Numbered from the stretch's first letter, positions 1 to 64,000 are shown. The stretch: 64,000 nt of DNA from Mesotoga infera (GCF_900157305.1 NZ_LS974202.1:1736001-1800000); one strand, 5' to 3'. Program-made: numbers and translations. The notes: generated from the sequence alone by a model not told the origin.

Positions 1-828
1 GTAACCCAGCCAACTGAGTTCATCACCATAATAAACCTGCACGGTCTTGGTGCTCTTGATTATGTTCTCTTCCCAGTTGTTATTGACGGGGTTCCAAAGT
101 ATCCAAGGGTTGAAATCAAACATGCTGTATGGGAAATCGCTTTCCAGAGGGAGCCCGTACCTTACACTGTTGTATGTCGAGAAGATCGCGTTTCCACCGG
201 CATCGCTGCTGTCGTCCTGGATTATTACATCCGACTGCAAAGGATCATAGATCGATTCGATATAGATGTCCCAGTCTATGTTGTGGAAAGAGGCGAATTG
301 CTCGGAGAGGTCGTAGGTATCGTGCTGCAACTTCCAGGGCTCGTAGATCTCTTCCCCAGCAAGACCGTCTTTCTGCACCAGCAGGCCACTCTCGAAAGAG
401 GCAACCGTAGCGAAGGCCCAGCAAGTGCCGTGGAAGGCCTGGTTCGTGATAGGAGTGTGAACCTGTACAAAACTACCTTCGGGGATCTGCACATCTCCGT
501 AAGGGAAATAGATGAACAGCGCCGAGATCAATTGGCTATACCGTGTCGTAGCCTGTTCTACGAAGAGAGATTTGGTGAGGTCCATCTTCATTCTTTCGGG
601 GAGCTCAACCTCTCCGTGCCACTTCTCGATTATGCTGTCCAGATCGAGTATACCGTGAGCCGCGAACTCACTGAGCGCACCGGGTACACCGGCCCTCCAG
701 GGAAGATTCAACCGCGCGATGCTTTCGTTGACTTCGGCCGCCCTGGACGCGGCTTCCTGAAGAAGCTCGTTTCCGAAAGTCGCAATAGAAACCAGAGTGA
801 TTATTATTACCAGTAAGGTCTTCTTCAT
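1..828 (-). CDS. Papain-like (C1 family) secreted cysteine peptidase, 3' end outside window
   Basis: Open from an ATG at 828 to the window edge, so only the first 276 residues are visible. Residues 1-19 form a signal peptide (Lys-Lys, then a hydrophobic run ending near ATFG). The papain active-site block lies at about 124-150: the oxyanion Gln (TNQ, residue 130) and GTCWAFA with the nucleophile Cys136, followed by LSEQFA. The catalytic His and Asn would lie beyond the edge. The start has a Shine-Dalgarno AGGGGTGAT four bases before ATG. It follows the lipoprotein gene by 12 bases on the same strand, so the two are probably co-transcribed. Inferred role: exported protein degradation. The long N-terminal stretch (20-120) may be a propeptide. 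Family assignment is secure; substrate is unknown. Confidence 0.85.
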   Translation of the reverse strand, partial: MKKTLLVIIITLVSIATFGNELLQEAASRAAEVNESIARLNLPWRAGVPGALSEFAAHGILDLDSIIEKWHGEVELPERMKMDLTKSLFVEQATTRYSQLISALFIYFPYGDVQIPEGSFVQVHTPITNQAFHGTCWAFATVASFESGLLVQKDGLAGEEIYEPWKLQHDTYDLSEQFASFHNIDWDIYIESIYDPLQSDVIIQDDSSDAGGNAIFSTYNSVRYGLPLESDFPYSMFDFNPWILWNPVNNNWEENIIKSTKTVQVYYGDELSWLGY

Positions 829-840
829 TCAAATCACCCC

Positions 841-2325
841 TCACATTTCCGCCCCGACGATTTCGGGCAGATCGAGACCATATATGAAGTTATCTACCAC
901 GATACCGTCGATAGTTCTGTTGACGCCGTCCCTTATGAAATAATCTGTACCGAGTCCCAGAGAGACTTCCTGTCCGTTCATCTCCGGCCCGAAGCCGAAC
1001 TCTACGAAGGCCACAACCTCACCAACTTCTTCTATTTCCGCCGGTTCATTCACGAAGCCTCTTACAAGAACTATTTCATCGCCGAAATCCACGAAGTTGC
1101 TGACGTTTTTCTTGTCGGGAATGAAATCGGGGAAGAAGACTTGAGTGACCGTTAAACCCTGCGAATAAAGGAGCGAATTCTGGAGGTACATAAGCTCGCC
1201 GTTGCGCGTGTTGTCTGGAGCGAAGTATTCCTTGATCTTGTCGATGTATTCCTTTACATTAGGCGCAACGATGGCGATGACCAGTGAGCCATCCTCTTCA
1301 TCGGTCGCCGGTCGCGCTGTGATCGGGGCTATGAAGATCTCGGGTTTGTCCTCTCCGGTGTAGCGATCCTCGAGCTTAAAGCTCACGTAGGTATACTTGT
1401 TGTTACCAAGCTCGTCGTATGCCCTGACATAAAGAAGATAGGTGTGCCCGAGTTCCAGCATATAGGGCATCATGAACGTTCCTTCCGTGAGATAGAGCGT
1501 AACCAGCTCGTCGTTGAGGAGGATGCCGGTGACTGTTGGATCCCAGTCCAGCCAGTCGGTGATCCAGGGATATCCCTCTTCGGTCGTCTCTCTGAGCCTT
1601 ATCTCAACTTTCACTGCCGGTTCGGAGAATTGCCAGCTGGCAAATAGATATCTACCAAATGGTCTGAAGTCGCCGTCACCAAGGCCTCCATTGTATCTGT
1701 CCGAGCCGAAGATAGTGATGGAAGGTCCGGTAGTATCGACCTTGAAGACGTACTTGTTGGGGAGACCGTTGAACTCTTTCGTCTTTACTTGGACGAAGTG
1801 AGTGCCATCGACCAGGTTTTTAAGATCGACTTTCAAGGCGTCGGTCTCCACGAATGCCGCCCCATCAACCGAGTAGAGATAGGTGTGAGTCAATTCGTCG
1901 ACAGGTTTCCAGGATACCGTTACATCCTTCGAGGCGTAGGCGGCCTGGGTGTTGTCGAAGATAACCGAAGGGCTACCAACGATGAATTCCAGCTCGTTCG
2001 AATTGAAAGTGCGGAAACCACTCTCGATGGCCAGCTTTCCCAGCGCTTCCACCCAAACTTTGTAATTGCCGGCCACCAGTTCGGTGGCGTATTCGGTTGT
2101 CTGGAGTTCAAGGATATTGTCGTTGATATGGAGCTTATAGACTACTTCCTTGAAATCGTCAGCCGTCTCGAACTTCCAGCTGAACGTTATGGTGGTGCCT
2201 GCAAGAACCGTGTTCGACCCTGCGTCGGAGCTGAGTGTAACCACTACGAACGGCGGCTTGAAACAAGAAGTTACAAGCAACACCAGCGCAGCGAGAAGAA
2301 CAAGCATAAAAGAAATGCGCTTCAT
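841..2325 (-). CDS. Putative lipoprotein with Ig/fibronectin-like beta domains
   Basis: A 494-residue protein with an N-terminal hydrophobic segment ending in the lipobox VTSC (Cys21), so it is predicted to be lipid-anchored outside the cytoplasmic membrane. The remainder is beta-rich with several Ig- or Fn3-like stretches (for example around FSWKFETADDF and VTVSWKPVDEL). No catalytic motif was recognised. An upstream in-frame ATG at 2331 sits one base after the GGGGG Shine-Dalgarno. The ATG at 2325 has a seven-base spacing and is preferred. It is the first gene of a pair with the papain-like peptidase and could be its surface partner or substrate-binding module; that link rests only on adjacency. 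Confidence 0.75.
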   Translation of the reverse strand: MKRISFMLVLLAALVLLVTSCFKPPFVVVTLSSDAGSNTVLAGTTITFSWKFETADDFKEVVYKLHINDNILELQTTEYATELVAGNYKVWVEALGKLAIESGFRTFNSNELEFIVGSPSVIFDNTQAAYASKDVTVSWKPVDELTHTYLYSVDGAAFVETDALKVDLKNLVDGTHFVQVKTKEFNGLPNKYVFKVDTTGPSITIFGSDRYNGGLGDGDFRPFGRYLFASWQFSEPAVKVEIRLRETTEEGYPWITDWLDWDPTVTGILLNDELVTLYLTEGTFMMPYMLELGHTYLLYVRAYDELGNNKYTYVSFKLEDRYTGEDKPEIFIAPITARPATDEEDGSLVIAIVAPNVKEYIDKIKEYFAPDNTRNGELMYLQNSLLYSQGLTVTQVFFPDFIPDKKNVSNFVDFGDEIVLVRGFVNEPAEIEEVGEVVAFVEFGFGPEMNGQEVSLGLGTDYFIRDGVNRTIDGIVVDNFIYGLDLPEIVGAEM

Positions 2326-2490
2326 CCACATACCCCCTTTTTCGTAAGTTATACAATTTTAGCACCTGATGGAAAAAAACTGGCTTAATGTGCAAAAAAA
2401 CGTTTTAGAATTCTCTCATATGGCTGGCCGATTTACTTCAGCGCTTTCAGAGGCCTTATACAATATCTTACCCTCAAGTGGGCTTTTTTC

Positions 2491-2499
2491 TGGCATAAT
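2491..2499 (+). promoter_or_regulatory. Extended -10 promoter candidate for ppa
   Basis: TGG followed by CATAAT gives an extended -10 element (TGN plus five of six bases of TATAAT), 19 bases before the GTG start of the pyrophosphatase. No good -35 is seen at the usual distance, as expected for extended -10 promoters. Confidence 0.4.
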
Positions 2500-2517
2500 T
2501 GTGGCAGGGGTGATACG

Positions 2518-3021
2518 GTGAAAGAGGTAACTCTGGATATATTGATCGAGATACCCAAAGGTAGTCGTAACAAGTACGAGTTCGACAAAAAGATGAAAAT
2601 GGTCCGTTTCGACAGAACGCTCTTCTCGGCCGTTCATTATCCGATGGACTACGGCTTCATATTAAATACGCTCGCCGAAGACGAAGATCCTCTCGATGCG
2701 ATGGTTTTGCTGTGGGAACCCACATTCCCGGGCTGCCTTATAGAAGCCAAACCTATAGGGGCTTTTAAAATGTGGGATGAAAAGGGTCCCGACGAAAAGG
2801 TCCTCTGTGTTCCGATACACGATCCCGTGTGGAATTACATAGAGACTCTGGAAGATGTTCCTCCCCACCTCCTCAAAGAGATCGAGCACTTTTTCTCGGT
2901 CTATAAGGAACTCGAAAAGAAGAAGACTGGAATAGAAGGCTGGGTCTGGAAGGAGGAGACACTCAGGATAATAGAGGAGGCTAAAGTCCGGTATATCGAA
3001 AGCGGGGCGAAGCTCTTTTAA
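2518..3021 (+). CDS. ppa: Inorganic pyrophosphatase, family I
   Basis: A 167-residue soluble enzyme hydrolysing pyrophosphate to two phosphates, which pulls biosynthetic reactions forward. The family I signature DEDPLDAMV (metal-binding aspartates) is present near residue 58. Upstream are IPKGSRNKYE and the PMDYGFI substrate/metal site. Length matches bacterial hexameric family I enzymes. The GTG start at 2518 is preceded by CAGGGGTGAT. It is monocistronic in appearance: a separate promoter lies upstream and the next gene is 77 bases away with its own ribosome binding site. Confidence 0.95.
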   Translation: MKEVTLDILIEIPKGSRNKYEFDKKMKMVRFDRTLFSAVHYPMDYGFILNTLAEDEDPLDAMVLLWEPTFPGCLIEAKPIGAFKMWDEKGPDEKVLCVPIHDPVWNYIETLEDVPPHLLKEIEHFFSVYKELEKKKTGIEGWVWKEETLRIIEEAKVRYIESGAKLF

Positions 3022-3098
3022 TCGAAGAGTCATTCTTCGCCAATGAATGATCGGTATTTAGCATTGGCAGGAGCAGAAAATGAAAAGGAGAGACTTCA

Positions 3099-3761
3099 AT
3101 GTTCGAATATGTGATCTGGGATTTCGGTGGAACGCTTTTCGATACCTATCCGGCTGCAACGAGGGTTTTCAGGGAAGTGTTGTCGAAATTCGGAGTAATC
3201 GCGAAAGAGGAAGAGATACTCGAAAAACTCAAAGAATCGACCATCAAGGCGGCCACCTATTTCTCTAACAAGTACCGCTTGAAGGAAGGTCTCATAGAGA
3301 ACTTTTATACGATTGAAAATCATCTGGAGCCCGACAAACAACCACCCTTCAAGTCGGCCAGAGAGGTTTGTCTCCAGATAAACAGGAATGGCGGAAACAA
3401 TTTTTTATTCAGCCACCGGAGCAACTACTCAATGACCAAACTGTTGAGCTACTACAATATGATAGATCTCTTCTCGGAAATAGTCTCCAGCGACAACGGA
3501 TTCGCCAGAAAGCCCGATCCTCAGGCTATTATGTACATAATCGATAAGTACGACCTAGACCACGAAAGGGTGATAACGATAGGCGATCGCGAGATTGACA
3601 TAGAATCGGGAAGACGTGCCGGCATTGCCACTTGCCTTTTCAACCCAGGTGGGTCAATAACCTCTACAAGAGCAGACTACGTGATCGACTCACTCGAACA
3701 ACTTCCATCGATCCTCCAAGTTTGCAACCGGTTCAAAGGTTGTGGGGATACAAATGATTAA
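3099..3761 (+). CDS. HAD-superfamily hydrolase-like protein with altered motif I
   Basis: A 220-residue HAD subfamily IA protein: nucleophile Asp8 in WDFGGTLFDT, motif II Ser105 (FLFSHRS), motif III Lys138 (ARKPDP), motif IV GDREID (Asp163, Asp167). The usual general acid/base Asp two positions after the nucleophile is Gly10 (DFG rather than DFD). Phosphatase activity may therefore be weakened or changed. It is a paralogue of the next gene, which retains DFD, and the two overlap by eight bases, so they are translationally coupled. The start ATG has AAGGAGAG eight bases upstream. Substrate is unknown; similar proteins are often annotated as phosphoglycolate phosphatase-like, which I would not assert here. 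Confidence 0.8.
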   Translation: MFEYVIWDFGGTLFDTYPAATRVFREVLSKFGVIAKEEEILEKLKESTIKAATYFSNKYRLKEGLIENFYTIENHLEPDKQPPFKSAREVCLQINRNGGNNFLFSHRSNYSMTKLLSYYNMIDLFSEIVSSDNGFARKPDPQAIMYIIDKYDLDHERVITIGDREIDIESGRRAGIATCLFNPGGSITSTRADYVIDSLEQLPSILQVCNRFKGCGDTND

Positions 3762-4380
3762 AAACCTCATCTGGGACTTCGATGGATCGCTCTTCAACAC
3801 CTATCCGCTGATGGTAGAGATATTCCAGTCAGTGCTTGCAGAGCACGGTTACACCGCCAGCCGGGAAGAGATACTTTTCCTGATGAAGGACACGCTTGGA
3901 AAAGCCGTCGAGTATTATATGGAGCTTGGCGTTGGCGAAGATTTTTACAGGCTCTTTCAGCTGCGCGAAGAAGCGGCCGATCCCTCCCTGCAACCGCCTT
4001 TTCCTCATGCCCGCCAGATCTGTCTGAAAGTCAGGGAGAGGGGCGGAAAAAATTTCTTAATAACCCACAGGTCCAGGAGTACCGTGATGAAGCTCCTCTA
4101 CCATCACGATATGGCCTCTCTCTTCTCGGAGATAATAACCAAAGAAAGCGGCTATAAGCGTAAACCCCATCCTGAAGCCTTCATTGCGGTCATAGCTTCT
4201 CACAGTTTAATTGCCGAAGAGACGCTCTCGATAGGCGATCGTGATCTCGACATTCTTGCAGCAAGGTCAGCCGGAAGCAGGACCTGTTTCTTTTCGCAGA
4301 ACGGTTTTTCTCCTTCTGTTCCGGTTGATCTGATTATTCACGGGCTTGACGAACTTGAAAGCTTTCTGGAAGGCAACTGA
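3754..4380 (+). CDS. HAD-superfamily hydrolase (subfamily IA phosphatase-like)
   Basis: A 208-residue HAD phosphatase with all motifs present: Asp8 and Asp10 in WDFDGSLFNT, Thr104 (FLITHRS), Lys137 (KRKPHP) and GDRDLD (Asp162, Asp166). An upstream in-frame start at 3742 is possible. The ATG at 3754 is preferred because it follows TGGGGATACAA and overlaps the preceding stop (ATGATTAA), the usual layout for coupled translation. Together with the upstream paralogue it probably forms a complex or a duplicated enzyme pair acting on a small phosphate ester. The specific substrate cannot be read from sequence. Confidence 0.85.
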   Translation: MIKNLIWDFDGSLFNTYPLMVEIFQSVLAEHGYTASREEILFLMKDTLGKAVEYYMELGVGEDFYRLFQLREEAADPSLQPPFPHARQICLKVRERGGKNFLITHRSRSTVMKLLYHHDMASLFSEIITKESGYKRKPHPEAFIAVIASHSLIAEETLSIGDRDLDILAARSAGSRTCFFSQNGFSPSVPVDLIIHGLDELESFLEGN

Positions 4381-4382
4381 TC

Positions 4383-4418
4383 CTAAAAATAAAGCGGGAT
4401 ACGCAAAGCGCATCCCGC
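4383..4418 (-). terminator. Rho-independent terminator of the 4433-5113 gene
   Basis: An 11-base stem (GCGGGAT...ATCCCGC arms at 4394-4404 and 4408-4418, one A-C mismatch, AAA loop). On the minus strand it is followed by TTTATTTTT. It lies between two convergent genes; the T-rich tail is on the minus side only. Confidence 0.8.
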
Positions 4419-4432
4419 AAGAACAAAACGAC

Positions 4433-5113
4433 TCACTGCTCCAGCATCTTTTCCATGACTTCTATAGCGGCGTCCGACAGCAGCACCACAGAGAGTTTTT
4501 GGATATCGACCGATACCTGAACACTTCTGGTGGTTACTTTTGAATCGCTCCCGAACTTCCTTGTGACGATCTTTTCTCTCATTTCTTGAACTCTCTCGAA
4601 GGGTCCCAAACTGTTCAGCTTCTTAAGAGCTTCCGGGGGAAGGTTTTTCATCATTCTTTCTTTTAGAGCTTCGGCTTTTTCATTTACTGCGGGGAGCTTT
4701 CCCGTGATTTTCGTTCTCAGATACTCTGCTAATTTCTCGCTCTGATCAACGGTTACGATTGCTTTCAGGCCGGCGCCGTACTCATTGATTATCTCCTGAA
4801 CTCTTTTTACAATATCGGCTTTTTGAAGGGGAGTAACTTTCTCGCCAGCGATGGCTTTTTCCAGGTTCTCTTCGAGAGTTCCCTTTACTCTTTCCTGAAG
4901 GTTTTCCAGGTTTTCACGGGTTGCAACGGCCAGATCGTGGATCGCTCTCAGCTGATCGCCGGAGAGTTCGAGAGCATTCAAAAAGTTCGCTATCTGCAGC
5001 TGATACTGGAGCTTTACAATCTCGCTGTTGGCTAGATTTCTCATGCCAGGTGCGGCAATGACCATGACTCCAAGTACAAGAGCCAGAACGGAAACAATAA
5101 CTACCTTTTTCAT
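4433..5113 (-). CDS. Secreted alpha-helical protein of unknown function
   Basis: A 226-residue protein with a signal peptide (MKKVV, hydrophobic core, likely cleavage after VIAA). The rest is charged and almost entirely helical (NSEIVKLQYQLQIANFL, MREKIVTRKFG). The pattern of long amphipathic helices resembles periplasmic Spy/CpxP-like or chaperone-like proteins, but the LTxxQ signature is not evident, so this is only a comparison of shape. The preferred start is the ATG at 5113 with AGAGGTG six bases upstream; a GTG at 5122 lies inside the leader. A terminator follows directly, and it appears to be a single-gene unit. Confidence 0.65.
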   Translation of the reverse strand: MKKVVIVSVLALVLGVMVIAAPGMRNLANSEIVKLQYQLQIANFLNALELSGDQLRAIHDLAVATRENLENLQERVKGTLEENLEKAIAGEKVTPLQKADIVKRVQEIINEYGAGLKAIVTVDQSEKLAEYLRTKITGKLPAVNEKAEALKERMMKNLPPEALKKLNSLGPFERVQEMREKIVTRKFGSDSKVTTRSVQVSVDIQKLSVVLLSDAAIEVMEKMLEQ

Positions 5114-5229
5114 TGGCAACACCTCTGATTCGAATTTTTAACTGAGATAATTATATAAAGCCCTTTGTGAAATGAACGTGAAATGTTCATCGCTGTTGAA
5201 TGGTCTTATTACAGGCCATCATCATGGGG

Positions 5230-5235
5230 TATAAT
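5230..5235 (+). promoter_or_regulatory. -10 box candidate upstream of 5276
   Basis: A perfect TATAAT lies 40 bases before the chosen start, but no convincing -35 is found at 16-18 bases (TTGAAT is 28 bases away). Listed as a weak candidate. Confidence 0.3.
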
Positions 5236-5275
5236 GCAATCATTAGAAGGAGATTCAAGAAAGGGGGAATTTAAT

Positions 5276-6349
5276 ATGAAAGTGTTGGATTACTCTATAC
5301 TATCAATCACCGATGCAGGTTCAGTTTTCATCGAAGAGTCAAAACATGACGGCGTCACCTTCTCTTTTCCTTCCGATCCGATCTTTGCCAAATACAGAGA
5401 TCAGCTGATGGTAGTTGTCGAAGTGAAGATGGATGCATCGAAGTTCTCGCTCACCAAGAGTAAGCTGGATCTCACCTCAGTGAGACTCCACGGAGTGAAG
5501 ATAGTGGATAACAAGCCTTTCGATGATTCGGTTGCGCTTTGGGCTTTCGAATCCAAGACTCTTGGAAAGACAATGAGAGTCATTTCCGGGAGTGAGGGAT
5601 CAAAAATACCGGCCAAGAGGGACGCCGACTACGTTGTTCCGGCGATCGTAAATACAATCGAACTGGCTTCGAAAGAGGAGAACGTTGGCAGATTCATCTT
5701 CCAGCTTCCGGGCGAGTGGTTTGTTCTTTCACAAATATCGATGGGGCAGGATATCGCCAAAATACGTCGCGAAAATGCGCGGCTTGATCTCAAGTCCTTC
5801 AGCACGGAGATAATCGTCGCGGAGTTGAAGAAGCACAGAGTCTTCACTGAAAACCTGTGGAATCTCTACGCCCTCTACAAGGAACTGGACAAGTTCGAAA
5901 CCGAGAACAGCGAGTTGACCGAATCGGTAGAGGAGGAATTGACAGTCTCCGACCTCGATCTCGAAGAAACGATTCCCGAGTCGGTAGATCTTTACCTTGA
6001 CGGTGATGAAAAAACTACGGTATCGCTTCACAAACAGGTTCTTGTCCAGTCAAGTATCGAGAAAATCGGCACTTTCAGCAAGAAAAAAGCCGTTGTTCTG
6101 AGGATCAGGAATAATTCCGATCTCGGTACGGTGAAGGAAGTACACTTCTCTTTCAGATTGCTCGACCCCGTAGGGAAGGAACTGTACTTGGCCGAACACG
6201 ATCTGAAAGACCTGAATGTAGGTCCTGGGGAGGCGCAGAAGAGAGATTTCATGGATTTCCCGGAATTCACCGATCAGCAACTCGAGAGAGTGGACGTTAA
6301 GCTTTTAAAGATACTGTGGAGCAACGGCGTAGAGACTTTCACTGAATAG
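5276..6349 (+). CDS. Conserved-looking soluble protein, function not recognised
   Basis: A 357-residue protein without signal peptide or membrane segment. The first ~190 residues are mixed alpha/beta (MKVLDYSILSITDAG onward). A glutamate-rich linker (about 235-265: SELTESVEEELTV) follows, and a C-terminal ~90-residue beta domain (LHKQVLVQSSIEKIG ... KKAVVLRIRNNSD) resembles FxLYD/NEAT-like beta sandwiches only in outline. The ATG at 5276 is chosen over the longer frame start at 5183 because AAAGGGGGAAT sits upstream and the extra 31 codons overlap the promoter region. It converges with nadE, the stop codons overlapping within 11 bases. No function is proposed. Confidence 0.6.
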   Translation: MKVLDYSILSITDAGSVFIEESKHDGVTFSFPSDPIFAKYRDQLMVVVEVKMDASKFSLTKSKLDLTSVRLHGVKIVDNKPFDDSVALWAFESKTLGKTMRVISGSEGSKIPAKRDADYVVPAIVNTIELASKEENVGRFIFQLPGEWFVLSQISMGQDIAKIRRENARLDLKSFSTEIIVAELKKHRVFTENLWNLYALYKELDKFETENSELTESVEEELTVSDLDLEETIPESVDLYLDGDEKTTVSLHKQVLVQSSIEKIGTFSKKKAVVLRIRNNSDLGTVKEVHFSFRLLDPVGKELYLAEHDLKDLNVGPGEAQKRDFMDFPEFTDQQLERVDVKLLKILWSNGVETFTE

Positions 6350-7172
6350 ATAGATTTCTGATATCTCTGAATTTCGCTGCGTCCAGAATCTTTCTCACCC
6401 TCCCGACTTTCGAGTCAGGAGGGGTTGTTTCTTCACCACGCTCTATCTTTTCCAGTATAGCGTCCAGCTCGCTATACTTCATGCCCAATACAAATTCGTC
6501 CGTAATGCCAGGAACCAGGTCGGGAGTTGGGGGTTTATCGATTATACTCCTAGGTATCTTCAGCTCTCTGGCCAGGCTGTAGACCTGAGTCTTGTAGAGG
6601 TGCATTATGGGCTCGATATCGGAGGAGTCGTCGCCCCATTTCACGTAGAAACCGCACAGCTTTTCCGTCTTGTTCGTCGTTCCAAGGACGGCGTAGTTCC
6701 TTTTCTCGGCTTCGAGATAAAGGGCTACCAACCTCATCCTGTGTTTGGATCTGTAGTAAGCCAGTCCTTTGAGGAATTCCTCGTTACCCCTGTTCAGAAG
6801 ATCGTCTAGAAAAGAGTCATCCGAAAGAGTCTTCCACTTGCTTTTCACGTAATTTTCCTTGATATTCGAGGGAATAAATAGTGCCGGCGGCTCGAGTCGG
6901 TAGGTACCGATGGCCCTCAGGGCGCCCGATATTCTCTTGATTTTGTACTCTATTCCTAGAAAATCTACCACTAGTCTCGAATCCCTAATGGTTCGAGCCG
7001 AAGAATCTCTTTCGGGGAGGAGGAGTCCGAAGACTCTTTGCCTTCCCAGAGCCTCAACGGCGAGCTTACCGACCACGGCCGAATCTATCCCCCCACTTAT
7101 ACCTATCACTGCGCCTCTGTAGTCGTTCTCTCTCACCGATTTCTCGATGAACTTTACTATTCTCTCTTTTAT
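6339..7172 (-). CDS. nadE: NH3-dependent NAD+ synthetase; probable AUA start
   Basis: Converts deamido-NAD+ to NAD+ with ATP and ammonia, the last step of NAD synthesis. The N-type ATP pyrophosphatase P-loop SGGIDS is at residues 26-31 of the proposed protein, with GTTNKTE and GDDSSDIEP (substrate loops) further on. The only in-frame ATG upstream (7328) would add 52 residues of unfamiliar sequence that overlap the divergent promoter. No ATG, GTG or TTG lies between it and the conserved domain. A strong Shine-Dalgarno GGAGGCGAT (7185-7177) is followed after four bases by ATA at 7172. This gives 277 residues, the usual length of ammonia-type NadE. An ATC at 7178 is the alternative. Family is certain, start is inferred. 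Confidence 0.9.
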   Translation of the reverse strand: MKERIVKFIEKSVRENDYRGAVIGISGGIDSAVVGKLAVEALGRQRVFGLLLPERDSSARTIRDSRLVVDFLGIEYKIKRISGALRAIGTYRLEPPALFIPSNIKENYVKSKWKTLSDDSFLDDLLNRGNEEFLKGLAYYRSKHRMRLVALYLEAEKRNYAVLGTTNKTEKLCGFYVKWGDDSSDIEPIMHLYKTQVYSLARELKIPRSIIDKPPTPDLVPGITDEFVLGMKYSELDAILEKIERGEETTPPDSKVGRVRKILDAAKFRDIRNLSIQ

Positions 7173-7289
7173 ATAGATCGCCTCCCGATACCTATATCGG
7201 TTGTCTGTTATGACTAACTTTCTTCCAATACGGTTCTCGCCGCAGCCGACTGAGACACTCTCAGTTAATTCTTTTTTGGTATTTCTGGG

Positions 7290-7298
7290 TGCTATACT
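7290..7298 (+). promoter_or_regulatory. Extended -10 promoter candidate of the first GGT gene
   Basis: TGC followed by TATACT forms an extended -10 element 43 bases upstream of the GTG start at 7341. The preceding bases are T-rich without a clear TTGACA. It lies inside the 5' extension of the nadE frame, which argues against that extension being coding. Confidence 0.45.
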
Positions 7299-7340
7299 CT
7301 CTAAACAAGGTTCACAATCTTTAAACAAGGAGGAGAAAAA

Positions 7341-9023
7341 GTGAGAAAAGCTATTCTGGTTTCCATAATGGCGCTCATGATTGTAGCTATGTTTGCAGTT
7401 AATCCATTGAATCTCTACGGAAGGGATGCAGAAGGAAGAAACGGAGTTGTAGCGGCGGCAAAGCCCGAAGCCTCGGAAGTTGGTGTTAAAATACTGGAGA
7501 TGGGAGGCAACGCCGTGGATGCGGCGATAGCGACTGCATTCGCGTTGGGCGTTCTCGAACCCAACGCTTCGGGACTGGGCGGCGGTGGATTCATGATCAT
7601 AAAGCTGGCCAACATGGACGATGCAGTTGTCATCGACTTCAGAGAAACTGCTCCATCGGCGGCCGGACCGACCTTCTTCAATCTCGATGAAAGAAACCGT
7701 GTTATCAACTACGAAACGATTATAGGCGGTAAAGCGATCGGCGTACCCGGCGAAGTAGCTGGATTGCTCTACGCTCTCGAGAACTTCGGAACCATGTCGA
7801 GGGCCCAGGTTATCCAGCCGGCCATCGAGTGGGCCGAAAAGGGCATTCCAGTCACCGTTAACCTCTTCTCGATCATCAACGACAACTACGAAAAGATAAT
7901 GATGATGGAAAACGGTGCCGAGTTATATCTGAAAGATGGCGGCATACCTTACGAAATCGGCGAGACGATAGTTCTCAAGGATCTGGCCAACACGCTCAGG
8001 ATCATCGTCGAAAAGGGTAAAGACGGTTTCTATAAGGGTGAAATAGCCGAAAAGATCGTAGCCGAGGTCCAGAAGCGCGGCGGAGTCATAACCCTTGAAG
8101 ACCTGGCCAATTACGATTTGCAGATCAGAAAGCCAGTTGTCGGTACATACAGGGATTACACGATTCTATCCGTACCACCGGCCAGTTCGGGCGGAACACA
8201 CATAATAGAGTTGCTGAACATCATGGAGAACTTCGATCTGGCCGCTCTGGGAGACAACACTCCAGAAACGCTGCACCTATGGTCGGAAGCCATGAAATTG
8301 ATCTTCGCCGACAGGGCAAAGTACATGGCAGATACCGCCTTCGTCGATGTGCCTCTCACTGGACTGACTTCGAAAGAATACGCCAGGACCCTCGCTGCCA
8401 AGATCGATCCTAGCAAACCTATGGAATCGGTTGCGGCTGGCGACCCATGGCAATACGAAAGCGGCAGCACAACCCACCTTTCTGTTATGGACAAGGAAGG
8501 AAACATGGTAGCCATAACAAAGTCGATCAACTACTTCTTCGGGTCCGGTGTCGTTGTACCGGGGACGGGAATAATAATGAACAACCATATGGACGACTTC
8601 GTCCCGACGCCAGGTTCCGCGAACTCTGTGGAACCAGGTAAGAGACCTCTAAGCAGTATGAGTCCCACGCTTGTTCTCGACCCTCAGGGGAGACCTTACA
8701 TGACCATCGGTTCACCAGGTGCCACGAGAATCATTACGACCGTCGCCCAGGTGATAAGCAATATTATCGATCACGGAATGACGATCCAGCAGGCCATACT
8801 CGCCCCGAGAGTCTTTAGAACGGCCTCCGGTCCAATGTCTATTGAAGGCAGGATATCCATCAACGCTTACAACAAATTGCTCGAGATGGGTCATCAACTG
8901 ACAGTACGTGGCGATTACGATGCCTACTTCGGAGGCGTTCACGGCGTACTGTACAACTACGATATCGGCATTCTCTTCGGAGGAGCCGATCCCAGGCGTG
9001 ATGGTCAGGCCTTCGCCTTCTGA
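7341..9023 (+). CDS. ggt: Gamma-glutamyltransferase / gamma-glutamyl hydrolase (copy 1), exported
   Basis: A 560-residue Ntn-hydrolase precursor with a signal peptide (RKAILVSIMALMIVAMF). Self-cleavage is expected before Thr377 in GSTTHLSV, which becomes the catalytic N-terminus of the small subunit. Other family sites are present: DFRETAP (gamma-glutamate carboxylate-binding Arg), PLSSMSPT (paired serines binding the alpha-amino acid end) and GSPGAT in place of the common GSPGGS. It should cleave gamma-glutamyl bonds outside the membrane. GTG start with AAGGAGGAG upstream. A perfect palindromic terminator follows, so it can be transcribed separately from the rest of the cluster, which repeats the GGT plus M14 theme. 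Confidence 0.92.
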   Translation: MRKAILVSIMALMIVAMFAVNPLNLYGRDAEGRNGVVAAAKPEASEVGVKILEMGGNAVDAAIATAFALGVLEPNASGLGGGGFMIIKLANMDDAVVIDFRETAPSAAGPTFFNLDERNRVINYETIIGGKAIGVPGEVAGLLYALENFGTMSRAQVIQPAIEWAEKGIPVTVNLFSIINDNYEKIMMMENGAELYLKDGGIPYEIGETIVLKDLANTLRIIVEKGKDGFYKGEIAEKIVAEVQKRGGVITLEDLANYDLQIRKPVVGTYRDYTILSVPPASSGGTHIIELLNIMENFDLAALGDNTPETLHLWSEAMKLIFADRAKYMADTAFVDVPLTGLTSKEYARTLAAKIDPSKPMESVAAGDPWQYESGSTTHLSVMDKEGNMVAITKSINYFFGSGVVVPGTGIIMNNHMDDFVPTPGSANSVEPGKRPLSSMSPTLVLDPQGRPYMTIGSPGATRIITTVAQVISNIIDHGMTIQQAILAPRVFRTASGPMSIEGRISINAYNKLLEMGHQLTVRGDYDAYFGGVHGVLYNYDIGILFGGADPRRDGQAFAF

Positions 9024-9061
9024 TGAAAAGTGATCGATCACACTAAATGCCTTCGTTAGAA

Positions 9062-9095
9062 AAAGGAACAGACCTGTACAGGTCTGTTCCTTTTC
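9062..9095. terminator. Palindromic terminator after the first GGT gene
   Basis: A perfect 34-base palindrome (AAAAGGAACAGACCTGT and its complement) ending in TTTT on both strands, in the gap between the GGT gene and the next M14 gene. It should stop or strongly reduce read-through into the downstream cluster. Confidence 0.8.
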
Positions 9096-9160
9096 AGCTG
9101 TTAACAGAAAGTCAACAAATTAACTTTTCAAACTTATCTCGATTATTGAAGATAGAATAG

Positions 9161-9166
9161 TATAAT
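9161..9166 (+). promoter_or_regulatory. -10 box candidate for the M14/GGT2 operon
   Basis: TATAAT in a very AT-rich stretch (9110-9170) downstream of the terminator and about 140 bases before the likely start at 9300. No good -35 is seen; an upstream AT-rich element could compensate. Confidence 0.35.
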
Positions 9167-9299
9167 TGTATAGCTGTCTTTCCTTAATCGGATGATTGTA
9201 ACCCTGCAATCGGTTTTGTACAAATCTCTGTTCCGGGTAGTCAGGCACCGTGTATCCCGGAAAGTGATACCGCATGTTTGTGAAAGGATTGGTGATCCT

Positions 9300-10427
9300 T
9301 TGAAAAAGAGATACGTTCAGTTCATTGTGTTCATCGCTGTTGTTGTCGTAATAGTACTTCTCTCGGGTTTTTCTTTCACTTCGATGTGGAAAGATCCACC
9401 TATAGTGCCGGGGCCGGGCGTCACGGAAATCAAAATGCTCAGCGACTGGTTACCTTCACTGGCTGGAACTAAAAGCGACACGGAGGTTTATATTATAAGA
9501 GGCAGTCAGCCAGGAGGAAACCTCCTTCTACTTGGCGGGAACCATCCAAACGAACCGGGGGGGATGCTGGCGGCCGTTCTTATGATCGAGAACGTTTCGT
9601 CTCTGGTTGGAACGGTGTATATAATTCCTAGGGCTAATCACAGTGCTTTTACCCACAACGATCCCATGGAAGGTGCACCGCAATTTTTCAGTATAGAACT
9701 TCCCGAGGGTTCCAAGAGGACCTTCAGGTTTGGATCCAGAAGAACTAACCCTGTGTCGCAGTGGCCCGATCCCACCATCTATAACCATCCCACAGGTTCT
9801 ACGCTCGGCGGCAGCGAGATCTCGAACCTAAACAGGGCCTTTCCCGGCCGCGAGGACGGGCTCATAACAGAGCGGGTGGCCGCCGCCATAATGAATATCG
9901 TGAAACAGGAAAAGATAGATCTTGTGTGCGACTTACATGAGTCTTCACCGGAGTATCCGGTGAACAACGCCATAGTTTTTCACCAGAAAGCCGCAGAACT
10001 GGCCATCATGACGCAGATGATGCTCGAAATGGAAGGCGTGAATATAAGGCTTGAAGAGTCTCCGCCGTCTCTGCGCGGGTTGACGCACAGAGAGATAGGT
10101 GACAACTCCGATGCGTATGTGGTACTTCTAGAAGTTGCCAATCCTTCCCAGGGCAGGCTTCGTGGAAAGACTACCGAGGAGCTCGTAACTACCGGCGTAG
10201 ATAAATATTATCTCCAGGCTTCGAAAGACGGCAAACTTTTCGCTCCGTACGATGAGACTGGATACCCGCTGGAGCTAAGGGTTGCGCGTCACGTTACCAC
10301 CGTGAGAGTCCTTCTCGATTCTTGGAATATGATGTTCCCGGATCGAATGATAATGCTCTCCGATGTGCCTGCTTACAACGCGATACTCAGTGATGGTCTG
10401 GGTGCTTTTCTAAAACCTGTTTCATAA
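9300..10427 (+). CDS. Exported M14-family deacylase/carboxypeptidase-like protein (AspA/AstE type), copy 1
   Basis: A 375-residue protein with an N-terminal membrane anchor or signal (QFIVFIAVVVVIVLLSGF). Zinc ligands of the succinylglutamate desuccinylase/aspartoacylase group are visible: His82 and Glu85 in GGNHPNEPGG and His213 in CDLHES. Members hydrolyse N-acyl amino acids or C-terminal residues. The chosen start is TTG at 9300 behind GGATTGGTGAT; an ATG at 9192 would add 36 residues ahead of the signal segment and is less likely. It lies 25 bases upstream of the second GGT gene and is paralogous to the M14 gene at 12822. The substrate is unknown; context suggests glutamyl compounds. Confidence 0.8.
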   Translation: MKKRYVQFIVFIAVVVVIVLLSGFSFTSMWKDPPIVPGPGVTEIKMLSDWLPSLAGTKSDTEVYIIRGSQPGGNLLLLGGNHPNEPGGMLAAVLMIENVSSLVGTVYIIPRANHSAFTHNDPMEGAPQFFSIELPEGSKRTFRFGSRRTNPVSQWPDPTIYNHPTGSTLGGSEISNLNRAFPGREDGLITERVAAAIMNIVKQEKIDLVCDLHESSPEYPVNNAIVFHQKAAELAIMTQMMLEMEGVNIRLEESPPSLRGLTHREIGDNSDAYVVLLEVANPSQGRLRGKTTEELVTTGVDKYYLQASKDGKLFAPYDETGYPLELRVARHVTTVRVLLDSWNMMFPDRMIMLSDVPAYNAILSDGLGAFLKPVS

Positions 10428-10452
10428 GACTTTCTTAATTGGAGGGGAAAAA

Positions 10453-12189
10453 ATGAAGAAACATGCGCTTGTTGTTATGCTCGTGGCTGTATTGTTCACC
10501 GGCCTTATCGCAACCATAACTGCCCCCACGGTAGCGTCCAGCAACGGTATGGTGGCCGCCGTCAACAATTACGCGGCAGAGGCCGGAGCCAAAATACTGG
10601 AAATGGGCGGCAACGCCATCGATGCGGCCATAGCGGTCAGTCTGGCCCTGGGTGTTGTTGAGCCTTACGCTTCCGGTTTCGGTGGCGAAGGTTACGCAGT
10701 TATAACGATGGCCGACGGTAGCAAGTATGCGATCGACTTCAGAAGTGCCGCTCCCATGATGGCTACGTACGAAGCGATCGCAGAAAAGGGATTGAAGTTG
10801 AGCTCGATATCTTACACTCCCATGGGAGTCTGCGTTCCTGGAGTTTTGGCCGGTATAAAAGAGGCCTGGCTTCTGGGAGCTACGCTTCCTCTGTCGGTTC
10901 TGGCGGCTCCGGCCATAGAGCTTGCCAGAAACGGTTTCATAGTCAATGAAACCTTTTCTCAAACGACGTCTGACACGTACGAAAGACTTCTCGAAAGCGC
11001 ATTCGACTTTCTCAACGAAGGATTCGTCTGGGAAACGGGGAGCGTTTTCAAGAACCCTGAACTGGCAGACACTATCGAGAGAATTGTTGAAGAGGGTATA
11101 GACACCTTCTACACCGGCTCGCTGGCCGACGAGATTGACGCCTTCATGGTCGAGAAGGGTGGCTTCTTGAGGAAGTCCGATCTAGAATCCTACCGCGCGA
11201 TCGTTAGAGAGCCTCTCCACGGCACCTACAGGGGATACGACCTGTACGTTCCACATCCACCGGTCTCCGGGCCGCAATTCATAATGGTTCTCAACGTGCT
11301 CGAGAACTACAACCTGTCAGCGATGAGCTGGGACGATCCGTTGGCGATTCATTTGATCCAGCAGGCATTGATTCTTGGCGACGTCGATAGAAAGGCTTAC
11401 ATAAGTGATCCGGAGTTCCATGATCTTCCTTACGAGGCTTTTATGAGCAAGGAGTACGCAAAGACCAGACTGATGTTGATCAACCCGGGAAAAGTTTTCG
11501 ATAAGCCATATGCAAGCTATCTCGGCGACGCCTATCCCTTTGCCGATGGTTCAACCTACGAGGAAGTCCTTTTAGAGCAGCTGGCCCCGGTTATGTCAAG
11601 CGCCAGAGCGGTCGAAGAATCTCCGTCCACGACGCACTTCTCGATAGTTGACAAGGAAGGAAACGCCGTATCCTGGACGCAGACGATTTCCAGCTTCTTC
11701 GGAACCGGAACTTATTTCAAGGGTTTCTTCTTCAACAACGAAATGGCAAACTTCGCCTCTTCTTACAGGGAAGGCGACGTAATAAACCTCACAGGAGGAA
11801 TGAGACCGAGAACGACGATCTGCCCGACAGTTGTTATGAAGGATGGAGAGGTTCGCTGGGTACTGGGAACACCTGGAGGCGGCAGAATAGTCTCGATGAT
11901 GGTCAATCTGGTAGTCAACCTGGTGGATTTCAACATGCCTATCGACCAGGCGATAAGATCTCCCAAGTTTGTCGGGTACTCCTCATACACCGATCTTAGA
12001 ATGGAAGAGGGTTTCCCGCAGTCCACGCTGGACTTCCTTGAGAAGATTCTCGGCCATAAACTCAACATTTACGCTTACCCCGACCTCTACTTCGGCGGTC
12101 CGAACATAATTGCCGTTGAGGAAAACGGAATGATGATCGGAGCCGGTTCCCTGAGGAGGGGTGGTTCGGCTTCAGCACCGGAATTTTGA
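10453..12189 (+). CDS. Gamma-glutamyltransferase family Ntn hydrolase (copy 2), divergent substrate site
   Basis: A 578-residue exported precursor (signal MKKHALVVMLVAVLFTGLIA). Nucleophile Thr393 in PSTTHFSIVD, DFRSAAP arginine and GTPGGGR oxyanion loop are conserved. The paired-serine segment of ordinary GGTs (SSMSP) reads TTICP, so donor recognition probably differs from copy 1. ATG start with GGAGGGGA six bases upstream. Flanked by M14 copy 1 and the DUF6305-like gene in a tight plus-strand run. Plausible alternatives within the superfamily are a poly-gamma-glutamate hydrolase (CapD-like) or an acylase. Confidence 0.88.
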   Translation: MKKHALVVMLVAVLFTGLIATITAPTVASSNGMVAAVNNYAAEAGAKILEMGGNAIDAAIAVSLALGVVEPYASGFGGEGYAVITMADGSKYAIDFRSAAPMMATYEAIAEKGLKLSSISYTPMGVCVPGVLAGIKEAWLLGATLPLSVLAAPAIELARNGFIVNETFSQTTSDTYERLLESAFDFLNEGFVWETGSVFKNPELADTIERIVEEGIDTFYTGSLADEIDAFMVEKGGFLRKSDLESYRAIVREPLHGTYRGYDLYVPHPPVSGPQFIMVLNVLENYNLSAMSWDDPLAIHLIQQALILGDVDRKAYISDPEFHDLPYEAFMSKEYAKTRLMLINPGKVFDKPYASYLGDAYPFADGSTYEEVLLEQLAPVMSSARAVEESPSTTHFSIVDKEGNAVSWTQTISSFFGTGTYFKGFFFNNEMANFASSYREGDVINLTGGMRPRTTICPTVVMKDGEVRWVLGTPGGGRIVSMMVNLVVNLVDFNMPIDQAIRSPKFVGYSSYTDLRMEEGFPQSTLDFLEKILGHKLNIYAYPDLYFGGPNIIAVEENGMMIGAGSLRRGGSASAPEF

Positions 12190-12212
12190 AATTGAGAAAG
12201 GGATGATTTGAA

Positions 12213-12764
12213 TTGAAAAAGTTACTTCTTACGTTGTTTGTTGTTTTTTGCTTCGTGTTTGTTAGTTTCGCTGTGGAAACACTCCTTGAAGAGCCCGTGA
12301 TTGTCACTTCGGCCGGTCAGTCCCCGGGAGCTCTCCAGTTCACTGTTGTCGCCAAGATGGTGAATCTGGACTACAAGTTCGATAAACTGTACAAGGTCGA
12401 AGACGTCGATATGAGTCAATTCAAGACCTTCGTCATCGTTGTCGGCGCGAGCGGCAAGGGTCTGGGAGCGGCCGGAATCGATCTCGAAGTCGAGATCAAC
12501 AGAGTTCTGGCACTGGCAAATAAGGCAAAAGAAAACGGATTGAAAATAGTGATCTGCAACCTCGAAGGAGCCTCGAGAAGGGGTGAATCGTCGGATAGAA
12601 TAGTCACGACTCTGGCACCATTCGCCAGTGTCTACTTTGTTAAGTCCGATGCCAACGAGGACGGTTTCTTCACCACTTTGAGCGAAAAGGCCGGAGTTCC
12701 CATGGCCACGTTTGAAATGACGGTGGGACTGAAGGATGTACTGGCGCAGTATTTCGGTAAGTAA
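12213..12764 (+). CDS. Small secreted DUF6305-like protein
   Basis: A 183-residue protein with a signal peptide (KKLLLTLFVVFCFVFVSFA) and a flavodoxin-like alternation of strands and helices (TFVIVVGASGKGLG, GLKIVICNLEGASRRG). The sequence matches my memory of the DUF6305 family; the number is recalled, not searched. TTG start behind AAAGGGATGA. It lies between GGT copy 2 and M14 copy 2. Because the DctM-type permease downstream has no visible DctP receptor, this secreted protein is a candidate ligand-binding or accessory component; that is inference only. Confidence 0.65.
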   Translation: MKKLLLTLFVVFCFVFVSFAVETLLEEPVIVTSAGQSPGALQFTVVAKMVNLDYKFDKLYKVEDVDMSQFKTFVIVVGASGKGLGAAGIDLEVEINRVLALANKAKENGLKIVICNLEGASRRGESSDRIVTTLAPFASVYFVKSDANEDGFFTTLSEKAGVPMATFEMTVGLKDVLAQYFGK

Positions 12765-12772
12765 CTGAAATG

Positions 12773-12800
12773 GGGGCGTCTCAGCGCGCCCCTTTATTTT
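12773..12800 (+). terminator. Intercistronic terminator/attenuator
   Basis: GGGGCG (12773-12778) pairs with CGCCCC (12787-12792), followed by TTTATTTT. It sits only 22 bases before the next start, so it probably reduces rather than ends transcription of the M14 copy 2/permease part of the cluster. Confidence 0.6.
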
Positions 12801-12821
12801 AGACCGGAGGAAAGGCATAGA

Positions 12822-13889
12822 ATGAAGATGAAAGCGATAGTAGTAGCGTTTTTAATTCTGGCAACAGCAACTCTAGGTTCGTTTTTCAGGCCCGATGTGA
12901 GGCCCGGCTACGGTGTGACTGGAATAGGCTGGCTATCTGATTATTTCACACCTCTTAAGGGAACGAATATGGATACGCCCATCTACTTCATGGACAGCGG
13001 CAATGAGGGGCCGACCTTCCTTCTCATGGGTGGAACTCACGGAAGGGAGATCTCTGGTACGACGGCCGCTCTGGTCTTTATAGAGAACGTAGTCGTCACG
13101 AAAGGAAAAGTAATCGTGATGCCCTTCTCCAATATAAGCGGTGTCTCCATTCCAGATGAAACCGGTAAAGCGCCGCATTTCATTCAGGTCGAAACCAAGT
13201 CCGGCCCGCGCTTTCTGGTGTACGGCGACAGGAGGACCGATCCGGTCGATCAGGGGATACCCGATCCAGTAGTTTTTATGCACGCACAGTCGGGGTTCAC
13301 GTTGGAAGATGGAACGGAAGCGAGAAATCTTAATAGACAGTACCCGGGAGTGGCAGATGGCAATCCGACCCAGCAACTGGCCTATGCGATCATCGAGATG
13401 ATAAAGGCCGAGAAGGTAGATTTCAACTTGGATATGCATGAGAGTGGTACTCCCGACGAGTACATAGACGAAAGAGGCAATACCCGGTCTGGCAGTAGTT
13501 TGGCCTATACACTGGTCTGCCATCCAGACGCGCTTGAGATAGGCGCCGTAGCCATAATGGAAATCGAAGCCTTCTACGGTATTTCGATGAAGCTCGAGGA
13601 ATCCAACCTTAGTTACAGAGGTCTCAGCCATCTGGAGATAAGAAACGCCACCGGCTCTCTTTCTTTCCTTTCAGAGACGCCCAACCCCGGCCAGGATTCG
13701 TGGAGGAAAGTCTACGACGTGATAAACGATCCCGATTACCCTTTGAAACACAGGGTCGGCCTCCAGCTCCAGATAATACAATCGCTGTTCAACGCTTACG
13801 AAATGCTCATGGGAGAGACGGTTCTGGTTACGGGACTACCCTCTTATGACGAAACGATGGAAAACGGTTTATTCATATACCTGAACTGA
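12822..13889 (+). CDS. Exported M14-family deacylase-like protein, copy 2
   Basis: A 355-residue protein with a cleavable-looking signal peptide (MKMKAIVVAFLILATATLG). Zinc-site residues are His73 and Glu76 in GGTHGREISG and His206 in LDMHESG. It aligns throughout with M14 copy 1: RPGYGVT against GPGVT, NLNRQYPG against NLNRAFPG, and a related C-terminal end. The pair therefore arose by duplication. Expected chemistry is zinc hydrolysis of an amide next to a carboxylate (desuccinylase or aspartoacylase-like). ATG start with CCGGAGGAAAGG upstream. Confidence 0.8.
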   Translation: MKMKAIVVAFLILATATLGSFFRPDVRPGYGVTGIGWLSDYFTPLKGTNMDTPIYFMDSGNEGPTFLLMGGTHGREISGTTAALVFIENVVVTKGKVIVMPFSNISGVSIPDETGKAPHFIQVETKSGPRFLVYGDRRTDPVDQGIPDPVVFMHAQSGFTLEDGTEARNLNRQYPGVADGNPTQQLAYAIIEMIKAEKVDFNLDMHESGTPDEYIDERGNTRSGSSLAYTLVCHPDALEIGAVAIMEIEAFYGISMKLEESNLSYRGLSHLEIRNATGSLSFLSETPNPGQDSWRKVYDVINDPDYPLKHRVGLQLQIIQSLFNAYEMLMGETVLVTGLPSYDETMENGLFIYLN

Positions 13890-13910
13890 TACTTCCTGGG
13901 GGTGATAGAG

Positions 13911-15266
13911 ATCTATACGCCTGAGATCTGGTATTTCATCGTAATGCTTGCCACCTTCGTGGGACTTGCGGCGATCAAAATTCCGATATCCGTTTCTCTG
14001 ATGTTTTCGGCTCTCGCTGGCTCGTTAGTCTTCGGCGAATTTTTCCCATTGAGGCATTTGGTTGAAGGTGGGTTCGCCTATCTGGATACGATACTCGTTA
14101 TCTCTTCGGCCATGATCTTCATGGAATCGATCAAAGTATCCGGGCTGCTCGAAACCATAGCCGGAAACATGACGGTGGCGCTCCACAAGAAGCCGACCTT
14201 CTTGCTGGTTTTGATGACTTTCTTCATTATGATAGCCGGTATGATAACCGGATCGTCAACCGCGACCGTTCTGACGACGGGAGCAATCGCTTATCCTGTC
14301 CTGAAAAGCCTTGGACTGAGCAAGAGAAGGGCCGGCTCAATAATTGCCATGAGCGGTATATACGGTATGATAGCCCCACCGATAAACCTTCCGGCCATGA
14401 TCATCGGTCAGGGAGTCGATATGCCCTACATCGGCTTCACCACGCCGCTGCTCTTTGTGACCTTCCCGATCGCAATAGTCACCACGCTAATAATCGGTGT
14501 AAGGAAAGTAAAGCCCGTCGAACTGGACGAGTTCAAAAAGACAAGGGAAAGCGAGCCTGTGAAAGGCTTTGCGGTCTATCTCCCGCTCATCGTAATGGTC
14601 ATACTCATGGTGCTCGAGAACGTGAGCTGGGGCTTCTCATTAGGACTCCCGTTGATATTCATGATTTCAGCGTTGATCGCCGTGGTCACCGGAAGAAGAG
14701 GCAACATACTAAAGATCTCCTTTACCGCCATTCAAAACGCTCTCGGGATACTTTCGATACTGATAGGCGTCGGTATGTTCATCCAGGTGATGACCATGAA
14801 CGGCGTCCGCGGTCTGATAGTCGGTTATTTGAACAGTCTACCCCAGGGCGCCCTGCTTCTGGGTATAGCACTGGGAATCCCGGCCTTTGGAGCAGTCTCT
14901 TCTTTCGGTTCCTCATCGGTTCTGGGAGTTCCCTTCCTACTGGCCTTCCTGGGCAGCAACGATATCGTAGTCTGTTCGGCCCTGTCGCTACTGGCCGGTC
15001 TTGGAGACATGGTTCCCCCGACTGCGCTCGCCGGTATCTTCGCGGCGCACGTGGTGGGCGAGAAGAAATACTTCAAGATATGGCTCAGCTCGATGCCGGC
15101 CTTCTTCATAACTATGGTCTTCGCCACCCTGACTATCGTATGGGCCACACAGATAGGCCGATTCGTCAACAGCGTCTTCTTCTATCCCGTGTTTATAGTG
15201 GCCTTAGTCTTGATGGCCGTCGCTTTACTGCTGATCGATAAGAGAAAGGAGAGTGTTGCCAGATGA
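13911..15266 (+). CDS. DctM-type large permease (TRAP/ion-transporter superfamily), probable AUC start
   Basis: About 451 residues and 11-12 membrane segments. DctM-like signatures include TGSSTATVLTTGAIAYP and SGIYGMIAPPINLPAMI; the inverted-repeat half carries GLGDMVPPTALAG. It should couple uptake of a carboxylate to an ion gradient. No DctP receptor or DctQ subunit is encoded nearby. The first possible GTG (13902) lies inside the Shine-Dalgarno GGGGGTGAT; the ATC at 13911 is four bases after it, the spacing used by neighbouring genes, and is preferred. It ends in an ATGA overlap with a 47-residue membrane protein. Context suggests uptake of products of the GGT/M14 enzymes. Confidence 0.8.
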   Translation: MYTPEIWYFIVMLATFVGLAAIKIPISVSLMFSALAGSLVFGEFFPLRHLVEGGFAYLDTILVISSAMIFMESIKVSGLLETIAGNMTVALHKKPTFLLVLMTFFIMIAGMITGSSTATVLTTGAIAYPVLKSLGLSKRRAGSIIAMSGIYGMIAPPINLPAMIIGQGVDMPYIGFTTPLLFVTFPIAIVTTLIIGVRKVKPVELDEFKKTRESEPVKGFAVYLPLIVMVILMVLENVSWGFSLGLPLIFMISALIAVVTGRRGNILKISFTAIQNALGILSILIGVGMFIQVMTMNGVRGLIVGYLNSLPQGALLLGIALGIPAFGAVSSFGSSSVLGVPFLLAFLGSNDIVVCSALSLLAGLGDMVPPTALAGIFAAHVVGEKKYFKIWLSSMPAFFITMVFATLTIVWATQIGRFVNSVFFYPVFIVALVLMAVALLLIDKRKESVAR

Positions 15267-15406
15267 CTTTCATATACATACTCATAGCGATATACATAGC
15301 CTCCATTCTCCTTTACTATGTCTTCAAAAAGGCCAGCAAGTGGGAGTGGGTGATGAGCGCTATGATACTCATTCCGTTGATTCTGAGGATCTTCCTCATC
15401 AAGTGA
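15263..15406 (+). CDS. 47-residue two-helix membrane protein coupled to the DctM permease
   Basis: The ATG at 15263 overlaps the permease stop as ATGA and the frame ends with TGA at 15404-15406. The product has two hydrophobic helices (TFIYILIAIYIASILLYYV and SAMILIPLILRIFLI) separated by the basic/aromatic KKASKWEW. Overlap and hydrophobicity support a real translationally coupled gene. It could be a reduced small subunit for the permease, taking the place of DctQ, but no homology is claimed. Confidence 0.6.
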   Translation: MTFIYILIAIYIASILLYYVFKKASKWEWVMSAMILIPLILRIFLIK

Positions 15407-15414
15407 GATACCTT

Positions 15415-15467
15415 CCGGGGAACCGATGGCAGGTCTATAATTATCGTATGCCATAAAGGTTCCCCGG
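15415..15467 (+). promoter_or_regulatory. Inverted repeat enclosing a -10 box and reaching the next ribosome binding site
   Basis: CCGGGGAACC at 15415-15424 pairs perfectly with GGTTCCCCGG at 15458-15467. Inside, ATGGCA (15426-15431) pairs with TGCCAT (15449-15454) around a loop holding TATAAT (15436-15441). The right arm runs into GGGAGG, the Shine-Dalgarno of the MFS gene. In a read-through transcript the stem would occlude that site. A transcript starting after the internal TATAAT would lack the left arm. It may also act as an operator. Confidence 0.55.
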
Positions 15468-15479
15468 GAGGTAGTTATC

Positions 15480-16709
15480 TTGAAAATGAAGAAAGACGCC
15501 CAGTTCTACAAGTTTGCAGTTTATGGTTTCCTGAAAAACCTCCGCTTTTTCGATCCCTTTTTGATCCTTTTTTTCAGAGAGATGGGTCTATCTTTTCTCG
15601 AGATAGGGACTCTGATCTCCGTGAGGGAAATAGCCACCAACATACTCGAGCTCCCCACCGGGTTCATAGCCGATCTCTACGGTCGCAGGATGTCCATGGT
15701 TCTCTCCATGGTATCTTATCTTGCTTCGTTCATGGTCTTTTATCTCTTTCCAAACTTCTTAGTTTATATGGTCGCGATGGTTGCCTTCGCCTTCGGCGAG
15801 GCCTTCAGGACGGGTACTCACAAGGCCATGATTCTAGAGTATTTAAGATTGAACGATATGATGGATATAAAGGTCGACTACTACGGAGCCACCAGAGCCG
15901 CATCACAGATGGGATCTGCAATAAATGCCTTAATCGCCGCCTTCCTGGTCTTCTACAGCGGTAGTTACAGGATAGTCTTCCTGGCCTCGGTCATACCTTA
16001 TCTTCTGAATCTAGTCAACCTTTCGACTTATCCCAAAAATCTGGACGGCGAGCTTAAAACCAGCCAGAAGGGCGAGACCTTCAAGGCCTTCTTCGGTATT
16101 TTCAAGAGCCGGGACTCTTTCAGGGGCGTGCTGAACTCCTCCCTTTACGATGCCTTTTTCAAGGTCGTTCAGGAGTATCTGCAGCCGATATTGAAGGCTA
16201 TGGCTATCGGGCTGCCCGTGATGGTTACCTTGAAACCCGACCAGAGGACGGCGGTTCTTGTCGGCATAGTTTACTTCGTCATCTATTTTGCCACCAGCTA
16301 TGCTTCGAAGAACGCCGGGAATGTCAGCAAGAAGTTTGGAAACGAGGCTAGGGCGTTGAATTACAGTTACCTTCTGGGCGCTGTATTGATCATCTTCAGC
16401 GGTCTCTTCCAAAGATTGGGAATACAGCTGGCAGCGGTCGCAGTCTTTTTCCTGCTTTTCGTCTTGGAAAACCTGAGAAGACCGGTGAATATAAGTTATA
16501 TAAGCGACACTATCGATCATAAGACAATGGCCTCGGGTCTGTCGGTGGAATCACAGCTGAAAACGTTACTGATGGCCATACTGGCTCCTGTTATAGGTTT
16601 TTTGGCCGACAGGTTGGGCGTCGGGCTGGCCCTGATGCTGGCAGGTCTCCTGATGGCCGCTCTCTTCTTCCTTGTGAGCCTGAGATCGGCCGGAAGTAAA
16701 GGCAGTTGA
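15480..16709 (+). CDS. MFS transporter
   Basis: A 409-residue protein with about 12 membrane segments and the MFS loop 2-3 motif (GFIADLYGRRMSMV, related to GxLaDrxGrkxxl). It most resembles drug/sugar efflux-type MFS proteins, with substrate unknown. TTG start at 15480, eight bases after GGGAGG; an ATG two codons later is the alternative. The promoter/inverted-repeat element directly upstream suggests it is expressed independently of the GGT/M14 cluster. Long loop between helices 6 and 7 (about 185-215). Confidence 0.85.
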   Translation: MKMKKDAQFYKFAVYGFLKNLRFFDPFLILFFREMGLSFLEIGTLISVREIATNILELPTGFIADLYGRRMSMVLSMVSYLASFMVFYLFPNFLVYMVAMVAFAFGEAFRTGTHKAMILEYLRLNDMMDIKVDYYGATRAASQMGSAINALIAAFLVFYSGSYRIVFLASVIPYLLNLVNLSTYPKNLDGELKTSQKGETFKAFFGIFKSRDSFRGVLNSSLYDAFFKVVQEYLQPILKAMAIGLPVMVTLKPDQRTAVLVGIVYFVIYFATSYASKNAGNVSKKFGNEARALNYSYLLGAVLIIFSGLFQRLGIQLAAVAVFFLLFVLENLRRPVNISYISDTIDHKTMASGLSVESQLKTLLMAILAPVIGFLADRLGVGLALMLAGLLMAALFFLVSLRSAGSKGS

Positions 16710-16773
16710 AGCAGTTGAAATCGTGCCCGCTATCTTCCCGTAGCTGATAGAATCTAAGAGGGAGGTGACTTGT

Positions 16774-17910
16774 ATGAAGAGAAGTCTCTTTTTGATCATA
16801 TTCTTTTTCTCTGCCCTTTTCACTCTGGTTTTGGCTTCGGACCTTACCGTCGAGGGTTTGAAGGGAAGTGTCGAAAAGGTCGTAACGGGAAGGTTCACCT
16901 ACCGGAGCGAGAACGGTCAATGGCTGGCCGGTGAACTTGAGACCAGAAGGATCAAGGTTTTCTCGCCTCTCGGCGATTACCAGACTGTGGCACTATATAT
17001 GAACGGCGTCCAGTACAGTCGTCACGAATACACATATGACGAAAACGGCCGGAAACTGGAGTCTCGCTACTACAAAAACGACGCCGAGAACTACACCACC
17101 AGGGAGATCTATACTTACGATGATAGGGGCCGCCTCATAGAGGAAATCACGATGGAATACTGGCCGGTCTTTCTGGGTGGCGACCGCCTGAGCGGCAAAA
17201 CCGTTCTCGCCTACGACGACAGGGGCTATATCTCCTTGAAAAGGCTGCTCAACGACCAGGGGGTTATCCTCTCCTCGGTCAGACTTACCTACGACGATGG
17301 CGGAAGATTGATAAGGGAATCTCATTACGGAAAAGATGGAAAGCTCGAATCGATCTTGCTCTACAAGTACGAAGGGGATGTTCTGAGGGGCATACACTCT
17401 CTTGACAGCAGCAACAGGATACTTGAAGAGGTTGTCGCCGGCGGTGAGAACGGACTTAACGACAGAACGCAGTACGGCTATTCAGGAGACAGGGCCGTTA
17501 GAAGCTCGAGAACTCTCACGGACGGATATATCTCGGTAAACGAGATCGTAGACCTCACCGAAATCGATCAGCCGGGTAGAAGAGTCGAGATCTCCTTCAC
17601 GCTCGAACCCCTGGTCGTTACGTTCGATACAGAAGAGACTCTTCAGGCGATCCTATCCAGAAACACGGCCGGGAGGATCACGGGAGTCGATTTTAAAAGC
17701 GGCAATGACCTGCTGGCCGGATTCAAATACTATTTCGACAACGCCGGAAGGTTGCTGGCAAGAGAATACACGTTCGGTGAAAACTCTCTCAGGATTGACT
17801 ACAGGTACGACACCGCGGGAAACTGGATAGAGGAGAGATACTTCAGGCTGGAAAATCAGGAATACAGGCCGGTATCGACGCTCGTTCGCCAGATCGACTA
17901 CTTCGAATGA
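16774..17910 (+). CDS. Secreted YD-repeat (RHS-like) protein
   Basis: A 378-residue protein with a signal peptide (KRSLFLIIFFFSALFTLVLA). At least six tyrosine-aspartate repeats are visible: YTYDENGRKLE, YTYDDRGRLIE, LAYDDRGYIS, LTYDDGGRLIR, YKYEGDVLRG and YRYDTAGNWIE. Such repeats build beta-shell or ribbon structures in RHS proteins. Here there is no RHS core-associated motif or C-terminal toxin domain, so it is more likely a structural or carbohydrate-binding surface protein. ATG at 16774 is four bases after GGAGGTGAC; the upstream GTG (16765) lies in the Shine-Dalgarno. Confidence 0.75.
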   Translation: MKRSLFLIIFFFSALFTLVLASDLTVEGLKGSVEKVVTGRFTYRSENGQWLAGELETRRIKVFSPLGDYQTVALYMNGVQYSRHEYTYDENGRKLESRYYKNDAENYTTREIYTYDDRGRLIEEITMEYWPVFLGGDRLSGKTVLAYDDRGYISLKRLLNDQGVILSSVRLTYDDGGRLIRESHYGKDGKLESILLYKYEGDVLRGIHSLDSSNRILEEVVAGGENGLNDRTQYGYSGDRAVRSSRTLTDGYISVNEIVDLTEIDQPGRRVEISFTLEPLVVTFDTEETLQAILSRNTAGRITGVDFKSGNDLLAGFKYYFDNAGRLLAREYTFGENSLRIDYRYDTAGNWIEERYFRLENQEYRPVSTLVRQIDYFE

Positions 17911-18016
17911 GACAAGTGGCTTAGCATTCAATAATGACGGCTCCTGCAGGTAGCGCGAGGGCCTTCGATAAACGGTGCTATATCCAGTTTGTATCTATCG
18001 AACCTTGGGAATTGGT

Positions 18017-19210
18017 TCAAAGCGCGGATCGATTTTCGCAATGTGCAGTTTTTTTCAGCGTTCTGGGACCGATATAACGTATTCCAATTGCGCCCAGTGG
18101 AGCCGTTATGATTATCGAGAGGACAGAAACCGAAAGAATTACATCTCCATATGCCACTCCCATTGCTAGAGGAATGCCACCAACAGCGGCCTGAACGGTT
18201 GCCTTTGGAATATAAGATACCATACAGAATAGCCTTTCATGAAGGTTCAACTTCGACCCCAGGGTTGAAACAGCAACTCCAAGGCTCCTGAATAAAAGTC
18301 CCAGAATTATAACCACTATCCCTTTTTGCCATGAATTGTTTATGGCGTTTATACTTACGCTTGCACCCACGAGAACGAAAAGGAAGACCTCTGCGAGTAC
18401 CCATACACGCTCCATTTTTCCCGCCAATCTTTCGGCAGCAACCGGCAGTTTTTCTCTTAGCATGAACCCGATCGCCATCACACCTAGCAACGAAGCCACC
18501 GGCATATAGTTTTCCAGTTGATGGAAAATAAAAGCCGATGATAGAACCAGTAGGACTTTCTTTGTGTCCCTCATATGGAATTTTTTGAATAGAAGAGCGA
18601 AAAGAAAACCGATGAGTGCTCCAGCTCCGATTCCAAGGGCTATTTCCAGCGGTACGCTTGCAACAGCGGTAACTACGTTGATATTCTGTCCTTTATCTAT
18701 ACCAAGGAAAACAGTGAATATGGTTATGGCAACCACATCATCAACCGAGGCCGCAGCCAGTATGGTCGATGGCACTTCCCTGTCCTTTCCCATGTCGCTT
18801 TCCTTGAAGCGAAGCATCTCGGGAACCACTACGGCGGGAGAAACGGCGGCAATAATGAAACCAAGCATTCCACCCTTCACTAAATCCAGACCGAGCCATT
18901 GAGCGAAGAACATTATTGAGAAGCCTTCGAAGACGCCTGGAAGAAAACTCATTCGCAATGCGAGGGGACCGATCTTCTTCACAGTTTTACGGTCAAGGCC
19001 AAGACCGGCGCGAAGAAGAATTACAATCAAGGCCAGTAACCTGATTTCACTCGAAACGTCCAGCAGCGAGTTATCTATAAGGTTTAGAATCTGGGGACCC
19101 AGAAGAACGCCGAGAAAGATCAATCCTATCAAGCCGGGAAGCCGCAGTTTTTCGAAAAGAGAGATGATAGGAATTGAAAGAATAATTATCAGCGAGATAC
19201 TCAATACCAT
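18017..19210 (-). CDS. Cation:proton antiporter (CPA2-type, KefB/NapA-like)
   Basis: A 397-residue membrane protein with about 12-13 helices. The N-terminal half has LPGLIGLIFLGVLLGP, and the discontinuous helix region has AAVSPAVVVPEML and ASVDDVVAITIF; the acidic pair DD lies in the ion-binding helix typical of CPA transporters. It should exchange Na+ or K+ for protons. The ATG at 19210 follows GGAGGTAAAA; the longer frame start at 19315 lies in the leader. A near-consensus promoter is found 120-150 bases upstream, giving a leader of about 115 bases. Confidence 0.85.
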   Translation of the reverse strand: MVLSISLIIILSIPIISLFEKLRLPGLIGLIFLGVLLGPQILNLIDNSLLDVSSEIRLLALIVILLRAGLGLDRKTVKKIGPLALRMSFLPGVFEGFSIMFFAQWLGLDLVKGGMLGFIIAAVSPAVVVPEMLRFKESDMGKDREVPSTILAAASVDDVVAITIFTVFLGIDKGQNINVVTAVASVPLEIALGIGAGALIGFLFALLFKKFHMRDTKKVLLVLSSAFIFHQLENYMPVASLLGVMAIGFMLREKLPVAAERLAGKMERVWVLAEVFLFVLVGASVSINAINNSWQKGIVVIILGLLFRSLGVAVSTLGSKLNLHERLFCMVSYIPKATVQAAVGGIPLAMGVAYGDVILSVSVLSIIITAPLGAIGIRYIGPRTLKKTAHCENRSAL

Positions 19211-19332
19211 TTTTACCTCCAGAACACGGTGAACAACGATAGCCACCATAAATTTGACAGTAGTAGAAGCTATCAGCGCGCGACGCGGTTCTGGGTGGTA
19301 AAAACTCCACGGCAAGCTTCATTGCCTTAGGT

Positions 19333-19362
19333 ATTATATTATGTGATGAGTTATACTGTCAA
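19333..19362 (-). promoter_or_regulatory. Near-consensus sigma-A promoter of the antiporter gene
   Basis: On the minus strand, TTGACA (19362-19357), an 18-base spacer and TATAAT (19338-19333). Both hexamers are perfect. A plus-strand TATACT (19352-19357) overlaps it and may serve the divergent small membrane protein gene. Confidence 0.8.
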
Positions 19363-19392
19363 ATAGATGCTGAACGGAGGTGAGAGAGCGAG

Positions 19393-19596
19393 ATGCTGAC
19401 CACTTTTCTTGCGATTGTCGGTGCGTTGTTTCTGCTTTATCTGGCGATAAGGTACTTCCCCGCCCTCATCAAGCTGGTGATAGGGATCGGAGTCGTTCTG
19501 GTGGTGGTTTTTGCTTTCGCCGGTTTTGTGGTGGTCTTCCTGCCGATCCTGATAATTATAGCGATAGTCCTGCTTGTTGTGAAGCTTGTAAAATGA
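19393..19596 (+). CDS. Small hydrophobic membrane protein
   Basis: A 67-residue protein, almost wholly hydrophobic, with two or three membrane-spanning stretches (LTTFLAIVGALFLLYLAI, LVIGIGVVLVVVFAFAGFVVVF, ILIIIAIVLLVVK). Good Shine-Dalgarno CGGAGGTGA. The stop overlaps the nitrilase start as ATGA, so the two are co-translated. Function is not recognised. Confidence 0.6.
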   Translation: MLTTFLAIVGALFLLYLAIRYFPALIKLVIGIGVVLVVVFAFAGFVVVFLPILIIIAIVLLVVKLVK

Positions 19597-20519
19597 AAAC
19601 TATCGATCTGACGGCCATTCAGGTCCATTTCGACGCGACGACGTTTTCAAGGGAATCGTTCGCGAGCGCAATGGACCGATATGTTCGTCTGGCCCGTGGT
19701 CTCTGGAGGGGTGAGCGTCATGTCACGGTCTTTCCGGAGTTCTTTCCGACCTTTCTTTATCCTGCATTCAGAGGCATGACCTTAAAAGGCGGTCCGGGAA
19801 AGATCCTTTTGAAGTACGCGCTCAAGAATACGGGGCTCTCTCTCAATCCTCTCAGACAGGCCTTTTTGAATCACGCTTTAGAAATAGAGCTCTTTTATCG
19901 CGAAACGTTCGGAGCGCTGGCCGGGGAATTTAAAACTTATCTGCTGGCACCTTCTATCCTGATGCCTGAGGTTGATTTCGAATCTTCAAGGGGAACCTTC
20001 TTGAGGGATAAGAGGTTGTACAACATGGCTTATCTCTTCAGCCCTCAGGGCCGGCTCATCGCGAAGATCGCCAAACGCAATCTTACGGACGCAGAGAGCA
20101 GGATACTCTTCTCCAGGGGAAGCTCCTTCGGCAATATAGCCGAGACTTCAATCGGAACACTGGGTGTCGCCATCTGTTACGATATGTTTTTTGAGAGCGA
20201 AGTGAGGAGACTCGATTCTAGTGGCTGCGAGATCCTTCTCGTTCCTTCCTGCAACTTCGCTCCATGGAAGGCCCATTTGAACGGATCAACTCAGGAGAGG
20301 GTATGGTTCAGAGATGGTCCGATCAGCGCGTCGAAAGACAGGGAGAACATACGTTTTCTGGTGAACGCGATGGCCGTCGGCGATATTGGTGGGCAGACCG
20401 CCCAGGGAAGATCTTCCATATGGCACAACGGCAAGGTTCTGGCCATATCGCGGGAGGTCGAGCGGGAAGATGTCGTGAATGCCATAGTGGAACTGGATTT
20501 TTACCCGGGCGGACTTTAG
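19593..20519 (+). CDS. Nitrilase-superfamily carbon-nitrogen hydrolase
   Basis: A 308-residue protein with the Glu-Lys-Cys triad of the superfamily: Glu49 in VFPEFFP, Lys161 in IAKRNL and Cys195 in VAICYDMFFE. Members cleave nitriles, amides or N-carbamoyl groups; the subfamily cannot be decided here. The start ATG at 19593 overlaps the stop of the preceding hydrophobic gene. An unusually long insertion (about 55-115) precedes the Lys region. A longer frame beginning at 19380 is an artefact of the overlap. Confidence 0.82.
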   Translation: MKTIDLTAIQVHFDATTFSRESFASAMDRYVRLARGLWRGERHVTVFPEFFPTFLYPAFRGMTLKGGPGKILLKYALKNTGLSLNPLRQAFLNHALEIELFYRETFGALAGEFKTYLLAPSILMPEVDFESSRGTFLRDKRLYNMAYLFSPQGRLIAKIAKRNLTDAESRILFSRGSSFGNIAETSIGTLGVAICYDMFFESEVRRLDSSGCEILLVPSCNFAPWKAHLNGSTQERVWFRDGPISASKDRENIRFLVNAMAVGDIGGQTAQGRSSIWHNGKVLAISREVEREDVVNAIVELDFYPGGL

Positions 20520-20583
20520 AGAATCGCGGGTAGTATAATCTAGTCGGCAATCGTACAGGGCCAGATTCAAAGGAGGTATACGA

Positions 20584-21513
20584 GTGAAAATAGCGGTAGT
20601 ACACGACGAAAAACCCGGTGAGGTCGGCATGAAGATGCTGAAAAGTATCGCCGGTGTTTTAGAGAAACACCACGAAGTATTCCCAGTGCCGCTCACGTCG
20701 AAATTCGTTGAAAGGATCGAGAGTGAAGGTATAGAGTTCGTCTTTAACATCGCAACCGGAGGTGAGGGCCACCAGAGACAGGTCTATGTGCCTGCTATAC
20801 TCGACTTCTGGAATATACCTTATACCGGTTCTGGTGTGTCGGCCAACTGCCTATGCATCGACAAATCGCTCACCAAAATAGTTATGGCCGACAGCGGTAT
20901 ACCAACCCCTAAGTACGTTTGCTTCAAACAATCTCGTCCGGTTGAAGAGATAGATTTCTATCCGGCCATTGTAAAGCCTTCGCGCGGTGGAAGCGCCGTT
21001 GGAATATGGGCAGATTCGGTGGTCAGTGATAGGGTCGAACTCGAAAGGGCCGTGGAGAGAATTCACAGGGAATACGGAGAACCAGCCCTGGTTGAAGAGT
21101 TCATAGTCGGTCGAGAATTCAGCGTCGGGATAGTCGGACACACGGTACTACCCATTCTTGAGATAGACTTTTCTTCACTACCGGAGGGGATGGAACGATT
21201 CTACTCTTACAGAGTCAAGCAGTATCTAGGCGAGAAAACCGGTTACATCTGTCCGGCCGTCATACCGGAAGTTCTGAAAGCAGAGATCGAAAGCTTATCG
21301 CTAGAACTCTTCGATAGGCTCGATCTGGGCGATTATGCGCGCATGGATATAAGGGTCGATAAGTACGGCGAGCCGTACTTTCTCGAGGTAAACTCCCTCC
21401 CGCTGCTCGTTCCCGATTACTCGGATATAGTAAAGATGGCGCTGGCAGCAGGCTGGGAATACGACGATCTGATACTCGCAATTCTGGATTCCGCTATAGA
21501 GAGAAGAAGGTAA
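20584..21513 (+). CDS. ATP-grasp ligase resembling D-alanine-D-alanine ligase
   Basis: A 309-residue ATP-grasp enzyme. The N-terminal domain has TGGEGHQRQ and IPYTGSG, as in Ddl proteins. The central domain has AIVKPSRGGSAVGI (ATP-binding Lys and glycine loop) and LVEEFIVGREFSVGI. The C-terminal domain has ARMDIRVDKYG and FLEVNSLPLL (metal-binding Asp, Glu and Asn). It joins two amino acids or similar carboxylates with ATP. Whether it is the cell's Ddl or a paralogue with another substrate is not decidable; it is separated from cell-wall genes. GTG start after GGAGGTATACGA. The next gene begins four bases after its stop. Confidence 0.82.
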   Translation: MKIAVVHDEKPGEVGMKMLKSIAGVLEKHHEVFPVPLTSKFVERIESEGIEFVFNIATGGEGHQRQVYVPAILDFWNIPYTGSGVSANCLCIDKSLTKIVMADSGIPTPKYVCFKQSRPVEEIDFYPAIVKPSRGGSAVGIWADSVVSDRVELERAVERIHREYGEPALVEEFIVGREFSVGIVGHTVLPILEIDFSSLPEGMERFYSYRVKQYLGEKTGYICPAVIPEVLKAEIESLSLELFDRLDLGDYARMDIRVDKYGEPYFLEVNSLPLLVPDYSDIVKMALAAGWEYDDLILAILDSAIERRR

Positions 21514-21517
21514 TCGA

Positions 21518-22225
21518 ATGAATCATAGAGAGAGGTACGAACTGGCTTTGAAAATCTCCCGCGATGTCTCGGAAGAGATGGGTAGCAATTTGGTTTCTTT
21601 CTGTCTTTACGGTTCCACTTGCCGGGGTACGGATACGCGCTGGTCCGACCTGGAGATGTTTGCCATAACCATTGAAGAGACACCTCAGAAATCTCTTCTT
21701 ATCGGTACTGTCCCTGCGATCGTTTACACGATGACCGATTCGAAACTTCGTGAGATTCTTGAAAAGCCCGGTACACAATGGCCACTGTACACCGGCCTGA
21801 TGAAAGGACTTGTGGTTCTTTCCGGAGACATGGAAGCGCCGTCAAGGTATTATTCGCTGGCACTGAACGTGTCGCGCGAAAGACTAAAAGAGGCTCTTAA
21901 AGAAAATCTGCCCGGGTTGGTCTTCGAGTCTTACGGAAGGATCTTCTCCAGTATAGTCAGAAAGAAACATGAGGATATCTATTGTGCGGTAGTCGAGGTT
22001 TTGTTGGAGATGAGCACCGCGCTATGTCTGCTGAACGGCAAGCATGTCAACAGCAGCTACTTCGAGGGGATAAGGGAGAGCTTCGAATTCGAAAAAAGGC
22101 CCGCGCGTTATGCGGCCCTCGCCACCAGGCTATGGAAGAGCCGCAACCCCTTCGAAATAGCTCGCGACGCCAGAGAACTTATTAAAAACTACATAGTGCT
22201 CCTTGAAAGCGAAGGGCTTATCTAG
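21518..22225 (+). CDS. Kanamycin-nucleotidyltransferase-like protein
   Basis: A 235-residue protein with a polymerase-beta-type nucleotidyltransferase core: YGSTCRGTDTRWSDLEM (Gly32-Ser33, then Asp44 and Glu46 as metal ligands). The SDLEM block and overall length resemble ANT(4')/kanamycin nucleotidyltransferase, where the sequence is SDIEM. A helical second half follows (EVLLEMSTALCLLNG). It probably transfers a nucleotide to a small hydroxyl compound; drug resistance is only a possibility. It overlaps no gene but follows the ATP-grasp ligase by four bases, so the two are one operon. Confidence 0.72.
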   Translation: MNHRERYELALKISRDVSEEMGSNLVSFCLYGSTCRGTDTRWSDLEMFAITIEETPQKSLLIGTVPAIVYTMTDSKLREILEKPGTQWPLYTGLMKGLVVLSGDMEAPSRYYSLALNVSRERLKEALKENLPGLVFESYGRIFSSIVRKKHEDIYCAVVEVLLEMSTALCLLNGKHVNSSYFEGIRESFEFEKRPARYAALATRLWKSRNPFEIARDARELIKNYIVLLESEGLI

Positions 22226-22375
22226 TAGAGCACCGGGTCTGGAGTGTGAGGTCTGGTAAGAGCGGGAAGAGCTGTCTCCGGTATTTCGTTGTTTGTTAGA
22301 ATAAGAGAGGCAGGGGATACAAAATAAGTCCAGTCCTTCGAAAGAGCAAAGAGCGATTCATCGTGGTTTGTTAAA

Positions 22376-22428
22376 GAACACGAGAGAAAGAGAGTACGAA
22401 CTCTCGAATGCTCTCTTTTTCGTGTTTT
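22376..22428 (+). terminator. Terminator of the ATP-grasp/nucleotidyltransferase operon
   Basis: AACACGAGAGAAAGAGAG (from 22377) pairs imperfectly with CTCTCTTTTTCGTGTT (22411-22426) and ends in TTTT. A smaller GAGAGT/ACTCTC hairpin can form within the loop. Confidence 0.65.
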
Positions 22429-22533
22429 ACGAGCAAACTGGCCAGTCGTATTTTATGCTTATTGGATGATCCTTTTTGTGCTTTCTTTGTTTCTAGAATA
22501 TCTCTAAAAGCGCTTTTCCGGTCTCTATTTTCC

Positions 22534-22562
22534 TTTGTTTTAAAGTCTTTTGGGAATATAAT
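22534..22562 (+). promoter_or_regulatory. mscL: Promoter candidate of mscL
   Basis: TATAAT at 22557-22562 with TTTGTT at 22534-22539 (17-base spacer), 33 bases upstream of the mscL start. Confidence 0.5.
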
Positions 22563-22594
22563 CTTACTGTCACAAAATAGAGGGGGTGAGAGCC

Positions 22595-23047
22595 ATGTGG
22601 AAGGAGTTCAAAAAGTTCATAAGTCGCGGCAATGTCATCGATCTGGCAGTCGGTATCATAATCGGGGGCGCCTTTCAGGTAATAGTTAGATCCCTCGTCG
22701 ATGATATCATAATGCCGATTCTCGGTCTCTTCACGGGTGGCATCGATTTCAGTAACCTTTATATCAACCTCTCCGGCGGGAGTTACGAAACTCTAGCGGC
22801 GGCAAAGGCGGCTGGTGCGGCAACTATAAACATCGGTCTCTTCATAAACGCCGTGATCAATTTCCTGATTCTGGCATTCGTGATTTTCCTGATCGTCAGA
22901 CAGATAAATAAGATCAGGGAACGCCAGAAGAAAGAAGAGGCTCCGGCCGCACCGACGACGAAGACCTGTCCATTCTGTCATACTTCGATTCCAATTGAAG
23001 CGACGAGATGTCCGAACTGTACATCCGAGCTTGGGAAAAAGGGTTAA
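22595..23047 (+). CDS. mscL: Large-conductance mechanosensitive channel with C-terminal zinc ribbon
   Basis: A 150-residue channel that opens under membrane tension to release solutes on hypo-osmotic shock. MscL features are [23 protein letters not shown] (N-terminal helix and pore-lining TM1), IIMPILG and TM2 ([18 protein letters not shown]). In place of a simple helical end, residues 120-145 carry [18 protein letters not shown], a CxxC...CxxC rubredoxin-like zinc ribbon after an alanine/proline linker. The ATG at 22595 is four bases after GGGGGTGAG. It is transcribed alone: promoter upstream, terminator downstream. Confidence 0.92.
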
Positions 23048-23058
23048 AACGCTTTTTT

Positions 23059-23093
23059 CAGAAGCGGCCTTCGAGCCGCTTCTGTCGTTTTAT
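23059..23093 (+). terminator. Terminator of mscL
   Basis: Perfect 10-base stem CAGAAGCGGC/GCCGCTTCTG with a CTTCGA loop, followed by TCGTTTTAT. Confidence 0.85.
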
Positions 23094-23227
23094 ACGAATA
23101 AATAGAATCAAAAGGCGAGATGCTGTGGCTAGGAAAAGCTGTTCGCATGTCCCGACTATCAACGACGGAGGATGGCTACGAACGAGGTGGAGAGCGATAA
23201 AATAAAAGAGTGGAAATCCGGGCATTT

Positions 23228-23236
23228 TGGTATAAT
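23228..23236 (+). promoter_or_regulatory. Extended -10 promoter upstream of 23285
   Basis: TGG immediately followed by TATAAT (23231-23236), 49 bases before the ATG. No matching -35 is apparent. Confidence 0.5.
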
Positions 23237-23284
23237 AGCTCTACTGTATCGAAAGTAAACGCCGAATTGGACGGGGTGTTCCGT

Positions 23285-23533
23285 ATGAGAATAATACCTG
23301 AAACGAGAGAGCGCATCAAGAAAAGAAGAATGGAGATTGGCATACTCGCCGCTTGTATGCTGTTAGCCAGTCTCTATGCGGTTTATCAAATTGCCGCCAA
23401 CACTGAGTTGTTCTTGAGCAGCTCGAAGGTGCAACTTATAATGATCGTAATATTCGCCTTCACCGTTGTTTGCAACGTTTACTTCTTGATTCTGCACTTC
23501 GCTTACAGGAAGAGAAGGCGCACACGCACCTGA
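23285..23533 (+). CDS. Small two-helix membrane protein
   Basis: An 82-residue protein with two hydrophobic segments (IGILAACMLLASLYAVYQIA and VQLIMIVIFAFTVVCNVYFLIL) and basic termini (RERIKKRRM, YRKRRRTRT), which predicts both ends in the cytoplasm. The ATG at 23285 follows GGACGGGGTGTTCCGT. It has its own promoter and stands alone. Function is unknown. Confidence 0.55.
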   Translation: MRIIPETRERIKKRRMEIGILAACMLLASLYAVYQIAANTELFLSSSKVQLIMIVIFAFTVVCNVYFLILHFAYRKRRRTRT

Positions 23534-23996
23534 GTTTCTGTTGTTTCATCCGAACTTCCTCACGAAAGACAGACCCAGATATGCCTATCCTCGATATTCG
23601 TAAAAAATATGTAATCCATTTTCTTTGGAAGAGCAGTTCTCGCTGGTTTCTTGGTCATCCTCTTCAAAAACGATAGAGATACCGGATCGAAATCTGGCAT
23701 TACAAGATGAGATTGTCACCAGTAGTGACATCATACTGGATCTAAATAATCCATAACTCCAGACCCAGTGCGAGCAAGGCGTACGAGATGCAAGATTTTT
23801 TTGCGAGAGAAGCGAACTTCATTGTTTTATCGTGCAAAAATCCATTTGCTGGCGAATTGTCTATCTGACAGAGAGAGTAGAAATGTATTGAGTAAATATT
23901 TCCAGTTGTATAATAACAATGTAATTATCCGTTCGGTCTGGGGGAACTGAATTCGTAAAGTACGGCTAGAAAGCCGAAAACACAGGGGGTGTTTAG
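23534..23996. other. 463-base intergenic region upstream of the sugar ABC transporter
   Basis: No gene is supported. It contains a 6-base-stem hairpin TGTCAC-CAGTA-GTGACA (23714-23730) inside a GGATC-rich stretch that looks like a degenerate intergenic repeat. A TATAAT at 23909-23914, with TTGAGT 15 bases upstream, is a candidate transporter promoter 83 bases before the binding-protein start. An operator for a sugar regulator may lie here, but none is obvious. Confidence 0.4.
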
Positions 23997-25232
23997 ATGA
24001 AAAAGCTTTTGGTCGCGGTTCTTCTTTTATCCGTTAGCGCACTCTTAGCGTCCGGGAGTGTCGAGATTTTCAGCTGGTGGACGGGTGGTGGAGAAGAAGA
24101 GGGCCTTGCGGCGATCTACGAGGTCTTCAAGGCAAAATTCCCCGACGTCGAGATAATAAACGCAACGGTCGCCGGTGGAGCCGGAACTAACGCAAAGGCC
24201 GTTTTGAAGACCAGGATGCTGGGTGGCAACCCGCCGGATTCCTTCCAGGTACACGGTGGAATGGAGCTGATAGACACCTACGTCATCACGGGCATGATGG
24301 AACCCCTGACGGATATCCTCGAAGGCTGGGGGATACTCGACAAGTTCCCTAAAGACATTATGACGATCTGTAGTTACGAGGGAGAGGTTTACTCCATACC
24401 GGTGAATGTGCACAGGGGTAACGTTGTATTCATCAACAACGAGATCCTCAAGAAGGCCGGTGTCGAGACGGTACCGCAGGATGGACCGGGTTTCCTACAA
24501 GTCTGTGAGAAGATCAAACAGGCCGGCTTCATTCCTCTCGCTCTCGGCGACAAGGACAAGTGGGAAGCGGCGCATCTCTTCGAAACCGTACTGCTCTCCG
24601 CTCTCGGCCCTGAAGGCTACAACGGTCTATGGAACGGCACAACTAGCTTCAATGACCCGGGGATCGGAAGGGCTATCGTTATTTTCGAAGAGTTGATCAA
24701 GTACGTCAACGAGGACCACGCCGCGCTCACGTGGCAAGATGCCACGAAGATGGTTTTCGACGGTAAGGCAGCTTTCAATGTCATGGGCGACTGGGCCGAA
24801 GGTTATCTCAAGACGCTCGGCTGGACTCCCGGTGTAGAATTCGGCTGGATGGCAGTCCCCGGAACTCAGGGTTCTTTCATGGTCGTAACCGATACTTTCG
24901 GTCTTCCGAAGAATGCTCCCAACAGAGAAAACGCCCTGAAGTGGCTCGAAATAGTGGCTTCGGTCGAGGGGCAGGATGCTTTCAACCCGATCAAAGGGTC
25001 AATTCCGGCGAGGCTCGATGCCGACAAATCGCTTTACGATCCTTACCTTACATGGTCGATGAACGACTTCGCCACCAACGCGCTCTGTCCATCAATCGCA
25101 CACGGTTCTGCAGCTCCAGAAGGCTTCATCACCGAATTGAACGACGCAGTCAATATCTTCATAACCACGAAGGATAGAGACGGCTTCTTGAAGGCAATAA
25201 GAAACGCCGCGCAAGACTATTATATAGACTAA
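23997..25232 (+). CDS. ABC transporter sugar-binding protein (glucose-type, Thermus GlcE-like)
   Basis: A 411-residue secreted solute-binding protein, family 1. Signal peptide KKLLVAVLLLSVSALLASG, then FSWWTGGGEEEGL. Several blocks (INATVAGGAGTNAKAVLKTRM, GGNPPDSFQVHGGMELI split across 60-85, VPVNVHRGNV-like IPVNVHRGN, FNVMGDWAEGY, NPIKGSIPARLD) match what I recall of the Thermus glucose/galactose-binding protein. It should deliver a hexose to the permeases that follow. Strong Shine-Dalgarno (CAGGGGGTGTTT). No tRNA or mobile signs nearby. Confidence 0.9.
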   Translation: MKKLLVAVLLLSVSALLASGSVEIFSWWTGGGEEEGLAAIYEVFKAKFPDVEIINATVAGGAGTNAKAVLKTRMLGGNPPDSFQVHGGMELIDTYVITGMMEPLTDILEGWGILDKFPKDIMTICSYEGEVYSIPVNVHRGNVVFINNEILKKAGVETVPQDGPGFLQVCEKIKQAGFIPLALGDKDKWEAAHLFETVLLSALGPEGYNGLWNGTTSFNDPGIGRAIVIFEELIKYVNEDHAALTWQDATKMVFDGKAAFNVMGDWAEGYLKTLGWTPGVEFGWMAVPGTQGSFMVVTDTFGLPKNAPNRENALKWLEIVASVEGQDAFNPIKGSIPARLDADKSLYDPYLTWSMNDFATNALCPSIAHGSAAPEGFITELNDAVNIFITTKDRDGFLKAIRNAAQDYYID

Positions 25233-25242
25233 TGTGCTCGGT

Positions 25243-25266
25243 GGGGCCTGCGTTGAAGCGGGCCCC
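25243..25266 (+). terminator. Intercistronic hairpin between binding protein and permease
   Basis: GGGGCCTGC (25243-25251) pairs with GCGGGCCCC (25258-25266) around GTTGAA, with one T-G pair. A CTTCTCT tail instead of a T run suggests an RNA-stabilising or partial terminator, which would raise binding protein over permease expression. Confidence 0.55.
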
Positions 25267-25286
25267 CTTCTCTGGAGGTGTTGTAG

Positions 25287-26216
25287 ATCAAGCGGAAAAC
25301 CAGGCGTGGAATTATTTCCTTTCTTATACTATCGCCGACGTTCGCCGCGATAGGTATTTTCGTTTATTTCTTCATCGGCTGGACGGCTAGAACCTCGGTG
25401 TCTAACTGGAACAGCTTTGCCAGACTATTGAAGGGAGAGTTCGAGTTCGTGGGTCTTCGCAATTATCTCAGACTCTTCGAAGATCCGAGGTTCCAGACAG
25501 ATCTCTGGAACACTTTCTACTTCACTCTCTTCTTCATCGCCGGCTGTCTGATACTGGGCATAATTCTCGCAGTTCTTATAGACAGAAATCTTAAAGGTTC
25601 GGCGATATTCAGAAATATCTATCTCTTTCCAATGGCTCTTTCGTTCGTCGTCACCGGGGCAGTCTGGCGGTGGATATTCGCGCCGGGAATTCTACCGGGC
25701 AGTCCCCAGGGTATGAACCTTCTCCTGGATCTGGTGGGACTGGATATATTCCAGTGGAAATGGTTCACGAGCACGACCAATTTTTTAAAATTCAACGTGG
25801 CCCTGATTCCGGTCATTATCGCCGCTGTCTGGCAGCTTTCGGGCTACACGATGGCGATGTATCTGGCCGGACTGCGCGGGATATCTCAGGATCTTATCGA
25901 GGCGGCCGAGGTCGATGGTGCGACCGGCTGGCAGATCTTCTGGAAGATAAAGTTCCCGATACTGAGGCCCATAACGCTGAGCGCCATGATAATCCTGGGG
26001 CACATTTCGCTGAAAATCTTCGATCTCGTTTACGCAATGACCGGTAGCGGCCCAAACAACGTCACGGACGTGCCGGCTATCTATATGTTCGAGACGACTT
26101 TCAGGGCGAACAAGTACGCCACGGGCTCGGCGATCGCCATGGTGATGCTGATCATGGTCGCCGTGGTTATTGTGCCGTACCTCTTTTCGGCGTTCAGAAA
26201 GGAGAAAAGGATATGA
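25287..26216 (+). CDS. Sugar ABC transporter permease 1, AUC start
   Basis: A 309-residue MalF-type permease with six membrane helices and the EAA loop ([23 protein letters not shown]) that contacts the ATPase. Translation must begin at ATC (25287-25289) or a later AUH codon: the codon just upstream is TAG in frame, and no ATG, GTG or TTG occurs until GTG at 25398, which would delete the first membrane helix ([20 protein letters not shown]). GGAGGTGTT lies four bases before ATC. The stop overlaps the next start as ATGA. Confidence 0.9.
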
Positions 26217-27025
26217 TCAGAAAGCTTGTGATCTACATACTTCTGGTTGTTTTCGCCCTGTTCTTTCTGATGCCGGTTTACGTACTTTTGGCCACGAGTT
26301 TCAAGCCACTGAAGGAAGTTGGTTTGGTCAGGATGTGGTTTCCGCCGAACGAGTTCTCCTTCGACGGCTTCGTCAAGGCCTTCAATAAACTGGCTCCCAA
26401 CCTGAGAAACTCTTTCATACTGGTAATACCGGCCACATTGTTATCGGCCGTGATCGGCTCGATCAACGGGTACGTTTTATCCAAGTTGAAATTCAGGGGA
26501 TCGGATTTTCTCTTCGCCCTCGTTCTTTTCGGAATGTTCATCCCCTACCAGAGCGTTCTTTTCCCGCTGATACGCTTTTTGCAGGATATAGGTCTTTACG
26601 GCTCAATCTGGGGGCTGGTACTGGTACATGTGGTTTACGGGTTGCCTATAACGACTTTGATCTTCAGGAATTATTACAGCGAAGTGCCGACAGAGTTGAT
26701 AGAAGCGGCCGGCATAGACGGAGCCGGTATCTTCAAGACATATCTCAAAGTTCTCTTCCCCATATCGCTGCCGGGCTTCGTGGTCGTAGTAATCTGGCAG
26801 TTCACGAACATATGGAATGAATTTCTCTTTGCCGTCACAGTTACCAGTGACCCGACGAAGCAGCCGATCACCGTGGCGCTGGTAAACCTTGCAGGAAGTC
26901 AGGTAGTCGAGTGGAACGTTCAGATGGCCGGCGCCCTGCTAGCAGCTCTTCCGACGTTGATCGTCTATATACTTTTGGGTAAGTACTTCCTGAGGGGACT
27001 CCTCGCGGGCTCTGTCAAAGGTTGA
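26213..27025 (+). CDS. Sugar ABC transporter permease 2
   Basis: A 270-residue MalG-type permease with six helices and an EAA loop ([23 protein letters not shown]). Signature N-terminus [22 protein letters not shown]. It completes a binding protein-permease-permease operon. No ATPase gene is present in the window, so a shared MsiK/GlcV-like ATPase elsewhere is expected. The stop overlaps the convergent HExxH gene end by 11 bases. Confidence 0.92.
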
Positions 27026-28016
27026 ACATCACCGGAAGGTAATCGAAGAGGTTCGTGTATTCGCCATCCTTTTTTTCCTCCAGATAACGGAGAAGAGGCT
27101 CTCCCATAGGTCTTACGCCCGAGAAACCGGACCTCTCTTCCATGGTTCTGTGAAAAATTTCGGCCGTCTCCTCACCGAACTCATGGAAAAGATAGGCGTA
27201 GGTCATTGCGTATATTAGAAATTCGGCCAGCATATCCTCCCAGGACGGGTATCTGTCCATGAAAGCGGAAAGCACACCGCATGAAAAGGGCGATGTTCTC
27301 AACGCTTCTACCAGCTCCGGCTTTGCCGTTATGAGCGGATCTATGAGAGGGTGACAGAACTCGTGAAAGGCGACAATCCTTGACCAGACGGGATGGTCGC
27401 TGAAACTTCCGAATTTCTCGTCCGGCAAAGTGACTCCCGGTTCATAGGGCCATTTCTGGCTGGACCTACCGGGGTATCTGGCTATACAGTATAGACAGCG
27501 TTTGTCGGCCGCACCTAAAGAGGCCAGTTCGGGAAAGAGGGGATTGGGGAAGAAAAAGAGAGACCTTTCGTGATCACCGAAGAAATCTTTCAGGAGCTCT
27601 TCTATACGGTTGTTTTCGAGTGCCGTCGAAGCATCGCGCTCCAGTTTCTCCCAGCCAGTTTTCTGGCTTTCCCACAGACTTTCGAGATCGGCGGAAGCCA
27701 GTAACTTTCTCAACTCGAGGTGAAGTTCGCTGGTACAAAGTGTTGGTTCGTATCGGTACAGGTAATCGGGAAAACTTCGGGGTTCCAGGTCGGGCCACGA
27801 TAGGTTTACGGCATAAGTGAAGAGAAAGTAATAGGCCGTCCCATCTTTGAGAAGCGAGTTTAGGAGTTCAGGACGCTTTCTGCCCGCCAGGTGGCGCATC
27901 GTGCCCTCATATAGGAAGTGATGGGCGTGGGGCTTACGCAATTCCAGCTCCGGCAATTCGGTAAGCATCATCGCAGTCGACATAAGCCTGATTCTTTTGT
28001 CCGTAGATACTTTCAA
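27015..28016 (-). CDS. DUF4932-like protein with HExxH metallopeptidase motif
   Basis: A 333-residue soluble protein. The motif [12 protein letters not shown] near residue 240 contains HExxH, the zinc site of gluzincin-type peptidases, and the surrounding pattern matches my memory of DUF4932. [19 protein letters not shown]-like helices follow (a possible third ligand Glu in [10 protein letters not shown]). TTG at 28016 is preferred: GGGAGG is six bases upstream, and the longer frame overlaps the CHAD gene. Last gene of a five-gene minus-strand operon. Peptidase activity is inferred from the motif only. Confidence 0.65.
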
Positions 28017-28018
28017 AA

Positions 28019-29122
28019 TCAACCTCCCGTTTTCTTTCTCTTTCCCAGCCTGCCGGCCCTCCTGGCGAGCGTCTGGTACGAAGGAAGGCCTTCGATGCCC
28101 AATCTGTCGCAAATGGCCGGGTTTTCCTTGAGGTAGGCCACAACGCCCCTGTAGCTAAGTCCCTTCTCGCTGGCCAGGAAGAGTATCTTCTCTATAGTCC
28201 CGTCGCTGAATTTTTCTGTTACGCCGGAGCGGAAGTTGCCCCGGTCTTTATCCTTTCTCTCGTACTGATTTGTAGCCGGCTCTTCGATGAAACGCCCTAT
28301 GACGGCCAGCTCATCCCTCCAGCCCTCGAGAAATTCGCTCACCAGCATATGCCTGTCGATCGAGATTCTCTGAAAGGTCTCGACCGGAACGGAGAGCCTT
28401 CCTTTATTAACCAGCTTACCTATAGTCTTCAACAATACCGTGAGGTCCTGAACCTTTCCAAGTCTGTCCTGAATCTTTTTGAGGAGCGCGAGCGTACCGC
28501 CGTCGAGTCCGATGTATCCGTCCAGTGTCTCGAGTGTGTAACGGAGCTTCTTTATGGAGATCCTGGAGTTGTGGAGTGTGGTAAAATCCGCCGGATCGGA
28601 CCTGGCGAAGCTCTTCCCGACGGACGAATAACGCTTTTTTATTCGGGTGGATATTCGCTCGGTGTTCCGTTCCAGGAGATTGCTGTCGTCGCAGACCACT
28701 ATGAGTTCCCTGTGGAAGTGGAGAAAGTCTCTTTCGAGACGTTCCATGTCGAATTCGACCAGCGATCTGGAGGCCTGTGCCGCGAGTCTTTCGTCCTTGG
28801 CCTCCAGTTGTTCGGGAAGGCCTTCGATGCCGTATTCGATGGCCAGAGACCTCTGGACATGGTTGTCCCTGAGACGACCGAGCGAAGTTCTGAGAGCCGA
28901 AAGCATTTTGAGCGATCTGGAGGGCTTTCTGTCGATTAAAATGGCGCCGATCGATAGAGCTTCGGAAAGCCTGCGACTCCACACTCTAATGTCGTGTACG
29001 GTATCTTCCTCCAGCGAATCTCTTCCCTTATCGATATGACCCTTGAGAGTGTCCAGCATCGCTCCGACCTTCTCTGGAAAGGCCTTGAGAAAGGACTCGT
29101 GGACCGTTCTATCGAAGATCAT
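28019..29122 (-). CDS. CHAD-domain protein
   Basis: A 367-residue helical protein. The N-terminal ~290 residues form the conserved histidine alpha-helical domain: VHDIRVWSRRLSEAL and the second half LHNSRISIKKLRYTLE carry the conserved His and basic residues. CHAD proteins bind polyphosphate or other polyanions. The last ~75 residues (IEKILFLASEKGLSYRGVVAYL) look like a small HTH-type addition. The ATG at 29122 overlaps the SixA stop as ATGA. Its neighbour, a phosphohistidine phosphatase-like protein, is a common companion of CHAD genes. Confidence 0.85.
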   Translation of the reverse strand: MIFDRTVHESFLKAFPEKVGAMLDTLKGHIDKGRDSLEEDTVHDIRVWSRRLSEALSIGAILIDRKPSRSLKMLSALRTSLGRLRDNHVQRSLAIEYGIEGLPEQLEAKDERLAAQASRSLVEFDMERLERDFLHFHRELIVVCDDSNLLERNTERISTRIKKRYSSVGKSFARSDPADFTTLHNSRISIKKLRYTLETLDGYIGLDGGTLALLKKIQDRLGKVQDLTVLLKTIGKLVNKGRLSVPVETFQRISIDRHMLVSEFLEGWRDELAVIGRFIEEPATNQYERKDKDRGNFRSGVTEKFSDGTIEKILFLASEKGLSYRGVVAYLKENPAICDRLGIEGLPSYQTLARRAGRLGKRKKTGG

Positions 29123-29613
29123 TTCGTTTTTCTCAGTAGCGACGGCTTGAGGAGAAATTCCAACTTGAATTTGTTGAGGTCCAATTCTTTCCAGTTTTCG
29201 CAATCGACTTTGAAGCAGGCCACCGACGAAGTGGCCATTCTAGCTGTGCACCGGACTGCCGCCATGAACTCTTCGATCGCTGGGTTGTGGCCGACTATCA
29301 TCACGGAGCTGTATTTGTCGTCCGTTGTGGCGATCGCCGCGGCTATGGTCTCGCTCGATCCGGTGTAGAGCTCCCCGTTCTCGATCATCTCGATCTCTCC
29401 TATGGCTTTTTTGAATTTTCTGGCCGTCTGTCTTGCACGTTTCGCTCCGGAGGAGAGTATTATCGCAGGTCCGTCGATAAACGGCTTTACGATTTTGGCC
29501 ATCGACAGTGAATCGCTCTTTCCCCTGTCGGTGAGCGATCTGTCTATATCCTGCATATCGCCCTTTTTTTCTCTTTCGGCCTCTGCGTGACGTACCAAGA
29601 AGACTTTTCTCAA
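29119..29613 (-). CDS. SixA-like histidine phosphatase
   Basis: A 164-residue histidine phosphatase with the RHG-type motif FLVRHAEAE (catalytic His9), ILSSGAKRARQTA and VMIVGHNPAIEEF (second His). SixA removes phosphate from phosphohistidine in signalling proteins; small-molecule phosphatase activity is the alternative. TTG start behind AGAGGTGG. It is co-translated with the CHAD gene. Confidence 0.88.
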   Translation of the reverse strand: MRKVFLVRHAEAEREKKGDMQDIDRSLTDRGKSDSLSMAKIVKPFIDGPAIILSSGAKRARQTARKFKKAIGEIEMIENGELYTGSSETIAAAIATTDDKYSSVMIVGHNPAIEEFMAAVRCTARMATSSVACFKVDCENWKELDLNKFKLEFLLKPSLLRKTK

Positions 29614-29712
29614 TTATTCCACCTCTTGCACGAACCAAAGCCTTCGTCCGTTGGAACGTACGAGAACAATGATACTATCTTTCCTTCCAGAAAACCAAGA
29701 GCTGGACTCTCT

Positions 29713-30546
29713 TCAGTCTATTCTCAATTCTACGATTCTTGCCCGGTATATGAAAACATCGTGAAACCTCTCGAAGGGAGCGAACCGGTTTTTCAGAAAG
29801 GGGTCGAGTTCCACGCTTTCGGGCACCATGGTGTGAACGCGGGAGTAACCCTTTTCGTGGGCGTACCCGGCAAGCAACGAAAGAAAGTTTTCGGCATCTT
29901 CGCCCTTGCCCAACTCTATGTAGTTGATCTCCATGCAATCGGAAAATTTCGGGTTTCTGGAGACTACGGCCATATTGTCATTCCGTCTTAAGATTTCCGG
30001 CTCTTTCAACCAGTTTCTCTTTTGGCCGATCTCCGGAGGAACGAAAAACCAGTCGTTGCTCATGTAAGCCTCTATCTCCGGGATCTCCTGGCCAATCTGC
30101 AATCCTGCGTATTTCAATTCAATCTCAAGATCCACGGAGGGCTTGAGTTCCAGCTCCAGGTTCGTGAAGACCGCTACTCTTGAGAATCCCAGAGATTCGT
30201 TGATTTTGATCGAGGCTAGATTGTCGAAGTAAGTCGAAAAGTAAAGTTCCTTCAGTCCTTCATTCCGGGCCAGTCTCATCATTTCTACAGCCAGTTCTCT
30301 GCCATATCCCTTTCCCTGAAGCTCGGGTTTGATCCTCATTCCTTCTAGCCAGCCTACCGCCGGCGAAAGACGCCTGAGGTTGGCCACGCCAACCAGAGCT
30401 TCATCCTTCCACATCCCCATGAAATGACAGTCACTGTCGCTAACCCAGGAGTCGAAGGCTGCCGGGATATAATCGTCGCCCTCCCATATATCTTTGACAA
30501 CCTCGAGAACATTTTCCCTGTCTTTTAGTTCGAGTTCTCTAATCAT
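29713..30546 (-). CDS. GNAT acetyltransferase, probable double-domain
   Basis: A 277-residue protein. The first ~140 residues are a clear GNAT domain with the acetyl-CoA loop PELQGKGYGREL and YFDNLASIKINESLGF. The second half (NDWFFVPPEIG ... LAGYAHEKGYSRVHTMVPE) has GNAT-like ends without a clear CoA loop, so it is probably a degenerate partner domain. It starts two bases after the racemase-like gene and probably modifies an amine; the substrate is not known. Confidence 0.75.
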   Translation of the reverse strand: MIRELELKDRENVLEVVKDIWEGDDYIPAAFDSWVSDSDCHFMGMWKDEALVGVANLRRLSPAVGWLEGMRIKPELQGKGYGRELAVEMMRLARNEGLKELYFSTYFDNLASIKINESLGFSRVAVFTNLELELKPSVDLEIELKYAGLQIGQEIPEIEAYMSNDWFFVPPEIGQKRNWLKEPEILRRNDNMAVVSRNPKFSDCMEINYIELGKGEDAENFLSLLAGYAHEKGYSRVHTMVPESVELDPFLKNRFAPFERFHDVFIYRARIVELRID

Positions 30547-30548
30547 AT

Positions 30549-31613
30549 TTAACCCCTGTACTCTTTGATGATATAGTGGGAGGTCATAACCCTCAGGAGA
30601 GCACCGTAAGACATTCTAAACGGTATCTGGTCGTCCACTGAAAGCTTTTTTGGGCAGTCGGTAACGTCCAAAATAAGATGATCGCTGGAGGCGTGAAGGA
30701 CCCGGCAACCTTCAAGCATTGGTGTAAGTCCTGATGGAACTACGTCCTGCTCACCGATATCCAGGATAGCTTTCAACCTCTCACCCATGTCCTCAAAATG
30801 GGGCTTCCTTCCGAAGGCATCCGATCCTATTTCTCCGATCGGGACGGAAGGTTTTCTCTTTAGCTCCAAAACAGTTCCATAAAGAGTGAAGGTCTCCCTG
30901 GTAGTTCCTGGTACGGCGCGGTTGTTGGTCACGTCGGTGCCACACATGATGGATTCACCGAGTCTGTAATGGTTGATTCCTCGCGGGAGTGTTCCGTTCT
31001 CTATCAGAGGTAGCGATGCGGTATTTCCGGCCGAATACCTCTCGATCTCGACACCGGCTTCCCTGCACAGCCTATCGCCCAGCTCGAGAAGTATCTCGAA
31101 TTTTTCCGGTGTTGCGATCACACCGCCGAAGCAGCCAAGGTTCGTGCCGATACCGGCGAAACTCTGCCCCGCTATCTTCACCGCCTCTCCAAGCTCTTCG
31201 AAGGCCCGGTCGTACATCACACCTTCTCTGAGGTCACCGGTATCCACCATGTAGATGAACTTCAAGCGGCGGCCCAACTCTTCTGAGAGTTCCTTGAGAG
31301 CCTTCAGGGATTTCAACTCGCTCAGGAGGACGTAATCAACCGATTCAACGACTTTTCTATAAAGCTGCGGAGAGGGGAGACGCAACAGGAGGAAGGTGGG
31401 TGAGAGGCCTGACTTCCTGATTCTGTCGATGTTCTCCAGTCTCGATTCTCCGATCTCTCGCACACCGGTTTCGATTATCTTCGAAACTATTTCGGGGTCG
31501 CCGCAGACGACCTTCGTTACGGATGTCATCTCCACACCAGCTCTTCCCGTCAGATTCAGCAGATAACGGGCGTTATTCGCTATGTTCAGTTTGTTGATTA
31601 CCACGTAAGCCAT
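30549..31613 (-). CDS. PLP-dependent alanine/ornithine racemase family protein
   Basis: A 354-residue TIM-barrel PLP enzyme. The PLP lysine is Lys34 in VTKVVCG. Later marks include YMVDTGDLREGVM, GTNLGCFGG, YSAGNTASLPL and NHYRLGESIMCGTDV, the last typical of ornithine racemase-type proteins. It is expected to interconvert L- and D-amino acids in the cytoplasm. The ATG at 31613 follows GAGGTGATCGC. First gene of the operon, with a good promoter upstream. Confidence 0.82.
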   Translation of the reverse strand: MAYVVINKLNIANNARYLLNLTGRAGVEMTSVTKVVCGDPEIVSKIIETGVREIGESRLENIDRIRKSGLSPTFLLLRLPSPQLYRKVVESVDYVLLSELKSLKALKELSEELGRRLKFIYMVDTGDLREGVMYDRAFEELGEAVKIAGQSFAGIGTNLGCFGGVIATPEKFEILLELGDRLCREAGVEIERYSAGNTASLPLIENGTLPRGINHYRLGESIMCGTDVTNNRAVPGTTRETFTLYGTVLELKRKPSVPIGEIGSDAFGRKPHFEDMGERLKAILDIGEQDVVPSGLTPMLEGCRVLHASSDHLILDVTDCPKKLSVDDQIPFRMSYGALLRVMTSHYIIKEYRG

Positions 31614-31631
31614 GCGATCACCTCTCAAAGA

Positions 31632-31661
31632 ATTATACGAAACCCGGCGAACAACTTTCAA
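31632..31661 (-). promoter_or_regulatory. Promoter of the racemase-GNAT-SixA-CHAD operon
   Basis: Minus-strand TTGAAA (31661-31656), 18-base spacer, TATAAT (31637-31632); the start codon is 18 bases beyond the -10 box. Confidence 0.75.
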
Positions 31662-31693
31662 GGAGTCCCTTCTATCATATTCGATCGCTATCG

Positions 31694-31699
31694 TATAAT
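31694..31699 (+). promoter_or_regulatory. -10 box directly before the DUF123 start (leaderless mRNA candidate)
   Basis: TATAAT ends nine bases before the A of the ATG at 31709. A transcript starting at the usual distance would have at most two or three leader bases. No Shine-Dalgarno precedes the ATG. Confidence 0.55.
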
Positions 31700-31708
31700 A
31701 GCTACATC

Positions 31709-32116
31709 ATGGATGAAAACAGGGGAGCTTACCTCGTTTTACTCGAACTTGAGCGTAGAACGTTGATTTCGGCCGGTGCAAGGGAATGGGAGCTCGAGCC
31801 GGGAATGTATATATATGTGGGATCGGCGATGACCTCGCTTTCGGAGAGAGTGGGGCGCCACCTGAGGTATGAGAAAAAGAAACACTGGCACATAGATTAT
31901 CTCAGGCAGGAGTCGAGGGTGCTGGCTGCACTTCTCCTTCCCTCCGACGTGAGGATGGAAGAGGAGCTTTCACGGTTTGTCTCCAAATACGGCGAAGGCG
32001 TGAAAGGTTTTGGTGCTAGCGATTGCAATGTAGACTCTAACCTTTACAGAATAGAACTGGAAGCTGTTTCGGAAATATTCTATGCGATAGCAGAAAAACT
32101 GGAGGGAGAGAGATGA
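31709..32116 (+). CDS. DUF123 / GIY-YIG-type small protein
   Basis: A 135-residue protein of the DUF123 group, a GIY-YIG fold often fused to or found near endonuclease III. Blocks: GAYLVLLELER, PGMYIYVGSAM (the GIY-YIG strand pair YVG) and KKHWHIDYLR (conserved His and Asp). A nuclease or sugar-probe role is suspected for the family but not shown. The end overlaps the next start as ATGA. Confidence 0.8.
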   Translation: MDENRGAYLVLLELERRTLISAGAREWELEPGMYIYVGSAMTSLSERVGRHLRYEKKKHWHIDYLRQESRVLAALLLPSDVRMEEELSRFVSKYGEGVKGFGASDCNVDSNLYRIELEAVSEIFYAIAEKLEGER

Positions 32117-32898
32117 TAGCTTTTTTGACTGACTGGGGGCACGACAGTTACTACGTCGGGGTAGCCAAGGCTGTGATAAGAGAAATAAACAGGGACGTGG
32201 AAATTCTCGACATCTGCCACAACATAAAACCTTTCAGTGTAAGGCACGCCGCTTATGTGATAGAGAGGGTGATCAAAGACCTGCCGGCCGATACGGTCTT
32301 CCTGGCCGTGGTCGATCCAGGTGTAGGGACTTCTAGAAAGCCTGTGGCGATGGTTCTCAAAAACGGAATGTGCATGGTTGGACCTGACAACGGTATCTTC
32401 ACGCTGGCTGCCGAGGGTTTCGGCGTTCACGAAGTGAGAGAGCTCGAGAACCGCCAATACCACAGGGGAGTTTCAAGGAGCTTTCACGGAAGAGATATCT
32501 TCGCACCGGTCGCCGCCCACATAGCCAGAGGACTGGCTGTGGAGAAGCTGGGGTCCAGACTGATGAACTTCGAATATCTCAAATACAGAAAGGCGACAAA
32601 AAGTGGAAACTCTTTCACGGGCGAGGTGGCCTTCTATGACGGTTTCGGCAATCTCGAGACCAACATCCCGCTATCTATCGCTGGAGAGCTGGAAGAGGGA
32701 GACATTTTAGAGTTGAACCGGGGAAGAAACCAGTTCAAGATAACCTTCGGAAACACTTATTACGATGTGAATCCCGGACAGCTTATGGCTCACTTCGATT
32801 CCAGCGGTTATTTGGAGATAACGGTAAATAAGGGAAGCGCGAGGGAACTCCTGGGAATGGACGAGGGAGAGCAGATAACGGTTGTCAAAGCCAGATAA
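32113..32898 (+). CDS. S-adenosyl-L-methionine hydroxide adenosyltransferase (DUF62)
   Basis: A 261-residue enzyme of the fluorinase/SAM hydroxide adenosyltransferase family, which splits SAM to adenosine and methionine using water-derived hydroxide. Landmarks: FLTDWGHDSYYVG (Asp7), VDPGVGT, GPDNGIFT and FHGRDIFAP (the Arg-Asp pair with a preceding His). C-terminal beta domain from about 165 (GEVAFYDGFGNLETNI). Start overlaps the DUF123 stop. The role in the cell is not settled for the family. Confidence 0.9.
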   Translation: MIAFLTDWGHDSYYVGVAKAVIREINRDVEILDICHNIKPFSVRHAAYVIERVIKDLPADTVFLAVVDPGVGTSRKPVAMVLKNGMCMVGPDNGIFTLAAEGFGVHEVRELENRQYHRGVSRSFHGRDIFAPVAAHIARGLAVEKLGSRLMNFEYLKYRKATKSGNSFTGEVAFYDGFGNLETNIPLSIAGELEEGDILELNRGRNQFKITFGNTYYDVNPGQLMAHFDSSGYLEITVNKGSARELLGMDEGEQITVVKAR

Positions 32899-34192
32899 GG
32901 TTCTTTTCGGTTCCGGTTACCACTACATCACGGGAATTGTAGTGGCAGGTGCCGGCTTGCTGGCCTCGTTGCTTATCGGGTTCAACGTAGAGAGTCTCCT
33001 GCTGATTATCTTTTCAGGTCTTTCGGCTACGGCCTTCGTTTACCTGGCGATCGTGAGACAGCTCAACAGGCTGGTCAAACTGATACGGAGCGGCGAACGG
33101 AAACCGGCAGTCGAACTTGAAGGACAGTTTCATGAACTGTACGGTTTTTACAGGAACCTTTCGCTCCAGGTGGAGCAGGAGAGGAATTACTACGAAAAGC
33201 TATACAGGGACTATTCCGAGCTGTTGAACACACTTAACATATCAGTGGTTTCACTCGATGGGAACGGAAATATTGATCTGGCAAACGAGGCTTTCGTAAA
33301 GAGCTTTTCCTACGGTAACCAGAACATGAGATATCTGAGGCTCGATCATTTCATAAGGAGAACCGGGCTGCTCTTTCCCCTACAGGAGGGTCAGTACGAT
33401 GTTTACAGTAAGAAACTAGGCAAACGCTACCTGGTGACTGTGGCCAAAAAAAAGAGGAGCGGCTTCCTGGTCACCCTGGATGATAAGACAAGCCAGTGGA
33501 AGACTAAGCAACTCCTCGAGAAGACCAGGCGCTACGCCGTCGATGCCCAGACCGTCGCCGATCTGGCCCACGGTCTCAAACAACCCCTGGCCAACATGAG
33601 GCTGGCACTGGACTTGTATATTCGCACCAAGAAGGATTCCTATCTGCAAACGTTATCTAGTGAGCTTTCGGGCTTCCAGGTAAAGGTGGGCGGAATTTTG
33701 CAAATCTTCAGATATGGCGAAGAGTTCGAACGACTCGATCTTTCCCAATCGGTAAGGAAGGTTCTCTCGTTCATGGGACCAATACTGGCGGCCAGAAGTA
33801 TATCTCTCGATACGATTTCGCTGGATGAGGGCAAGGTCCTGGTTCAAAAGGGAAGGCTGGAGAATGTAGTCAAGAATCTGCTCATGAACGCGGTAGAGGC
33901 AAGTGAAGACGGAGGAGCGATCGCCTTGAAGGTTCGTCGCTCGAGCGAGTACCTCACTCTTATTGTTTCCGACCGGGGAAAGGGCATCGACGAGTCGATA
34001 CAGACCGAAGTCTTCAAACCATTCTACACGACCAAATCCGAGGGTTCGGGGCTGGGGCTGTACCTGGTCAAGAATTTCTGTGACGAGAACGATGTAAGAT
34101 TGAAGATGAAAAGCGTTCCGGAGAAGGGAACGGTTTTCGTTTTGACTTTCAGGAGGAATGATGATGAATCGCAGGATTCTTCTGGTAGATGA
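32882..34192 (+). CDS. Sensor histidine kinase of an NtrB/NtrC-type pair
   Basis: A 436-residue kinase: two membrane helices near 15-60 (HYITGIVVAGAGLLASLLI and LLLIIFSGLSATAFVYLAI) without a large outside loop. A PAS domain spans ~110-190 (ELLNTLNISVVSLDGNGN). The H box is DLAHGLKQPLANMRL and the ATP-binding boxes are NLLMNAVEA, SDRGKGID and GSGLGLYLVKNF. Such a kinase probably senses a membrane or cytoplasmic signal. TTG start inside the end of the preceding gene; the stop overlaps the response regulator start. Confidence 0.85.
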   Translation: MSKPDKVLFGSGYHYITGIVVAGAGLLASLLIGFNVESLLLIIFSGLSATAFVYLAIVRQLNRLVKLIRSGERKPAVELEGQFHELYGFYRNLSLQVEQERNYYEKLYRDYSELLNTLNISVVSLDGNGNIDLANEAFVKSFSYGNQNMRYLRLDHFIRRTGLLFPLQEGQYDVYSKKLGKRYLVTVAKKKRSGFLVTLDDKTSQWKTKQLLEKTRRYAVDAQTVADLAHGLKQPLANMRLALDLYIRTKKDSYLQTLSSELSGFQVKVGGILQIFRYGEEFERLDLSQSVRKVLSFMGPILAARSISLDTISLDEGKVLVQKGRLENVVKNLLMNAVEASEDGGAIALKVRRSSEYLTLIVSDRGKGIDESIQTEVFKPFYTTKSEGSGLGLYLVKNFCDENDVRLKMKSVPEKGTVFVLTFRRNDDESQDSSGR

Positions 34193-35510
34193 CGATCTGG
34201 CCTTCAACGGTCTTCTCGCGGCCGCTCTTCGCGAGGAAGGCTACTATGTGACACAGGTTTATAATCTGAAGCAGGCCGAAAAGTCACTGCTCGACGAGTT
34301 CTTCGATTGCGTGATACTGGATGTGAGACTCCCCGATGGCTCAGGACTGGATCTACTACCGGACGCCGCTCAAAGTGCGCCGATCATAGTTGTATCGGCC
34401 CATGGCGATATTAACACCGCCATAGATGCTGTTAGAAAGGGAGCCTTCAACTTTCTGGAGAAGCCCTTCGATCTTACCCACGCCCTGCTGGAGGTGAAGA
34501 GGTCGATAGAGTATTCGGAACTCAGCAGGGAGAGAGACGATCTGGCCGGAATGGTCGGGGGCGATACGCTCTCGGAGTTTGTGGGAAAGAGTCCGTCGGT
34601 TATCCGACTGAAAGAGACGATATCGATGATTGCTCCCAAGAAGGTAACGGTTCTCCTGGAAGGAGAGAGCGGAACGGGCAAGGAGATAGTCGCCAGGGCG
34701 ATCCATCAGTTGAGCGGCCGGAAGAGGTTCGTCGCGATCAACTGTGGAGCCATACCGGAGAATCTTTTCGAGAGCGAGCTGTTCGGCTATGAGAAGGGAG
34801 CTTTCACCGGCGCCCTTCATTCAAGACCTGGTCTAATAGAGGAGTCAAGCAGGGGAACTCTCTTTCTCGATGAAGTCTCGGAAATGCCTCCCGCCCTTCA
34901 GGTGAAGCTACTGAGAGTACTGGAAACATCTACCAACCAGCGTCTGGGTGGCAACGTTTCGCGCAGGCTGGACCTGAGAGTCATAGCGGCCACTAACAGG
35001 GATCTGGAATCTTACGTGATTGGTGGGCAGTTCAGGAGCGATCTGTACTATAGGCTGAATGTGGTGAAGTTGAGGATCGCTCCGCTCAGAGAGAAACGGG
35101 AGGACATTCCCGTGCTGGTCGAATATTTTCTCCCCAGGCTCTGCCAGGAGCTGGGGTTAAGGAAACCCCCGGCGCTATCTGCCGGTTTGTTAGATGAGAT
35201 GATGGGGTACGATTGGCCGGGCAACATCCGGGAACTCAGAAACAAGCTCCTCTCATTGCTTGCCGTTAATGGAGACAGAGAGATCCTCTCCTCGATAGGT
35301 TTGGAGAATCCTGAAAATGAGAAATGTATCGAAAAAGCTTTCGAAGAGGTATCGCTGGATGAGATGGAGAAACGGTATATCTCATGGTTATTGAAGAGAC
35401 ATTCGGGAAACAAGAGTGAGACGGCCAGAATACTGGAGATAAGTAAGAGTACGTTATACGAGAAGATAAAGAGGTGGGAAAGCTTTGAATGTGATAACGA
35501 CACATCTTAA
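34164..35510 (+). CDS. NtrC-family sigma-54-type response regulator
   Basis: A 448-residue activator: receiver domain with phosphoacceptor Asp53 and Lys100; AAA+ domain with Walker A GESGTGKE (167-174), the sigma-54 contact loop GAFTGA (212-217) and FLDEVSEMP (Walker B); Fis-type helix-turn-helix at the end (KSETARILEISKSTLYEKIK). It should drive sigma-54 promoters after phosphorylation by the adjoining kinase. ATG at 34164 has AGGAGG seven bases upstream; two earlier ATGs are too close. Confidence 0.9.
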   Translation: MNRRILLVDDDLAFNGLLAAALREEGYYVTQVYNLKQAEKSLLDEFFDCVILDVRLPDGSGLDLLPDAAQSAPIIVVSAHGDINTAIDAVRKGAFNFLEKPFDLTHALLEVKRSIEYSELSRERDDLAGMVGGDTLSEFVGKSPSVIRLKETISMIAPKKVTVLLEGESGTGKEIVARAIHQLSGRKRFVAINCGAIPENLFESELFGYEKGAFTGALHSRPGLIEESSRGTLFLDEVSEMPPALQVKLLRVLETSTNQRLGGNVSRRLDLRVIAATNRDLESYVIGGQFRSDLYYRLNVVKLRIAPLREKREDIPVLVEYFLPRLCQELGLRKPPALSAGLLDEMMGYDWPGNIRELRNKLLSLLAVNGDREILSSIGLENPENEKCIEKAFEEVSLDEMEKRYISWLLKRHSGNKSETARILEISKSTLYEKIKRWESFECDNDTS

Positions 35511-38073
35511 CCCCGATTTCGATTCCTTCGCATCGGCTGTGGCCGCACAGAAGCTTTTTAACGACCACATGATTGTTCTGGGCGGCGAGCTTTCGCCCGC
35601 TCTGAAAGGCTTTCTCTCTTCCAGAGGATTGCTTCTCTCTTTCTACAAGATTGGGGAGTTGAAACTGGAAAGGCTGAATTCGCTAATAGTAGTCGATACT
35701 TCAGATATTCAGAGACTTCCCTTTTCGATAAGGCGACTTATAAATGCCGGCACGGAAGTCAAATTCTTCGATCATCACCTTCAGGCAACCGGCGTGAAAC
35801 CCGGTACCTACCGTGATCTGGGAGCCTGCACCACCCTTATGTGCACTCTCCTGAGGAAGAAAAAGAAACAAGTCACGCAGAACGAGGCATCGCTCTTCGC
35901 CACGGCGATCTACAGGGAGACGGGCAACTTCACGCACGCCAATACAAAACCACAGGATTTGAGAACAGCCGCGTGGTTGCTGGATTTGGGCGTTCATCCC
36001 GACGAATTGGGCATTTATTCCAGCTACAGGTTGAGTCTATCGCAGCAAAAGCTGATCGAGACGCTTCTGCTCAACATCGAGACGGTCGATGTAGGGGGAG
36101 TCGAGGTGAGCTTCGCCAGAGCCCAGAGAGACTCCCTACCCAGCGGTATGAGTCTGGCAGTAGAGAAACTGTGGTCTTTTCTGGGCGTGGAGAACCTGGT
36201 GGTACTGGTGAAGGTTGGGGAGAGGATTTATTTTACGATCAGATCAAGACATATGAACCTCGACCTCAATGGACTCGGCGGGAGTTTAAGGAATGGCGGA
36301 GGAGCCTTCACGATGGGCTATTTTGAAGATAGCGACTTCGAAAAGGCTAATCTGGCCATCAGGAGAGCCTTCGAGAAGAATATAGAGAGGCTTATAAAAG
36401 TCAGGGACATAATGTCTTCTCCGGTCAGGACGGTTCTAACAGAGATGAGGATCGAGGATGTTCTAAAAATAATGCAGAGAACGGGCCACCACACACTGCC
36501 GGTGGTCGACCAGGACAAGATCGTGGGAATCGCCAGACACAGGAACGTGGAGAAGGCTGCCAGGCACAACCTGGGCGACAGGAAGATCGTTGAAGTCATG
36601 GACCCCTTCTTCGTTGTGGCTTCGGCGAACGATTCCGTTCAGTCGGTTACGGACAGGATGGTGGAAAACGATACTACCTCGGCACTGGTTCTTGAAAATG
36701 GAATTCTCACAGGCATAGTGACCAGAACAGATCTTTTAAAGAGTCCTTTCAGCCGTCAAAGGTTTTTACAGAGCAGGGAGCAGAAGGAAGACCAGAATTA
36801 TGTCAAACTTTCGATAGCACGACTAATGGAAGAGCGCATCGAAGGTAGGATACTGACCATGCTCAGATTCTTGGGCGCAGTTGGAAGCGAGTTGGGTATG
36901 CCAACTTACATCGTGGGGGGATTCGTGAGGGACCTTCTGCTGAACAAGACGAACTTCGATCTCGATATAGTGGTCGAAGGAAATGCGAACAGTTTTGCGT
37001 CGGCCTTCAAGAATTACTTCGATATAAAGATAGTGGAGCACAAAGAATTTTTGGCCAGTTCGATGTTCTTTCACGACGGGTTGAGGATAGACGTCGCAAC
37101 GGCGCGCACCGAGTTCTACAAGAGACCGGCCGCACTGCCGGAGGTAGATATGAGCACCATCAAGAAAGATCTTTACAGACGGGACTTCTCAATAAACGCT
37201 ATGGCCGTAAAACTCAATCAGGAGGAGTTCGGAATGCTGATCGATTTCTTCGGCTCGAGAAACGACCTAGCCAGGGGAACCATTAGAGCACTTCACCCGC
37301 TGAGCTTCATAGAAGATCCGACTAGAGTTCTGAGGGCCATCAGGTTCGAGCAGCGTTTCGGTTTCGAAATAGAAGTAAGAACGGCGGAGCTCCTTAAAAA
37401 CTGCGTCCGCGAGGACTATCTGGACAAAGTGGCCGGTCAGCGGCTGAGGGACGAGCTAAACAAAATCCTGCTGGAACCCCAGCCCCTTAAAGCCATAAGG
37501 CGGTTTTCGACGCTGGGTGTTATAGAGAAGCTCTTCCCTGGAGTGGTCTTCGACAGGCAAATCGATTTCGCAGTCGAGAAGTATTTTCTGAGGCGGCCGA
37601 GAAACATCGGTTATATCGGTGAGGATAGAGTGTTTTACACACTAATGATGATACTGTTGAGGTATAGTAGTAATGAGCAGGTTCAGTGGAATATTCAGCG
37701 TTACGGTCTTCCCAGAAACTTTCTGGAGAGGCTCAAAGATGCCAGGGAGAACGCCGACAATATCTCCCGAGAGAGTCCCGAAAGACCTTCGGAGTATCAC
37801 CGCATGATCAAGTCGAAAAAGGCAGAGACATTGAACTTCCTGAACAGTCAGCTCGACGATGAGAGAGACCGGTCTTTCGAAGAATACCTGAAAAGACTCA
37901 AAGGGACGAAGCTGGCGATCGACGGTGAGCATCTGAAGAGAGTGTACGGTCTGAAAGAGGGGCCGGAAATAAGGGAAATACTCGATGCCCTGTATTGTGC
38001 GAGACTGGACGGGCTTGAAATCGAGAAGGAAGATGGATTTGTGAAAAATTTTCTTAGAATGGAGGGGATATGA
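35485..38073 (+). CDS. DHH-CBS-CBS-tRNA nucleotidyltransferase fusion (CCA/poly(A) polymerase family)
   Basis: An 862-residue protein. N-terminal DHH/DHHA1 phosphoesterase-like domain, 1-305 (THLNPDFDSFAS, FFDHHLQ). Two CBS motifs, about 310-430 (RDIMSSPVRTVL, VEVMDPFFVV-like). Class II nucleotidyltransferase, 450-600 (YIVGGFVRDLLL, FDLDIVVEG, RRDFSINAMA, DPTRVLRAIRFEQR). Helical RNA-binding tail. It probably adds A, C or CCA to tRNA ends; the DHH part may act on phosphodiesters and the CBS pair may sense adenine nucleotides. The same architecture is known in Thermotoga and Aquifex relatives. TTG start eight bases after GAGGTG, overlapping the regulator gene. Confidence 0.88.
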   Translation: MNVITTHLNPDFDSFASAVAAQKLFNDHMIVLGGELSPALKGFLSSRGLLLSFYKIGELKLERLNSLIVVDTSDIQRLPFSIRRLINAGTEVKFFDHHLQATGVKPGTYRDLGACTTLMCTLLRKKKKQVTQNEASLFATAIYRETGNFTHANTKPQDLRTAAWLLDLGVHPDELGIYSSYRLSLSQQKLIETLLLNIETVDVGGVEVSFARAQRDSLPSGMSLAVEKLWSFLGVENLVVLVKVGERIYFTIRSRHMNLDLNGLGGSLRNGGGAFTMGYFEDSDFEKANLAIRRAFEKNIERLIKVRDIMSSPVRTVLTEMRIEDVLKIMQRTGHHTLPVVDQDKIVGIARHRNVEKAARHNLGDRKIVEVMDPFFVVASANDSVQSVTDRMVENDTTSALVLENGILTGIVTRTDLLKSPFSRQRFLQSREQKEDQNYVKLSIARLMEERIEGRILTMLRFLGAVGSELGMPTYIVGGFVRDLLLNKTNFDLDIVVEGNANSFASAFKNYFDIKIVEHKEFLASSMFFHDGLRIDVATARTEFYKRPAALPEVDMSTIKKDLYRRDFSINAMAVKLNQEEFGMLIDFFGSRNDLARGTIRALHPLSFIEDPTRVLRAIRFEQRFGFEIEVRTAELLKNCVREDYLDKVAGQRLRDELNKILLEPQPLKAIRRFSTLGVIEKLFPGVVFDRQIDFAVEKYFLRRPRNIGYIGEDRVFYTLMMILLRYSSNEQVQWNIQRYGLPRNFLERLKDARENADNISRESPERPSEYHRMIKSKKAETLNFLNSQLDDERDRSFEEYLKRLKGTKLAIDGEHLKRVYGLKEGPEIREILDALYCARLDGLEIEKEDGFVKNFLRMEGI

Positions 38074-39195
38074 ATGAAAAGATTCAGAACGTTACTGGTG
38101 ATTTTCTTCATCGCCGCTTTAGTGCTTTTTATCAGTTCTTGCTGGCCGATGCTTCCATCCATATCATTGACCATCCAGGGTAGCAATAGGGAACCAGGCA
38201 AGCCGATAATGGTAGAGGCAATGAACTTCAGATTCGCCCCGAACGCGACAGGTTATATCTGGAAACTTGAGAAATAACTGGGCGGAGGCGGCTGGCAGGA
38301 CATCACCGCGCAGAATCTCAAGATCATGAAGAGCGCCCGATTCAAGGATGATACAGTAGTGGTCTATATTCCGACCGTTCCCGAGACGGGAAGGGTCAAG
38401 ATAACTGCCAGAGCGACGGGCCAAGACGATGATGGCGCTCTCGTTACCGTGGAATACAGCCAAACGGTTTCCTACAACCCGAAGACATCCGTTCTCGTGG
38501 AGGTCTTCGAGAAGGCAGGAACGACCTTCGGACAGCCATCCACCTGGTTTGGTGCCTTCTCTTTCTCCTGGTCGAACAGAGTCCCCAACTTCGTCCGTTA
38601 CAAAGAGGGCTTCCTGGAATCGGGTGTGGGATTCGATCCATACGCCCAGAGGTTACTTTTCGGGATCGATCCTACCAGCGCCGGGGCAATATACAACGCC
38701 GGCGAGGTCTTTTTCCAGGCCTGGACAAAATTGCCTAGCAACACATACTCCAACGCCCAGATGAGCACCATGTTCAACAACGCTCCCACCACTGGCGATT
38801 GGGCTGTCAGGATCGAACCCACCACCTTCAGCGGCTGGCGGGCGACAGGCTGGAAGGTAAAGGTCCAGAACATCGATCGCTTCACCGATGACCTGTGGCT
38901 TTTCAGAGCCAGAAAAAGCGATAACAGGGCCACACACCTGGTCAAGATAAACGGTTACTACGTACCCGGAGCCGTGGAGGAGTTCGTCGAGGAAGATATC
39001 GGCACATTCGTGAGTTTCGCCTTCAGCGAAGGCAATCTATTACCGCCGGGCAGCCATCTCTGGGATGAAGATTACTATTTCGGAGTGATCGCTGTACAGA
39101 AGACGGCTCCTTCCTCCCAGTACAACGAAGAAGACATAATTTTCGCAGCACTGAAGGGATCGGCCATGGTTCTCTTCCCCAACAAGAGCTGGTAG
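38074..39195 (+). pseudogene. Lipoprotein gene interrupted by an in-frame TAA
   Basis: The first 67 codons encode a lipoprotein signal (VLFISSC lipobox) and the start of an Ig-like domain, ending in TAA at 38275-38277. The same frame then stays open to 39195. The post-stop residues (LGGGGWQDITAQN ... TVVVYIPTVPETGRVKITARA) complete the beta domain seamlessly, followed by a ~200-residue beta-rich region. A single C-to-T change of CAA would explain it. No start with a ribosome binding site precedes the second part (ATG 38326), so that part is unlikely to be made separately. Shine-Dalgarno GGAGGGGAT is four bases before the ATG at 38074. Confidence 0.75.
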
Positions 39196-39208
39196 TGGGG
39201 AGAACGGT

Positions 39209-39781
39209 TTGAAGGAAAAAGTTCTCGTAGTCGATGTTGATCGTCTTGGAGAGCTGGTAACCCGCGACGGGCTGCTGGCTCTTCCTTTAGAGTATATAAA
39301 AAAAACCGTCGAGCTTTACGGATGTTTTGTCCCCCGCGAGGAAGCTGAAAGAGATGAAAGCGGCCGGCAGATAATACCTTATGTGATTCTGAGAAACGAA
39401 AAGAGGTATCTCTTGATGCGCAGGACGAACAGGCAGGGTGAGTCAAGACTTCATGATAAATACTCGATCGGGGTCGGCGGCCATATAAACCCCGAAGACG
39501 GTCGGAATCCCTGGCAAGCATTCGAGAGAGGTATGAGGCGCGAAATCGACGAGGAGGTGAATGTGGATATCTCCTCTCTGGAGTATCTGGGTATCCTCAA
39601 CGATCTCTCCACGGCCGTGAGCAGGGTCCACATAGGGATAGTCTATATCGCCGGCGTAGTCTTTCACGGCTTCAACGAAAAGGACAAGTTCACCGGTTCG
39701 ATGGTAGAATTCGAAGAGTTAGAAATGCACAGAGAGAAGATGGAAACATGGTCGCAGATCGTGATGAATTGGTTGAAGTAA
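39209..39781 (+). CDS. NUDIX hydrolase-like protein
   Basis: A 190-residue protein with a Nudix-type box near 90-115: GGHINPEDG, then FERGMRREIDEEV, giving the REIDEE metal site in the expected order. The N-terminal segment (VLVVDVDRLGEL) is extra. Likely hydrolyses a nucleoside diphosphate derivative. TTG start with TGGGGAG six bases upstream. The 3' end overlaps ispE by 34 bases in another frame. Confidence 0.8.
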   Translation: MKEKVLVVDVDRLGELVTRDGLLALPLEYIKKTVELYGCFVPREEAERDESGRQIIPYVILRNEKRYLLMRRTNRQGESRLHDKYSIGVGGHINPEDGRNPWQAFERGMRREIDEEVNVDISSLEYLGILNDLSTAVSRVHIGIVYIAGVVFHGFNEKDKFTGSMVEFEELEMHREKMETWSQIVMNWLK

Positions 39782-40590
39782 CTCTGAAATGCCCCGCGAA
39801 AGTCAATCTCTTTCTCCAAGTTGGCCGGAAGAGAGAGGATGGTTACCACGAGATACTGACTATCTTTCAGACGATAGATCTCTACGATGAATTGATCCTA
39901 CGTCCGGGGGTATCCACTAGCTTTTTCAAGAGCGACACCGATCTTGCGTGGAATAGTTCGAACACACTTTATAAAGCTTTTAAAGCCGTGGAGAAGCACC
40001 TTGGCAAAGAGCTGGCTCTTGAGATGGAGTTAAAAAAGAAAATACCTACCGGCGGAGGTCTCGGAGGCGGCAGCTCCGACGCCGCGGCACTTCTGAGATA
40101 CCTCGGGGAGACCTTTCATATCGAAAGAGAAGCAATTTTCGAGATTGCCTGCTCTATTGGGAGCGATGTACCTTTTTTTCTAAGGGGCGGTACGGCAATC
40201 GGAACAGGCCGTGGAGAAGTTCTGACCTTTCCCGGCGATCTGAAAGGCTACTCGGTAGATCTCTGCTTCCCGGGGATCGAGGTCTCGACTCCTTTGGCTT
40301 ATGCTCTTCTGGGCAGATCGTCGGATAGACAGGAGTTAAGTAATAAAGAGGTAGAAAAGCTTCTCTCGGCGTTTAGGGAGCGTGATTTGGTGCTCATTGG
40401 CAAACTCTCGAAGAACGATTTCGAGGAACCGGTCTTTGCAAAGTTTCCGGTGATCGAGAGAGCTTACAATAAACTCAGAGAGAAAAGAAAGGCCATAGTA
40501 ACCAGAATGACAGGGTCGGGGTCTACCCTCTTCTCTCTGTTCGAAGGGATGGATGGCGAATACAATTTCGTCACTTCAACAGATGGGTAA
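39748..40590 (+). CDS. ispE: 4-diphosphocytidyl-2-C-methyl-D-erythritol kinase
   Basis: A 280-residue GHMP kinase of the MEP isoprenoid pathway that phosphorylates CDP-ME. Motifs: CPAKVNLFLQVG (N-terminal Lys/Asn), IPTGGGLGGGSSDAAALL (ATP loop) and TRMTGSGSTLFSLF (C-terminal glycine motif). The ATG at 39748 has only a weak ribosome binding site and overlaps the NUDIX gene. A TTG at 39769 closer to the conserved core is an alternative. Followed by a repeat-rich spacer. Confidence 0.93.
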   Translation: MVADRDELVEVTLKCPAKVNLFLQVGRKREDGYHEILTIFQTIDLYDELILRPGVSTSFFKSDTDLAWNSSNTLYKAFKAVEKHLGKELALEMELKKKIPTGGGLGGGSSDAAALLRYLGETFHIEREAIFEIACSIGSDVPFFLRGGTAIGTGRGEVLTFPGDLKGYSVDLCFPGIEVSTPLAYALLGRSSDRQELSNKEVEKLLSAFRERDLVLIGKLSKNDFEEPVFAKFPVIERAYNKLREKRKAIVTRMTGSGSTLFSLFEGMDGEYNFVTSTDG

Positions 40591-41027
40591 GGTAAGAAGG
40601 GCGACAGGAGCAGTTGTGAATGGTGAGTTGTGAATAAGAGCAGTATAAAGAATCACGGTCCTTATGACAAGAAGATTATAAAACTGTCATTCCGTAGGAT
40701 ATCTATACGGAATCTAGTTCTTATCGTCCTTTCTCTAAACAGATGTTAGAGGTGACAGGTTAGAGGTAGAAAGTCAAGATCTTATCACTCTTCACACCCC
40801 ACATCTCTATCCTCTGACCTCAGTTTTACCAGGAACCTGGACGTGCGGCGTCGGAACTGTTCTTCTCATAATTTTTGCTCTGATCGCTCTCCTGAACGAA
40901 GAACAAAGTTCCTAGCTCCGCAACGAAGAACGACATTAATCGCTCTTCCCAAGGACGGATCCACGCTCCGGGACGAAGGACCAAAAACTGCTCTATAACT
41001 AGAATTCAGAAATGAGGTGTTATATCT
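40591..41027. repeat. Repeat-rich 437-base intergenic spacer
   Basis: No coding sequence. In order: GTTGTGAAT twice with a 14-base period (40613, 40627). An inverted repeat ATTCCGTA/TACGGAAT with a 9-base loop (40689-40713). GTTAGAGGT twice, again with a 14-base period (40745, 40759). Two degenerate ~50-base units: ATCGCTCT at 40884 and 40939, GCTCCG at 40915 and 40965, ACGAAGAAC/ACGAAGGAC at 40923 and 40973. The mix looks like accumulated fragments of dispersed intergenic repeats rather than one element. No transposase, CRISPR spacing or rho-independent terminator was seen. Confidence 0.6.
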
Positions 41028-42713
41028 GTGATATTCGATGGCCTGGTTTTGAAGAGAGTGGTCAACGAACTGCAAAATGTGACAGGTCAGCAGCTGCGTC
41101 AAGTTTATCAGACGGGTAAGAGCGAGTTCTTCTTCAAATTTTCCCGGTCTGGACTGAATGTTTCTCTTGACCCTTCTACGCCATACATTTCTTCCAGTGA
41201 CAGAGATGAAAATTCCGCTTCGCTGGAGACACCCTTCAGTATTTATCTTCGCAGGCATTTGAACGGTCTCTTTCTCGAGTCGATAGCCCAGGAGAAAATG
41301 GACAGGATCGTGCGTTTGGCCTTGGAGGGAGTAAATGCCTTCGGTGAGAGAGAGAGTTACCAGCTGGTTATAGAATTGATGGGACCGGGTTCGAATATGA
41401 TCGTTCTAGATGACTGGGGAAACATCATCCAAGCCTTTCGTGAGATGATAACCGAAAAGAGGACACTAACCCGTGGGGCCAGATATGTACCGCCCGAACC
41501 GAGGGGAAAGGATCTGTCGAACCTGCCAATCGGGGAGATCAGGAGTTTGATACTCGGATCAAGCGAGAAACTTTCTAAAGCGATATGGAGCACATTCTCC
41601 GGCATCTCAAAAAGGACTTCGGAAAATATAACCGGTTACCTGGGTCTGGAGGAAATCGCTCCGGCCAAGTTGGAAGATGAAAGACTCGATGAACTGTGTG
41701 CCTTTCTAGGCAAGATGGCAAGCGATTTCGACAGCTCCATACTATACACTTGCCTGAACGAGGGATTGCTGGAGATCTCGCCCATACCACTAGATTTCAA
41801 GGGAGATTGTAAAGAAATGCAGGCCTCTAAGGCGATAAACGAGGTGCTCGTCCATTTCGGAGTCGATAGGGAGATAGATCGCAGACGTAGATCGATTGTC
41901 GGAAAGCTGCTCAAGGCGATCGCAAGACAGGAAAAGTTGATCGAAAAGTTAGAGAAGGAATTGCAGGAAGTCAACGATTACGACAGTTACAGGTATTATG
42001 GAGAACTACTGGTGGCCAACCTTTACAGACTGAAAGAGAGAACACCCAGTATCGAACTCGAAGACTGGAAGAGCGGTGAAAGGATCAAGATAGATCTGGA
42101 CGATAGACTCACACCTTCAGAAAATGCCCAGCTTTTTTTCAAATACTACGACAAATCCCGCAGGAAAGAGATCCAGTTAACCAGGAGACTGAAAGAAGTC
42201 AACGACGAAAGGGAGTATCTTGAACAGCTCGAAGAGATGGTACGGCTTTCAGAGAATCTGGCCGAACTGGATTCCTTCAAGGGCGAATTGAGACAGGCAG
42301 GGATCATCAGGGCGGAGAGCGTCGAAAAGAAGAGAAGGAGGATGCCTCCTTCCGGGCCGAGGATCTTTGAGAGGTACGGATTCAAGTACCTGGTCGGAAA
42401 GAACAACACACAGAATGACGAAATAACCAAGACCGCTTCAAAAGAAGACTTCTGGTTTCATGCCCGCGGGATACCTGGGGCTCATGTTATACTTAAGAGG
42501 GCCGGGAAAGACATTTCGGAGAAGGCGATACGCTTTGGCGCCGCACTCGCTGGACATTATTCTAAGGGCAGATTTTCAGGCAAAGTGGAGGTCGCCTATA
42601 CGCTGGCTGGCAATATTATTAAGCCGAAGGGAGCAAAGCCAGGAATGGTGATTTACAGAAAGGCGAAAACTATCCTAGTCGATCTTTCTACGGATTTGGA
42701 GGAAAGGCTTTGA
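41028..42713 (+). CDS. rqcH: NFACT-family ribosome quality control protein (RqcH/FbpA-like)
   Basis: A 561-residue protein that binds peptidyl-tRNA-obstructed large ribosomal subunits and, in bacteria, directs alanine tailing of stalled chains. NFACT-N domain at the start (IFDGLVLKRVVNEL ... VIELMGPGSNMIVLD), coiled coil about 285-440, and NFACT-R near 460-540 (DFWFHARGIPGAHVIL). Often annotated as fibronectin-binding protein in older records. GTG start after GAGGTGTTATATCT. The stop overlaps the next gene's TTG. Confidence 0.9.
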   Translation: MIFDGLVLKRVVNELQNVTGQQLRQVYQTGKSEFFFKFSRSGLNVSLDPSTPYISSSDRDENSASLETPFSIYLRRHLNGLFLESIAQEKMDRIVRLALEGVNAFGERESYQLVIELMGPGSNMIVLDDWGNIIQAFREMITEKRTLTRGARYVPPEPRGKDLSNLPIGEIRSLILGSSEKLSKAIWSTFSGISKRTSENITGYLGLEEIAPAKLEDERLDELCAFLGKMASDFDSSILYTCLNEGLLEISPIPLDFKGDCKEMQASKAINEVLVHFGVDREIDRRRRSIVGKLLKAIARQEKLIEKLEKELQEVNDYDSYRYYGELLVANLYRLKERTPSIELEDWKSGERIKIDLDDRLTPSENAQLFFKYYDKSRRKEIQLTRRLKEVNDEREYLEQLEEMVRLSENLAELDSFKGELRQAGIIRAESVEKKRRRMPPSGPRIFERYGFKYLVGKNNTQNDEITKTASKEDFWFHARGIPGAHVILKRAGKDISEKAIRFGAALAGHYSKGRFSGKVEVAYTLAGNIIKPKGAKPGMVIYRKAKTILVDLSTDLEERL

Positions 42714-43630
42714 TAAGACTTCCGTCGTATCTATTCTTCATCGGAGGCTTTTTTTCTTACGCTTCGATCTTTTTCGCCAGTCCCACCATCTCTATGACGA
42801 TGTCGATCATCGGTATGATCATTAGTCTCTACATATGGTACGTTCTGGCCCGCAACAGAGATATGCACCTCAAGATGATGAAGACAAAGAAACTGATCGT
42901 TGAACAAGACTTGAGGAACCTGAAGATCTATACGAACGCGAGGTTATGGGTCATACTTTATTCGGCCTCTTTCATAGCTATGAACATTTCGGGGCTGTTC
43001 GTGATAAAGGCGATACTTGAAAATGTCGATATAACCCTGGAGGCTCCAAGAATGGAAGAATTGATTGGGGTGCTTGGAACCGGGTATGTGCTCTTCAGCT
43101 GGATCTTCTTTCTATCGGGAATAGCCTCAATCCTTCTTTATGCCAAACTGATAATGTTGTTGTACAACGACGAGATGAAGATACAATCTCTCGAAGGGAA
43201 AGCGAGGAATATTCCACTATTAGTCACCAAACCGCTTTCGGTGATTCTCGTACTGCTCTTCACTCTCGTAACCTACGGGCTTTTCAGCTGGTTTATGAGG
43301 TACAGGTTATATTCCTTTCAAAAGTTGCATAACTTCTTAGAGAAGAAACTCGAAAGAGAATCTATGAAATCGGTCATTATACAAGAGAGAAGACTGGATA
43401 AAGAAGTAAATAGAGAATCGGAGGAATTAGCCGAAGATCTGCTGAAAAAATATTCCGAGAGTCTGAGTCGTGTCAATGGACCGGAAGATCGCAAAGAAGT
43501 GATAGCCTTGCTCTTCAAGGATCTGGGAGATCTTAAGACCGATCATGCCAGATCGCTTCTCGATCAGTTGCTTTCGAAGGAGCTGCTTAGCGAGAACGAG
43601 TTCAACAGATTGATAAGGCTCTTGGTATAG
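42710..43630 (+). CDS. Four-helix membrane protein with SHOCT-like C-terminal tail
   Basis: A 306-residue protein with five or so hydrophobic segments (LPSYLFFIGGFFSYASIFF, MSIIGMIISLYIWYVL, LWVILYSASFIAMNISGL, FSWIFFLSGIASILLYAKL, LSVILVLLFTLVTYGLF). A cytoplasmic charged coil follows, and the last ~60 residues end in LLDQLLSKELLSENEFNRL. This tail aligns with that of the following rhomboid protein and resembles SHOCT domains. TTG start overlaps the rqcH stop, so it is made with RqcH. Function unknown. Confidence 0.65.
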   Translation: MIRLPSYLFFIGGFFSYASIFFASPTISMTMSIIGMIISLYIWYVLARNRDMHLKMMKTKKLIVEQDLRNLKIYTNARLWVILYSASFIAMNISGLFVIKAILENVDITLEAPRMEELIGVLGTGYVLFSWIFFLSGIASILLYAKLIMLLYNDEMKIQSLEGKARNIPLLVTKPLSVILVLLFTLVTYGLFSWFMRYRLYSFQKLHNFLEKKLERESMKSVIIQERRLDKEVNRESEELAEDLLKKYSESLSRVNGPEDRKEVIALLFKDLGDLKTDHARSLLDQLLSKELLSENEFNRLIRLLV

Positions 43631-43640
43631 GGAGGGTATT

Positions 43641-44489
43641 TTGAATCGATACAGAAACTCTACGATAGTCTTAATAGTCATAAACGTCGCCGTGTACCTT
43701 TTCATAGCGGTACTTGGCTTTTTCAAAGGTCCCGGAGGTAAAAGCCTGCGGGATCTAATAACTCTTTACGGTGGGGTCAGCAGGTACGCGCTCTCAAGCG
43801 GATTGATATACACTCCGGTTACGGCGCTTTTCCTTCATGGAAATTTCATGCACATTCTCTTCAACATGTGGGCACTCTTTCAGCTAGGTATGGTTGTCGA
43901 GGCCGTTTATGGAAAAAAGCTGTATCTGCTCTTCTATTTTGTGACAGGTATCGCCGGAGGATTAAGCGCCGCGGCATTTTCACCGGCCCTTACCATAGGT
44001 TCGAGCAGTGCGATCTTCGGGCTTGTAGGAATCCTTTTCACTCTGGGATTGAAGAAGGACACCCCGGTGATGTTGAGATCGATAACGGGTTATTCGCTTC
44101 TCCCTATAATTCTAATAAACCTCTTCCTCGGTTTTAGTATTCCGGGTATAAGCAACGCCGCCCATATTGGTGGTTTGATAGCCGGAGCGGCCATCGGCTG
44201 GTTCGCAAAGCCGGCCTATGCACGTTTTGGAAGACAGAGGAGAGTTTATACGAGGGTTACGGAGAAGAGTTCCCAGGAGGTCTCGCAGGAGATCCTCATC
44301 AAGTATCTACCGATTCTGAACGCCCTCAAGAATGGCGATTCCGAAGAGAGAACCGTGAGGTTAGCCCAGCTGAGAAGCGAGTTGAGCAACCTAAAGGATG
44401 AAGAGGTAGCTTCAAAGGTTCTTTGGGAGCTCTTCAAAAGAGATCTCATATCGAAAGAGGAGTTTGAGAAGCTGAGAAAGTTTCTATAG
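43641..44489 (+). CDS. Rhomboid-family intramembrane serine protease with SHOCT-like tail
   Basis: A 282-residue membrane protein. The rhomboid dyad is present: Ser122 in GSSSAIFG and His175 in SNAAHIGG, plus HGNFMHILFNMWAL. It cuts membrane-spanning substrates within the lipid layer. The C-terminal ~60 residues (LRSELSNLKDEEVASKVL, RDLISKEEFEKL) are shared with the upstream membrane protein. TTG start after GGGAGGGTATT. Last gene of the rqcH operon; a bidirectional terminator follows. Confidence 0.88.
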   Translation: MNRYRNSTIVLIVINVAVYLFIAVLGFFKGPGGKSLRDLITLYGGVSRYALSSGLIYTPVTALFLHGNFMHILFNMWALFQLGMVVEAVYGKKLYLLFYFVTGIAGGLSAAAFSPALTIGSSSAIFGLVGILFTLGLKKDTPVMLRSITGYSLLPIILINLFLGFSIPGISNAAHIGGLIAGAAIGWFAKPAYARFGRQRRVYTRVTEKSSQEVSQEILIKYLPILNALKNGDSEERTVRLAQLRSELSNLKDEEVASKVLWELFKRDLISKEEFEKLRKFL

Positions 44490-44491
44490 AA

Positions 44492-44519
44492 AATAAGAGC
44501 CCCTTTCGGGGCCCTTATT
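44492..44519. terminator. Bidirectional terminator between convergent genes
   Basis: AATAAGAGCCCC-TTTC-GGGGCCCTTATT: 12-base stem with one mismatch, A-rich on the left and T-rich on the right, usable from both sides. Its right arm includes the stop codon of the decarboxylase gene. Confidence 0.8.
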
Positions 44520-45678
44520 CTGCAAAGTCGCCTTCTATTGGCATCTGTGCATCTACGAAATCTTCAACGAAATAGATCTTTGGTGCTTCGATGCCGTTGA
44601 AATTGGTTGCGTATTCTGTGGTGTAAGCACCGGCGTTGATAAAATAAACGATGTCTCCGTAACCTATGTTCTTGGGTAGATCGATTTCATGGTAAATGGT
44701 ATCCACGGAATCGCATGTCGGCCCAGCCAGGTGGAAGGAGATCTTTGTATCGTCAACCTTTCCTTCGGTCAGGACCTCGTACCTGAAGCCTTCTATAGTC
44801 TCCGTTAGACCATGAAAAACTCCAGCATCGATGTAAACCCATTCTTCGTCTCCCTTTCTGCTTCGAAGTATCACCTGGCTTACCAGAATGGCCGAGTTAC
44901 CCACCATCGACCTTCCCGGTTCGATAAAGAGATCCAGATCGGTAACGAAAGACATGTACTTCTTCAGGGCCTTGTTTATAACGTCGCCGTAGGCCTTTAC
45001 TGATTTGATCTCCCGAATGTGCTTAACAGGCATTCCACCTCCGAGGTTCAGCATTCTGAGGTTTATGCCTTTCGATCTCAGAGCCTTGAAAACCTGCGCA
45101 GCATCCTTTATGGCGTCGTCCCAGCTGTTGACGTTGTAGTTCTGGGAGCCTACGTGAAAGCTTACACCGTACGCATCAAGCCCAAGTTGATCGGCGTATT
45201 CGAGGATCGTGATAACATGGTTGACATCAGTTCCAAACTTCCTTGAGAGCGGCCAATCGCAGTCACCGCCGCTGGTAGCTATTCTTCCATAAACCTTGCT
45301 CCCGGGGGCGTGGGCGGCGATCTTCTCGACTTCCATTTCGGAATCGACCGCGTAGTAATCAATACCCACCGAATAAGCGAAGGCTATATCTTCCACTTTT
45401 TTTATCGTGTTGCCAAAACTCATTCTCTCCGGAGTTACTCCAAGGGAAAGGAGCTTCTCGATCTCTCCACGTGATGCTACATCGAAGTTGCTGCCAAGAT
45501 CCCGAAGGGTTTCGATGATCCTTGGATGTGAATTCGCCTTAACCGCGTAAAACACCTGGACATTTCTTACATGGTTTACTATGTCGAAGTAATTGTTTCT
45601 AACGTAGTCCATATCCATTATCAAGAACGGTGTCTTTATTTCCATTGCGGCCTTTCTTACCTCAGGCGTTATGTGCAC
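44515..45678 (-). CDS. Group IV PLP decarboxylase (lysine/ornithine type)
   Basis: A 387-residue alanine-racemase-fold decarboxylase. PLP lysine Lys47 in FYAVKANSHP; VSFHVGSQ (PLP-facing His); GGGMPVKH, EPGRSMVG; and GPTCDSVDT with the active-site Cys supplied across the dimer. It makes cadaverine or putrescine, the first step of polyamine synthesis, important in Thermotogota. GTG start eight bases after GGAGGG. It has its own promoter, and its terminator is shared with the rhomboid gene. Confidence 0.88.
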   Translation of the reverse strand: MHITPEVRKAAMEIKTPFLIMDMDYVRNNYFDIVNHVRNVQVFYAVKANSHPRIIETLRDLGSNFDVASRGEIEKLLSLGVTPERMSFGNTIKKVEDIAFAYSVGIDYYAVDSEMEVEKIAAHAPGSKVYGRIATSGGDCDWPLSRKFGTDVNHVITILEYADQLGLDAYGVSFHVGSQNYNVNSWDDAIKDAAQVFKALRSKGINLRMLNLGGGMPVKHIREIKSVKAYGDVINKALKKYMSFVTDLDLFIEPGRSMVGNSAILVSQVILRSRKGDEEWVYIDAGVFHGLTETIEGFRYEVLTEGKVDDTKISFHLAGPTCDSVDTIYHEIDLPKNIGYGDIVYFINAGAYTTEYATNFNGIEAPKIYFVEDFVDAQMPIEGDFAE

Positions 45679-45709
45679 TACGGCATCCCTCCCATAAAAT
45701 GATCAAGTT

Positions 45710-45718
45710 ATTGTAGCA
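45710..45718 (-). promoter_or_regulatory. Extended -10 promoter candidate of the decarboxylase gene
   Basis: On the minus strand, TGC followed by TACAAT, about 32 bases before the GTG start. A TTGGCA lies 20 bases further upstream. Confidence 0.45.
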
Positions 45719-45804
45719 CCATTAGTATGAAAGAATGCCAAAGATAAAATGTCAGTTTTAGTTTAAAAAAGTTACAATACTGAATAGCAATTTGTCAGCC
45801 ACTT

Positions 45805-46755
45805 TCAGCTGCCAATCAGGAACTGGCAGATTTTTTCCAGAAACTCTCTGTCGGAATCTAAGAAACTATTTTGAAAATGACTGTCAATATCCAGTTCACC
45901 TATTACTCTCTCTTCCTTTATCAAAGGGAGTACAATTTCCGATTTCGTTTTCGGACTGCACGAGAGGTAATTGCTCTCCTTCGCAACGTCCGGGACGAGA
46001 AAGACGTTTTTAGTTTCGGCCGCTTGACCGCAAATGCCGATCCCAAAAGGTATCCTGGTGTGTTCTGTTGGTTCTCCCACGTACGGACCGAGTACGAGGT
46101 GATTCTCATCGTCGGCCAGGTAGAAACCTGTCCAGTTGTAGTGTTCTATGTATTTGTCGAGAAAGACCACAGTTTTTTCCATTTTATGCTCAAAAGACAG
46201 ACCGTCGAGTTCCTTGATCAATCTTTGGAAAAGGAATGTATAGCGCTCTTTTCTCTCCTGGTCGTTCATTGTGTTTCTGACGTGTATCCGCGAGTAGTCG
46301 AGAAAGTCTTCCAGAGCCCTCGTCACTACTGCGAGAAAGTCGTCTATATTTCCACTCTTCCAGCAATTCAAAAGGTCTATCATCACAACATTTCCCTTAG
46401 AGGTAGGTACAATGAGATGCTCCTGCTTCCCCAGGCCACCGAGTATGTGGATTACGAAGTCCTCCCTTTCAAGGTGGAGGTCGGCAGACATGGCTCCAAG
46501 CGCTTTGAGAACACATGACTTTTCGCGGGGACCGGCTTCCTGCCAGTACTGTGAAAGTCTGTCTATCTCTCTCCTGTCAAGCCCTTCCAGCTCCATTCTC
46601 AACGATGAGTCGTCGAGGTTGTTTTTGTGCATATATTCCTCGAGAACCCTCGGATGCTTCTCTCTATAGACTAGCCAGAAGTCGTACCATTTCTCTTTAG
46701 GGTAAGCCAATAAGTTGAAATAATCGTAGGTGAAATCTCTGAAAATGCTTCTCAT
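45805..46755 (-). CDS. GAF-domain protein related to free-methionine-R-sulfoxide reductase, with extra N-terminal domain
   Basis: A 316-residue protein. Residues ~165-310 match fRMsr-type GAF domains (WTGFYLADDENHLVLGPYVG, RIPFGIGICGQAAE, SEIVLPL, ERVIGELDIDS). Of the three cysteines usual in the reductase, two are present (GICG and YLSCSP); the first (PAC in the family) is replaced by TEH. The N-terminal ~160 residues are helical, not recognised, and include LHLEREDFVIHILGG. It may reduce free methionine sulfoxide or sense a ligand. Stop is 50 bases or more from the decarboxylase promoter. Confidence 0.75.
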   Translation of the reverse strand: MRSIFRDFTYDYFNLLAYPKEKWYDFWLVYREKHPRVLEEYMHKNNLDDSSLRMELEGLDRREIDRLSQYWQEAGPREKSCVLKALGAMSADLHLEREDFVIHILGGLGKQEHLIVPTSKGNVVMIDLLNCWKSGNIDDFLAVVTRALEDFLDYSRIHVRNTMNDQERKERYTFLFQRLIKELDGLSFEHKMEKTVVFLDKYIEHYNWTGFYLADDENHLVLGPYVGEPTEHTRIPFGIGICGQAAETKNVFLVPDVAKESNYLSCSPKTKSEIVLPLIKEERVIGELDIDSHFQNSFLDSDREFLEKICQFLIGS

Positions 46756-46764
46756 AGTCCTCCT

Positions 46765-47970
46765 TCATTTTCCTCCGACGCCCAGCAACACCATTGCGTC
46801 GTAAGTAGCCGGATAGAATCTTTCTTTCGAGAGCGAATCGAGTAGAGCGTAGTATTTTTCTATGTTGGCGAAGTTGTATGTAGTAATTACCACAGGGTTG
46901 TGGTAGAGATGTGCCAGAGAAAAAGCGTCCCTGACTTCGGAGGCTCTGGAGTTTATGAATAAGTATGTTTCGCGCTTCTCAATACCCGATATCTCAGGGA
47001 TTATTCCGGTTGCTTCTACCTTTATACCGGCCTGTTTCAACCACTGATTCTTAACGGTCTCGGCGAAATTTCCCAGTCTTGTTTCGTAATCGGGTATGTT
47101 GTTTACCACCAGTATCGAGGGCGAACTAGCGACAGGCTCTACCGGTGTCTGGACCGTTGTGGCCGCGGGCTCTCTTGGAATTATCTGTCCGTCCCTGTCC
47201 AGGTAATAATCTATCTGGGAGAAGGTGATGGATCTGCTGCTCCTTAGAAAGCTGTAAGCGACTCCAAGGAGCGTCTTTTTATCTATGCTGATCTCTGTCT
47301 TGCTCATGACGTAATCGATCAGATCCAGGATCTTCTTCGGTCCTGCCTGTATGAGCTGGGAGACGAGTTGGTTTATGACGTACTTCTGTCTTTCTATCCT
47401 CCCCAAATCGCCTGTATCGTTACTTCTGAAGCGGAGGTATTTCAGAAGGTCTTCCCCTTCAAGGTAGTGAACACCTGTTTCAAAGTGGATGTGCAGGTCC
47501 TGCTGGTAGTCGTCGTGGTGCATTGGGATGAGCACATTTACCTGGATAGGGCCAGTGAAATCAGTCAGATTGTTGACCGTGTTGAAATCGACTATCATGA
47601 AACCGGATATCTTCCTTTTGGTGAGAGTTTCCACCTGTGAAATCAGTGCATTCATACCGAAAGAGTTGTAGAGGGAGTTTATCTTCCTCGCGACACCGTT
47701 ATAAGTTATGATGGTATCGCGCGGTATGCTCTTGATGTTGAAAATACCGGCATCGTCGAGATAGAAGAGAGCGATATAATCGGTCCGACCACCGATAGAA
47801 TTATTTGCCTTCCCTCCGGTGTCTATACCGACTATGAGAAAGCTCTCTTCCGAGGTCGTCAGGTTTGTAATGGAGAAATAAGCCCCTCTGAAGAGAAGAA
47901 CCAGCAGAGAGAAGAAAAGAACCATTAGAACCATACACAACGAGAAAAGAAGGTACTGTGCTCTTTTCAT
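46765..47970 (-). CDS. LytR-CpsA-Psr family protein with LytR C-terminal domain
   Basis: A 401-residue membrane-anchored protein: one N-terminal helix, LCP catalytic domain from ~45 (SFLIVGIDTG, GGRTDYIALFYLD, KSIPRDTIITY, KYLRFRSNDTGDLGRIERQ with the conserved arginines), and a C-terminal LytR_C domain (ILVVNNIPDYETRLG). LCP proteins attach lipid-linked polymers to the envelope. The start overlaps the preceding stop (GTGATG; the ATG at 47970 or GTG at 47973). First stop downstream is nine bases from the GAF gene start. Confidence 0.88.
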   Translation of the reverse strand: MKRAQYLLFSLCMVLMVLFFSLLVLLFRGAYFSITNLTTSEESFLIVGIDTGGKANNSIGGRTDYIALFYLDDAGIFNIKSIPRDTIITYNGVARKINSLYNSFGMNALISQVETLTKRKISGFMIVDFNTVNNLTDFTGPIQVNVLIPMHHDDYQQDLHIHFETGVHYLEGEDLLKYLRFRSNDTGDLGRIERQKYVINQLVSQLIQAGPKKILDLIDYVMSKTEISIDKKTLLGVAYSFLRSSRSITFSQIDYYLDRDGQIIPREPAATTVQTPVEPVASSPSILVVNNIPDYETRLGNFAETVKNQWLKQAGIKVEATGIIPEISGIEKRETYLFINSRASEVRDAFSLAHLYHNPVVITTYNFANIEKYYALLDSLSKERFYPATYDAMVLLGVGGK

Positions 47971-48680
47971 CACCTTGCCAGTGCCTTTTTCACACTTTCT
48001 ATAGAATCGTTCTTTATGTACAATCTGTTGACCGACTCGCCGGTTACACCGACTTTTATCTTCAACGGGTACTGAGTGAGCGTCTCCACCTGATAAGCCA
48101 TCCTCGAAGATGTGCTCAGTCTTTTCAAAAGAACGGCCATGCCTTTAGGAGTAATAGTAGTCGAGGGGCTGAATTCCTTTATCGTCTTGGAAAATCCCCC
48201 AAGTTTCCAGTAATCGAGCAGCTTGAATCCTCTCATAGCCATTCCATCGATCAACTGAACGGCATTTGTAGCCTTGATTCCGAGAGATTCAGAAAGGTTG
48301 CTCAGGAGCGTGTTGGAGAGGCGCACGTAATATGAGTAATCACTACTCGTGTTTAGCCAGCTCTGGATAAGCTTCATTGCCGAGGCTTCAAGCTTTGGAT
48401 CTAGGACCTCTTTGGAGTTTTCGATAGTTGAATAGACCGGGAAGGTCACCAGCGAGCTCCTGCCGTCATTTGAGGTCAACAGGTAGTAATAAGAACCACC
48501 ACCCGGCTCTTCCAGGTAGAAGAGATAATCCACGTATCTGGCCTTGACTTCGTTGCTGTTATTGACACCGTTCATTGTCAGATATACATAGAGGCCCAGC
48601 GCCACCACGATAAATATGGGCACCAGGATCAACCACAGCATCCTCGGACCACGACGTCTCTTCGGCTTAATCAGAGACAT
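47970..48680 (-). CDS. Membrane-anchored protein in LCP operon, function unknown
   Basis: A 236-residue protein with a basic start (KPKRRRGPR), one membrane helix (LWLILVPIFIVVALGLYVYL) and an outside mixed domain. Fold resembles the LCP domain in parts (SSLVTFPVYST, VQLIDGMAMRGFKLLDYW, recalling the LCP catalytic and substrate strands) but lacks the arginine-rich signature, so it may be a degenerate LCP paralogue. The ATG at 48680 follows GGAGGTGCC. It is coupled on both sides by overlaps. Confidence 0.65.
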   Translation of the reverse strand: MSLIKPKRRRGPRMLWLILVPIFIVVALGLYVYLTMNGVNNSNEVKARYVDYLFYLEEPGGGSYYYLLTSNDGRSSLVTFPVYSTIENSKEVLDPKLEASAMKLIQSWLNTSSDYSYYVRLSNTLLSNLSESLGIKATNAVQLIDGMAMRGFKLLDYWKLGGFSKTIKEFSPSTTITPKGMAVLLKRLSTSSRMAYQVETLTQYPLKIKVGVTGESVNRLYIKNDSIESVKKALAR

Positions 48681-49257
48681 AATCGGCACCTCCAATACAG
48701 TAATTCCATGCCAATACAGTTTCGGGAAGTAGACACTTCTCCGAGTTCAGTGACCATTGTATCTTCAATCTTATCACGTTGAGAAAAGATTTTTCCAGAT
48801 CACCTTTCGCCAGTTTTCTGATCTCATCCGCCTGGGTGAACTGCCTCGTCTCTTCTCCCATATCGGCGACCATCAATATCTTCGCCAGTCTTGAGAGCGA
48901 GCGATAACCGCTTACATGCCAATATATCGATTCGAAGATATCGCCATCGATCCCGTACTCGACCCTGATATGAGAGGCCGCCACCTTTCCGTGGAGCAGT
49001 ACGGGCTGTTTTAATTCAAGGGCGCACGGTTCGAGATCATAAAGGGCTGCCAGTCTCAACAGCTCGCCTCCGGGAAGGTCTCTGAAGATGTCGTGGCCCA
49101 GAGCGGCCAGAGAAGCTTTTTCTTCATCCTCACCGTGAAGTCTGCTCAATTCTACCGCGAGCCTCTCGACGCCCATGATGTGTTCGAGCCTGGATGCGGT
49201 GCAGAGAGATCTTGCCTTTTTGACTAGATCTTCGGCTACCGGAGAGTTACGTCTCAT
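48667..49257 (-). CDS. YqeK-like HD-domain phosphohydrolase
   Basis: A 196-residue HD protein: RLEHIMGVERLAVELSRLHG, ALGHDIFRDLPGGEL (metal-binding His-Asp), VLLHGKVAASHIRVEYG and YWHVSGYRSLS. This order matches YqeK, which hydrolyses diadenosine tetraphosphate. The ATG at 49257 is taken over one at 49302, which lacks a ribosome binding site. Co-transcribed with the LCP genes, a common arrangement (YqeK-LytR-RsfS). Confidence 0.8.
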   Translation of the reverse strand: MRRNSPVAEDLVKKARSLCTASRLEHIMGVERLAVELSRLHGEDEEKASLAALGHDIFRDLPGGELLRLAALYDLEPCALELKQPVLLHGKVAASHIRVEYGIDGDIFESIYWHVSGYRSLSRLAKILMVADMGEETRQFTQADEIRKLAKGDLEKSFLNVIRLKIQWSLNSEKCLLPETVLAWNYCIGGADYVSD

Positions 49258-49326
49258 GATTATTCCAACCTCTCTTAAGAAACCCGCATTCGCTGACTTC
49301 ATCTATAGATTTTAAACTCACCATCA

Positions 49327-49605
49327 TCACCAGGATTCGCCGCTCTCACCTATTACTTCGAAGCCATTCCAAATGATTCGCTCGTAAACTGAATTGAAGA
49401 GAGAATCCAATTCTCCTCTAGTGTTAGCAACTATTCCAACCGTCACTTCAAACTCTTCCCAGCAATCATGACGACCCGTTTCGACTACGGAGGCGTTGAA
49501 GTTTTTCTTGAGGTCGTTAAAGACCGGTCTAACAACACCGCGTTTCTCCTTCAAGGAGTTTATGTTCTCGAGCTTAACAAGGTAAGTCATATAACCGAAA
49601 TGCAT
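49327..49605 (-). CDS. DUF503 / YlxP-like protein
   Basis: A 92-residue protein with the family pattern: INSLKEKRGVVRPVFNDLKKNFNASVVETGRHDCWEEF-type helix-strand and VGIVANTRGELDSL. YlxP homologues in other bacteria sit near infB/rbfA and are linked to translation; function is unknown. ATG start eight bases after GGGAGG. Confidence 0.8.
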   Translation of the reverse strand: MHFGYMTYLVKLENINSLKEKRGVVRPVFNDLKKNFNASVVETGRHDCWEEFEVTVGIVANTRGELDSLFNSVYERIIWNGFEVIGESGESW

Positions 49606-49671
49606 CGACGCTTCCTCCCGAAAAGAAAGATTTCGCTGCCTTTATGACGGAAAGGTCCAAAGCTCCGTTCA

Positions 49672-49702
49672 TAAAAAAAGGAGCCCCAATTGCAGGGCTC
49701 CC
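49672..49702 (-). terminator. Terminator of the EF-G-like gene
   Basis: GGGAGCCC-TGCAATTG-GGGCTCC on the minus strand, followed by TTTTTTTAT. Confidence 0.88.
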
Positions 49703-49717
49703 GGCAAATTTTCTGAA

Positions 49718-51790
49718 TTATTTCTGTTCTTCAAGCTCGCGTTGGCGTTCGATCACTATTTTTTGCTGGACATCGGGCGGGGTTTCCTGATATCCGTTGA
49801 ACTTCATGGTGAAGTAGCCTCTGCCGCTGGTTATTGAACTCAGCTTGTTCGCGAAATCTAGCATCTCGGCAAGAGGAGCCTGAGCGATGATTTTTGAGGT
49901 ACCCTTCCCCTGGGGCTCCATTCCCATGGGACGGCCCCTTCTTGAGGTGATCTCGCCCATTATGTCACCGGTAGCTTCGTCAGGAACGAAGACTTCGATA
50001 TCCATTATAGGTTCTAGAATAACAGGGTTGGCATCGGTCATACCGTTTTTGAAGGCCTGTCTGGCAGCTATCTGAAACGACATATCTGAAGAATCGACGT
50101 CATGGTAAGATCCGTAGAAGAGCGTGACTTTCGCATCCACGACTGGATAAGAGGCTAAAACACCCTTCTTCATAGCTTCGACTATTCCCTTTTCGACGGC
50201 CGGTATGTAGTTCTTTGGCACGACGCCTCCAACGATCTTGTCGATGAACTCGAAACCGGCTCCGCGTTCGTTTGGTTCTATTCTTATCTGAACGTGACCG
50301 TACTGACCGTGGCCGCCGGTCTGTTTCTTATGCTTGTATTCCGTTTCTACGGTCTTTCTGACAGTTTCTCTGTAGGCTATCTTCGGCTTGCCGACTTCAA
50401 CATCGACCGAGAAGAGTTTCTTGAGTCTCTCTATCATGATGTCGAGATGGACCGAGCCAAGACCGCTGATGACCGTTTCGTTGGTCTCCGGGTCGTTTTC
50501 CCACTTGAAAGTCGGGTCGGACTCGGCAAGTCTCGCCAGACCTCCGCTTATCTTGTCTATGTCTCCCTTGGATTTCGGCTGAATAGATTTTGAGATCATA
50601 GGTTCGGGCAGTACGGGAAGATCGAGTTTCATCTGTCTATCTTTATGCGTTGCCGTGTTTCCGACAGCGCTTTTCTTCAATTTGCTGAGTTTCACTACAT
50701 CGCCGACCGTGGCTTCATCGACCTCGATTTCTTTGAGACCCTCTGGTAGTATCACGTGACCGGCCTTTTCCTGGGAATCCTGATCTACGACGACAAAAGT
50801 GTCGCCCTGTTTAAGAGTTCCCGACAGGAGCTTCATATAGGTGAGCTTTCCAACGAAGGGATCAACGACGGATTTGAAGATGTAAGCCACCAGGGGTTCT
50901 TCTTCGGTCGGTTTGACTTCGATTTTATCACCTGAAAGGAGAATGGCGCTCCTCGGGGAACTTTCGGAAGTCTTTTTGCCTACGCTTACGACAAAATCTA
51001 GCAACTGGTGGACTCCGATATTTTTAAAGGCCGAGCCGAGAAGAACCGGAACAACTTCATTTGCCAGGTAAGCCTTTCTCAACGCACCAACTATTTCGTC
51101 GCCGGAGAGTTCCTCACCCTCAAGGTACTTCATCATGAGTTCTTCGTCGTTCTGCACAATGTCTTCGATCATCTTTGTCCTGGCCTCTTCGGCCATCTGG
51201 ACGAGGTCGGCCGGGATAGCCGATTCACTGAAGGTCCCGCTATTGCCTTCGTAAATGTAGGCCTTCATAGTGATCAGATCGACCAGTCCCTTGAAGTTTC
51301 CTTCGCTGCCGATCGGAAGCTGAACCAGTACCGGGGTCCTCTCGAAGGTGTCTGCGAGATCGCCCAGAGTGTCCTGATAGGACGCTCTCTCTTTGTCTAG
51401 CATGTTGAAGAAGGCTATGATGCCCTTGCCCTGTTCTCTGGCTATCATACCGAACCTCTCCGTTTGTATTTCCATTCCAGCCGTCGAGTTTATGACCACC
51501 ACCACGTTTTCACAGGCATAAATACCGTTGACCGTCTCAGCCATAAAATCGGCCATACCTGGAGTATCGAGCACGTATATTCTATTCTCTCCGTGAGTGA
51601 AACTCGTTACTCCCATAGAGAAGCTGGCCTTCTTCTCCTTTTCTATCTCTTCAGTATCAGTTGCCAGGATGCCTGTTCTATCAATAAGCTTGGCATTGAA
51701 CAACATCGCATCCACCAGCTGAGTTTTTCCGGAGCCGTGGTGTCCAATGAGCGCGATATCTCTTTTGGCATCGACCGGAATCTTGTTCAT
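49718..51790 (-). CDS. EF-G-like GTPase with altered G motifs
   Basis: A 690-residue protein with all EF-G domains: G domain with P-loop GHHGSGKT (16-23), DTPGM (75-79), FNMLDKE (129-132 in place of NKxD), followed by EF-G domains II-V (YKHKKQTGGHGQYGHV; SRRGRPMGMEPQG). The histidine of DTPGH is Met79 and the lysine of NKxD is Met130. Such EF-G-like proteins coexist with true EF-G in Thermotogota and are probably not the main translocase. GGAGGTGGT precedes the ATG. Last gene of the minus-strand run that includes the phosphodiester glycosidase. Confidence 0.85.
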   Translation of the reverse strand: MNKIPVDAKRDIALIGHHGSGKTQLVDAMLFNAKLIDRTGILATDTEEIEKEKKASFSMGVTSFTHGENRIYVLDTPGMADFMAETVNGIYACENVVVVINSTAGMEIQTERFGMIAREQGKGIIAFFNMLDKERASYQDTLGDLADTFERTPVLVQLPIGSEGNFKGLVDLITMKAYIYEGNSGTFSESAIPADLVQMAEEARTKMIEDIVQNDEELMMKYLEGEELSGDEIVGALRKAYLANEVVPVLLGSAFKNIGVHQLLDFVVSVGKKTSESSPRSAILLSGDKIEVKPTEEEPLVAYIFKSVVDPFVGKLTYMKLLSGTLKQGDTFVVVDQDSQEKAGHVILPEGLKEIEVDEATVGDVVKLSKLKKSAVGNTATHKDRQMKLDLPVLPEPMISKSIQPKSKGDIDKISGGLARLAESDPTFKWENDPETNETVISGLGSVHLDIMIERLKKLFSVDVEVGKPKIAYRETVRKTVETEYKHKKQTGGHGQYGHVQIRIEPNERGAGFEFIDKIVGGVVPKNYIPAVEKGIVEAMKKGVLASYPVVDAKVTLFYGSYHDVDSSDMSFQIAARQAFKNGMTDANPVILEPIMDIEVFVPDEATGDIMGEITSRRGRPMGMEPQGKGTSKIIAQAPLAEMLDFANKLSSITSGRGYFTMKFNGYQETPPDVQQKIVIERQRELEEQK

Positions 51791-51813
51791 AATCTGACCA
51801 CCTCCAAATCTGT

Positions 51814-53487
51814 CTATTTACGTGTACCCATTATAACTACTGGAAGGGAAGGTATTCCAGAAGAAGGAGTGTTAACAACTTTACCTTCAACCATCATTAT
51901 GGAGGACTTACCGCCATCCAGACACATCAGGGAATCGAAACCTTTGTCCTTGAAAAATTCTATCATTTCTTTCATGGATAGACCATAGCTGCTCTGCTGG
52001 TAACCGTCGATGACTATGAAAACTATCTCGCCAGTCTTCTTGATGCCCACCAGAGTTCTTGGGGCGCGAACGTCTATCAAGGATGAGGAGTAATAGTTTC
52101 GTTCGTAATCGCTTACCGGAACGCCGTCGTGGATTATCATCGGACCGCCTTCAACCGCAGAGACCAGGTTTTCTCCATAGGAGTTGATAAGTTTGAATTT
52201 GACGGTATTGCCGACGGAAATGTTTCCCGACTTCTGGACCGCCGACGGCGATAGGACGAGAACGTTAGTGCCCTGCTTTACGAAGGAGACGTAACCTTTC
52301 GAGACGACTCTTCCGGAGTTCTCGATCACCAAGTATTGGAAATCGTCGAATTCAGGGAGGGTATTTCTATACTCGTCAGTGTAGAGAACGACCTCTCCTC
52401 TGTACGGAGAGTTGACGCCGGTTATCTGTACGGTTCTTCCGCCGATTTCGGCCAGGTAAATTATATCCATCCTTGAGACGTAAACTCTACCCTTGTCGGT
52501 TACATACAGAGCCGGTCTACCCAGCGAGGGCAGACCCAGTACCTCTCCGTCTCTTATTAGCAGGCCAATGGGTAGGTTCTGATTCTGGTCGAAGTACCCG
52601 CCGTTGATCATTATTTCTGGCTTTCTTCGATTGAAGATATCGGAAGCCTTTTCGAGCGCGGCTATACCGTTGTAAGCAAGCTCGACCGAGAAGACGAGTT
52701 TCTCGGGATTCATTTCGAGATAAGACATGCTGAACCTGCGGCCATCGACATACGACTCATAAAGACTCAAAGAGTAACTGGAAGCGGTTTCTATCTGGAC
52801 CATCCTGCCCAGTCCGCTCTTGCTCCGGAAAACCACGTACAATCCATCGATCTCGTACTCGATATCGCCCCAGGGTTTGTCGAAAATCAGGCGAACAAAG
52901 TCTCTTCCGGATGATATCGAAACTTCGTCGTAGTCAAGCAACGGATCGACCATAGCCGGGCGAAGGGTTATCGCCAGCGAGCCACTCCCGGTCCACCAAT
53001 AGGTTATGAAGTCGGGAAGAACCTTCCTGTCCAGTAAAATTTTGATGCTGTCAACCTGATTGTCGATCTTCTTGATCCTCAAAGGCTGAGAATACAGCAC
53101 CAGCGAGTTAGTTCCGCTGAAAATTGAAGCTCTGGTTATGACCGAGAGCAGCTCGGAATTTATGTACACCACACCGTCTCTTATCAGAAGAGCATTATCG
53201 AATTCGTTCCCGAATTCAACAGTTGCCCTGGAAGTTTTATGCGAAAGCGAAACAATCGCTCCGGAGGGCAAAATCATGATCGTCTCCTCCTGGCGGAGAG
53301 ACTGGGAAATCACCACTCCTTTCAGCATTTTGTCGATGATTTCGATGCTCACGAACTCACCGGAAGGACTCGATATGACGACATCTGCGTAGGTCATCAT
53401 CTGGCCTTTTTCATCGAGATAAACGAGGTTTTTCGAAAGGGCGGTGAGACAAACAACGGTGAAAAGAAGAATAAACAGACGTCTCAT
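51814..53487 (-). CDS. Phosphodiester glycosidase-family (DUF2233/NAGPA) exported protein
   Basis: A 557-residue protein with a signal peptide (RRLFILLFTVVCLTALS). The first ~280 residues contain copper-amine-oxidase-N/AMIN-like beta regions, with the catalytic domain after that: IMINGGYFDQNQNLPIGLLI, PRTLVGIKKTGEIVFIVIDGYQ and MCLDGGKSSIMM. This family removes sugar-1-phosphate caps or acts on cell-wall glycans. The ATG at 53487 follows GAGGTGATC; the longer frame start lies inside the phosphorylase gene. Confidence 0.82.
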   Translation of the reverse strand: MRRLFILLFTVVCLTALSKNLVYLDEKGQMMTYADVVISSPSGEFVSIEIIDKMLKGVVISQSLRQEETIMILPSGAIVSLSHKTSRATVEFGNEFDNALLIRDGVVYINSELLSVITRASIFSGTNSLVLYSQPLRIKKIDNQVDSIKILLDRKVLPDFITYWWTGSGSLAITLRPAMVDPLLDYDEVSISSGRDFVRLIFDKPWGDIEYEIDGLYVVFRSKSGLGRMVQIETASSYSLSLYESYVDGRRFSMSYLEMNPEKLVFSVELAYNGIAALEKASDIFNRRKPEIMINGGYFDQNQNLPIGLLIRDGEVLGLPSLGRPALYVTDKGRVYVSRMDIIYLAEIGGRTVQITGVNSPYRGEVVLYTDEYRNTLPEFDDFQYLVIENSGRVVSKGYVSFVKQGTNVLVLSPSAVQKSGNISVGNTVKFKLINSYGENLVSAVEGGPMIIHDGVPVSDYERNYYSSSLIDVRAPRTLVGIKKTGEIVFIVIDGYQQSSYGLSMKEMIEFFKDKGFDSLMCLDGGKSSIMMVEGKVVNTPSSGIPSLPVVIMGTRK

Positions 53488-53494
53488 GATCACC

Positions 53495-54796
53495 TCAGAG
53501 AACCTCGTGAACGATTTGAGGGGGCAACACTTCGCTAGTAGAAAAAGAGAAAGTCTCCATGAGGACTTTTCTCTCCAATTCCACCAGTTCCCGACTATTC
53601 CCGTGTATAACGGCAAGCGTTTCACCTCTGGCCACTCTGTCGCCGATCTTTTTTATTACTTCCACCCCTACGGCCGGATCGATTACATCCTCTTTGGTCT
53701 TTCTGCCGGCTCCGAGTCTCATACATACCAACCCGACACCTTCGGCATCGATTCCAGAGACGAAACCATCTCGTTCGGCCTTGATCTCTTCGATAACACC
53801 GGCCGGGGAAAGATATTTCCGGTAGTTGGCGGATAAGTCGATCGGACCTCCCTGAGCGGCAACGAACTCGTCGAATTTGGCCAAGGCCTTTCCCGAGTCG
53901 ATAACGTCTTTAACTATATCGGGTGCACTGTTTTCGTCGGCGACCCCTCCGATTATCAACATTCTTTCGGAGATCACCCGGCACAGAAGCTCTAGATCGG
54001 CCGGGCCGTTGCCTTTCAGCGTCTCTATAGCCTCGATTACTTCTAGAGAATTGCCCACCATTCTTCCAAGGGGCTGGTCCATGTCGCTTATGACCGCACC
54101 TACCTTTTTACCTCCTCTTTTGCCGATGTCTATCATTGCCAGAGCGAGTTCCCTTGCATCTTTGAAATTCTTCATGAAGGCACCCTTGCCAGTTTTGACA
54201 TCGAGGAGTATTCCATCGGAACCGATGGCGAGTTTTTTACTCATTATGCTTGAGGCTATGAGTGAAATCTCTTCGACCGTTGCCGTAACATCTCTCAGGG
54301 CATATATCTTCTTGTCGGCAACGGCAACTTCGGCAGTCTGACCGGCCAGGGCTATTCCGATTTTTGAAGCCTGCTTTTTGAATCTATCAACTTCCAGTGA
54401 AGTGGTGAAACCCGGTATGGACTCGAGCTTGTCGATCGTGCCCCCGGTATGACCCAGCCCCCTGCCGGAGAGTTTTGCGAAGACCAACCCGCAGGAGGCC
54501 ACCACAGGTCCCACTATGAGTGTAACCTTGTCACCGACGCCACCGGTAGAGTGTTTATCGATTTTGGTACCCTCGATGGACGACAGGTCTATTTTCTCTC
54601 CGGAGTTCAACATTATATCTGTCAGGGAGGATCTTTCTTCCGGAGAGAGGTGGTTGAAGTAAACGGCCATCAGCCAGGCCGCCATCTGGTAGTCTGGTAC
54701 CAGACCTTTCACATAGCCCGTTACCAGCTCTTCTATTTCGGATCGGGAGTTCTCCAGTCCGTTACGTTTTTTCAGAATGATATCGTATATTCTCAT
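53495..54796 (-). CDS. pdp: Pyrimidine-nucleoside phosphorylase
   Basis: A 433-residue enzyme cleaving thymidine or uridine with phosphate to base and (deoxy)ribose-1-phosphate. The signature KHSTGGVGDK (81-90) binds phosphate; SGRGLGHTGGTIDKLES follows. Alpha and alpha/beta domains as in family NP-II. Overlaps the histidine kinase gene by four bases. deoA would be the equivalent name if thymidine-specific. Confidence 0.92.
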   Translation of the reverse strand: MRIYDIILKKRNGLENSRSEIEELVTGYVKGLVPDYQMAAWLMAVYFNHLSPEERSSLTDIMLNSGEKIDLSSIEGTKIDKHSTGGVGDKVTLIVGPVVASCGLVFAKLSGRGLGHTGGTIDKLESIPGFTTSLEVDRFKKQASKIGIALAGQTAEVAVADKKIYALRDVTATVEEISLIASSIMSKKLAIGSDGILLDVKTGKGAFMKNFKDARELALAMIDIGKRGGKKVGAVISDMDQPLGRMVGNSLEVIEAIETLKGNGPADLELLCRVISERMLIIGGVADENSAPDIVKDVIDSGKALAKFDEFVAAQGGPIDLSANYRKYLSPAGVIEEIKAERDGFVSGIDAEGVGLVCMRLGAGRKTKEDVIDPAVGVEVIKKIGDRVARGETLAVIHGNSRELVELERKVLMETFSFSTSEVLPPQIVHEVL

Positions 54797-56040
54797 CCAA
54801 ACACCTTCTTCAACGGCAGTTTTACCTTGAAAATCGTGCCCGTTCCATACTCGCTCTCCAGGTTGATGCTACCTCTGTGTTTTTCTACTATAAAACGAGT
54901 TATGGCCAGCCCTAGACCGGTTCCGCCCATCTTTCTTGATCGAGCCTTGTCAACCCTGTAGAATCTTTCGAAAATATGTTTGAGCGATTCTTCGGGTATT
55001 CCGACACCACTGTCCTCAACTTCAATCAGAGCAAAATTGTTTTGCGCATAAATTCTCAACCAGACTTCTTTCGGGCCGTGCTCTTTGGCTGCGGTGTATT
55101 TGACGGCGTTATCCACCAGATTCAGAAGCAGCTGTACCAGTCTGTCGAAGTCTCCATCTATGAAGATGCCCTCTTCCAGGTCAGTATTTAGTATTACTTC
55201 TCTTTCGTCGGCCAGCGGTTTCACTATTCTGAGAACGTAGTTGGCCACTTCTATCAATTCGATTTCTTCGAAGTTGAAGGTTGCATCGCCAGATTCAAGT
55301 TTTTCCAGATCGAGAAGATCGTTTATCAATCTCGTCATTCTCGCCGATTCGTTCTCGATTATTTTCAGAAACCTGTAAACGGTTTCTTTATCCTCCAGAT
55401 CGTCTTCGGCCAATGTCTCTGAGTATCCGTGTATTGAAGTCAACGGCGTTCTCAACTCGTGTGAAACGTTGGCCACAAAGTCTCTTCTCATCGCTTCGAG
55501 TTCTTTCTCTTTAGTAATGTCCCTCAGCAATATAAGATGCTTTACCTGTTCCTTCAGCGCTACGCGTATGATCTTGCATTCCATTATCGCTCTTTTGGGG
55601 TAGTACATATTTATTTCCGATTCCTGGTTTTCACCAGTTCTGATAACCTCATCGAGTAGGTCTCCTATATAGTAGTTGTCTATGCCTTCGCTTATTTTCC
55701 TTCCCAGGAGCTCTTTGCTGGAGAGATCTCTGGCGGACTTGTTAACGTATTCGATCCTCCCGTCGTTGGAAGTTATTAAGAGCGCTTCGCCGAGGTTGTC
55801 CAGGATGGTCATGAGGTTCTCCTGCCTCGCGCTGAGCCGGTCGTAAGCCTCCCGGCTCTGGGCGAGCAGTTGTTGAACTCTTTTGTATATGAAGATGAAC
55901 TCGGCGCTTTGTGGAACATCTACCATATCCGCAAAGCGCCTTTTAGCAGCATTCGATCGCTCGTTCTTCTGCTTCTCGATAAAATAAAGTATAAAGAGAG
56001 AAACAGATACAATTGTAAAAAGTAGACAGAGAAGGAGCAA
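54793..56040 (-). CDS. PhoR-like sensor histidine kinase
   Basis: About 415 residues. One N-terminal membrane helix (LLLLCLLFTIVSVSLFILYF), a PAS domain (LMTILDNLGEALLITSNDGRI), the H box FVANVSHELRTPLTSIHGYSE and the ATP domain (VDNAVKYT, VEDSGVGIP, GTGLGLAITR). The preferred start is TTG at 56040, four bases after the regulator stop; a start at 56121 would overlap the regulator gene by 77 bases. Without a periplasmic loop it probably senses inside the cell or through a partner, as PhoR does. Confidence 0.88.
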   Translation of the reverse strand: MLLLCLLFTIVSVSLFILYFIEKQKNERSNAAKRRFADMVDVPQSAEFIFIYKRVQQLLAQSREAYDRLSARQENLMTILDNLGEALLITSNDGRIEYVNKSARDLSSKELLGRKISEGIDNYYIGDLLDEVIRTGENQESEINMYYPKRAIMECKIIRVALKEQVKHLILLRDITKEKELEAMRRDFVANVSHELRTPLTSIHGYSETLAEDDLEDKETVYRFLKIIENESARMTRLINDLLDLEKLESGDATFNFEEIELIEVANYVLRIVKPLADEREVILNTDLEEGIFIDGDFDRLVQLLLNLVDNAVKYTAAKEHGPKEVWLRIYAQNNFALIEVEDSGVGIPEESLKHIFERFYRVDKARSRKMGGTGLGLAITRFIVEKHRGSINLESEYGTGTIFKVKLPLKKVFG

Positions 56041-56044
56041 CGAA

Positions 56045-56764
56045 TCAGTCTTCCTTTCCCGGGTCTCTGAACTTGTAACCTTTTCCTCTAACGGTAATAA
56101 TGTACTTTGGATTCGAAGCATCTTCTTCTATCTTGGTTCTGAGCCTTCTTATGTGTACATCAACCGTTCTGGTATCGCCGTAGTAGTCATAGCCCCACAG
56201 TTTGTCGAGGAGAACGTCCCGGCTAAAGACCTTTCCTTCGTTCTCGGCCAAAAATCTCAAAAGTTCGAACTCAAGCGGAGTAAGGCTTACCATCCTGTTT
56301 CTCACTCTTACTTCGTACTTCTCGGTATCGATCTCGAGTTCTCTGGCGATTATCTTCTTGGGTCTTTCCTCCTTGGCCTGGGCACTCTGCTGAATTCTTC
56401 TAAAAACCGCTCTGATTCTAGCCAGAACCTCTCTGACGCTGAATGGCTTTGTGATGTAATCGTCGGCACCAAGTTCCAGTCCGAGGACTTTGTCGAACTC
56501 TTCGCTCTTCGCGCTGAGGAAGATCACCGGAGTCTGCCTGAACTTTTCCGTAGCTCTCAAATTTCTCACCAGTTCGAAGCCGTCCATTCCGGGAAGCATT
56601 ATATCGACTATGAACATGTCCGTTTCGTTGTCCTCTGCAATCTTCAAGGCTTCTTCAGCGTCGTAGGCTTTCAGAACGTCGTAACCTTCCTTCTTCAGGT
56701 TAAAGGTCAGAAGTTCCACAATCGAGGGTTCATCATCAATAACAAGAATACTCTTCTTTGCCAT
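56045..56764 (-). CDS. PhoB-like OmpR-family response regulator
   Basis: A 239-residue regulator: receiver domain with Asp54 (FIVDIMLPGMDG) and ADDYITKPF, then a winged helix with LTPLEFELLRFLAE and DVHIRRLRTKIE. Together with the kinase it resembles the phosphate-starvation pair, although no pst genes are nearby. Its 5' end overlaps the radical SAM gene by 29 bases. Confidence 0.9.
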   Translation of the reverse strand: MAKKSILVIDDEPSIVELLTFNLKKEGYDVLKAYDAEEALKIAEDNETDMFIVDIMLPGMDGFELVRNLRATEKFRQTPVIFLSAKSEEFDKVLGLELGADDYITKPFSVREVLARIRAVFRRIQQSAQAKEERPKKIIARELEIDTEKYEVRVRNRMVSLTPLEFELLRFLAENEGKVFSRDVLLDKLWGYDYYGDTRTVDVHIRRLRTKIEEDASNPKYIITVRGKGYKFRDPGKED

Positions 56765-58217
56765 GCATTTTCCACTCCTTCCGTCTCAAATTCAGTTCTT
56801 CTACATATCTCTGGAGGAAAGGGGTAGCATTTCTCTCCTCTTTCAGATATTCCAGGAAATTCTCAGAACCTGCCTCATCGATGTTTCCCAGTGCGTACTG
56901 CAGAAATGATTCCTTAAGGCTTTCAAAATCTGATTTCACGCCGGGCATTCTTAACCTGCTTTTTAGATCCCTTTCAATCTTCTTAAGCAACTGTAAGCTC
57001 TCCATCGGCATTCCTTCGAAAGGGGTGCCCGGTTTTGGTACGAGCGGATTCAAACTCAATACCACCTGCGAATAACCCATTCTTACGGCCGATTTCGCAA
57101 TATCCACTATTCCACTCCTGTCGGACTCGTCTTCGAAGAAAGCCCCGTATATGAAATAGAGTTTGATATTTTTGAATCCTTTTTTAATGCCCATTTCCAG
57201 GGCTGTATCTATGTCTCTATCGTTTATACCTTTCCCGAAGAGGTTTCTGATTCTCTGACTTCCTCCTTCGGGTGCTATGGTGAAAATCTTCTGATTACCT
57301 TTTTTCAAAACTTCCAGAAGGTTTTCCGACAGAGCGTCCAGCCTCAACGAAGAGACCGACAGATCGTAATCTAGTTCGATCGCACGTTCCAGTACACGGT
57401 CAATGAATGGATAATCGGTTACCGTGGCCGCGACGAGTCCGAATCTTTTCGTGATATGAGCCTGGCGATCCATTATATCCAGAAGTTCGTCTGGATCTCT
57501 GAATCTGGCATTACCAAAGCGATAACCCGAAACACAGAATCTACATTTTCTTTTGCAGCCTCTACCGATCTCTATAAGAAAACGATCTTTGAAAACCGAT
57601 TCCGGGGTGATAAACAAGCTCTGTCCCAGCTCATCGTCGTAAAAAACCTCTGGAGCCTCCGGTTCCAAAGTCATCACAGATACGGTTTCCTCTCTGTTCA
57701 TGGACGGCCTAAGGGCGGCCAATCTTTCTAGAAAGTTCCGATTTAGATCACCCCTGTTGACCACGTCGGCTACTCTGGAAACTAGAGAATCGTTGAAATA
57801 TGTCATTGCCCCGCCCATAACTATCACAGGATGGGAAGGTAATCTTTCCCCTCTTTTAAGGGGTATTCCGTAGCTATTCAAGATGTCAAAGACGTTTAGT
57901 ATATCGAGTTCGAAATGCACTGAAAAGGCCCAGATCCTGAACTCGTCCAATGGCGTTAAACTGTCCAGAGAGTAAAACCTCTTCGATTCTGGAACGTAAT
58001 AAAAACGCTCAGCCCTCACGTTAGGCAGCGAGTTAAACCTTTTCAAGAGTACGTGTGTCGATAAACTTGAACTCGCTACTCTGTAATCGTTAGGATATAT
58101 AAGGGCTACAAGCACATCACCGGTGAAGTCTATCTCTTCTATGAAACGTTCTTTCGATCTAAAAGCCGACACCAGCGAGTATTCGTTCCAGCTTCTCGTA
58201 TCCCTGGGTTTACGCAC
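56736..58217 (-). CDS. Radical SAM protein with B12-binding-like N-terminus
   Basis: A 493-residue protein. The N-terminal ~200 residues have a cobalamin-binding-like layout (VALIYPNDYRVASSSLS, HPVIVMGGAMTYF), typical of the TIGR03960-like/B12 radical SAM group. Cys221, Cys225 and Cys228 in GCKRKCRFC bind the 4Fe-4S cluster that cleaves SAM. SSLRLDALSENLL and FTIAPEGGSQRIR follow. It is possibly a methyltransferase or methylthiotransferase-like enzyme; the substrate is unknown. GTG start overlaps the hotdog gene stop. Confidence 0.85.
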   Translation of the reverse strand: MRKPRDTRSWNEYSLVSAFRSKERFIEEIDFTGDVLVALIYPNDYRVASSSLSTHVLLKRFNSLPNVRAERFYYVPESKRFYSLDSLTPLDEFRIWAFSVHFELDILNVFDILNSYGIPLKRGERLPSHPVIVMGGAMTYFNDSLVSRVADVVNRGDLNRNFLERLAALRPSMNREETVSVMTLEPEAPEVFYDDELGQSLFITPESVFKDRFLIEIGRGCKRKCRFCVSGYRFGNARFRDPDELLDIMDRQAHITKRFGLVAATVTDYPFIDRVLERAIELDYDLSVSSLRLDALSENLLEVLKKGNQKIFTIAPEGGSQRIRNLFGKGINDRDIDTALEMGIKKGFKNIKLYFIYGAFFEDESDRSGIVDIAKSAVRMGYSQVVLSLNPLVPKPGTPFEGMPMESLQLLKKIERDLKSRLRMPGVKSDFESLKESFLQYALGNIDEAGSENFLEYLKEERNATPFLQRYVEELNLRRKEWKMHGKEEYSCY

Positions 58218-58614
58218 TAACGCTTCTCCTGAGAAAATCGAGAGATACGAATCTCCTTACGAACTCAAAAGAAGCTCTTAAAACTTCGTTTTGAAGGACT
58301 GTGCCTGAAAATTTGACGTTTACACCGTCTAAAACCGCCAGATCCATATTCACAGTAATCTCTTCGAAGAATTTGACGGGCGACAGGTGCTTGAGAGAAG
58401 TCTCACACACCACACTCACCAGACCATCGACTTCTAAATCGTTCAGAAGACTGTGACCACATCCGTGCACTAACTTAAGAAGCCCGCTTGTGGAAATCAG
58501 TCCAAGAATTTCGCTATCGGAATTTTCCGACCAGCGTAGCGAAACATCGTCGGGAGTGAGAGAAAAGGTGTACGTCTTTCCCGTGAGAGCTCTCAACTTC
58601 TCCAGATCAGGCAT
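58210..58614 (-). CDS. Hotdog-fold thioesterase-like protein
   Basis: A 134-residue protein similar in outline to fluoroacetyl-CoA thioesterase-type hotdogs: ILGLISTSGLLKLVHGCGHSLL in the helix, VDGLVSVVCETSLKHLSPVKF in the strand. The CoA-binding or catalytic residues are not certain. The ATG at 58614 overlaps the ftsH stop (ATGCCTGA). In some genomes this family is misread as nucleotidyltransferase; here the hotdog call is moderate. Confidence 0.6.
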   Translation of the reverse strand: MPDLEKLRALTGKTYTFSLTPDDVSLRWSENSDSEILGLISTSGLLKLVHGCGHSLLNDLEVDGLVSVVCETSLKHLSPVKFFEEITVNMDLAVLDGVNVKFSGTVLQNEVLRASFEFVRRFVSLDFLRRSVSA

Positions 58615-60526
58615 TTCCAAGCTCCGGTTTCCCCATGATCTTTCCACCTTCGATTTTTGGGCCTGTGACGACATCTACCTCTTCAAAATCGTCTTTGTAG
58701 AAATTACCGCTATCAAGACCAAGAATATCGGCCAGTTCTCTTCCCGTAATAGTCTCTTTCTGAAGAAGAAACTCGGCCGCTTCATCGAGTTTCTTCCTCT
58801 GGTCGGAAAGCACTCTCTTGGCCTTTTCGTAACTGGTGAGGACTATCTTCTTCACTTCAGCATCGATTTCACTCGCTATCTCCTCGGAGTAATTCTTCAT
58901 CCTGGTAAGTTCTCTGCCGAGGAAGACCTCTTCTTCTTCCTTGCCCCAGGCTATCGGTCCAAGTCTCTCACTCATACCGAACTGAGTCACCATGCTCCTG
59001 GCCATGGCGCTGGCCCTTTCAAGATCGCTGGAGGCTCCGGTGGTTATTTCGCCAAAGACCAGATCCTCGGCCGCTCTACCACCTAGAGCCTGAGCCATGT
59101 TGTCCAGAAGCTCGGATTTGGTTATCAAATAGCGATCCTCTAGCGGAAGGCTCTCGGTGAAGCCCAGTGTCGAGGTACCGCGCGGTATGATCGTTACTTT
59201 GTGAACCGGGAAGGCGTTCGGTAAAACAAGGCCTACCACCGCGTGTCCCAGTTCGTGATAGGCGAGAATTTTCTTCTCCTTGTCGCTGATTATCCTGGAC
59301 TTTTTCGCCGGCCCGGCAAGGACTCTATCGATAGCCTCTTCCAGCTCAAACATGCCGATCATCTTTTTCTTCTTTCTTGCCGATAGAATGGCCGCTTCAT
59401 TTATCAGGTTTTCCAGATCGGCTCCCACGAAGCCGGGGGTTCTTCTGGCAAGAAGCTGCACATCTACATCGGGGTCGATCGGTTTACCACGCATGTGTAT
59501 CTTCAAAATAGCCGCCCTGCCATTCAGGTCTGGTGGATCGACAGAGATCTTTTTATCAAACCTTCCCGGTCTCAACAGAGCTTTATCCAGAATATCCGGT
59601 CTGTTTGTGGCGGCAATTACGATGACGCCCGTCTTGGCGTCAAAACCGTCCATTTCTACCAGTATTTGGTTGAGAGTCTGTTCACGTTCATCGTGACCTC
59701 CCCCTAGGCCGGCTCCCCTGTGTCTGCCCACGGCGTCGATTTCGTCTATAAACACGATGGCCGGAGCCGATGTCTTTGCCTGCGCGAAGAGATCTCTAAC
59801 CCTTGCGGCACCCACACCGACAAAAAGTTCCACGAAATCCGAACCGCTTATGAAAAAGAATGGGACTTCGGCTTCACCGGCAACCGACCTGGCCAGAAGA
59901 GTCTTTCCCGTTCCAGGAGGTCCTACAAGAAGGATTCCTTTGGGCATCCTGGCACCCGTATCCCTGAATATTGAAGGGTCTTTCAGGAAACTCACCACAT
60001 CGGCCAATTCCTGTTGAGCTTCGTCAACTCCCGCGACATCCTTAAAGGTCACCTTTTTATCACTGCTCGTATACTTCTTGGCCGGGCTCTTTGTGAAGGT
60101 GAAGGCTTGTGAATTCCTCCCCGAAAGCGACCTCATGGCGAAGAACCATATGAAGACTATTATTGCAAGAGGGATTATGGTTCCCAGAAGGTTCACCCAG
60201 AAGAGCGAATCCCCACCTCTTTCGAAAGTTATATTCACACCCCTTCTGGCGAGTTGATCTAGCTGGTCCTGAAAGGTTTGAGTGATCAACGTTTGAGAGG
60301 GGAAATAGGTTTCTAGAGAACGTCTGGGGTTGTCTCCAGTGATGTAAACAACTTTTCCATTGTCGTAGATAACTATATCTATTATGTTATTGAAATCATC
60401 CAGAAACTTAGTATATGGGACTTCAATGCTGGTTTCCGATGGGTACAAACCACGAAGAGCGACCAACAAGAATATGCCTAAAACAACATAAAAAAGGATC
60501 ATCCCGAGCCTGGGCCTTTGTTCCAT
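58607..60526 (-). CDS. ftsH: ATP-dependent zinc metalloprotease FtsH
   Basis: A 639-residue membrane AAA+ protease that degrades unassembled membrane proteins and short-lived regulators. Two membrane helices (residues ~8-28 and ~110-131) flank a ~80-residue outside domain. Walker A GPPGTGKT is at 202-209. The SRH ([16 protein letters not shown]) and zinc site HELGH near 425 are intact. Co-transcribed with tilS upstream, as in many bacteria; the 3' end overlaps the hotdog gene. Confidence 0.97.
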
Positions 60527-60529
60527 GAA

Positions 60530-61909
60530 TTACCTCCTTTCAAGGCTAAAAACTACTAATTCAGTACATGAAGGGTCCGCCCTACAAAGCTCGCTGGTCA
60601 CGATGCCAGGAACCCAGAGAATCTCACCTCTGGCATTTTCTAGAATCAGTAATTTGCTCCAAAAACCCTTCAAACCTTTCTCCGAGACTATTCGTTCAAT
60701 TCTCTTGGTACCGCTCATCCCGAAAGGAACGATATAATCTTTTTTATCAGCCGGTCTCAGTTTCAATGGAAGAGTCATTCTTCTGATACCGCACACGCTT
60801 AAAAAACGTCCATCCAACCTGCCTGAGAGTTTTTTCCCTTCCCGGATTCTCAATCTCCAACCTCCGAGAGAGATTTCAAAAGGCAGTGAAAATACCTCTA
60901 CCGATTCAAGAGTTTCAAATATCAGGCTCTTCTTGTAAAAAAACACGTAATTTCCAAGCCTGGATCCCTTTAGATCTTCTCTGAATTCTACGGTCCAGCC
61001 GTTTCTCTCGCTCATAAGAAGATCGTAAAAGGCCTCGATTCTTTCTCTAGAAGGCGGATAACCGTCTGAACTCATTTTCGAAACGATCTCTCTCACAGTC
61101 TCGAAAAGTAGCGCTCTGTACATACCTTTCAACCTGACGTTCTCAACGAAGAGTATTCCATCTATTGTCTCGAACGACGACAGCGCTTCCATAATGTCTT
61201 TTTCGACTATCGAATAGCCATCGTAAAGATTTTCAAAAAAACGCCACATCGCTTCGTTGAAAGACGGATTCAATCTCTTTAACTCCGGCACTATCTTAAG
61301 ACGCACAGAGTTTCTGTCAAAGCTTGTATCCAGATTTGTCTCGTCTTCCATAAATGTAACCATGTTAATTGTAACATAATCCATGATACGTTGCATATCA
61401 CAGAACAGTAATGGTCTTACTATATCACCATTCGACGGTCTTAGACCAACAACTCCCTTCAATCCCGTTCCCCGTGCCATTCGAAGTAACATGGTTTCGA
61501 TCAGGTCATCGCGGTTGTGAGCCACGGCGATGACGTCACATGATTGTGCGTTTTTAACTTCTCTCAGAAAATCGTATCTGACTTTTCTTGCAGCTTCTTC
61601 GACTGAAAGGCCAGGGGTCTTCGCCATGTAATCCTTCACATCTCTTCTCTCGTGAAAAAAAGCGATTCCCTTTTCGGTGCAGACCTGCCTTATCATCTCG
61701 GCTTCTTCCATCGGCCCTTTTTCACGAAGACCGTGGTCCATGTTGGCCACTACCAGCTCGATCGAAAGGAGGGGCTTCAAGTTCCACAATATGTTCAAAA
61801 GAGCCATGGAATCTTTTCCGCCAGAAACGGCTACAAGAACCCTCTGGGCGGGTTTCAACAGATTCCAACGTCCGATGAAACCGAGTGTTTCCTCTTCAAG
61901 TACATGCAT
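60530..61909 (-). CDS. tilS: tRNA(Ile)-lysidine synthetase
   Basis: A 459-residue enzyme converting C34 of tRNA-Ile(CAU) to lysidine so that it reads AUA. PP-loop SGGKDS at 29-34; NMDHGLR, HNRDDLIETMLLR and GLKGVVGLRP mark the ATP and tRNA sites. A C-terminal extension (about 300-459) matches TilS C domains. The gene ends three bases before ftsH. Because the organism may use AUA at a start codon (see nadE), lysidine activity has local interest but no direct link. Confidence 0.93.
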   Translation of the reverse strand: MHVLEEETLGFIGRWNLLKPAQRVLVAVSGGKDSMALLNILWNLKPLLSIELVVANMDHGLREKGPMEEAEMIRQVCTEKGIAFFHERRDVKDYMAKTPGLSVEEAARKVRYDFLREVKNAQSCDVIAVAHNRDDLIETMLLRMARGTGLKGVVGLRPSNGDIVRPLLFCDMQRIMDYVTINMVTFMEDETNLDTSFDRNSVRLKIVPELKRLNPSFNEAMWRFFENLYDGYSIVEKDIMEALSSFETIDGILFVENVRLKGMYRALLFETVREIVSKMSSDGYPPSRERIEAFYDLLMSERNGWTVEFREDLKGSRLGNYVFFYKKSLIFETLESVEVFSLPFEISLGGWRLRIREGKKLSGRLDGRFLSVCGIRRMTLPLKLRPADKKDYIVPFGMSGTKRIERIVSEKGLKGFWSKLLILENARGEILWVPGIVTSELCRADPSCTELVVFSLERR

Positions 61910-61932
61910 CTTTTACACCACCATCTATAACA

Positions 61933-61953
61933 ATGCGCCCATTAAGGGCGCAT
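61933..61953 (-). terminator. Hairpin between tRNA-Thr and tilS
   Basis: ATGCGCCC/GGGCGCAT stem with a five-base loop, followed on the minus strand by TGTTATAG. The tail is weak, so this may be processing or partial termination rather than a full stop. Confidence 0.5.
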
Positions 61954-61954
61954 C

Positions 61955-62030
61955 TGGAGCCAACGAAGGGAATTGAACCCCCAACCTGCTCATTACGAAT
62001 GAGCCGCTCTGCCGATTGAGCTACGTTGGC
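61955..62030 (-). tRNA. tRNA-Thr, anticodon CGU
   Basis: A 76-base cloverleaf on the minus strand: acceptor GCCAACG/CGTTGGC with TCCA encoded, D arm AGCTC...GAGC, anticodon stem GCTCA/TGAGC with loop TTCGTAA (anticodon CGT, reading ACG) and T arm GGGGGTTCAATTCCC. CCA is encoded, so it does not rely on the nucleotidyltransferase for first maturation. Confidence 0.95.
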
Positions 62031-62075
62031 ACCTGGAATCAATTTTATATCACCCGACAGTCTATGTCAACGAGT

Positions 62076-63620
62076 TCACGACGCGTAGGAAACGCTCCTG
62101 CGTTCCCTGATGACAGTTACCTTGATAACTCCTGGGTATTCAAGTTCTTCTTCGATCTTTTTGGCTATGTCCATCGCCAGCTTTTCAGCCAGTATATCAT
62201 CCACTTTCTCAGGCTCGACGATAACACGTATTTCTCTGCCGGCCTGTATGGCGTAGGCCTTTTCGATGTGTTTGAAACCTGTGGCTATGTTTTCCAGGCT
62301 TTCCAGTCTCTTTATGTACATATCAAGCGATTCTCTCCTGGCACCGGGTCTAGACGCAGAAACGGCATCAGCCGCTGCCACGAGAACGGCCTCTGGGGTT
62401 ATGGCTTCGGTCTCGCCGTGGTGGTACTGAATCATGTTCACCACCTGGTTCTTCTCTCCAAATCTCTTGGCTATCTCTCCCCCGATAATCGAGTGCGATC
62501 CTTCGATTTCATGATCTACGGCCTTTCCTATATCGTGGAGTATAGCCCCGCGCTTGACCTTGTCAACGTTCAGCCCCAGCTCCGAAGCCATTAGAGCGGC
62601 CAGATGCGCGACTTCTATGGAGTGTTGCAGGACGTTCTGACCGTAACTGGTTCTGAACTTCAACCGTCCGAGAAGCTTGACCAGTTCGGGATGCATGGAA
62701 GGTATCCCAACCTTCATAAGCGCTTCTTGACCGGCTTCCTTTATTTCGTTGTAAATCTCCTTCTTCGATTTTTCGTACATCTCTTCTATGCGAGCCGGAT
62801 GAATTCTACCGTCTTCAACCAGTTTGTCAAGAGTCATTTTCGCTATGGCCCTTCTTAAGGGGTTGAAACAGGAGACAACAACCACTTCTGGCGTGTCGTC
62901 GATCACAAGGTCCGATCCGGTGAGTTTCTCGAAGGCCCTTATATTTCTTCCCTCTCTACCTATTATTCTTCCCTTCATCTCGTCGGACGGCAGACTCACC
63001 GTGCTTACGGTTACATCTCCGGTATAGTCGGCCGCATACCTCTGTATCGAATTGACGATGACCCATTTGGCGTAACGACTCCCCTCTTCGTCGTACTGGT
63101 CTTTAAGCTGTTTGAGCTTCTGCGCCAGATCGTGTTCGTATATCTCCTCGGCTCTCTTGAGGACAATATCTCTGGCTTCTTCCATGGTGAGTTCGGAAAG
63201 GTGGAATAATTTCTTTTCGGCCTCTTCTTTCATGGTCTCCACCGCTATCCTTTCATTCTCGACCTGTTGTCTCGCCTTTTCGATAGTCTCTTCCTTCTTA
63301 TCGATGTTGTCCTCTCTTCTTGAGATCCTTTCTTCCCATTGCTTGAGTTCTTCCCTGTCTCTCTTGAACTCCTTTTCTTGCTCTTCCCTCAGTTTATGTA
63401 ATTCTTCTCTGCCCTCGATCAAGGCTTTCTTTTTGAGGTGTTCGGCCTCTTCGTTTGCCCTTTTTAGTATCGATTCCGAGTCTTGTTTAGCCGCTTTAAG
63501 CTGATTTTGCAAATCATCTTTTACTTTTTTGACGGCCCGAGGAATCAATATATAATAGGCCAGGGTAAATCCGGCTGCCAGACCGACCATTATTCCAACT
63601 ATTACTAAAATCATCCACAC
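62076..63620 (-). CDS. rny: Ribonuclease Y
   Basis: A 514-residue membrane-tethered endoribonuclease starting mRNA decay. N-terminal helix (MILVIVGIMVGLAAGFTLAYYI), long coiled coil (30-190), KH domain (GRIIGREGRNIRAFEKLTG) and HD domain (HSIEVAHLAALMASELG, ILHDIGKAVDHE). The start is GTG at 63620 or ATG two codons later (63614); no strong Shine-Dalgarno is seen before either. Divergently absent: recX precedes it on the same strand by about 50 bases. Confidence 0.95.
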   Translation of the reverse strand: MWMILVIVGIMVGLAAGFTLAYYILIPRAVKKVKDDLQNQLKAAKQDSESILKRANEEAEHLKKKALIEGREELHKLREEQEKEFKRDREELKQWEERISRREDNIDKKEETIEKARQQVENERIAVETMKEEAEKKLFHLSELTMEEARDIVLKRAEEIYEHDLAQKLKQLKDQYDEEGSRYAKWVIVNSIQRYAADYTGDVTVSTVSLPSDEMKGRIIGREGRNIRAFEKLTGSDLVIDDTPEVVVVSCFNPLRRAIAKMTLDKLVEDGRIHPARIEEMYEKSKKEIYNEIKEAGQEALMKVGIPSMHPELVKLLGRLKFRTSYGQNVLQHSIEVAHLAALMASELGLNVDKVKRGAILHDIGKAVDHEIEGSHSIIGGEIAKRFGEKNQVVNMIQYHHGETEAITPEAVLVAAADAVSASRPGARRESLDMYIKRLESLENIATGFKHIEKAYAIQAGREIRVIVEPEKVDDILAEKLAMDIAKKIEEELEYPGVIKVTVIRERRSVSYAS

Positions 63621-63668
63621 GTCGCTGGCCCTTTGCTGTAATTACTCTAGGATACCAGCTCCCTCCTT

Positions 63669-64000
63669 TCACAATATCTCTCTCAATACTTCATCGATAC
63701 TCCCAATCGGGAAACCCCTTCTGAAGAGTTTTCTCCTTAGTTTTTCAGCGTCCTCTGCCCTTGCGTTTCCAATGGCTCTCTTGATTATCTCTTTCAAGTC
63801 ACACTCTTTAATTTCTCTGTTCATGGCCTCTTCTATAGTTTCCTCGGCCACGCCCAGCTCCAAAAGCTCCATCTTCAATCTGAACGGCCCTTTGTAGTGA
63901 ACGTTGAGACCGTCGCTTATATAAATGGCCGCAAACCGCTCATCGTTTATCAAACCCTGCTCTACCAATTTCTTCATGGTTTCGGCGATTTCACTCTGGT
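63669..64000 (-). CDS. recX: RecX regulatory protein, 5' end outside window
   Basis: The frame runs from the window edge (64000) to TGA at 63669 with about 110 residues visible; Met at 63977 is internal. RecX pattern: EQGLINDERFAAIYISDGL, FRLKMELLELGVAEETI and LRRKLFRRGFPIGSIDEVL. RecX limits RecA filaments. Same strand as rny, so probably upstream in the same transcription unit. Confidence 0.85.
   Translation of the reverse strand, partial: QSEIAETMKKLVEQGLINDERFAAIYISDGLNVHYKGPFRLKMELLELGVAEETIEEAMNREIKECDLKEIIKRAIGNARAEDAEKLRRKLFRRGFPIGSIDEVLREIL

Follow-up and report, generated by a model that had tools for sequence, protein, structure and literature searches.

The window analysed here is a stretch of 64,000 nucleotides from the genome of Mesotoga infera (Thermotogota), which is available as a single contig of 2.97 Mb. 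A first-pass annotation of the window had described seven genes, two for exported γ-glutamyltransferases (GGTs), two for exported zinc deacylases, and one each for a DUF6305-like secreted protein, a carboxylate permease and a tiny membrane protein. All seven were confirmed, six by searches with Pfam and NCBIfam profiles and the tiny protein as a member of a conserved family (Table 1). The gene arrangement is not due to chance, as it recurs across genera. For M14a, comparison with relatives favours the TTG start codon at 9300 over the start of the longest open reading frame (ORF) at 9192. Downstream of the cluster, at positions 19380-21513 of the window, a gene for a carbon-nitrogen hydrolase (PF00795) is followed by one for a D-Ala-D-Ala ligase-like ATP-grasp protein (PF07478).

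Table 1. Genes and predicted RNA structures of the cluster; positions are counted from the first nucleotide of the window
Feature	Position	Strand	Basis
GGT1, exported γ-glutamyltransferase	7341..9023	+	PF01019 5e-163, TIGR00066
Strong hairpin 3' of GGT1, terminator candidate	9065..9090	+	RNA fold
M14a, AstE/AspA-type zinc hydrolase with N-terminal hydrophobic segment	9300..10427	+	PF24827 AstE_AspA_cat 4e-8
GGT2, exported, predicted CapD-like γ-glutamyl hydrolase/transpeptidase	10453..12189	+	PF01019 2e-123
DUF6305, a single exported domain that may act as product-binding subunit	12213..12764	+	PF19823 6e-42
Terminator-like hairpin between DUF6305 and M14b	12772..12793	+	terminator scan and fold
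M14b, exported AstE/AspA-type zinc hydrolase of GGT-type modules	12822..13889	+	PF24827 1e-8
DctM-like permease, TRAP/DASS fold	13902..15266	+	PF06808 6e-12, AlphaFold2 model
47-aa two-helix membrane protein, candidate DctQ replacement	15263..15406	+	conserved family
Long inverted repeat closing the operon	15409..15475	+	RNA fold

GGT1 retains the canonical active site (N411, D433, S462 and S463 when aligned to E. coli GGT) and has no lid loop. It adjoins the other genes in two genomes only, the source genome and G026 (UBA1373), and in G024, G027, G028 and G029 the GGT1-like gene is either distant from the module or located on a different contig. The interval between GGT1 and M14a folds with -23.9 kcal/mol (positions 9050-9105; z -5.1, no shuffled sequence being as good), and its hairpin was missed by the terminator scan, the T run being too short. 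Since GGT1 homologues are mostly found elsewhere and the hairpin separates GGT1 from M14a, the duplicated GGT of the first-pass annotation is a local feature and not part of a conserved unit. The distribution across genomes thus rules out GGT1 as a core member, and it is probably a neighbour or add-on forming a transcription unit of its own. The hairpin between DUF6305 and M14b (-19.6 kcal/mol, z -3.6) lies inside the operon and may attenuate expression of the downstream permease genes. The sequence 3' of the 47-aa gene folds as a long inverted repeat (positions 15405-15480; -40.2 kcal/mol, z -6.9).

Conserved core and its distribution

We searched 103 Thermotogota genomes for DUF6305 and inspected about 40 neighbourhoods. 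DUF6305 was present in 18 of the genomes with one to seven copies each, and the neighbourhoods revealed a core made up of DUF6305, a DctM-like permease, a two-helix membrane protein of 47-60 aa and an M14 zinc hydrolase, which was found in about 35 loci from 7 of the 38 Thermotogota genera as well as in Cetobacterium (Fusobacteriota). In the main DUF6305 subfamily the gene order is DUF6305, permease, small protein, M14a-like hydrolase, M14b being interposed in some loci. DUF6305 lies beside the permease gene on the same strand in 33 of the 35 loci with a near full-length permease, and the small protein is encoded on the permease strand in 33 of these 35; the exceptions are contig ends and locus L051, where DUF6305 is located just past the distance limit we had set. 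The permease is therefore not the lone protein it had been taken for, since DUF6305 and the two-helix protein accompany it. Beyond the Thermotogota the module was reached through a plasmid collection only, and a single-protein scan of genome contigs gave one close relative. Spread of the module by viruses was considered and rejected, as a single-protein query with DUF6305 against viral contigs found no relative.

Complete loci additionally encode an exported Ntn hydrolase, which is either GGT2, accompanied by M14b, or, in a sister form of the module, one or two C69 peptidases (PF03577) in place of the GGT, with a cysteine expected from their sequences at the mature N-terminus. By copy number, C69 is more common than GGT as the hydrolase of the core. 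In a maximum-likelihood tree of the permeases, loci of the GGT type and of the C69 type are set apart with one change each (none of 500 shuffles was as good), the two groups having support values of 81/97 and 91/78, respectively. Permease type thus pairs with hydrolase type, as would be the case if the product of the enzyme were the cargo of the permease. Correlations of distance matrices (permease and small protein, rho 0.81; permease and M14a, 0.73; permease and DUF6305, 0.43) agree with co-inheritance, but are no proof of contact.

The source genome encodes three module permeases. It also contains a decayed copy of a GGT-type module (L117 3324-4876, about 2.8733-2.8749 Mb), in which a GGT2-like ORF is shortened to 342 aa and M14b is reduced to a 98-aa fragment, and an extra M14a-type gene (G000:C1:629263-630375) that lies beside none of the three permease genes. 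The GGT-type module of G024 is disrupted (L111 9768-13076), with a truncated M14b beside two transposase-like ORFs and with GGT2 and DUF6305 absent there. The permease of UBA1373 is split into two overlapping frames of 118 and 372 aa (L034 11693-12989) by either a frameshift or a sequencing error.

Active sites of the hydrolases

Both GGT1 and GGT2 score above the cut-offs of PF01019 and TIGR00066 and have the equivalent of Thr391. Relative to E. coli GGT, GGT2 carries the changes N411S, D433N and S462T and lacks the lid loop, and it shares S411, N433, T462 and the catalytic Thr with each of the 12 other distinct GGT2 proteins encoded in modules. When GGT2 was aligned with CapD (PDB 3g9k), CapD proved to have the same three replacements, a set that occurs in GGT2, but not in GGT1. 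The two enzymes also share the GGT fold, the catalytic Thr and the lack of a lid loop. Genes for poly-γ-glutamate (PGA) synthases are present in the source genome but unlinked to GGT2, and are linked to the module in G063, G064 and G101. They differ at position 463, which is Thr or Ile in module GGT2 proteins and Phe in CapD, and in that the GGT2 gene is clustered with those for M14 enzymes and a permease. The CapD-like changes are not universal, as canonical residues are found in the GGT encoded by the Cetobacterium operon. Asp433 touches the α-amino group of the donor, and in the D433N variant of E. coli GGT transpeptidation is abolished while 82% of the hydrolysis is left; GGTs devoid of a lid loop have an open cleft that is thought to admit PGA (PMC8062742). 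As the inner residues of a γ-linked chain have an acylated α-amino group, the loss of Asp433 in GGT2 would fit an attack within the PGA chain.

M14a and M14b are 35% identical, score above the cut-off of PF24827, and have zinc ligands (HxxE...H), an NR motif and a catalytic Glu that are invariant across 27 aligned relatives. They share this domain and the full catalytic set with the zinc deacylases AstE, AspA and DoeB, but are exported and reach only about 30-50 bits with characterised members. PGA-cutting zinc hydrolases of the same fold class have been described, namely PghP and PghL (PMC4497714, PMC6506827), which have a zinc carboxypeptidase-like fold (PMC6506827). M14a and M14b, however, belong to a different sequence family, the Pfam search returning AstE_AspA_cat and no match to the γ-PGA hydrolase family.

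Permease, DUF6305 and the 47-aa protein

The permease matches PF06808 with 45.6 bits (cut-off 23.8), and its AlphaFold2 model (pLDDT 85.9) has structural matches to SiaQM and IseQM, which are TRAP transporters, and to DASS carriers; the Cetobacterium row was left out of the alignments used for structure prediction. DUF6305 was modelled with a pLDDT of 91.9 as a single three-layer α/β domain, for which profile and fold searches gave generic Rossmann-like matches only and no specific structural relative. We thus rejected the idea that it is a two-lobed protein of the DctP/TctC type, as the model contains one α/β domain and no such protein stood out in the searches. The conserved motifs T32-G35 and G78-G83 are located at strand ends, which in the model may correspond to the positions where Rossmann-like proteins bind their ligands. 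The 47-aa protein has no match in Pfam or NCBIfam and belongs to a family of 35 members encoded beside the permease, with two hydrophobic stretches, an invariant Tyr in helix 1, an invariant Leu-Arg near the end and a near-invariant final Lys. In size it presumably resembles CapE and PgsE, small proteins encoded in PGA operons.

Like the TRAP systems (DctP-DctQ-DctM, TAXI-TRAP and TPAT), the module combines a large permease of DctM family and fold with one exported and one small membrane protein. In contrast to the two-lobed DctP and TAXI binding proteins, however, DUF6305 has a single α/β domain, two helices are predicted for the small protein, against four in DctQ, and neither DctP nor DctQ is encoded in the module. 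A single ordinary DctP-DctQ-DctM set is found in the source genome, at 1.003-1.006 Mb (DctQ at 1.0046 Mb, DctP at 1.005 Mb). As this is the sole DctP/DctQ pair of the genome, the three module permeases are without standard partners, and orphan DctP or DctQ proteins encoded elsewhere were dismissed as partners for the same reason. We hypothesize that DUF6305 and the 47-aa protein substitute for DctP and DctQ. Going further, we tentatively suggest, as a possibility we would not yet favour, that the module represents a TRAP-like importer of a new class, having DUF6305 and the micropeptide instead of DctP and DctQ, that it is dedicated to re-importing fragments of self-made PGA released by the linked exported hydrolases, and that its core is retuned by the exchange of GGT for C69.

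Solitary DUF6305 genes with neither permease nor M14 nearby (L036, L041, L046, L066, L070 and L073) belong to a divergent subfamily, in which the G78 motif is followed by a short insertion. Yet another DUF6305-like form, the third, has GGGRCCD at its end and is encoded between the two C69-type modules (L035 12653-13321, L038 15377-16168, L042 15786-16415, L064 14443-15072, L068 8359-8988) next to a gene for a repeat protein of roughly 425 aa.

Link to poly-γ-glutamate and possible function

On megaplasmid p1 of Cetobacterium somerae the genes for a GGT, DUF6305, the large TRAP permease, a 47-aa protein, an M14 enzyme, PgsB, PgsC and PgsW follow each other on one strand, so that this fusobacterial pgsB-pgsC-pgsW system is contiguous with the module. 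In the source genome, by contrast, the two parts are found at separate loci, and the GGT of the operon is CapD-like and accompanied by two M14 enzymes. Within the Thermotogota, the GGT-type modules of G063, G064 and G101 directly adjoin pgsB-pgsC-pgsW. In G018 these three genes lie close to a C69-type module, and in G053 and G054 pgsW is immediately next to a C69 gene. PgsW (TIGR04332) was detected in 17 Thermotogota genomes, and 16 of them belong to the 18 DUF6305-positive ones. The two genomes with DUF6305 only are assemblies in more than 400 contigs, and the genome with PgsW only has a completeness of 80% but still contains partial permease and M14 sequences. At the genus level the distributions of DUF6305, DctM, M14 and PgsW coincide, each covering 7 of 38 genera (Fisher test, about 8e-8, related genera not being fully independent). 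In the source genome PgsB, PgsC and PgsW are present (TIGR04012, 236 bits; TIGR04332, 348 bits; PF14102, 120 bits), their genes being arranged as pgsC-pgsB-pgsW at about 1.103-1.105 Mb, unlinked to the window. A search of this genome for PgsA/CapA gave only a marginal match to PF09587 (30.6 bits) in a 497-aa frame far from the pgs locus. Our limited literature search found no paper on DUF6305, none naming PgsW and none joining Mesotoga with PGA, which is weak evidence.

Given these data we consider the chances about even that the module (9300-15406) serves the turnover and re-uptake of PGA or of a close γ-linked relative, where we infer the substrate, the order of the cuts, the roles of DUF6305 and the micropeptide, and the direction of transport. 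PgsB, PgsC and PgsW would make the polymer. GGT2 would then cut γ-glutamyl bonds outside the cytoplasmic membrane, including those with a blocked α-amino group, and the M14 enzymes would trim the fragments to small γ-glutamyl peptides or glutamate. DUF6305 would collect the anionic product and hand it to the DctM-like permease, an ion-coupled elevator carrier that the 47-aa protein would assist. The earlier idea of exported γ-glutamyl and zinc amidases feeding a carboxylate-type importer is supported, the composition of the unit having been corrected. Among the substrates proposed for it, PGA is favoured by the pgsB/pgsC/pgsW linkage, the co-occurrence and the CapD-like GGT2, whereas glutathione and N-acyl glutamates gained no support. 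The separate location of module and pgs genes in the source genome, the canonical residues of the Cetobacterium GGT and the existence of the C69-type sister module count against this reading.

The sister module is also central to a different, rather unlikely explanation, namely that the module generally scavenges γ-glutamyl and N-acyl amino acids and dipeptides from outside with no specific tie to self-made PGA, the pgs linkage reflecting shared glutamate metabolism. The same core is combined with C69 peptidases in more copies than with GGT, and the M14 enzymes fall, by sequence, into the AstE/AspA/DoeB group, which cuts N-acyl amino acids; the genus-level match with PgsW, the repeated contiguity with pgsBCW and the CapD-like nature of GGT2, however, speak against scavenging. 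Alternatively, GGT2 might act in capsule maturation like CapD, releasing PGA chains and attaching them to the cell surface, with M14 trimming and the permease set supplying glutamate for synthesis. CapD itself anchors PGA (PMC8062742), GGT2 has its three active-site residues, and in Cetobacterium and G101 the module genes run in one line with those for the synthase. We nevertheless regard this as unlikely, because the D433N variant of E. coli GGT loses transpeptidation and keeps hydrolysis (PMC8062742), and two zinc hydrolases plus an importer suit breakdown better than assembly.

It is very improbable that DUF6305, the permease and the tiny protein are part of the PGA synthesis or export machinery and import nothing. 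Their repeated contiguity with synthase genes would fit, and the lack of a strong PgsA/CapA in the source genome means that another protein might replace it, but PgsW is the more natural substitute, the permease has the fold of an elevator carrier for small solutes, and several module copies per genome are set against a single pgs locus. Hardly any weight can be given to GGT2 being a glutaryl-type (class IV cephalosporin) acylase in a cluster that handles unrelated acylated compounds: class IV cephalosporin acylases do have Asn at position 433 (PMC8062742), and PDB 2nlz, named cephalosporin acylase, is among the matches, but S411 and T462 match CapD as well and the genomic context is polyglutamate.

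If turnover and re-uptake of PGA is the true function, diderm anaerobes would possess a closed cycle in which PGA is made, cut and re-imported. With this reading, DUF6305 and a conserved orphan micropeptide receive a first hypothesis on what they do, and a further form of TRAP-type transport is suggested. The evidence shifts the novelty of the cluster towards the unfamiliar partners of its transporter, and the unit towards a recurrent core with exchangeable hydrolases.

In the source genome, within a region (L100 6798-11084, about 1.1028-1.1071 Mb) that holds pgsC-pgsB-pgsW, these genes are followed on the same strand side by a gene of the OPT family (PF03169), and the pairing of pgs genes with an OPT oligopeptide transporter recurs in G024 and G028. 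This transporter may move γ-glutamyl peptides.
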